32,839 bases of DNA, from positions 1 through 32,839 of the forward strand of contig CALVSM010000004.1 of the NCBI GenBank assembly GCA_944359025.1, written 5' to 3'. Shown piece after piece: positions 1-32,839 of this stretch. The stretch comes from an uncultured Bacilli bacterium (GTDB taxonomy: Bacteria > Bacillota_I > Bacilli_A > RF39 > UBA660). Positions within the stretch are counted from its first letter, which is position 1. Each line of letters opens with the position of its first letter. The notes beneath the pieces are model-generated. The model was not told the DNA's origin and did no database searches. It saw only the letters and a program-made list of their open reading frames with translations. The position numbers and the translations under genes are program-made.

Positions 1-150
1 TATTATTTGTATGTTCCACGTGAAACATTATTATTTGTATGTTCCACGTGAAACATTATTATTTGTATGTTCCACGTGAAACATTATTATTTGTATGTTC
101 CACGTAAAACATTATTATTTGTATGTTCCACGTGAAACATTATTATTTGT
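1..150. repeat. parS: Tandem array of parS-like sites, 28-bp period
   Basis: Five complete 28-bp units plus a 10-base partial sixth start at the first base of the window, so the array probably continues to the left. Each unit is an AT-rich linker of 12 bases and a 16-bp site TGTTCCACGTGAAACA, at 12-27, 40-55, 68-83, 96-111 and 124-139. The fourth site has one change (CACGTAAAAC instead of CACGTGAAAC). The 16-mer equals the known Bacillus ParB (Spo0J) parS consensus. Known parS sites are usually single and scattered around the origin, so a close-packed array is odd. There is no unique spacer between copies, so it is not a CRISPR. Role as a centromere for chromosome segregation is inferred from the motif and the position near oriC. 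Confidence 0.92.
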
Positions 151-154
151 ACGT

Positions 155-186
155 GCCTTTACAATTAATAAATTAATGGTAAAGGC
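155..186. repeat. Near-perfect 32-bp palindrome beside the parS array
   Basis: Bases 155-169 and 172-186 are inverted copies of each other (15-bp arms, one mismatch at 163/178) with a two-base centre. The arms begin GCCTTTAC and end GTAAAGGC. No T-run follows on either strand, so it is not a normal intrinsic terminator. It could extrude as a cruciform or form an RNA stem. Function is unknown. Confidence 0.75.
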
Positions 187-208
187 CTAATTCCCTAAGG
201 AATTAGGC
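185..208. repeat. Second perfect hairpin sharing two bases with the first palindrome
   Basis: GCCTAATTCC (185-194) and GGAATTAGGC (199-208) form a 10-bp perfect stem with a CTAA loop. It starts within the last two bases of the preceding palindrome. Without a T-run on either side it is a poor terminator candidate. The rest of the gap to gyrA (209-359) is AT-rich, contains one relaxed DnaA-like box TGTGGAAAA at 234-242 and a short palindrome at 289-305, and has no ORF that I can support. Confidence 0.7.
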
Positions 209-359
209 AATCTACTCTAAACTTCGATTATACTGTGGAAAACTTTTAAAATTTTTTTCGATTTTTAAAATTGGTTTGATTTTTTTACTCAATTTTAAAA
301 ATTGAACTATTTTTATTCCATATTTTATTATTTTCATTTTTATTTTTAAATTTTAATGT

Positions 360-392
360 AAAAAAAGAATCTAATTTTCTTCATTAGATTCT
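360..392 (-). terminator. Intrinsic terminator overlapping the gyrA stop codon
   Basis: On the minus strand AGAATCTAAT (383-392) pairs with ATTAGATTCT (366-375) around a 7-base loop and is followed by a run of T (360-366 on the complement). The TAG stop of gyrA (371-373) lies inside the 3' arm of the stem, so the last codons of gyrA also encode the terminator. Confidence 0.9.
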
Positions 393-2815
393 TCATTTTC
401 ATCTTTTTCCTTTTCAATCATTGCTACAGTAGAAACTTTTTGATCATCTTTCAAATTTATCAACTTAACACCTTGTGCTATTCTTCCAGTAGAAGAAACT
501 TGTTCAATTGGTAATCTAATAATTACCCCACTATCAGTAATAATCATCAAATCTTCATCATCATGAACAGTTTTAAATGATACAATATTACCATTTTTAT
601 CTGTAATATTTAATCCTTTTACACCTTTACTACCACGATGTGTCATGCGATACTCTTCGACATCAGTTTTCTTACCATAACCCTTTTCAGTTACGACTAA
701 AATCTTTTGACCTTTTTCAGCTATTTCACAACCAACAGCTTTACCATCACCTAAATCAATACCCCTAACACCTGAAGCAGTTCGACCCATAACTCTAATT
801 TCATTTTCATTAAACCTAATCATTCTACCATTTGAAGAAGCAATAATTATTTCATTTTCTCCATTTGTTTTCTTAACATCTATTAATTCGTCATCTTCTT
901 TTAAAGTAATAGCAATTTTACCATTTGTTCTAATATTTTCAAATTCACTCAAGTTTGTCCTTTTAACTAGGCCTTTTTGTGTACAAAATACAACATATTT
1001 ATTATTCTCATCATTGCTTACTTTTAACATAACTTTAACTAGTTCATCTTTATCTAAAGATAATAAATTAATAATTGGTAACCCTTTAGAATGACGACTA
1101 TACAAAGGAACTTCATAACCTTTTACGCGATATACTTTACCTTTATTAGTAAAGAATAACAAATAATCATGAGTAGTCATAGAAATAATATTTTCGACAA
1201 AATCATCTTCATTAGTACTCATTCCTTTAATACCTACTCCACCTCTATTTTGAGTTTTATAAGTATCAGTAGTCATACGTTTAATATAACCTTTATTAGT
1301 TAAAGTAATAACAATATCTTCGACAGGAATTAAAGATTCATCTTCAATATATTCAATAGCTGTCATATCGATATTAGTACGACGCTCATCGCCATATTTA
1401 TCTTTAATAGCTAATAATTCTTCTTTAATAATGTTATAAATTTTTTCATCACTATTTAAAATCGCTTTCAATTCATCAATTAATTCTAATAATTCTTTTA
1501 ATTCTTCTTCAATTTTACTTCTTTCTAAACCGGTTAATCTTCTTAATTTCATTTCTAAAATCGCATCAGATTGAATATCCGAAAGACCAAAACGACTCAT
1601 TAATTCTTGTTTAGCAATAACATCACTTTCTGAATTACGAATAATTTTAATCACTTCATCAATATTATCTAACGCTATTTTATAACCTTCTAAAATATGA
1701 ACCCTTTTTTCAGCTTTATCTAAATCAAATTTAGTTCTTCTAATAATAACTATTTTTTGATATTCGATATATTTAGAAATTATTTCTTTTAAATTTAAAA
1801 TTTTAGGTCGGCCATCATCTAACATTAAAAATATAATACCAAAATTAGTTTGTAATTGCGTATGTTTAAATAAATTATTTAAAACAACATTAGCATTCGC
1901 TTCTTTTTTCAAAGTAACGACTAATCTAATTCCATTTTTTAAATTACTTTCATCATGAAGATCACTAATACCATCGATTATTTTTTCACGAACAAGTTCG
2001 CCAATTCTCTCTTGTAAAGCTTTTTTATTAACTTGATAAGGTAATTCAGTAATAATTATTTGATTTTTATTATTATTTTCAACTATTTCAACCTTACTAC
2101 GGATAGTGATAGTACCTCGTCCTGTTTCATAAGCTTTTTTAATACCATTATTTCCCAAAATAGTTGCTGCAGTTGGAAAATCAGGACCTTTAATATATTC
2201 CATTAATTCCGGTATAGTTATGTCGTTATTATCGATATAAGCAACACAACCATCGATTACCTCACTTAAATTATGTGGGGGAATATTAGTAGCCATACCA
2301 ACAGCAATTCCCATCGTACCACTTACTAAAATATTAGGAAATCTACTAGGTAAAACAACAGGTTCTTTAGTTGTATTATCAAAATTAGGTTCAAAATCGA
2401 TTGTATTTTTATTAATATCACGCAATAATTCTAGCGATAATTTAGAAAGACGGGCTTCCGTATAACGATAAGCAGCGGCGCCATCGCCATCGATTGAACC
2501 AAAGTTACCGTGTCCTTCAACTAAAACATAACGATAACTAAAATCTTGTGCCATTCTTACCATCGCATCATAAACGGAAGTGTCACCATGAGGGTGATAA
2601 CGTCCTAATACCGCACCAACTGTTGTAGCACTTTTTCTAAATGGTTTATCAGGCGTTAAATTGTCCTCATACATTGTGTATAATATACGTCTATGAACCG
2701 GTTTTAAACCGTCTCTTAAATCTGGTAAAGCACGCGATACAATAACACTCATTGAATAATCAATAAAAGATTGTCTAACTTCATCAACTATATTTCTTTT
2801 TTCTAATTTATCCAC
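371..2815 (-). CDS. gyrA: DNA gyrase subunit A
   Basis: Cuts and rejoins DNA for ATP-driven negative supercoiling, as an A2B2 complex with GyrB. At 814 residues it has the usual length. The catalytic tyrosine is Y118 in the RYTEAR motif, preceded by GDGAAAY. The quinolone-resistance region reads [10 protein letters not shown] (74-83), with Thr79 where E. coli has Ser83 and Asp83 where it has Asp87. The C-terminal beta-pinwheel carries a GyrA-box variant, [10 protein letters not shown], which favours GyrA over ParC, and ends in an acidic Glu/Asp/Asn tail. The start is GTG, set by a strong AGGAGGTGA Shine-Dalgarno and by the conserved N-terminus. It lies 13 bases after gyrB as the last gene of the recF-gyrB-gyrA operon. 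A perfect DnaA box covers the start codon, and the stop lies in a terminator stem. Confidence 0.97.
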
Positions 2816-2816
2816 A
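2808..2816. promoter_or_regulatory. Perfect DnaA box over the gyrA start codon
   Basis: TTATCCACA on the plus strand (TGTGGATAA on the coding strand) exactly spans the GTG start and second codon of gyrA. The match to the DnaA consensus is 9/9. Another perfect copy lies inside recF at 5306-5314. Control of gyrA by DnaA is inference. Confidence 0.6.
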
Positions 2817-2828
2817 GTATTTCACCTC

Positions 2829-5871
<3,043 letters not shown>

Positions 5872-5948
5872 AAATTCACCTCAATTTTGTTTAAAATGGC
5901 ACTTATAACATTTTTATCGTATTTATGTATAACTATACCGACATATAT

Positions 5949-5978
5949 ATTATACCATAAAAACAAGCTTAAAAACAA
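5949..5978 (-). promoter_or_regulatory. Promoter of the recF-gyrB-gyrA operon
   Basis: On the minus strand TTGTTT (5973-5978), an 18-base spacer, and TATAAT (5949-5954) preceded by TGG, giving an extended -10. The predicted leader to recF is about 70 bases and contains the small palindrome GTATAACTATAC. Confidence 0.65.
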
Positions 5979-6003
5979 ATAAAATAGGTAATTAACCTAT
6001 TTT
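5971..6003 (-). terminator. Terminator overlapping the stop of the ComK-like gene
   Basis: On the minus strand AAAATAGGT (5995-6003) pairs with ACCTATTTT (5981-5989) around a 5-base loop, followed by ATTTGTTTTT. The TAG stop at 5997-5999 is inside the 5' arm. Confidence 0.8.
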
Positions 6004-6467
6004 AAAATACTTTTTTTAGAAAAATTTTTTCTTTTTTTCAACTTCATTAATAATAATGTTGCCCGCATAATTTGATTTTCTAATGAATTAAAAGAAATAT
6101 TTAACTCTAAATTAAATTTATTAATAAATTTAATTTTAGCAGTTTTTTTATATTTTTCATAATTATCAATATTATTAACACAAATCCATATACATTTATC
6201 AGATTTTGGTGAACAAGTGGGAAAAATAACAACTTCTTTAATTTCATCCACAATAATTGGTAATTTATAGTCCATATTCAATAATCTTTTAGAACCAACA
6301 TATCGACCTTGATAATTACTTCCATAATATTGACAACTGATATCGACTATTTCTGAAACACTTTTTTTAATAGTATAAGTACCATTAATATCATAAATAC
6401 GTGTTTTATTTTTACCAAATGGCATTATTAATAAAGTATCATTACTAATATAATACTCATCAATCAT
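5997..6467 (-). CDS. comK: ComK-family competence transcription factor
   Basis: Likely DNA-binding activator of the ComK family (master switch of competence in Bacillus). I recognise it from family-like blocks: IVDISCQYYGSNYQGR (40-55) against the Bacillus IVDRSCRFFGSSYAGR, PIIVD (70-74), IFPTCSP (81-87), CIWICVNN (92-99) and ISFNSLENQIMRA (124-136) against ISYNSFENQVYRT. At 156 residues it is shorter than the 192-residue Bacillus protein; the loss is at the C-terminus, which is instead Lys-rich. It starts with ATG behind AGGAGG. It sits between dnaN and recF, where Bacillus has the S4-domain gene rlbA/yaaA, and appears to be a single-gene transcript with its own promoter and terminator. Whether it controls DNA uptake here is unproven, since no com genes are in the window. 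Confidence 0.82.
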   Translation of the reverse strand: MIDEYYISNDTLLIMPFGKNKTRIYDINGTYTIKKSVSEIVDISCQYYGSNYQGRYVGSKRLLNMDYKLPIIVDEIKEVVIFPTCSPKSDKCIWICVNNIDNYEKYKKTAKIKFINKFNLELNISFNSLENQIMRATLLLMKLKKRKNFSKKSILK

Positions 6468-6470
6468 ATA

Positions 6471-6500
6471 ACTACCTCCTTTCCCCCCCTTAAAGGTAGT
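6471..6500 (-). promoter_or_regulatory. Leader hairpin covering the comK Shine-Dalgarno, with a G7 tract
   Basis: In the mRNA, ACTACCT (6494-6500) can pair with AGGTAGT (6471-6477), and this arm contains part of the AGGAGG ribosome site (6475-6480). Between the arms is a run of seven G (plus-strand C at 6483-6489), the only such run I noticed in this AT-rich window. The structure could hold translation low, and tract-length change could alter it. Confidence 0.55.
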
Positions 6501-6503
6501 ACT

Positions 6504-6547
6504 CTTATATCATAATTATTTTGTCGAAAAATGTCGAATTTTGTCGA
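6504..6547 (-). promoter_or_regulatory. comK promoter with three 10-bp-phased TGTCGA motifs
   Basis: A TGATATAAG extended -10 (TATAAG at 6504-6509 on the complement) lies just downstream of three TGTCGA copies at 6522-6527, 6532-6537 and 6542-6547, exactly one helical turn apart. No good -35 is present where these repeats sit, which suggests activator dependence or an operator. AAAAA (6527-6531) and TTTT (6539-6542) flank the middle copy, loosely like a ComK AT-box but with a 7-base gap instead of 5. Confidence 0.5.
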
Positions 6548-6562
6548 TTTAAGAAAAATTAT

Positions 6563-6590
6563 TAAAAAAAACGCATTTTTAATACGTTTT
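6563..6590 (-). terminator. Terminator overlapping the dnaN stop codon
   Basis: On the minus strand AAAACGTATT (6581-6590) pairs with AATGCGTTTT (6568-6577), with one G-T pair and a 3-base loop, followed by further T. The TAA stop of dnaN (6579-6581) sits at the stem-loop junction. Confidence 0.8.
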
Positions 6591-7700
6591 TATAGGAACA
6601 ATTAATTGAATTAAATTTTCATCTTCAGGGTTTTTAATTACAATTGGTTTTATTTCCCCATTAAAAGCCAACTCAATTTTTTCACAATCTAACACTTTTA
6701 TAGCATCCATCATATATTTAGAAGAAAAAGATATTTTAATATTTTCGTTATTATTTTTTTTGATTTCCAGTTTTTCCACAACATTACCTATTTCAGGAAT
6801 ATTAGAAGAAACAACCATTTCATCACCATTACATTCTAATTTAATCGTATTTTTTTCTTCTTCGGTTGAAAAAAGAGAAACACGATCTAATAAAGCATAA
6901 AATTCATCAGTTGAAACAGCTATTTTTAATAAAAATTCTGTTGGAATTAATTTAGATACATCAGGGTAACTACCATTAATTAGCCGAGATAACATAATAA
7001 TAGTTCCAAATTTAAAAATTATTTTATTATTAAAAATATGAATTTCGACATTTTCTTCATCTTCACTAAACATTCTAGATAATTCAATTAAATTTTTAGT
7101 AGGAATAATGATATTTACTTCTTCTTCTAAACTTTTTTCTAAATTAATTATTTTTTTAGCTAAACGATAAGAATCAGTCGCTGTACATTCTAAAATATTT
7201 TTATTAACTTTAAAGTTTATACCAGTTATAGCTGGACGTGATTCTTGAGTTGAAGCAGCAAAAGTTGTTTGATTAAAAATATTTTTCAAAACTTTATTAC
7301 TTAAAATAATAGGATTTTTACTTTCTTCTAATTCTAAATTAGGAAATTCATCAACATTATTACAATTTAAAGAAAAAGATATATTAGCTGTGGATATATA
7401 TATTTTTGAATCCATAACTTCTTCTATATTAATTATTTCATTAGGAAGTTTCCTAATTATATCATATATATATTTTCCAGATACAGCAAATTTACCACAT
7501 GTATAATCTTCTTCTATTTCTTTATTAGTAATAAAGGTTCTTATTGCTATATCATTATCTGTACTTGATAAATATAAACCTTCTTGTTTTAAATCAAATT
7601 TAATACAGTTTAAAATAGGTCTTATATTTTTATTAGAAATACCTTTAATTACATAATTTAAATGTTTAGTTAAAACTTCTTTTTTGATTTTTAAATTCAT
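6579..7700 (-). CDS. dnaN: DNA polymerase III subunit beta (sliding clamp)
   Basis: Ring-shaped processivity clamp of the replicative polymerase. At 373 residues with N-terminus MNLKIKKEVLTKHLNYVIKGIS it matches the family in length and start. Typical segments are ISSTDND-like LYLSSTDNDIAIRT, the middle-domain LNCN/ATDSYRLAKK segment, and the conserved C-terminal IKNPEDENLIQLIVPIKTY (family: PVRTY). ATG follows an AAAGGAG ribosome site. It lies downstream of dnaA across the DnaA-box cluster and ends in a terminator, so dnaA-dnaN is separate from recF here, unlike the continuous Bacillus arrangement. Confidence 0.97.
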   Translation of the reverse strand: MNLKIKKEVLTKHLNYVIKGISNKNIRPILNCIKFDLKQEGLYLSSTDNDIAIRTFITNKEIEEDYTCGKFAVSGKYIYDIIRKLPNEIINIEEVMDSKIYISTANISFSLNCNNVDEFPNLELEESKNPIILSNKVLKNIFNQTTFAASTQESRPAITGINFKVNKNILECTATDSYRLAKKIINLEKSLEEEVNIIIPTKNLIELSRMFSEDEENVEIHIFNNKIIFKFGTIIMLSRLINGSYPDVSKLIPTEFLLKIAVSTDEFYALLDRVSLFSTEEEKNTIKLECNGDEMVVSSNIPEIGNVVEKLEIKKNNNENIKISFSSKYMMDAIKVLDCEKIELAFNGEIKPIVIKNPEDENLIQLIVPIKTY

Positions 7701-7840
7701 AACATCAGCTCCTTTTTTTTTATATTATATATATTATTGTTATTATAGATGTGGATAATGTGGATAACTTTTAAAAACTATTGATTTTTATATAGTTTTA
7801 TATGGTGGATAACCATGTTGATATTATTTATTTATCCACG
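7701..7840. other. oriC: oriC, dnaA-dnaN part: DnaA boxes and AT-rich unwinding region
   Basis: Two perfect DnaA boxes TGTGGATAA abut without a gap at 7750-7758 and 7759-7767. Two one-mismatch boxes follow at 7804-7812 (GGTGGATAA) and, inside the end of dnaA, at 7832-7840 (TTATCCACG). Nearly pure A/T flanks them (7715-7747 and 7768-7803), suitable for duplex opening. This matches the place of the Bacillus unwinding element between dnaA and dnaN. I could not identify a convincing DnaA-trio. Confidence 0.8.
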
Positions 7841-9188
7841 GTAATTGATTTAAAACTTTGTTGATTTCAATATTTAATTCATCATTAGTTTCCGCTTCCT
7901 TTTTTATTTTATTAACAGCATGCATAACTGTAGTATGATCTTTTCCCCCAAATTCTGAACCGATTCTTGGTAAAGATTCTTTTAAATAAATTCGGCATAT
8001 ATACATAGCTATTTGTCGAGGAATAGTAATATCATTAGATTTTCTTTTTCCTTTTAAATCTTCCACACTAATATTATAGTTATTAGCAATAATTTGTTGA
8101 ACCTGTTCAATTTTATTTTTAGAAATAGTAGTTGTTCCAAAATAATCTTTTAAAGCATCCATAGCTAAATCTAAAGTTATATCAGAACCGTTCATAATCG
8201 CTGCATAAGCAATAATTCGTGTGATAGCTCCTTCTAATTTTCTAATATCACTAGTACAATTATTGGCTATATATTCTTTTACATCTAGTGGGAAAAAAGT
8301 ATTCATATTATTACTACTTATTTTATTGTCGATAATATTCATTCTTAACTGATAATCTGGTGGGAGAATATCGACAATTAACCCCCAAACAAATCGTGTT
8401 CTTAATCTTTCCTCTAATTTTTTTAAATCATCAGGCGAACGATCCGATGCAATAACAATTTGCTTATTATTAGTATATAAATCATTAAACGTGTTGAAAA
8501 ATTCTTGTTGTGTTTTATGAGCTATTTCTAAATATTGAATATCATCGATCATTAATACATCGACATTACGATATTTTTCTTTAAAAGTATCGATTGTTTC
8601 AAAGTTGTTATCGCCTTCATTTTTCCGATAAATTTTTAAAAAATCATTGACAAAGGTATCAGTTGTAACATAAAGGACTTTTTTTCGACTATTTTCTTTA
8701 ATATAGTTACCAATAGCATGCATTAAATGCGTTTTGCCTAACCCGCTTTTACCATATATAAATAAAGGGTTATACATACTACCAGGTTGTTCTGCCACAG
8801 CAAGCGCAGTAGCTTTAGCAAATTTATTACTAGCGCCAGAAATAAAATTTTCAAAAGTGTATTTAGGATCTAAATTAGATTGCCAATTTTTATTTTCTGG
8901 TACCCCCATCTCATCGATATCGATAATAGTTTCATTATTTATATCGTCTTCAGTAACAAATTCAAACTTAAATATCGAACCAGTGACATCAGTAAAAGTT
9001 TTTTCGATTAAATCGATGTAATTTTCTCTTAAATGTTTTTTATGTAATGACATTGGTACTAATATTTTCGCACATTCTTCATTCAATTCTATTAATTTAG
9101 TTTCCGAAAACCACATATCATAAAGAACTGGCGTTAAATTGGCTTGAATTTTTTCTAAAAAAGAATTCCATATACTATTAATATCCAC
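7824..9188 (-). CDS. dnaA: Chromosomal replication initiator protein DnaA
   Basis: AAA+ protein that binds DnaA boxes and opens oriC. Domain I begins SIWNSFLEKIQ; the ATPase core has Walker A GKSGLGKTH, Walker B VLMIDDIQYL and the arginine-finger region; domain IV has the DNA-binding signature GKDHTTVMHAVNKI. I take the GTG at 9186-9188 as start (454 residues). It has the Shine-Dalgarno-like GGGTGAT a few bases upstream, places the first Trp at residue 7 as in Bacillus, and leaves about 20 bases of leader after the -10. An in-frame GTG at 9198-9200 would add four residues but has no ribosome site. The preferred start lies in a near-perfect DnaA box (ATATCCACA, 9181-9189), and its context ACTGTGGAT is the same as at gyrA. 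Confidence 0.95.
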   Translation of the reverse strand: MDINSIWNSFLEKIQANLTPVLYDMWFSETKLIELNEECAKILVPMSLHKKHLRENYIDLIEKTFTDVTGSIFKFEFVTEDDINNETIIDIDEMGVPENKNWQSNLDPKYTFENFISGASNKFAKATALAVAEQPGSMYNPLFIYGKSGLGKTHLMHAIGNYIKENSRKKVLYVTTDTFVNDFLKIYRKNEGDNNFETIDTFKEKYRNVDVLMIDDIQYLEIAHKTQQEFFNTFNDLYTNNKQIVIASDRSPDDLKKLEERLRTRFVWGLIVDILPPDYQLRMNIIDNKISSNNMNTFFPLDVKEYIANNCTSDIRKLEGAITRIIAYAAIMNGSDITLDLAMDALKDYFGTTTISKNKIEQVQQIIANNYNISVEDLKGKRKSNDITIPRQIAMYICRIYLKESLPRIGSEFGGKDHTTVMHAVNKIKKEAETNDELNIEINKVLNQLPWINK

Positions 9189-9200
9189 AGTATCACCCAC

Positions 9201-9430
9201 TTTGTTTCATCTATATTCTACCTTATTTTAATAAAAAACGCTACAAAAATGTGGAAAAATATTAAAAAAAAATAAAATTCCACAGCTAAAAACAGTTTAA
9301 ATTACTGGGAAATATTAATTATCCACATTTTTGTGGATAATTTTATACACATTGTCTAAAAATTGTTAATAAAATATTCCACAATTGTTAATAAAAATGT
9401 GGATAACTTTTTAAAATGTGGAATTTTAAT
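9201..9430. other. oriC: oriC, dnaA-rpmH part: DnaA box cluster
   Basis: Perfect DnaA boxes lie at 9319-9327 (TTATCCACA), 9332-9340 (TGTGGATAA, forming an inverted pair four bases from the first) and 9398-9406. One-mismatch boxes are at 9250-9258 (TGTGGAAAA) and 9343-9351 (TTATACACA), with weaker ones near 9375 and 9417. Together with the dnaA-dnaN cluster this makes a bipartite origin flanking dnaA. There is no ORF in the gap. The stretch TACTGGGAAATA at 9303-9314 includes a Noc-type half-site, noted without a functional claim. Confidence 0.8.
9215..9243 (-). promoter_or_regulatory. Candidate dnaA promoter
   Basis: TAGAAT (minus strand, 9215-9220) is a good -10; the -35 (TAGCGT at 9238-9243, 17-base spacer) is weak. 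The relaxed DnaA box at 9250-9258 lies next to it, consistent with autoregulation, which is common for dnaA. Confidence 0.45.
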
Positions 9431-9459
9431 TCATTTTATAAAGTTTTTGTCAAAATCAT

Positions 9460-9488
9460 TTGACAAATGAATGTTTTATCTATATAAT
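9460..9488 (+). promoter_or_regulatory. Strong rpmH promoter, TTGACA-N17-TATAAT
   Basis: Perfect consensus -35 (9460-9465) and -10 (9483-9488) with the ideal 17-base spacer. The -35 lies inside an inverted repeat TTTGTCAAA / TTTGACAAA (9446-9454 and 9459-9467), which could be an operator. Confidence 0.9.
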
Positions 9489-9528
9489 TAATAAAGCAAT
9501 TGAAAAAATTATTGGAGGTGGATTAACA

Positions 9529-9651
9529 ATGAAAAGAACTTATCAACCAAATAATCGTAAAAGAAGTAAAAAAATGGGTTTTTTAGCACGTACTAAGTCT
9601 AAAGTAGTAAGCAATCGTCGTAAAAAAGGACGTAAAGTTTTAGCTCATTAA
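9529..9651 (+). CDS. rpmH: 50S ribosomal protein L34
   Basis: Small basic protein of the large ribosomal subunit. It begins with the universal [12 protein letters not shown] and ends with a KKGRK block. It is 40 residues instead of the usual 44; the family segment between GFLAR and the second Arg/Lys block is about four residues shorter. The ATG has a TTGGAGGTGG ribosome site. An in-frame upstream ATG at 9460 lies in the promoter and is not used. First gene to the right of oriC, as in most bacteria. Confidence 0.96.
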
Positions 9652-9659
9652 TTAAGATA

Positions 9660-9685
9660 CACCACTGTTTAGACAGTGGTGTTTT
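9660..9685 (+). terminator. Hairpin between rpmH and rnpA
   Basis: CACCACTG (9660-9667) pairs with CAGTGGTG (9674-9681) around TTTAGA, followed by TTTTATT. The T-run is short, so it probably ends only part of the transcripts and lowers rnpA expression below rpmH. Confidence 0.75.
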
Positions 9686-9702
9686 ATTCATGGAGTGATG
9701 TT

Positions 9703-10053
9703 ATGAACAAAGAACATATTTTAAAAAAAAATATCGATTTTCAAAGAATAATTAGAAACAATCGACCATATAGATTTAAAGAATATATTTTATATGTTGA
9801 AAAAAATAATGATAGCTCTTATCATTTTGGTTTTTCGGTGGGAAAAAAAATCGGTAAAGCAGTTATTAGAAATAAAATAAAAAGACAATTAAAACATATT
9901 ATTATTAAAAAAGACTACCAAAACGGCTTTAATTGTATTATAATAGTAAATAACAATATTTTAAATAAATCGTTTAAAGAGATGCAATATGATTTAAATG
10001 CAATATTGGAAAAATTAAACTTGATAAAGGAGAAAAGAGATGACAAAAACTAA
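9703..10053 (+). CDS. rnpA: Ribonuclease P protein component
   Basis: Basic protein cofactor of the RNase P ribozyme, which matures tRNA 5' ends. It has 116 residues (family about 115-120). The diagnostic motif is RNKIKRQLK (56-64), preceded by FGFSVGKKIGKAV. The ATG at 9703 has GGAGTGAT seven bases upstream; a longer reading from 9676 would start inside the preceding hairpin and is rejected. It overlaps yidC by 14 bases. Confidence 0.95.
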   Translation: MNKEHILKKNIDFQRIIRNNRPYRFKEYILYVEKNNDSSYHFGFSVGKKIGKAVIRNKIKRQLKHIIIKKDYQNGFNCIIIVNNNILNKSFKEMQYDLNAILEKLNLIKEKRDDKN

Positions 10054-11053
10054 AAAAATATTAATAGTAATGACTTTATTACTATTATTAACTGGATGTA
10101 CGAAATATAAAACTTATGATAATGACCCAGTTGTTATTGAATCAACCGGTCAAAGAGTAGTAGAAAATATCTTGTGTAAAACTGAAGAAACCGAAAAACA
10201 ATTTACTGAATTAAAGAATAAATATAAAACAAAATTAGATGAGCAATTGAGTAATGCTAGTATTTCCCAAGAAGAATACGATCAAAAATTAAATGAATTA
10301 AATGAAAAATTTGATTTATCAAATGTTGCTGTTTGTTCTGAATTTAATGTTTTTTCTGGTGATGAAGGTTTGTGGACAACTTTATTTGTTAAAACATTAG
10401 CTTGGTTAATAACTAAAATAGGTATGTTTACTCAAAATTATGGTTGGGCAATAATTATTGTAACTTTATTAATTAGATTAGTACTTTATCCTCTAACTCA
10501 AAAAACAGCTATGCAGTCAGAAAACTTGAATGCTGCTAAATCTAAATTAGATAAATTAGAATTAAAATATCGTAATCGTAACGATCAACAATCACAAATG
10601 TTAAAGGCTCAAGAAATGATGGCTATTTATAAACAATATAATATCAATCCGATGTCTGGATGTATATTTGCTTTAATTCAAATTCCGTTATTCTTTGCTT
10701 TTTATGAAGCTTTATATCGTTTACCTGTTGTATTAGAAGAAAATTTCTTTGGTATCAATTTAGGAATAACGCCATTATCCGCTTTACAACAAGGGCAATT
10801 TTATTATTTAATATTTAGTGTTTTAGTTATAGCAGCTACTTATTTCTCATTTAAACTTAACTCGACAACTAACCCATCTGGTGATCAAGCTAAACAAATG
10901 AAAATGATGATGAATATAAGTATCGCAATGATTTCAATAGCATCATTTACGATATCCACAGGAATAGCTTTATATTGGATTGTTAATAGTAGTTTTACAA
11001 TTGTTCAAAATTTAATTGCTAAAAGGAGTAAAAAAAATGAAGATATTGCATAA
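10040..11053 (+). CDS. yidC: Membrane protein insertase YidC/OxaA (lipoprotein form)
   Basis: Inserts proteins into the membrane, alone or with SecYEG. The N-terminus is a lipoprotein signal with lipobox LTGC, so Cys20 is the likely lipidated residue. A soluble segment of about 85 residues follows (25-110), rich in charged coiled-coil-like sequence; it is longer than in the Bacillus paralogue SpoIIIJ (protein of about 260 residues, here 337). The conserved core starts near 111 with the hydrophilic-groove Arg146 in LLIRLVLYPL, then the cytoplasmic hairpin (KLELKYRNRND), NPMSGCIFALIQIPLFFAFYEAL, and two more membrane helices. Starts with ATG overlapping rnpA and ends 17 bases inside jag, so the three genes are coupled. 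Confidence 0.95.
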   Translation: MTKTKKILIVMTLLLLLTGCTKYKTYDNDPVVIESTGQRVVENILCKTEETEKQFTELKNKYKTKLDEQLSNASISQEEYDQKLNELNEKFDLSNVAVCSEFNVFSGDEGLWTTLFVKTLAWLITKIGMFTQNYGWAIIIVTLLIRLVLYPLTQKTAMQSENLNAAKSKLDKLELKYRNRNDQQSQMLKAQEMMAIYKQYNINPMSGCIFALIQIPLFFAFYEALYRLPVVLEENFFGINLGITPLSALQQGQFYYLIFSVLVIAATYFSFKLNSTTNPSGDQAKQMKMMMNISIAMISIASFTISTGIALYWIVNSSFTIVQNLIAKRSKKNEDIA

Positions 11054-11636
11054 ATATGAAGGTAAAAATATTGAAAATTTAAAAAAAGAATGTTTAGAAG
11101 AATTAAACACTAATGAAATCTATTTTTATGAAACCAAAGAAGTTGGTCTATTTAAAGGTAAAAAAATATTATTAGCTATTACTAAAGATGAAATAATCAA
11201 ACAAATTAAAGATTTTATTAAAGAATTAAGTACTAAAATGAATATTGAAATCAATTCGGAAATAAGAATCGAAAATGAAAATATCAATGTTTTATTAGTA
11301 ACTGATAATAATAATATAATTATTGGCAAAGATGGTAAAACTTTAAATGCTATTCAAATTATTTTAAGACAATATATGAGAGATTTAAATAAATTTGGTT
11401 TAAGAATTATCGTCGATGTAGGAAATTATAAAAATAAAAAAATTAAAAATTTAGAATATCAAGTAAAAAAAATTTGTAAAGAAGTTTTAAAAACAAAAGT
11501 TGAGACTAAATTAGATCCTATGAATTCTTATGAAAGAAGAAAAGTTCATTCTATAGTTAGTGAATTTGAAAATTTAGAATCAATCAGTTATGGCGAAGAT
11601 CCTAATCGTTATACTGTTATAAAATATAAAGACTAA
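11037..11636 (+). CDS. jag: RNA-binding protein Jag/KhpB
   Basis: Cytoplasmic RNA-binding protein linked to cell elongation in related Gram-positives. At 199 residues it shows the three family parts: the Jag N-terminal domain (about 1-50), a KH domain with GKDG (97-100), and an R3H domain with R167 and H171 in YERRKVH. The ATG at 11037 follows AAAAGGAG; the longer reading from 11016 would start inside the yidC end without a ribosome site. It lies directly after yidC, its usual neighbour, and ends in a terminator that includes the stop codon. Confidence 0.94.
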   Translation: MKILHKYEGKNIENLKKECLEELNTNEIYFYETKEVGLFKGKKILLAITKDEIIKQIKDFIKELSTKMNIEINSEIRIENENINVLLVTDNNNIIIGKDGKTLNAIQIILRQYMRDLNKFGLRIIVDVGNYKNKKIKNLEYQVKKICKEVLKTKVETKLDPMNSYERRKVHSIVSEFENLESISYGEDPNRYTVIKYKD

Positions 11637-11649
11637 TTAGTCTTTTTTT
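11628..11649 (+). terminator. Terminator overlapping the jag stop codon
   Basis: AAAGACTAA (11628-11636) and TTAGTCTTT (11637-11645) form an 18-bp perfect palindrome followed by further T to 11649. The TAA stop of jag (11634-11636) is at its centre. Confidence 0.88.
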
Positions 11650-11650
11650 C

Positions 11651-11679
11651 TTGAAAATTTAGATAATTTGCTGTAAAAT
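11651..11679 (+). promoter_or_regulatory. Promoter of the HD gene-mnmE-mnmG-rsmG operon
   Basis: TTGAAA (11651-11656), 17-base spacer, TAAAAT (11674-11679). It starts immediately after the T-run of the jag terminator. Confidence 0.75.
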
Positions 11680-11705
11680 ACAAGTGGTGAAAAGAGGAAA
11701 AAAAT

Positions 11706-12236
11706 ATGTTTAATGAAATGTTACCAGTAAAAATATTAAAAAATATCGATGAAGAATATATCGAAATAATAAAACCAATAATTGCCAATAAAGAATTTAT
11801 TAAAAGAAAACTATACCACCACCATGAAAATCGTTCGGTTTATGGCCATAGTTTAATGGTATCTTTAAAATCATATCATGTAGCTAAAAAACTAGGTCTT
11901 GATTATAAAGCTGCGGCAATTGGCGGCTTATTACATGATTTCTATTATAAAGATTGGCAAACAGAAGAGGAAAGAAAACCTTTATTAGAATCACATGGTT
12001 TTGTTCATCCTAAAGAAGCTTTAGAAAACTCTAAAAAAATTTTTCCTAATTTAATCGATAAAAAAACTGCCAATATAATTAAAAGACATATGTTTCCTCT
12101 TACTTTTATTCCACCTTTTTATTATGAAAGTTGGTTAATTTGTTTTATTGATAAATATTGTTCTTTAGAAGTATTTAAGACACCTAAAGAGTGGTATAAA
12201 TATGTTGGTTTAAAAAAGGAGGAAAAAAATGAATGA
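11706..12236 (+). CDS. HD-domain metal-dependent phosphohydrolase, substrate unknown
   Basis: A 176-residue soluble protein with an HD-type metal site: H48 (VYGHSLMV), H77-D78 (GLLHDFYY), H128 (IKRHMFP) and D149 (ICFIDKYC), the order expected for HD phosphohydrolases. These enzymes act on nucleotides or other phosphoesters; the substrate cannot be told from sequence. It has its own promoter, starts with ATG behind AGAGGA, and overlaps mnmE by eight bases, so it is co-translated with the tRNA-modification genes. It is not part of the Bacillus origin cluster. Confidence 0.8.
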   Translation: MFNEMLPVKILKNIDEEYIEIIKPIIANKEFIKRKLYHHHENRSVYGHSLMVSLKSYHVAKKLGLDYKAAAIGGLLHDFYYKDWQTEEERKPLLESHGFVHPKEALENSKKIFPNLIDKKTANIIKRHMFPLTFIPPFYYESWLICFIDKYCSLEVFKTPKEWYKYVGLKKEEKNE

Positions 12237-13584
12237 TACAATTGTAGCTATATCAACCGCTTTAGGTGTAGGTGCCATTTCTATTATTAGAGTAAGCGGT
12301 AATGATGCAGTTAGGATAGTAAATAAAATAACCAAAAATAAAAAATTAAACAATGCTTTAAGTCATACTATTCATTATGATTTTATCGTTGATGAAGATA
12401 AAATAATCGATGAAGTTTTAATATCTGTTATGTTAGCGCCTAAAACATTTACAAAAGAAGATGTGGTAGAAATAAATTGCCACGGTGGTATTGCCACTAC
12501 TAATAAAGTTTTAGAATTATTATTAACTAATGGTTGTCGATTAGCTGAACCTGGCGAATTTACTAAAAGAGCTTTTTTAAACGGTAGAATTGATTTAATT
12601 GAAGCAGAAGGAGTTATGGACCTGATAAATTCTAAAACCGAAGCATCTAGAGGTTTAGCTATTAATCAAATAAGTGGGAAAACATCCAATTTAATTAAAG
12701 ATTTAAGACAACAAATTGTCGAAATATTAGCGAATATCGAAGTCAATATCGATTATCCTGAATATGAGGATATTACGGTAGTTACTAATCAAATGTTAAA
12801 TGATAGATTAATAGATATTGAAAAAAGAATCAAAGAAATATTAAATAAAAGTGAAAATGGTAAAATTGTTAAAGAAGGTATCAATGTAGCTTTAATTGGT
12901 CGACCTAATGTAGGAAAAAGTAGTTTATTAAATTGTTTATTGGAAACCGATAAAGCGATTGTTACAGATATAGCTGGAACTACTCGTGATTGTGTTGAAG
13001 GTACAATAAGTATCGATGGAATAATATTAAATATTATCGATACAGCTGGAATTAGAGAAACTAATGATGTTGTTGAAAGTATTGGTGTCAATAAAAGTAT
13101 CGATTTAATTAATAAAACAGATTTAGTAATATTACTTCTTAACAATAATGAAAAATTAATTGCTGAAGATATCGAATTATTAAATAAAATAAAAGATAAA
13201 AATTATTTAATAGTTATTAATAAAACCGATTTAAAACAAAATATTGATATTAGTAATTTAAATCAAGATAAAATTGTTTATATTAGTGCTTTAAATAATA
13301 GTGGAATTGATAATTTAAAAAATAAAATCAAAGAAATATTTAATTTTGACCAAATAATTACATCCGATTTAACGTATTTAACTAACGCTAGATCTATTTC
13401 TTTATTAAAAAATGCATTAAAATCAATTAATGATATCAAAATAGGTTTGAAAAATAATTTACCAATCGATATGTTAGAAATCGATTTAAAAAATGTTTGG
13501 GAACAATTAGGTAGTATTATAGGCGAAACATATGAAGAAGAATTAATCGATCAATTATTTAGTCAATTTTGTGTTGGAAAGTAG
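12229..13584 (+). CDS. mnmE: tRNA modification GTPase MnmE
   Basis: With MnmG it installs the (carboxymethyl)aminomethyl group on wobble U34 of tRNAs. 451 residues, full length. The N-terminal domain has the typical DTIVAISTALGVGAI start; the GTPase domain has G1 GRPNVGKSS (224-232), the TT pair at 251-252, DTAG (271-274) and NKTD; the C-terminus ends FCVGK, carrying the family's essential Cys (C448). It starts within the HD gene's end, behind AAGGAGG. Its stop overlaps the ribosome site of mnmG. TCGA tetramers are frequent in this gene (13 counted). Confidence 0.97.
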   Translation: MNDTIVAISTALGVGAISIIRVSGNDAVRIVNKITKNKKLNNALSHTIHYDFIVDEDKIIDEVLISVMLAPKTFTKEDVVEINCHGGIATTNKVLELLLTNGCRLAEPGEFTKRAFLNGRIDLIEAEGVMDLINSKTEASRGLAINQISGKTSNLIKDLRQQIVEILANIEVNIDYPEYEDITVVTNQMLNDRLIDIEKRIKEILNKSENGKIVKEGINVALIGRPNVGKSSLLNCLLETDKAIVTDIAGTTRDCVEGTISIDGIILNIIDTAGIRETNDVVESIGVNKSIDLINKTDLVILLLNNNEKLIAEDIELLNKIKDKNYLIVINKTDLKQNIDISNLNQDKIVYISALNNSGIDNLKNKIKEIFNFDQIITSDLTYLTNARSISLLKNALKSINDIKIGLKNNLPIDMLEIDLKNVWEQLGSIIGETYEEELIDQLFSQFCVGK

Positions 13585-13592
13585 GTGATTTT

Positions 13593-15458
13593 ATGGAATA
13601 TGAAGTAATTGTTGTCGGTGGTGGTCATGCCGGTTGTGAAGCAGCTTTAGCTACCGCTAAAAAAAATCATAAAACTTTATTAGTTACCGGTCGCATTGAA
13701 AATATAGCTACTATGCCCTGTAACCCTTCAATTGGAGGTTCAGCTAAAGGAATTGTTGTAAGAGAAATTGATGCTTTAGGCGGTATGATGGGAAAAGTTG
13801 CGGATAAAAGTTTATTGCAAATAAAAATGCTAAATTATGCTAAAGGCCCTGCTGTTCGTGCTTTAAGATGTCAAGCAGATAAAATTACTTATCCAAAAGA
13901 AATGTTAAAAGTATTAAAAAATCAAGAAAATTTAGATATTAAGGAAGCTATCGTCGAAGATTTAATTATCGATAATAACACGGTTAATGGCGTAATTTTA
14001 GAAAATGGTAAAAAAATAAATTCTAAAATAGTTATTTTAACTACGGGAACATACTTAAAATCAGATATTTTAATTGGTGATACTAGAACAAGAGAAGGTC
14101 CTCATGGCGAAAAACCAAGTAATCATTTAAGTGATAATTTAAAAAAATATGGTTTTAAAATAATTAGATTAAAAACCGGTACCCCTCAAAGAATAGCAAA
14201 AGATAGTATCGATTTTTCTAAAACCAAAATAGAAGAAGGAGACAAAGTATATCATACTTTTAGTTTTGATGATAACCCCGTTTATAAAATTGAAGAGCAA
14301 ATACCTTGTCATTTAATTTATACGACGCCTTTAACTCACCAAATAATTTTAGAAAATCTAAATAAATCTAGTATGTATGGTGGCCTTGACGATATAACAG
14401 GAATTGGACCTCGTTATTGTCCATCCATTGAAGATAAAATCGTTCGCTTTAAAGATAAAGAAAAACACCAATTGTTTTTAGAACCGGAAAGCCTTTATTA
14501 TGATGATATTTATTTACAAGGTTTTTCAACTAGTATGCCTCGTGATGTTCAAGAAAAAATGGTTCATAGTCTCCCAGGTTTAGAAAATGCTATTATAAAT
14601 AAATATGCCTATGCAATCGAATATGATGCTATTTATCCTACTCAATTAAAAAGAAGTTTAGAAACAAAAATAATTGAAAATTTATTTACTGCTGGCCAAA
14701 TAAACGGAACAAGTGGTTATGAAGAAGCTGCTTGTCAAGGCTTGATAGCTGGTATTAATGCCGCTTTAAAATTAGAAAATAAAGAACCATTAATTTTAAA
14801 AAGAAATGAAGCATATACTGGCGTTTTAATCGACGATTTAGTAACTAAAGGAGTAAGAGATCCTTATCGCTTACTTACCTCAAGAGCCGAATATCGTTTA
14901 TTATTAAGACATGATAATGCTGATTTAAGATTAAGAGAATATGGTTATCAAGTTGGCTTAATTGACGATGAAAAGTATCAAAGATTATTAATTAAAAAAG
15001 AAAAAATTAATAATTTAATTAATAAATTAAAAAAAATAAAAATAACTCCTTTACAAAATGATTTATTAATTGAATTAGGAAGCACACCCATTAAAGACGG
15101 TTATGCTTTGTATGATTTATTAAAAAGACCAGAAATAACTTATCAAAAATTAATTGATAAAAAAATAATCGATTTTGAAGAATCAGAAGAAATAATCGAA
15201 CAAGTAGAATTAAATATTAAATACGAAGGTTATATAAATAAAGCTTTAAAAGAAGCTAATAAATTAATTAATTTAGAAAATAAAATTATTCCTGATGATA
15301 TCGATTATAATAAAATAACTAATTTAGCCAGTGAAGCCAAACAAAAATTATCAGAAATTCGCCCTACTTCGATTGGTCAAGCTATAAGAATAAGTGGCGT
15401 TAATCCTGCTGATATAGCTATTTTAACGGTTTATTTAAAAAAGGAGTATAATAAATGA
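13593..15458 (+). CDS. mnmG: tRNA uridine-5-carboxymethylaminomethyl modification enzyme MnmG
   Basis: FAD- and NADH-using partner of MnmE in wobble-uridine modification. 621 residues. The FAD-binding fold starts at once with VIVVGGGHAGCEAA; other family blocks are MPCNPSIGGSAKG, YAKGPAVRALRCQADK, the second GIDA signature GQINGTSGYEEAACQG, and LTSRAEYRLLLRHDNAD. The ATG at 13593 is preceded by GTAGGTGAT; the longer reading from 13569 lies inside mnmE. Its stop overlaps the rsmG start (ATGA). Confidence 0.97.
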   Translation: MEYEVIVVGGGHAGCEAALATAKKNHKTLLVTGRIENIATMPCNPSIGGSAKGIVVREIDALGGMMGKVADKSLLQIKMLNYAKGPAVRALRCQADKITYPKEMLKVLKNQENLDIKEAIVEDLIIDNNTVNGVILENGKKINSKIVILTTGTYLKSDILIGDTRTREGPHGEKPSNHLSDNLKKYGFKIIRLKTGTPQRIAKDSIDFSKTKIEEGDKVYHTFSFDDNPVYKIEEQIPCHLIYTTPLTHQIILENLNKSSMYGGLDDITGIGPRYCPSIEDKIVRFKDKEKHQLFLEPESLYYDDIYLQGFSTSMPRDVQEKMVHSLPGLENAIINKYAYAIEYDAIYPTQLKRSLETKIIENLFTAGQINGTSGYEEAACQGLIAGINAALKLENKEPLILKRNEAYTGVLIDDLVTKGVRDPYRLLTSRAEYRLLLRHDNADLRLREYGYQVGLIDDEKYQRLLIKKEKINNLINKLKKIKITPLQNDLLIELGSTPIKDGYALYDLLKRPEITYQKLIDKKIIDFEESEEIIEQVELNIKYEGYINKALKEANKLINLENKIIPDDIDYNKITNLASEAKQKLSEIRPTSIGQAIRISGVNPADIAILTVYLKKEYNK

Positions 15459-16159
15459 ACATCGCTGAATTTATTAAAGAATTAGAAAAACTAAACATAA
15501 AAATAACTAATAAACAACTTGAACAATTAGAAGAATATTATAATTTATTAATTGAATGGAATAAAGTTATGAATTTAACTGGAATAACAGAAAAAAAAGA
15601 TGTTTATTTAAAACATTTTTATGATAGTCTGACTATTGCTAAAGTTATTGATTTAAACACTGTTAATAACTTATGTGATGTGGGAAGTGGCGCTGGTTTT
15701 CCCGGCATTGTTATTAAAATATTATTTCCCAATTTACAAATAACTTTAGTTGATTCATTAAATAAAAGAATTAATTTTTTAAACGAAGTAATAGCTAAAT
15801 TGAAATTAGAAAAAATAGAAACTATTCATAATCGAATTGAAGAATTTGGCATTAAAAATCGCGAAAAATATGATATTGTTGTTGCTAGAGCCGTTGCTCA
15901 ATTAAACATATTATTAGAATATTGCCTTCCAATTACAAAAATTAATGGCTATTTTATTGCAATGAAAGGTAACTGTTTAGAAGAAATAACTAATAGTAAA
16001 AAGGCATTGATTAAATTAAGTTCTCATATAGAAGAAACTAATATATTTAATCTACCAATCGAAAATAGCAATAGAACAATTATAAAGATAAAAAAAGATG
16101 CAATAACTAATAAAAAATTTCCTAGGAAATATAGTGAAATAAAAAAATATCCACTATAA
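15455..16159 (+). CDS. rsmG: 16S rRNA (guanine-N7) methyltransferase RsmG
   Basis: SAM-dependent methylation of a conserved G in the 530 loop of 16S rRNA (G527 in E. coli); loss gives low-level streptomycin resistance in known species. 234 residues. The SAM site is DVGSGAGFPGI, preceded by the family HFYDSL block and followed by VDSLNKRINFL and VVARAVAQL. It overlaps mnmG by four bases (ATGA), the usual coupled arrangement. The 3' end is part of a terminator stem. Confidence 0.96.
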   Translation: MNIAEFIKELEKLNIKITNKQLEQLEEYYNLLIEWNKVMNLTGITEKKDVYLKHFYDSLTIAKVIDLNTVNNLCDVGSGAGFPGIVIKILFPNLQITLVDSLNKRINFLNEVIAKLKLEKIETIHNRIEEFGIKNREKYDIVVARAVAQLNILLEYCLPITKINGYFIAMKGNCLEEITNSKKALIKLSSHIEETNIFNLPIENSNRTIIKIKKDAITNKKFPRKYSEIKKYPL

Positions 16160-16174
16160 ATTCTAGGTTTTTTT
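16121..16174 (+). terminator. Terminator overlapping the end of rsmG
   Basis: CCTAGGAAATATAGTG (16121-16136) pairs with CACTATAAATTCTAGG (16152-16167), with small internal mismatches, and is followed by T at 16168-16174. The TAA stop of rsmG (16157-16159) lies in the 3' arm. Confidence 0.82.
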
Positions 16175-16176
16175 AA

Positions 16177-16222
16177 TTATTTCCCAAAACCTCTTGCATT
16201 ATTTCCCAAAATATAGTATCAT
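16177..16222 (+). promoter_or_regulatory. noc promoter with a 13-bp direct repeat spaced by 22 bp
   Basis: TTGCAT (16194-16199), 17-base spacer and TATCAT (16217-16222) form the promoter. TTATTTCCCAAAA occurs at 16177-16189 and 16199-16211, two helical turns apart; the second copy fills the spacer. The TATTTCCC part equals one half of the Bacillus Noc-binding palindrome TATTTCCCGGGAAATA, so autoregulation by the Noc-like product is plausible but not shown. Confidence 0.6.
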
Positions 16223-16255
16223 TTATTTATAAAAGAATTAGGAAGGGGTTTTTTC

Positions 16256-18061
16256 GTGCAAACAGAAAGAAAAGTTGTTGAATTAAATATTGCTGATGTG
16301 TTACCTAATAGGTTTCAACCAAGAATAAAATTTGATGAAAATTCTATTAACGAATTAGCTTTGTCAATAAGAAAATATGGCGTAATTCAACCTATAGTAG
16401 TTAGAAAAATAGGAGATAAATATGAGATAATTGCTGGTGAGAGAAGATATAAAGCGAGTGTTATTGCGGGAAAACAAACGATACCAGCTATCATATCAGA
16501 AATGAACGATAAAGAAAGTGTCGAAATAGCTTTAATTGAAAATGTTCAAAGAGAAGATTTAACCCCTATTGAAAAAGCAATATCATATAAAAAAATATTA
16601 GATATGGGTTATATTAGTCAAGAGGAATTAGCTAAAAAAGTTGGGAAATCTCAATCTTCTATTGCTAATACTCTTCGTTTATTAAATTTATCTGATGATG
16701 TTCAAGAAGCATTATTAGAAAATAGAATTTCGGAAAGACATGCACGCTCACTATTAAAAGTGAAAGATGAAACTAAACAAGTTGAAATGTTAAATAGAAT
16801 TATAAATGAACGTTTGACCGTTCGTAAAACAGATGAGGAGATTGATAAAATGTTAAATGAAAATTTAAATAATAATACTTTTACTCAAGATGAAGTTGTT
16901 CAAATACCTGATGTAGCTCAAGTTCCTGATATTGAATTAAGTGATATTGATACAACACAATTACCAGGTTTTATGGATATTGATAAAATAGAACAAACAG
17001 CTAAAGATATAACTCCTCAAGAAAAACCTATTGCGAATATGGACGAATTATTAAAACCAACTGCTGCTGAATTGACACCGGAAATAGAAACTCAAGAATC
17101 TAAAGAACCACAAGGAAAATTCTTTAACTTTTTTGACGAAGAATCTACCAAAGAAAATTCTCAAGCAAGTGACTTTAATTTAGAAAATTTCTTTAGTAAT
17201 ATGGATGATAAAGGCGTTGAACAACCTTTATCGTCATCAACATCTGAAGTACCAAGTGTTTCAGCTGAACCAATAATGCCGGAAGAACCTCAAACACCTG
17301 AAGTACCAAGTATTCCAACTGAACCAATAATGCCGGAAGTACCACAAGCACCTGAAATACCAAGTATTTCAGCTGAACCAATAATGTCGGAAGTACCACA
17401 AGCACTTGAAGTACCAAGTGTTCCAGCTGAACCAATAATGCCGGAAGTACCACAAGCACAAGAAATACCAAGTACACCAGCTGAACCAATAATGCCAGAA
17501 GTACCACAAGCACAAGAAATACCAAGTACACCAGTAGAACCAGTAATGCCGGAAGTACCACAAGCACCTGCAGTACCAAGTACACTAGTAGAACCAGTAA
17601 TGCCGGAAATACCACAAGCACCTGAAACACCAAGTATTCCAGAAGAACCAATAATGCCAGAAGTGCCACAAGCACAAGAAACACCAAGTATTCCAGCTGA
17701 ACCGATAATGCCGGAAATACCACAAACACAAGAAACACCAAGTACACCAGTAGAACCAATAATGCCGGAAATACCAACAGCTCCTATTGATACTACTCCA
17801 CTATACGAAGTACCAATTGCTGAAGATACTGAAAATGTTCCAACAATCGATGGAAATAATAATGTAGAACAACCAGTTAATAATATTGCTGAACAAAGTA
17901 ATGAACCAGCAATAAGTGCTATTGCTCCTAATTTACGACTTGCTTTAAATACAATTAGAGAATGTGAAGGAACATTAGAAAAATATGGTTTTAATATTGA
18001 TGTTGAAGAAATAGATTTTGAAGATTCATATCAAGTAATCTTTAAAATAGAAAAAAAATAA
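16256..18061 (+). CDS. noc: Noc-type ParB/Spo0J-family DNA-binding protein with Pro-rich repeats
   Basis: CTP-dependent DNA clamp family (chromosome segregation or nucleoid occlusion). The N-terminal domain has PNRFQPR (17-23), the CTP-binding GERRYKA (61-67) and ENVQRED (95-101). The helix-turn-helix domain runs about 120-165. The C-terminal domain, LALNTIREC...FEDSYQVIFKIEK (562-600), resembles that of Bacillus Noc, and the gene sits in Noc's place after rsmG. Residues at the ParB/Noc specificity positions are Gln133, Thr139, Asn144 and Arg161; Noc has Q-K-K-R and ParB R-T-A-G, so it is mixed. The N-terminal membrane-targeting helix of Bacillus Noc is missing. An acidic linker and ten 18-residue repeats (332-511) make it 601 residues, about twice the usual size. 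GTG start behind AGGAAGGGG. No parA/soj or spo0J follows; transcription ends at a shared terminator. Confidence 0.9.
   Translation: MQTERKVVELNIADVLPNRFQPRIKFDENSINELALSIRKYGVIQPIVVRKIGDKYEIIAGERRYKASVIAGKQTIPAIISEMNDKESVEIALIENVQREDLTPIEKAISYKKILDMGYISQEELAKKVGKSQSSIANTLRLLNLSDDVQEALLENRISERHARSLLKVKDETKQVEMLNRIINERLTVRKTDEEIDKMLNENLNNNTFTQDEVVQIPDVAQVPDIELSDIDTTQLPGFMDIDKIEQTAKDITPQEKPIANMDELLKPTAAELTPEIETQESKEPQGKFFNFFDEESTKENSQASDFNLENFFSNMDDKGVEQPLSSSTSEVPSVSAEPIMPEEPQTPEVPSIPTEPIMPEVPQAPEIPSISAEPIMSEVPQALEVPSVPAEPIMPEVPQAQEIPSTPAEPIMPEVPQAQEIPSTPVEPVMPEVPQAPAVPSTLVEPVMPEIPQAPETPSIPEEPIMPEVPQAQETPSIPAEPIMPEIPQTQETPSTPVEPIMPEIPTAPIDTTPLYEVPIAEDTENVPTIDGNNNVEQPVNNIAEQSNEPAISAIAPNLRLALNTIRECEGTLEKYGFNIDVEEIDFEDSYQVIFKIEKK
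17249..17788 (+). repeat. Ten tandem 54-bp repeats inside noc
   Basis: Ten in-frame copies encode the 18-residue unit typified by IPSTPAEPIMPEVPQAQE (protein positions 332-511). Copies differ at a few positions (for example Ser in place of Pro in the third), so the expansion is not brand new. The unit is Pro/Glu-rich and probably an extended, disordered spacer. The opposite-strand ORFs across it are an artefact of the repeat. Confidence 0.95.
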
Positions 18062-18065
18062 TAAT

Positions 18066-18097
18066 AAACCTCAATTCAAATTAATGAATTGAGGTTT
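18066..18097. terminator. Bidirectional terminator between noc and pgi
   Basis: CCTCAATTCA (18069-18078) pairs with TGAATTGAGG (18085-18094) around AATTAA, with A on the left and T on the right, so it can work for both convergent genes. It is 4-8 bases from each stop codon. Confidence 0.88.
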
Positions 18098-18101
18098 TAA
18101 A

Positions 18102-19292
18102 TTATTCTAATTCTTTTTCAATTAGCTTTTTATAAGCGGTCACGCCAGGTTGATTGAAAGGGTTAACATTTAATAAATAGCCACCTGTCGCTGCTGCAAC
18201 TTCAAAAAAATATATCAAAGTTCCTAAATTATATTCATTTAGTTCATCAATTAAAATTATATTACTTTCAATATCGGCATCTAAATGTGCAAAGGCAACT
18301 TGTTTTAAAGCTATCATATTGATATCTTCAATATTTTTCTTAAGTAAACTACATTTTAAATTACCTTTTTTTTCTATTCCAATAACAGTTTCAAAAATAA
18401 TTGGGTTTCCTTCTTGATAAAATTGCCCAAGCGAATGTAAATCTCTAGTATTATTAGAAGCAATTGGTAAAATGCCATTTTTATTTTTACCTTGAGTTTC
18501 GCCAAATAATTGCTTAAGCCATTCGGCAAAATATTCAAGTTTTGGTTCGTAGAAGGTAAAAGATTCAACTAATTTTCCTTCATTATATAAAGTATCTCTT
18601 ATAATAGCATATTTAAAAGCTTGATCAATATTACAATTTCTCGCTCCTAATAAAAGTTGGTCAATATCGATTCCCGCTACACTAATAGGTAATAGTCCAA
18701 CAGCTGTTAAAACGGAATATCTACCACCAATTTGTTCAGGAACAACAAAAGAAGGATAATTTTTTTGTTTAATCAATTCTCTTAAACTGCCTTTTAAAGG
18801 GTCAGTTGTAATAATAATGCGTTTTTGTAATTCATCAGTACTATATTTTTCCTGCATTTTTTTATATATTAAATCGAAAGCAATGCTAGGCTCTAAAGTG
18901 GTACCAGATTTAGAAATAACATTAACATAAGTATTTTTGTTTTCCATATATTTTAGTAATTCTATTAAATATTGTTCCGATAAAGAAGTGCCAGCAAAAA
19001 CAATTTCGGGTTTATTTTTTATAAAATAAGGACTTAATGCTGTAATAATTGCTTTTGCTCCTAAAAACGAACCACCTATACCGATAATGATAAATAATTC
19101 GGCATCTTTTCTAATATCATTACTTAATTTTTTAATTTTAGTTAGTTCTTCTTCTGTAATACATTTATCGATATCATACCAATCTAGCATTTCGCCACCA
19201 TTATTAAGTTTTATTTTAATATCTTTAATTTTTTCTTCATATGATTGATAATTTTTATTTTTAATATAAGTAGAAAAATCAGTTTTTAACAT
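18102..19292 (-). CDS. pgi: Glucose-6-phosphate isomerase
   Basis: Interconverts glucose-6-phosphate and fructose-6-phosphate in glycolysis. At 396 residues it is about 50 shorter than the Bacillus enzyme. Visible are the substrate-loop IIIGIGGSFLGAKA, the phosphate-binding NVISKSGTTLEPSIAF, the first signature PEQIGGRYSVLTAVG, and the C-terminal NPFNQPGVTAYKKL with the expected Lys. The C-terminal signature has Thr where Glu is usual. ATG follows TTAGGAGG; the start overlaps the end of the glucan synthase by 14 bases, so the two are translationally coupled. Together they link hexose phosphate supply with glucan synthesis, as inference. Confidence 0.95.
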   Translation of the reverse strand: MLKTDFSTYIKNKNYQSYEEKIKDIKIKLNNGGEMLDWYDIDKCITEEELTKIKKLSNDIRKDAELFIIIGIGGSFLGAKAIITALSPYFIKNKPEIVFAGTSLSEQYLIELLKYMENKNTYVNVISKSGTTLEPSIAFDLIYKKMQEKYSTDELQKRIIITTDPLKGSLRELIKQKNYPSFVVPEQIGGRYSVLTAVGLLPISVAGIDIDQLLLGARNCNIDQAFKYAIIRDTLYNEGKLVESFTFYEPKLEYFAEWLKQLFGETQGKNKNGILPIASNNTRDLHSLGQFYQEGNPIIFETVIGIEKKGNLKCSLLKKNIEDINMIALKQVAFAHLDADIESNIILIDELNEYNLGTLIYFFEVAAATGGYLLNVNPFNQPGVTAYKKLIEKELE

Positions 19293-22200
19293 TTTTACCT
19301 CCTAAATTAACCGTAACATTGTGAATTTTTTCATCATTAATTAAAGGAATATAATCTTCTTTAATTTTTTTACCATCTAATATAATAGTTTTTTTACCAG
19401 TAAGGTTAATTGTTATATTATAAGTTGTGTTGTGGTATTTATAAGTTATAGTATACTCTTGAAAATCATCTGGTAGATGGGGGTTAATATATAATTTATT
19501 GCCTTGTTTATTAAAGCCTAAAATATCAATTAAACCAACGCGGTAAAACCAACCGGCACTACCAGTGTACCAACTCCAACCACCTTTGGCTTTAAAATTA
19601 TCATTACTATAGATATCAGCTGCGATGACATATGGCTCAAGTTGATATGTATCACAATCATTTTTGGTTTTAGTTCTTTCAATCGGGTTAATCATTTGAA
19701 AAATACGATAAGCTTCATCATAATTACCAGTTTTAATTAAAGCTTGAATATACCAAGCAACAGCATGCGTATATTGTCCACCATTTTCTCTAATACCTTC
19801 AGGATAATTCATAATATATCCAGGGTTATCTTTGTTTTTATTAAAAGGTGGCCATAATAATTTAACGATATTTAAATTTTTATCGACTAATTTTTTATCG
19901 ACATTATTTAAAATAGAGGGTATTTGATTAGAATCGGCAATATTTGTTAAAATAGCAAAACTTTGGGAAATTAAATCAATTTGACATTCTAAATTATCTT
20001 TAGAACCTATTTTAGAACCATTGTCGAAGAAAGCTCTTAAATAATATTCGCCGTCCCAAGCATTATTTAATAAAGCATTTTTAAGATTTTTATTAAATTC
20101 TTTCCATTCTAAATCTTTAAATTTTTTATTATGTTTTTTACTAAAATCGATAAATTTTTCAACTATTTGGTATAAGAAAAATCCTAACCAAACACTAGTG
20201 CCTAAACCTTTTTCGCCAACTTTATTCATTCCGTCGTTCCAGTCTCCCCCTCTAATAAGTGGTAGACCGTTTGTTCCGATTTCTTTTTTGGCTAATTCTA
20301 AAGCTAGCAAACAGTGTTCATAAAGAGAAGCTGTTTTTTCAGTATAAGAAAATTCCATACCTTTTTCCATTTCTTTTTCTAAAAGTAAAGGGCCATCAAC
20401 AAAACATACTTGTTCATCTAATATAGTATAATCTTCAGTTATTTTTAAATATTCACTAGTAGCATAAACAAGCCATAGATAATCATCTTTATATTTAGAG
20501 CGTAGACCAAATTTGCTTTCTTTGTGCCACCAATGTAACACATCGCCTTCTAAAAATTGATGTTTAGCATTAATTAAAATTTGGTTTCTAGTTATTTCAG
20601 GATGAATTAAACAAATATTCATCGAATCTTGTAATTGATCGCGATAACCAAAAGCACCGCCAACTTGATAAAAACCAGCTTTAGCATAAAGTCTAGAAGT
20701 TATTGTTTGATAAGCTAACCATCCGTTTAACATATAATTAAAACTATCATCTTTAGTTTTTACTTGGATAACATCTAACATATCTTGCCAATAATTAGTA
20801 ACATTTCTTTCTTCATTTTTAATTTTATTAATTGAATTATATTCTTTTAATAATTTATCTACATTATCTTCAAAAGTAGCAGCTAAAATAAAACAAACTT
20901 CTTTTTCACTATTTTCTTTAATATCGATAGTTACTTCTAATTCTTTTGATAAAATTCTTTTAATATTTACATTTTCAATTGGTAAATTACAACTCATTAT
21001 AGTAACTAAATCAGAAAAATGTTGACTATATTTATTTTTTAAAATAATGCTATTTAAGTCTTTATTAAAGTCACTTAAAATATAACGACTAGTTTTCTCT
21101 TCCGTAACACCTAAACAAGGGTTTATCCAATATTTTAAATTGATTTTTTCATCTTTACCATTATTTTTAATTTTTAAAAGATAAAATTTAATTGGTTTAT
21201 CCGTTGCGACAAATTGCGTTAATTTAAGTTCTAAATTTTGATAATTGGCTAAAAAAGTTATTTTACCAAAAGTAATTTCTGATATTTGATATTTTAAATG
21301 AACATTATTTATTTTTATTCCTTCTGATAAATCTAATAATAAAGGATCATTTGTCCAAGAGGTTAATTTATATTCGCGACTATTTTTAAAATAAGTGAAC
21401 CCTGTTTGATTATTAGAAATGATACTACCAAAATCTTTATTTGCCAAAATATTACACCAAATTAAAGGCGTATCAGGGTTAGTAATAACATATTCTTTAC
21501 CATCATTACTAAAACCGCCATATTCGTTATAAAAACTTAAATTTTTAGGATATTTTATTGGTAAACTATCTTCTTTTTTAACATTTTCACTCCGACTAAT
21601 TGTATTTAATTTTTGTAAATCATTAACAAATTCTTCTAAAGAATGAAAATTATTACTGTTAATATAAATTCTAGCTGTTGTTTTAAATAAATTTATTTCA
21701 TCTTCATTAACATCATCAGGGTTAATTATATAAATATTTCCTGGAGTTTTATTGAAACTATTTAAAGCATACATATGGTATTTTTCATTGTCGATTTCTT
21801 CATTGATGATTTTTTTATCTTGTTCGATATAGCTATTTAAAATAATTAAATCGATAAAGATAGATTTACTTTTATAATATTCAAAAGCGTGTAATAATTC
21901 TTTTACTAAACTTAAGTTATCTAGACTTATTACTTCTAAAAAAACGATTGGACGGTCACCAGAAATACCAAATTTCCACAACCCTGTTTGATTTAAATGA
22001 TTATTTTTTAATATTTCTTTACGTTCGTTAGTGATACTGATATGACTAGTTTGATATAAATAATTAAGCATTGTATTATAAAGACGCATATCATGACCGG
22101 TAATATTGACCATTTTATTTGTAACATTACTCATAATTGTCGCTACTGTAAAAGCTTTTTCCATAATAATATCTGAATTAGAAAATGTTTTTACTATTTC

Positions 22201-25200
22201 TAATACTTGTTCTTTAGATTTACCAAAACCATTGATAAAATAAACTGTTTTCTCACTATTCGGTTTAATTTTAATGTTACTTCTTAAACTTATAATTGGA
22301 TCGATACATGTGCCCGTTTGATTACTTAATTTTTTATCCAAACCAACTGGGTTAGTACCATTATGATTACGGCCAATAAAGTTATTGCGATTAGTCTCGA
22401 AACTAATTTCATTATCCGTTAATAATTTATTTACCAAATAATAAGTCGTATCGTTATCTCTTAATTTACGGTGCATAATGACAGCTTTAGTATCTTCGTC
22501 ATATTCACTTTGGACAAATAGATTTTGAAAAGTTTTATGACTTATATCGTCCATATTCTCACTTAATATTGGTTCAGTATAAGTAGTTAATTCTAATAAT
22601 CTTTCTTTATCACTAGTATTTTTAAAAGTAATTTTTCTAATTTCCGCATGATGTGTTTTAGGCACAACTACTTCAGTAGTAGTAATAATATCATTATCTA
22701 ATCTAATGAATTTTATTTTATCTAAAGCAAAAACTACTTCGTATTTTTCCGGCATCTTATTAATTGGAGCATAGGTATTAGACCAAACTTTATTGCTATT
22801 TAAATCTTTAATATATAAGAAGATTCCATAATCTTGTTCAGTTATTTTACGATAACGATTTAGTTGAATTGTTCGATAACGACTAAAACCATTACCACGA
22901 TCATTCATAAAAACACTATATTTAGAATTAGATAAAACAGACACTTCTGGTAAAGTAGAAAGTTTGTGGAAAACACGGATATCATTGATAAATGTTTCTT
23001 TATCATAAGCATATTTTTTATATCTAGTTATGTTAACATCGATAATTGGTTTCAATTGAACTTTTTCTTTATTTAAAATTTCAAAGGCGTTGTTGTTAAT
23101 ATCATTAATAAAATATTTTTGAATAATATTATTTTTTAACGTGTTAGTAATGCTAGCTAAAATCATGCCTTGATGGTGCGCAAAATAAGAATAAACAACA
23201 GTTTTATCTTCTAAATCATAAGATTCATAAAAACCATATTTACCAATTAATTTTAATTTTTCTAATTTTTTCATATTAGTTAAAACTTCATTAGTAAATA
23301 AAGGTAACGCTAAAATAGAACTATATGGCGAAATAACGATGCGATTAGTAGATTCTTCTTGTAATTTTAAATAAGGTGTCGCAAAGGCTTTATATTTGTA
23401 ATTTTGTGAATCATCTAATTCATTATAAGCCGATTCAGAAATACCCCAAGGCATTTTTTTATTTACTTCTTTCATAAATTCTTTTTGGGCATAAAAAGCA
23501 AAATCATAACTTTCGTCGATTAAAGTATTATCATAAGTTGGAATAAAAATAAGCGGCATAAAATATTCAAAAGAAGTGCCTGACCAAGAAACTAAACCTT
23601 TTTTTCTTTTATAAGTTGTTAAAGTTTTATCTAAATTAAACCAATGTTTACTAGGAACGTCACCTTTAGCAATAGCTAAATAACTAGTAATTCTACTTTC
23701 ACTAGCAAATTTATTATAATTAAATGGTTCTAAAATACCTTCATCGACATTATATCCGATACTAAAAACATTATTATCATTATATAATTTAGCGAAGTCA
23801 GTATTTTCAATTATATTTTCTACTCTTTTAGCTAGATTTATATTGTTAATATCGTATAAAAATTCTTTAATTACAATTAAAGATGCTATTAAATTCCCAC
23901 TATCGACAGTCGATATAAAATGTGGCGTGATTATTTCTAATGTTGCGATACGATACCAATTATATAAATGACCGTACCATTTTGGTAATTTTTCTATACT
24001 TGTAATTATATTTTCCAAGTAATCATTAGTTTCTTTTTTATTAATAAAGCTTAATTCATAAGCTGATAAGATAGAAATTAAAGATAGACCGATATTAGTC
24101 GGTGATGTTTTATAGTCACTTTTCTTTTCTCTATTTAATTGATAATTATCAGGTATTAAATAATTATTTTCTTTTGTTAAATTTTCTTTGAAAAAATTCC
24201 ATGTTAATGTAGCAATATTATATAAATAATCATAATCATGTTTTTTAATTTTTTGTTTGCTTTTTTTAATATCGTCGCTTAAAGCATAAGCTAAAAATGG
24301 CGCAATTAAGAAAAATATTGCAATAATTAAACATTCTAAAGTGTTTTGACCGATAAAAATAGAAAATATAATTATCATTAAAGCGGCTAAATAATTTATC
24401 CAAAACTGTTTTAGATGGTTAGTAAGAGTAGTTTTAACTGTTTTAGCGGCATCTTCGGCAGTCATCCATTGTAATAAATGTTTTTTACTAATCATTCGAT
24501 AAATTGCTGTTATAAAAGATTTGATATATAAATAAGCATTATAAGGAATACAAGTAAAAACTGATAAAGTTCTTAAGATAAATGCTTGATAACCGAAAAC
24601 CATTATATTATAATATTTTAAATTTTTACTGTTTTTTCTTTGAATGGAAAATAATTGAATTATATAAGAAATAACTGGTAAAACTACTACAAAAATAACA
24701 AATAATAACCACCAATAAGGATGGATAATGGTTTTACAAGCTAAACAAAATAAAATTAACAATAAAGAAAAATCTAATAAACTTCTTCTAATATTATCGA
24801 TAATTTTAAATTTGCCTAATAAATTAATTGGGTTTTTATATTTTTTACCATTTACATCTTTTACTTTATTAAATATCCAGCCGATTATTTGCATATCTCC
24901 TCTTGCCCATCTAGAACGTCTTGTCGCGTCGACTAGAAATTTAGAAGGAAAATCATCAAATAATTCAATATCACTGACCACGCCACATCTTAAGTAATTT
25001 CCTTCTAATAAATCATGACTTAAAATAAGTTGGTTAGGAAATCTATCTTTTAAAATAGTTTGATAAACTTCTAAATCATAGATACCTTTACCGATAAAAC
25101 TTCCTTCATCAAAAACATCTTGATAAAAATTAGGTACAATAGTCGAATATGGATCTAAACCGCCAATTCCGGCAAATATTTGGGAAAATAAAGATTTATT

Positions 25201-26922
25201 TGTCGATTCGACATCGACACTAATTTTCGGTTGTAAAATTCCATAACCGTTAATAACTTTAGTTTTTTCTTTGTTTAAAATTGGTTTATTAATAGGATGA
25301 GCCATGGTTCCAACTAATTTTAAGGCGCTGTTTAAAATTAATTCAGTATCACTATCTAAAGTAATAACATATTTTATCTTATGTTTAAAATTAGCAAAAG
25401 TATGAATTTGAAACCATTTTTTCTTTTCTTCTTCGGTAAAATTATTTAAAATTAAATCATTAAAATGTAATAAAGCTCCTCTTTTTCTTTCAAAACCTAA
25501 AAAACTATTTTCACTTTCACTATAAAATCTTGAACGATAAGCAAAATAAAATATTTCTTCGCCATATTTTTTATTTAATTCTTTAACTTTTAAAACTCCA
25601 GCGTTTTTTATTTCCTCATCATTTTTAAACTTTTTAGATTTACATTCACAAGCATCACCAAGTAAAGTAAAATAAATATTTTTTGATTTATTAGCTAAAT
25701 AATAGGCTTCTAATTTTTTAAATATTTCTTCAACTTTTTCTTTATTTTTTAAAATTGTCGGTATAACCACCATTGTTTTACAATTTTTGGGGATACCTTT
25801 TTCAAAATCTAGTTTAGCTAAAGGTTTAGGTGGATAAAATTTAAGATATATTTTATTTAAAAAAGTTATGACAATTTCACTTGTTGGAATAATTAAAATA
25901 ATAAAACCTAACCATTTTAAATCGATAAAATAATTTGTTAAAAATAAAGTTAACAATATCGTAATTAAACTTATTAAAAATAGATAAATAATTGTCCTTG
26001 TTTTTAATTTGTTCTTTTTAAAAAGCAAATTACCAATATTTTGATCATTGTTAATTAATTTAAGCGCTAAATCATAAGGAGTTGTTTTATTTTTTTTAGC
26101 TTGCTTAATTAATTGATAACGATACATATTTTTCGTTTCTAAAGTCATCATATCGTAATATGGATCTTTATTTAATATTTTTTCAACGTCACAAAGATTA
26201 CGATTTAAGTTTTCTAATTCAATATTATCTATTTGTTTTAAACTATAAAATATGTTAGCAACTAAAATATTATTATTAGTATTACTTAAATGTTCTTTAT
26301 TGATGATATCTTTTAATGACATTTTTTTATTTTCTAATAATTTATTGAATTGTTTAAAAAACAAATTAGTATTGTTACCTAAATTTTTGATATTATCGTT
26401 AAAATAAGTAATGGCGAAAGAAGAATTATAAAAATCATCATATAGATAGTTAGCTAATTCAATTTTTTTAAATTTACTATCTTGTTTTAATTTGGCAATT
26501 AATTTTTCTATTTTTTCTTTTTCTTTTAACTCATTTTTTTCTTTTAAACAAACTTCACTTAATTTATCGATAAGAATAATTGCTAAAGTGATAGGTATAA
26601 TTTTAATTTCTTGATAGTTAAGATGAATCTTATTATTTTTACAATAATCTTTAATATTTTCAATTAAGGTTTCTTGCTCAATTTTATAATTTCTAAATTC
26701 TAAAATATGCTCTAAAATATTAATTAAATTGATATTTTTATAAAGATATTGATTTTCTTTTTTATTTTTATAAAATTGTTTGATATTATTTTCTTTTTCC
26801 GCAATTAAATAATAATTATCGACGATCCATTCATTAGTAATACCAATAAAATAATGTTGTTTAGTTATTTTAACTAATTCATTATAGTATTTTGTAATTA
26901 TTTTAAAATTGTTTTGTTTCAT
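19279..26922 (-). CDS. Cyclic beta-1,2-glucan synthase, three-module (GT84-GH189-GH94 type)
   Basis: Very large membrane enzyme (2547 residues) of the NdvB/Cgs type, which polymerises glucose from UDP-glucose into beta-1,2-glucan, cyclises it and trims its length. Residues 1-305 are soluble and helical. Membrane segments lie at about 309-330, 337-355, 718-757 and 846-882. Between the second and third is the glycosyltransferase with VITLDSDTEL (D523, D525), HDLLEG (636-641) and the RRSRWARGD motif (668-676). The middle domain has GHLYNWYRIATLEI and FISTVDSGNL (near 1000), as in the transglycosylase module of known synthases. Two supersandwich-type regions follow, and the C-terminus is a GH94 barrel with GGDWNDGMN (2225-2233; D2230 is the probable general acid). 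No frameshift is seen. It starts 27 bases after the DNA glycosylase gene, with a weak GGGA ribosome site. Such proteins are best known from Rhizobium, Agrobacterium and Brucella. Confidence 0.88.
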   Translation of the reverse strand: MKQNNFKIITKYYNELVKITKQHYFIGITNEWIVDNYYLIAEKENNIKQFYKNKKENQYLYKNINLINILEHILEFRNYKIEQETLIENIKDYCKNNKIHLNYQEIKIIPITLAIILIDKLSEVCLKEKNELKEKEKIEKLIAKLKQDSKFKKIELANYLYDDFYNSSFAITYFNDNIKNLGNNTNLFFKQFNKLLENKKMSLKDIINKEHLSNTNNNILVANIFYSLKQIDNIELENLNRNLCDVEKILNKDPYYDMMTLETKNMYRYQLIKQAKKNKTTPYDLALKLINNDQNIGNLLFKKNKLKTRTIIYLFLISLITILLTLFLTNYFIDLKWLGFIILIIPTSEIVITFLNKIYLKFYPPKPLAKLDFEKGIPKNCKTMVVIPTILKNKEKVEEIFKKLEAYYLANKSKNIYFTLLGDACECKSKKFKNDEEIKNAGVLKVKELNKKYGEEIFYFAYRSRFYSESENSFLGFERKRGALLHFNDLILNNFTEEEKKKWFQIHTFANFKHKIKYVITLDSDTELILNSALKLVGTMAHPINKPILNKEKTKVINGYGILQPKISVDVESTNKSLFSQIFAGIGGLDPYSTIVPNFYQDVFDEGSFIGKGIYDLEVYQTILKDRFPNQLILSHDLLEGNYLRCGVVSDIELFDDFPSKFLVDATRRSRWARGDMQIIGWIFNKVKDVNGKKYKNPINLLGKFKIIDNIRRSLLDFSLLLILFCLACKTIIHPYWWLLFVIFVVVLPVISYIIQLFSIQRKNSKNLKYYNIMVFGYQAFILRTLSVFTCIPYNAYLYIKSFITAIYRMISKKHLLQWMTAEDAAKTVKTTLTNHLKQFWINYLAALMIIIFSIFIGQNTLECLIIAIFFLIAPFLAYALSDDIKKSKQKIKKHDYDYLYNIATLTWNFFKENLTKENNYLIPDNYQLNREKKSDYKTSPTNIGLSLISILSAYELSFINKKETNDYLENIITSIEKLPKWYGHLYNWYRIATLEIITPHFISTVDSGNLIASLIVIKEFLYDINNINLAKRVENIIENTDFAKLYNDNNVFSIGYNVDEGILEPFNYNKFASESRITSYLAIAKGDVPSKHWFNLDKTLTTYKRKKGLVSWSGTSFEYFMPLIFIPTYDNTLIDESYDFAFYAQKEFMKEVNKKMPWGISESAYNELDDSQNYKYKAFATPYLKLQEESTNRIVISPYSSILALPLFTNEVLTNMKKLEKLKLIGKYGFYESYDLEDKTVVYSYFAHHQGMILASITNTLKNNIIQKYFINDINNNAFEILNKEKVQLKPIIDVNITRYKKYAYDKETFINDIRVFHKLSTLPEVSVLSNSKYSVFMNDRGNGFSRYRTIQLNRYRKITEQDYGIFLYIKDLNSNKVWSNTYAPINKMPEKYEVVFALDKIKFIRLDNDIITTTEVVVPKTHHAEIRKITFKNTSDKERLLELTTYTEPILSENMDDISHKTFQNLFVQSEYDEDTKAVIMHRKLRDNDTTYYLVNKLLTDNEISFETNRNNFIGRNHNGTNPVGLDKKLSNQTGTCIDPIISLRSNIKIKPNSEKTVYFINGFGKSKEQVLEIVKTFSNSDIIMEKAFTVATIMSNVTNKMVNITGHDMRLYNTMLNYLYQTSHISITNERKEILKNNHLNQTGLWKFGISGDRPIVFLEVISLDNLSLVKELLHAFEYYKSKSIFIDLIILNSYIEQDKKIINEEIDNEKYHMYALNSFNKTPGNIYIINPDDVNEDEINLFKTTARIYINSNNFHSLEEFVNDLQKLNTISRSENVKKEDSLPIKYPKNLSFYNEYGGFSNDGKEYVITNPDTPLIWCNILANKDFGSIISNNQTGFTYFKNSREYKLTSWTNDPLLLDLSEGIKINNVHLKYQISEITFGKITFLANYQNLELKLTQFVATDKPIKFYLLKIKNNGKDEKINLKYWINPCLGVTEEKTSRYILSDFNKDLNSIILKNKYSQHFSDLVTIMSCNLPIENVNIKRILSKELEVTIDIKENSEKEVCFILAATFEDNVDKLLKEYNSINKIKNEERNVTNYWQDMLDVIQVKTKDDSFNYMLNGWLAYQTITSRLYAKAGFYQVGGAFGYRDQLQDSMNICLIHPEITRNQILINAKHQFLEGDVLHWWHKESKFGLRSKYKDDYLWLVYATSEYLKITEDYTILDEQVCFVDGPLLLEKEMEKGMEFSYTEKTASLYEHCLLALELAKKEIGTNGLPLIRGGDWNDGMNKVGEKGLGTSVWLGFFLYQIVEKFIDFSKKHNKKFKDLEWKEFNKNLKNALLNNAWDGEYYLRAFFDNGSKIGSKDNLECQIDLISQSFAILTNIADSNQIPSILNNVDKKLVDKNLNIVKLLWPPFNKNKDNPGYIMNYPEGIRENGGQYTHAVAWYIQALIKTGNYDEAYRIFQMINPIERTKTKNDCDTYQLEPYVIAADIYSNDNFKAKGGWSWYTGSAGWFYRVGLIDILGFNKQGNKLYINPHLPDDFQEYTITYKYHNTTYNITINLTGKKTIILDGKKIKEDYIPLINDEKIHNVTVNLGGKNVKN

Positions 26923-26949
26923 ACAATCCCTACTTTCAATTATAAAAAT

Positions 26950-27438
26950 TTATTTTGTAAGTTTTTTTATTTTTGTAAATTGTTTAATTAAATTTTCTAA
27001 AACATCCTTTTTACAATTAGCAGGTGAGGTTGATAATAATTTGATATCTTCAATATTAGTCTGTTTTAAGATATATTTTTGGTATAATTCATGAGCCTTA
27101 TTACCGTTAGTAAAAATATATTTTATTTTACTTTGCTTTATTATTTTCAAAATATCATTAGGAATAACATTTTTAATCGTATTATCACTTGAACCAGTTA
27201 TTTCACAACTTTTAATAACATCGAATAAAGCAATATGATTATTTAATAAAAATTGTTTTTTTTCTTCATTGGTTTTAAGACTAACTTCAAAAACAATTTC
27301 TATTACTTTCCAAAATTTATTTTTAGGATTACCATAATAGAAATTATTTTCTCTTGATTTAATAGAAGGAAAACTTCCTAGTATTAATACGATACTATTT
27401 TTATCATAAATTGGTTTTAAAGGATGTATAATATTCAT
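26950..27438 (-). CDS. DNA-deoxyinosine/uracil glycosylase, UDG superfamily (family 6-like)
   Basis: Base-excision repair enzyme removing deaminated bases, probably hypoxanthine. 162 residues. The N-terminal active-site block [21 protein letters not shown] and FWKVIEIVF, then [17 protein letters not shown], and the C-terminal LLSTSPAN fit the family annotated as DNA-deoxyinosine glycosylase better than Mug or Ung. It starts with ATG behind AGGTGAG. It is the first gene of a leftward unit with the glucan synthase and is divergent from uvrB, another repair gene. Confidence 0.8.
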
Positions 27439-27453
27439 TGTCTCACCTATCTA

Positions 27454-27514
27454 ATTATATCATATTTGTCAAAAGAAAAAAAATATTGTTTTTTCTTTGT
27501 TTTTATTGTATCAT
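27454..27514. promoter_or_regulatory. Divergent promoters for the glycosylase operon and uvrB
   Basis: Leftward: an extended -10 TGATATAAT (TATAAT on the minus strand at 27454-27459) with no clear -35. Rightward: TTGTTT (27486-27491), 17-base spacer, TATCAT (27509-27514) preceded by TTG. I saw no LexA/SOS box in the short gap. Confidence 0.6.
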
Positions 27515-27534
27515 TTAGAAAGAGGCGATTTAAT

Positions 27535-29484
27535 ATGTTTGAATTAGTATCTCAATATCAACCAAGTGGCGATCAGCCACAAGCAATTGAAAAATTAGTT
27601 GAAGGAATTAATGATAATAAAAAATATCAAGTCCTATTAGGAGCAACTGGCACAGGTAAAACTTTTACAATCGCTAATGTTATAGCTAAAGTTAATAAAC
27701 CTACTTTAGTTTTAGCTCACAATAAAACATTAGCTGGACAATTATACGCCGAATTAAAAGAATTATTTCCCAATAATCATGTTGAATATTTTGTCTCATA
27801 CTATGACTATTATCAACCAGAAGCTTATGTAGCTAAAACTGATACTTATATTGAAAAAGATGCCGCAATTAACGATGAAATCGATGAATTAAGGCATTCT
27901 GCTACCGCATCTTTATTAAATTATCGCGATGTCATCGTTGTTGCATCAGTCTCTTGTATATATGGTATTGGGGAAAAAGAAGAATATAAAAATAAAATGT
28001 TAACTTTAACTGTTGGCGATAAGATAGAAAGAAATCAAGTTTTAGAAAAATTAGTAGAAATGTTATATGAAAGAAATAATTTAGATTTAAAAAGAGGTTC
28101 GTTTAGAGTAAGAGGCGATATTTTAGAAATCGTTCCTATTTCCCAACACAACCATGCTATTAGAATCGAATTTTTTGGCGATGAAATCGATAAAATAACG
28201 GAAGTAGATATTTTAACTGGTAAAATTATTTATAATAAAAAATCTATTTCAATATTTCCCGCTAGTCACTTTGTAACTAGCGAAGATAAATTAAAAATAG
28301 CTATTTCAAATATTCGTAAAGAATTAGAAGAACAATTAGCAAAATTTAAATCGGAAAATAAATTGTTAGAATATCAAAGATTACAAGAAAGAACAAATTA
28401 TGATTTAGAAATGTTAGAAGAAACGGGCTTTTGTCGCGGCGTAGAAAATTATTCTCGCCCTTTAGCTTTAAAAGAACCTGGGGCTACCCCTACTACATTA
28501 ATTGATTTTTTCGATAAAGACTTTTTAATGGTTGTCGATGAATCACATGTAACACTACCCCAAGTAAGAGGAATGTATAACGGGGACCGTGCTAGAAAAG
28601 AAGAATTAGTTAAATATGGGTTTAGATTACCTAGTGCTTTAGATAATCGACCTTTAAAATTTGCTGAATTTGAAGCTAAAATTAATCAAATTATCTGTGT
28701 TTCAGCTACTCCTGGTGATTATGAATTAGAAAAAACTAATCATCAATTTGTCGAACAAATTATAAGACCGACTGGCCTATTAGATCCTAAAATAACTGTT
28801 AAACCAGCTAAAGGCCAAATCGATGATTTAGTTAATGAAATTAATAATCAAATTAATAATAACGAAAGAACTTTAATTACTACTTTAACGATTCGGATGG
28901 CAGAAGAATTAACTAATTATTTAAAAAAATTAGATATTAAAGTCGCCTATTTACACACCGAAGTTAAAACTTTAGAACGATTAAAAATAATTGCTGATTT
29001 AAGAAAAGGTAAATACGATGTTTTAGTTGGCATTAACTTATTAAGAGAAGGTTTAGATATTCCTGAAGTAAGTTTAGTTGCCATATTAGATGCTGATAAA
29101 CAGGGCTTTTTAAGAAGTGAAAGAAGTTTAATTCAGACAATCGGTCGTGCGGCTAGAAACGCTAATGGAAAGGTTATTATGTATGCTGATACAATTAGTG
29201 AATCGATGGATAAAGCTATATTAGAAACTAATCGTCGTCGGGAAATACAAGAAAAATATAATTTAGAACATCATATTATTCCTAAAACTATTATCAAAGA
29301 AATCAGAGAAGTTGTTACTAACAATAAAGAAATTGAAAAAGAACCAAGTAAAATGAGTAAGAAAGATAAACAAAAATTAATGGTAGAAATTGAAAAAGAA
29401 ATGAAAGAAGCTGCTAAAAATTTAGATTTTGAAAGAGCTATGGAATTAAGGGATATTTTATTTGAATATAAAAGTTCCGATTGA
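27535..29484 (+). CDS. uvrB: Excinuclease ABC subunit B
   Basis: Damage-verification helicase of nucleotide excision repair, working with UvrA and UvrC. 649 residues. Walker A GATGTGKT (36-43), the beta-hairpin [13 protein letters not shown], the DESH box ([11 protein letters not shown]), helicase motif [11 protein letters not shown], and a C-terminal UVR motif ([25 protein letters not shown]). The ATG at 27535 with AGAGGCGA upstream gives the canonical [14 protein letters not shown] start; the longer reading from 27424 runs back through the promoter and is rejected. uvrA is not adjacent. No clear terminator follows. Confidence 0.97.
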
Positions 29485-29558
29485 TTTAAAAAATACATTA
29501 AAAAAGGAATTTTGTGATTTTTAGTATATAAAATGGTCGGAAAAATGTGATAAATTTA

Positions 29559-29595
29559 GTTAAAAATAGTAAGAATTTTGTGATATAATTAATAA
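29559..29595 (+). promoter_or_regulatory. Promoter repeat, copy 1, before the ATPase gene
   Basis: A 37-bp sequence starting GTTAAAAATAGTAAG and ending GATATAATTAATAA, with an extended -10 TGATATAAT (TATAAT at 29584-29589). It recurs with one mismatch at 30960-30996. A shorter related element, GAATTTTGTGAT, is at 29507-29518. Confidence 0.75.
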
Positions 29596-29607
29596 AGAGG
29601 CGATAAT

Positions 29608-30948
29608 ATGATAAGATTAAAAAGAAAAATTGATGATTTTTTAATTACTTGGAAAAATAACCCTAATAGACTACCCCTTATAGTTAAAGGAGCTAGACAA
29701 GTGGGGAAAACCGATGCAATTGAATATTTTGCGAAAAATAATTATGACAGTTTTATTGAAATAAATTTTGTATTACAAAAACAATATAAATCTATTTTTG
29801 ATGATGGTTTTGAAGTTGATACAATTATAAAAAATATTTCATTAATTAACCCTAATTTTCAGTTTATACCTAATAAAACTTTAATATTTTTTGATGAATT
29901 ACAAGATTGTATAAATGCGGCAACTTCTTTAAAAGCTTTTAATATTGATAAAAGATATGATGTTATTTGTTCTGGTTCATTAATGGGAATAAATTATAAT
30001 GAAATAGAATCAAATAGTGTTGGAAATAAACAAGATTATGAAATGTTTTCAATGGATTTTGAAGAATTTCTATGGGCTAAAGGTTATAAAAATGAACAAA
30101 TAGAAGATTTATACTTACATATGAAAAATTTAACTCCTTTGTCAAATCTTGAATATGATGTTATGTTTAATAATTTTCACGAATATATGGTAGTTGGCGG
30201 TATGCCTGCTATAGTGCGAACATTTATCGAAAACAATAATTATAGTGGAATATTAAATATGCAGGAACAAATCATATTAGACTACAAAGAAGATATAACT
30301 AAATATGCTAAAGGACTCAATCAAACTAAAATCTTAAATGTTTATAATAAAATACCAATATTTCTTGGTAATGAAAATAAAAAATTTCAAATTTCTAAAG
30401 TAGAACAAGGAGCAAGAAATCGTGAATATATAGGAACTGTCGATTGGCTAAATAATGCTGGAATAATCAATATTTGTTATTGTCTAACTACCCCCGAATT
30501 ACCTTTAAAAGGAAATTACAACCCAGATAATTATCGCATATATTTTAAAGATACTGGTCTTTTAATTGGTTCATTAGATGAAGAAGTTCAATTTGATTTA
30601 AGAAGCAATAAAAATTTTAATACTTATAAAGGAGCTATATATGAAAATATTGTGGCTGATATGTTAGTTAAATCAGGCTATGATTTATATTTTTATAAAA
30701 ATGAAAAAAGTACAATTGAAATAGATTTTTTTGTTAGGGACCTAGATTCATTAATTCCAATTGAAGTTAAAGCTAATGATAACCCTACTTTATCCTTAAA
30801 TAATTTGATTGAAAACAATAAATATAGTGATATAAAGTATGGGATAAAATTATGTAATAAAAATATTGGGTATAATGGTAAATTTTATACTTTTCCTTAC
30901 TTTTTAACATTTTTATTAAAAAGATTTTTAAAAGAAAAAAATAATTGA
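29608..30948 (+). CDS. AAA ATPase with C-terminal DUF4143 domain (AAA_14 family)
   Basis: 446-residue protein of the widespread AAA_14/DUF4143 family, whose cellular role is not established. Walker A GARQVGKT (28-35), Walker B LIFFDELQD (92-100), sensor-like VICSGSLMG. The C-terminal half has YKGAIYENIVADML, then EIDFFV and PIEVKA, a D...ExK pattern like PD-(D/E)XK nuclease folds. Members are often accessory genes. Here it separates uvrB and lgt, is flanked by near-identical promoter repeats, and contains only two TCGA tetramers against 13 in the equally long mnmE. No transposase or target-site duplication was found. ATG start behind AGAGGCGAT, which resembles the uvrB ribosome site. Confidence 0.85.
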   Translation: MIRLKRKIDDFLITWKNNPNRLPLIVKGARQVGKTDAIEYFAKNNYDSFIEINFVLQKQYKSIFDDGFEVDTIIKNISLINPNFQFIPNKTLIFFDELQDCINAATSLKAFNIDKRYDVICSGSLMGINYNEIESNSVGNKQDYEMFSMDFEEFLWAKGYKNEQIEDLYLHMKNLTPLSNLEYDVMFNNFHEYMVVGGMPAIVRTFIENNNYSGILNMQEQIILDYKEDITKYAKGLNQTKILNVYNKIPIFLGNENKKFQISKVEQGARNREYIGTVDWLNNAGIINICYCLTTPELPLKGNYNPDNYRIYFKDTGLLIGSLDEEVQFDLRSNKNFNTYKGAIYENIVADMLVKSGYDLYFYKNEKSTIEIDFFVRDLDSLIPIEVKANDNPTLSLNNLIENNKYSDIKYGIKLCNKNIGYNGKFYTFPYFLTFLLKRFLKEKNN

Positions 30949-30959
30949 TATTTAATATT

Positions 30960-30996
30960 GTTAAAAATAGCAAGAATTTTGTGATATAATTAATAA
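30960..30996 (+). promoter_or_regulatory. Promoter repeat, copy 2, before lgt
   Basis: Same 37-bp element as at 29559-29595 with one difference (C instead of T after AAAAATAG). The extended -10 TATAAT is at 30985-30990, and lgt starts 25 bases after it. Similarity continues weakly into the ribosome sites (AGAGG, GATAATATG). Confidence 0.75.
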
Positions 30997-31014
30997 TAGA
31001 GAGGAATTGATAAT

Positions 31015-31830
31015 ATGAACCCTGTTTTATTAGATTTAGGTTTTATTAAAATATATTGGTATTCGATAATGATTTTATTAGGTATTTTTATAGGAGGTTC
31101 TGTTATTATTAAAGAAGCAAGAAAATTTAAAATACCTGATGATTATACAATAAATATGATTTTATTATGTATGCTTTTTAGTATATTAGGAGCTAGATTA
31201 TATTATGTTATATTTAACTGGAATTATTACGGCAATAATCTTCTTGATATTGTTAAAATATGGGAAGGCGGTCTAGCTATTCATGGTGGGATATTGTTTG
31301 GTTTAATATTTATTATATTTTATACTAAAAAATACAAAGTTAATACATGGCGCATGTTAGATATTGTCGTTGTAGGCTTAATAATTGGTCAAGCAATAGG
31401 CCGTTGGGGTAATTTTTTTAATGGGGAAGCTCATGGACCAGCGACAACTTTAGAAGCATTACAAAAATTATTTATACCAGGTTTTATTATCGATGGTATG
31501 AATATTCATGGCACCTATTACCACCCTACTTTTCTATATGAATCTTTATGGTGTTTATTAGGGTTTATATTACTTTTATTATTTAGAAGAAGATATTACT
31601 GTAAAATAGGTGAAACAACTGGCTTTTATTTAGCTTGGTATGGCATTGGTAGATATATGATTGAAGGCTTGAGAACCGATAGTTTAATGTTTTTTGACTT
31701 TAAAGTTGCCCAAATTGTTTCTTTAGCTATTGTTATCATCGGTTTGATTATTTTATTAGTTAAATCGCGTGGTTCACGATTAATTAATCGTTATAATGAT
31801 ATGGAGAATGTCGATGAAATTAGATTTTGA
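31015..31830 (+). CDS. lgt: Prolipoprotein diacylglyceryl transferase
   Basis: Polytopic membrane enzyme that adds diacylglyceryl to the lipobox Cys of prolipoproteins, the first step of lipoprotein maturation; the YidC of this window would be a substrate. 271 residues with about seven hydrophobic segments. The Lgt signature GRWGNFFNGEAHG is at 129-141, including the essential Arg130 (R143 in E. coli), and His90 in AIHGG matches the conserved His103. The N-terminal NPVLLDLGFIKIYWYS is typical. It overlaps trxB by 17 bases. Confidence 0.96.
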   Translation: MNPVLLDLGFIKIYWYSIMILLGIFIGGSVIIKEARKFKIPDDYTINMILLCMLFSILGARLYYVIFNWNYYGNNLLDIVKIWEGGLAIHGGILFGLIFIIFYTKKYKVNTWRMLDIVVVGLIIGQAIGRWGNFFNGEAHGPATTLEALQKLFIPGFIIDGMNIHGTYYHPTFLYESLWCLLGFILLLLFRRRYYCKIGETTGFYLAWYGIGRYMIEGLRTDSLMFFDFKVAQIVSLAIVIIGLIILLVKSRGSRLINRYNDMENVDEIRF

Positions 31831-32680
31831 TTGTGTCGTTGTCGGAGCAGGAATCGCTGGTATGACAGCCGCTATCTATTTGAAAAGATCTAATTTAAAT
31901 GTTTTAATTTTAGATAATGATGCCCCAGGCGGCTTATTAAATAAAATAAGTGTCGTCGAAAATTATCCAGGGTTTACTAGTATAAGTGGCCCTGATTTAG
32001 CTTATAAAATTTATGAACAAGTTAATAATTTAGGCATTGAAATAAGATATGGTAAAGTTTTAAGTATTAAAAATCATCAAGTTATAACTGATTTAGAAAC
32101 TATAACCACTAATAAAATTATTTTAGCAATTGGTCGTAAAGCACGTAAATTAGATAATACTAATAATTTAAAAAATGTTAGTTATTGTGCTTTATGTGAC
32201 GCTAATTTGTATAAAGATAAAATAGTTGCTATTGTTGGATATAGTAATTCTGCTTTAGAAGAAGCCTTATATTTATCGGATATTTGTCGTAAAGTAATTA
32301 TTATTGGTCGAGGAACTAATTTTAAAGGTGAAGATAGTTTGATTTCTAAAGTTAAAAATAAAGATAATATTGATATAAATTTAGACTGCAATATTAAATC
32401 TTTAGAAAGTGATAATAATATTTTAAATAAAATAATTACTGATAAAGGTGAATTTATTGTTGATGGTATGTTTGTCGCTATTGGTTATGAACCAAATACT
32501 GACTTTTTAGATAATATTGTTAAAGATAATGGTTATATAATAGTCGATGATAAAATGAAAACTAATATTGATTATATTTTTGCTTGTGGCGATATTATTA
32601 AAAAAGATGTTTATCAATTAACGACAGCTGTTGGGGAAGCTACTATCGCAGCTATTAATGTTAAAAAAGAAATAAAATAA
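31814..32680 (+). CDS. trxB: Thioredoxin reductase-like flavoprotein with atypical NADPH site
   Basis: FAD-dependent disulfide reductase of the TrxB fold, 288 residues (usual about 310). Seen: FAD site VVVGAGIAGMTAA (8-20), redox CALC (C125, C128), and the second FAD site IFACGDI (255-261). The NADPH domain lacks the usual GGGDSA; it reads GYSNSA (142-147). The HRR...R motif that binds the NADPH phosphate is replaced by GRGTNFKGED (165-174). It may use another electron donor, such as ferredoxin or NADH, or be a TrxB-like oxidoreductase. ATG at 31814 has GGAG seven bases upstream; upstream ATGs at 31796 and 31808 are less well placed. It is translationally coupled to lgt, a common pairing in Firmicutes. 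Confidence 0.88.
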   Translation: MKLDFDCVVVGAGIAGMTAAIYLKRSNLNVLILDNDAPGGLLNKISVVENYPGFTSISGPDLAYKIYEQVNNLGIEIRYGKVLSIKNHQVITDLETITTNKIILAIGRKARKLDNTNNLKNVSYCALCDANLYKDKIVAIVGYSNSALEEALYLSDICRKVIIIGRGTNFKGEDSLISKVKNKDNIDINLDCNIKSLESDNNILNKIITDKGEFIVDGMFVAIGYEPNTDFLDNIVKDNGYIIVDDKMKTNIDYIFACGDIIKKDVYQLTTAVGEATIAAINVKKEIK

Positions 32681-32681
32681 T

Positions 32682-32707
32682 TGTACTAATTTAAGTACAG
32701 TTTTTTT
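32682..32707 (+). terminator. Terminator after trxB
   Basis: TGTACT (32682-32687) pairs with AGTACA (32694-32699) around AATTTA, then G and seven T. The stem starts one base after the trxB stop. Confidence 0.8.
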
Positions 32708-32773
32708 ATTTGTGATTTTTAAATAAATTTTTATGTGAAATATTGCAATTTAGTTTATTTTAGACCGTGTAAG

Positions 32774-32812
32774 AATAACTGTGTAAGTTGAAAACTTATG
32801 CAGTTATTTTTT
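32774..32812 (+). terminator. Second, stronger terminator-like hairpin with no gene before it
   Basis: AATAACTG (32774-32781) pairs with CAGTTATT (32801-32808), continuing through two G-U pairs into TAAGTT / AACTTA with a GAA loop, then T to 32812. This 16-bp stem has no ORF in front of it, so it is either a back-up terminator for trxB or the end of a short RNA. Confidence 0.65.
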
Positions 32813-32824
32813 GTGGTAAAAAAA

Positions 32825-32839
32825 ATGAAATTAGAAGAA
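32825..32839 (+). CDS. Possible start of the next gene (cut by the window edge)
   Basis: ATG followed by four sense codons (KLEE) runs to the edge. The upstream GTGG is a weak ribosome site. Too little sequence for identification. Confidence 0.25.

Follow-up and report, generated by a model that had tools for sequence, protein, structure and literature searches.

What a phased array of parS sites is doing beside gyrA, and which protein reads it, is the question raised by the left end of a 32,839-nucleotide stretch of DNA (hereafter the window) from an uncultured Bacilli bacterium. Why a chromosome should carry many parS sites when one can suffice, and how their spacing affects the loading of ParB clamps and the collisions of SMC, are open questions, and parS number and spacing have been studied mainly with engineered arrays. 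We consider it highly probable (roughly 90%) that these sites make up the centromere of the chromosome, belonging to a canonical Soj-Spo0J-parS (ParABS) system and drawn together into a single satellite-like tandem row in the tadA-gyrA interval. Lying about 9 kb from oriC, the array would serve as a loading platform for Spo0J.

Five 16-bp parS sites occupy positions 12-139 of the window, with a period of exactly 28 bp over all four intervals (Table 1). The 12-bp spacers between them are all identical, TTATTATTTGTA, and the sites fit the 16-bp palindrome of chromosomal parS, TGTTNCACGTGAAACA. The sequence TGTTCCACGTGAAACA, carried by four of the five, has been called the optimal parS of B. subtilis (PMC8299390). 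The variant copy, TGTTCCACGTAAAACA, is probably a weaker site. When up to three mismatches were allowed on both strands, the window gave 11 parS matches, against a mean of 0.15 and a maximum of 2 in shuffled sequences. Outside the array, the same scan of the window gave nothing beyond one match with three mismatches at 17419. This string is not a parS; it is a by-product of the repeats that encode the linker of noc.

Table 1. Features of the window that bear on the parS array and its putative readers
Feature	Position	Strand	Remarks
Visible part of the parS array	12..139	+	28-bp period; AT-rich 12-bp spacers; open at base 1, resumes on contig C68
parS TGTTCCACGTGAAACA	12..27	+	Identical to the optimal B. 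subtilis parS
parS TGTTCCACGTGAAACA	40..55	+	Exact match
parS TGTTCCACGTGAAACA	68..83	+	Exact match
Variant parS TGTTCCACGTAAAACA	96..111	+	One mismatch, G-to-A in the CACGTG core
parS TGTTCCACGTGAAACA	124..139	+	End of the array on the gyrA side
Two adjacent inverted repeats	155..208	-	155-186 and 185-208; in the gap from array to gyrA; compared by eye
DnaA-box-like TTTTCCACA	234..242	-	Adjoins the array
gyrA	371..2815	-	Array directly downstream
oriC (DnaA-box cluster)	9250..9406		Flanked by dnaA and rpmH/rnpA; array about 9 kb away
Likely Noc orthologue	16256..18061	+	ParB_N and HTH_ParB, Pro/Glu-rich repeat linker of about 320 aa, C-terminal domain

The assembly comprises 82 contigs (0.99 Mb, 72% complete), of which the window is C4. 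This whole genome was scanned for parS with up to one mismatch, and all matches were confined to a single array, split over C4 and a second contig, C68. The right end of C68 (3694-3821) carries five perfect parS in the same orientation and with the same 28-bp period as the window. The exact overlap between the two array ends is just 1 bp, and their spacers are unlike. This means that the ends do not truly overlap and that the genome holds at least ten parS sites, a lower bound, since both contigs break within the array. The preliminary description of this DNA had reported five sites, four of them identical, with 28-bp spacing and an open left edge, and no other parS in the window. Re-scanning returned the same coordinates and period, with the string at 17419 as the sole extra match. 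Two of the checks it had proposed, a leftward extension with a count of the units and a genome-wide search, gave the five further sites on C68 and the confinement to one array.

Leftward from the array, C68 carries tadA, a segment that by eye resembles an SRP RNA, dnaX, ybaB/ebfC and recR. The order on the chromosome is most likely recR-ebfC-dnaX-tadA-(array)-gyrA-gyrB-recF-(ComK-like)-dnaN-dnaA-oriC-rpmH-rnpA. The closeness of the array to oriC is seen within the window, where dnaA, dnaN and rnpA surround the DnaA-box cluster. The ComK-domain gene between recF and dnaN (5997-6467) keeps its position in most of the mapped family genomes. Between the array and gyrA, the two inverted repeats are likely to form a terminator or insulator of gyrA; by eye, their pairing is kept through compensating changes in four related genomes (G003, G010, G011 and G013), the sequences being unlike. 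In addition, the DnaA-box-like sequence that adjoins the array has a counterpart at the same spot, TTATCCACA in G003, G010 and G011 and TATCCACA in G013. DnaA boxes beside the array were seen in one sub-clade.

The position of the array is shared by its relatives. It adjoins gyrA in 17 of the 18 genomes of the genus; in the 18th (G016) gyrA is cut off and the locus is not assessable. A strict search for the 16-mer had suggested that ten of the 18 are without parS. This result was discarded, as the gyrA flanks show arrays in nine of them, the tenth being G016. In these nine arrays the outermost base of the site differs and the core is GTTYCACGTGRAAC. Complete arrays in the interior of contigs were found in four members of the genus, with 19 sites in G007, 13 in G015 (on a 111-kb contig), 11 in G009 and 7 in G017, and with periods mostly of 36-38 bp. 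In G012, one contig carries 15 sites and a second carries 11, and G002 has three only, 67-70 bp apart. As many as 26 sites were counted, within roughly 1 kb of array, and the units of the arrays are species-specific and mostly 27-38 bp long. In another genus of the same family, G047 carries ten sites, 37-38 bp apart, in the middle of a 297-kb contig. Furthermore, in all 28 further family genomes that were mapped (about 26 genera), parS sites adjoin gyrA and/or lie in the tadA-dnaX interval. The identity of the sites, the period and the arrays of the relatives agree with the preliminary view of a dense, centromere-like array. Helical phasing was considered as the purpose of the spacing and is not supported: the mean periods (about 27, 28, 34.5, 35.5, 36.7, 37.3, 38.5, 42, 43, 45.5 and 48 bp) have no common phase.

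The spacers are near-identical within a genome, and both their sequence and their length vary between species while the parS core stays. Because of this uniformity within genomes and difference between species, the arrays seem to expand and to be homogenised by tandem duplication, with selection keeping the sites and the spacers drifting between species. In structure and turnover, they resemble the satellite centromeres of eukaryotes. The copy number itself might still be without function. In some bacteria, segregation or ParA control requires no more than one parS (PMC7614844; PMC4368675). The large number of copies may thus lack a function and have arisen through drift by tandem duplication. 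The array could then be a selectively neutral satellite, to which slippage adds parS sites that give no gain over one. This explanation concerns the copy number and is compatible with the centromere reading; the wide differences in unit length and number among close relatives would fit it well. On the other hand, the cores are nearly perfect while the spacers diverge, and several genera of the family have arrays of at least seven sites. Of 242 family genomes, 36 contain three or more tandem core sites, compared with 1 of about 238 genomes from elsewhere in the phylum sample (odds ratio about 41, Fisher p about 2e-10, a p value that is only indicative, the genomes being related and not independent). 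The family count misses some genomes, because arrays break contigs. We regard neutrality of the copy number as unlikely, although it deserves some weight. It should be mentioned that the family can do without long arrays, as most of its members do not show three or more tandem sites of this pattern.

As for the protein that reads the array, the genome has a Soj-Spo0J pair on contig C19 (L248; Soj at 73-858, Spo0J at 839-1723), and an SMC gene is also present. Spo0J, a protein of 294 aa encoded directly after Soj, has the Arg/Gly specificity residues of the parS type, with the motifs KSRS and TMGHAR. Within the genus, all 18 genomes gave a match to Soj-type ParA, that of G004 being a fragment, and 17 of them have a Spo0J-like ParB of 293-294 aa. 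In G015, a single contig carries Noc, oriC, gyrA, the array and Soj-Spo0J. From its sequence, the Spo0J on C19 is most likely the parS reader of the array.

The preliminary description had suggested the product of 16256-18061 for this role; no other gene of the ParB family occurs in the window, and this one lies on the same origin-proximal segment. This assignment does not hold well. The gene comes after rsmG, which is the position of noc in B. subtilis as well, and Noc proteins are the best structural relatives of its product. All 17 genus orthologues recovered have Gln173 and Arg201 (Caulobacter numbering, by motif alignment), in the motifs GK(S/T)QS or QT and SERHAR. These two residues specify binding to the Noc sites (NBS), whereas Arg173 and Gly201 are absolutely conserved in extant ParBs (PMC7383237). 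The protein is likely a Noc orthologue and, most likely, is predicted to bind NBS rather than the parS array. Two features of known Noc proteins were looked for with negative results. When Caulobacter ParB serves as the background, NBS binding requires permissive lysines at positions 179 and 184 (PMC7383237); they were not found in the Noc orthologues, all of which have Thr and Asn there, and given their absence the DNA preference of the protein is not certain. Noc is also known to carry an N-terminal amphipathic helix for membrane targeting (PMC8429893). No such helix was found in the product of 16256-18061, in which ParB_N starts at residue 6 and leaves little room upstream, and a membrane function is not supported.

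The distribution of NBS bears on the same question. Of the 18 genus genomes, 17 contain the NBS core, three of them twice and the others once, and the core is not spread over the chromosome. In ten genus loci that were aligned (L262-L271), the exact core lies within rsmI, in the genome of the window at G000:C6:3117-3128 (L268 1501-1512), and it is always encoded through the codons TCC and CGG. In the genes of the window, TCC makes up 4.3% of Ser codons and CGG 2.2% of Arg codons. Because these rare codons are always used at this point, the DNA itself seems to be constrained. Where both lie on the same contig, the NBS core is about 6.5-7.7 kb from the parS array. In G200, whose parS array has at least 14 sites in 43-bp units, three perfect NBS, TATTTCCCGGGAAATA, are found within about 730 bp of the array (contig C6; L286 7012, 7106 and 7460). 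An NBS-binding protein is thus to be expected, and a separate Spo0J of the parS type exists. Binding of the array by the Noc-like protein, whether alone or jointly with Spo0J, would be favoured by its Thr and Asn at positions 179 and 184 as well as by its location, but against the evidence above we hold it to be quite improbable.

Two further explanations concern the origin of the array. It is very hard to believe that it is an assembly artefact or a collapsed repeat of one parS, the refutation that the preliminary description had proposed: both halves do lie at contig ends of a fragmented MAG, but real repeats longer than a read also give contig breaks, and the relatives carry arrays with non-identical units at the same place in 17 genus genomes, several of them contig-internal (contigs of up to 111 kb in the genus and 297 kb in the family), so that the array is taken to be real. 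The other is that the array is the remnant of an integrated plasmid centromere. The sopC centromere of the F plasmid consists of head-to-tail 43-bp units, about ten of them functional, with one binding site each (PMC7205306). The tandem head-to-tail layout with regular spacing is indeed common to both, the units of 28-43 bp resemble those of such plasmid centromeres, and the unit of G200 is also 43 bp. However, sopC is plasmid-borne with its own SopB specificity, while the array is made of chromosomal-type parS to be read by a chromosomal-type Soj-Spo0J, its tadA-gyrA position among housekeeping neighbours is kept over the family on chromosomal contigs of up to 297 kb and not beside plasmid parAB or rep genes, and a plasmid collection gave just four records with weak matches (E 0.06-0.8) to bare sites. 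A plasmid remnant is therefore scarcely credible. Of the preliminary comparison with plasmid arrays, the regular tandem layout stands and the location does not: the array is in the origin region of a chromosome, between gyrA and tadA.

Among chromosomal systems, the closest likeness is to B. subtilis. The parS sequence, the Soj-Spo0J gene pair and SMC are the same, and the gyrA/tadA/dnaX/recR and rsmG-noc neighbourhoods are similar. The difference is in the layout: B. subtilis has about ten parS scattered widely around oriC (PMC7614844, PMC8357415), and here there is one compact array. In most bacteria the parS sites fall within a stretch of 5-40 kb; it is in a few lineages, Bacilli among them, that they are typically widely scattered (PMC8357415). 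The preliminary statement that chromosomal parS are usually scattered single copies should be revised, since clustering is the commoner state. In Myxococcus xanthus, 22 parS of the consensus TGTTCCACGTGGAACG are placed over about 3.1 kb (PMC3899335). The presence of some 20 sites in one origin-proximal chromosomal stretch is shared with M. xanthus; in contrast to its 22 sites in about 3.1 kb, the arrays described here mostly consist of strict, near-identical 27-38 bp units, and about 1 kb holds as many as 26 sites. The deposited members of the genus and the family carry the names uncultured Bacilli or Tenericutes. As scattering is usual in Bacilli, the layout in this group is at odds with that of its class. 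When named species were scanned for at least three parS at 22-50 bp spacing, at least 119 contig stretches in many phyla were obtained, mostly with 3-6 sites, which shows short tandem groups to be common among bacteria. Examples of such short groups, among the matches listed, are from Streptomyces, Aquimarina, Massilia, Collinsella and Oligoflexales. Long arrays are rare among the matches listed: one has 23 sites at 43 bp in a Deltaproteobacteria MAG (L149), and another 12 sites at 42 bp in a Clostridiales MAG (L111). The array is an extreme tandem form of a known kind of ParABS, opposite to the usual scattered layout of Bacilli.

By analogy with studied ParABS systems, the array may plausibly be a high-affinity loading platform for ParB. 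Spo0J, not the Noc-like protein, would bind each parS, close as a clamp with CTP and slide off, so as to leave the site free for the next dimer. With at least ten sites in a few hundred base pairs, the rate of clamp loading would be multiplied at a single point, and a dense partition complex would be built at the array. Soj would then move this complex, leading to segregation of the origin, and SMC would be loaded from the same single point. An advantage of high copy number is suggested by experiments in vitro, in which 7, 13 and 26 copies of parS condense DNA with a force that grows with their number, whereas 1, 2 and 4 copies do not in the same assay (PMC8299390). In B. subtilis, arrays of 16 parS copies recruit ParB away from oriC (PMC7614844). 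Loading of SMC at several distant parS risks collisions, which loading at one place does not (PMC8357415). Since the risk is confined to distant loading sites, a single dense array might allow high ParB loading without multiple distant starting points for SMC.

The gyrA-tadA interval offers a natural series of arrays, from 3 to at least 26 sites with spacings of 27-70 bp, which overlaps the copy numbers (7, 13 and 26) that condense DNA in vitro. It amounts to a natural test of why the copy number of a centromere matters. As a tentative suggestion, which we rate somewhat below an even chance, the scattered parS usual in Bacilli might have been given up in this family in favour of a point centromere that is satellite-like and under concerted evolution, combined with no more than one or a few Noc sites in the same origin region. 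Spo0J and a Noc with a long linker and no helix would then both work from a single small locus and not across the chromosome. The small number of NBS per genome, together with the lack of a membrane helix, raises the question of what role Noc plays when its sites are not chromosome-wide.

Several minor observations were made. The repeated, Pro/Glu-rich linker of the Noc-like protein, about 320 aa here, differs in length between species. Upstream of noc, two direct repeats, TATTTCCCAAAA, lie about 22 bp apart over the likely promoter (16176-16215); they are strongly conserved in the genus and resemble NBS half-sites, and autoregulation may be their function. On contig C85 of G008 (L035 2732-3091), three perfect palindromic parS are found about 170 bp apart, next to an IS21-like istA/istB pair, and each of them is followed at a constant distance by the DnaA-box-like sequence TGTGGAWAA. 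Finally, the window contains a single ORF of 2547 aa (19279-26922) with membrane segments, glycosyltransferase-like by eye, and beside it a phosphoglucose-isomerase-like ORF (18102-19292).
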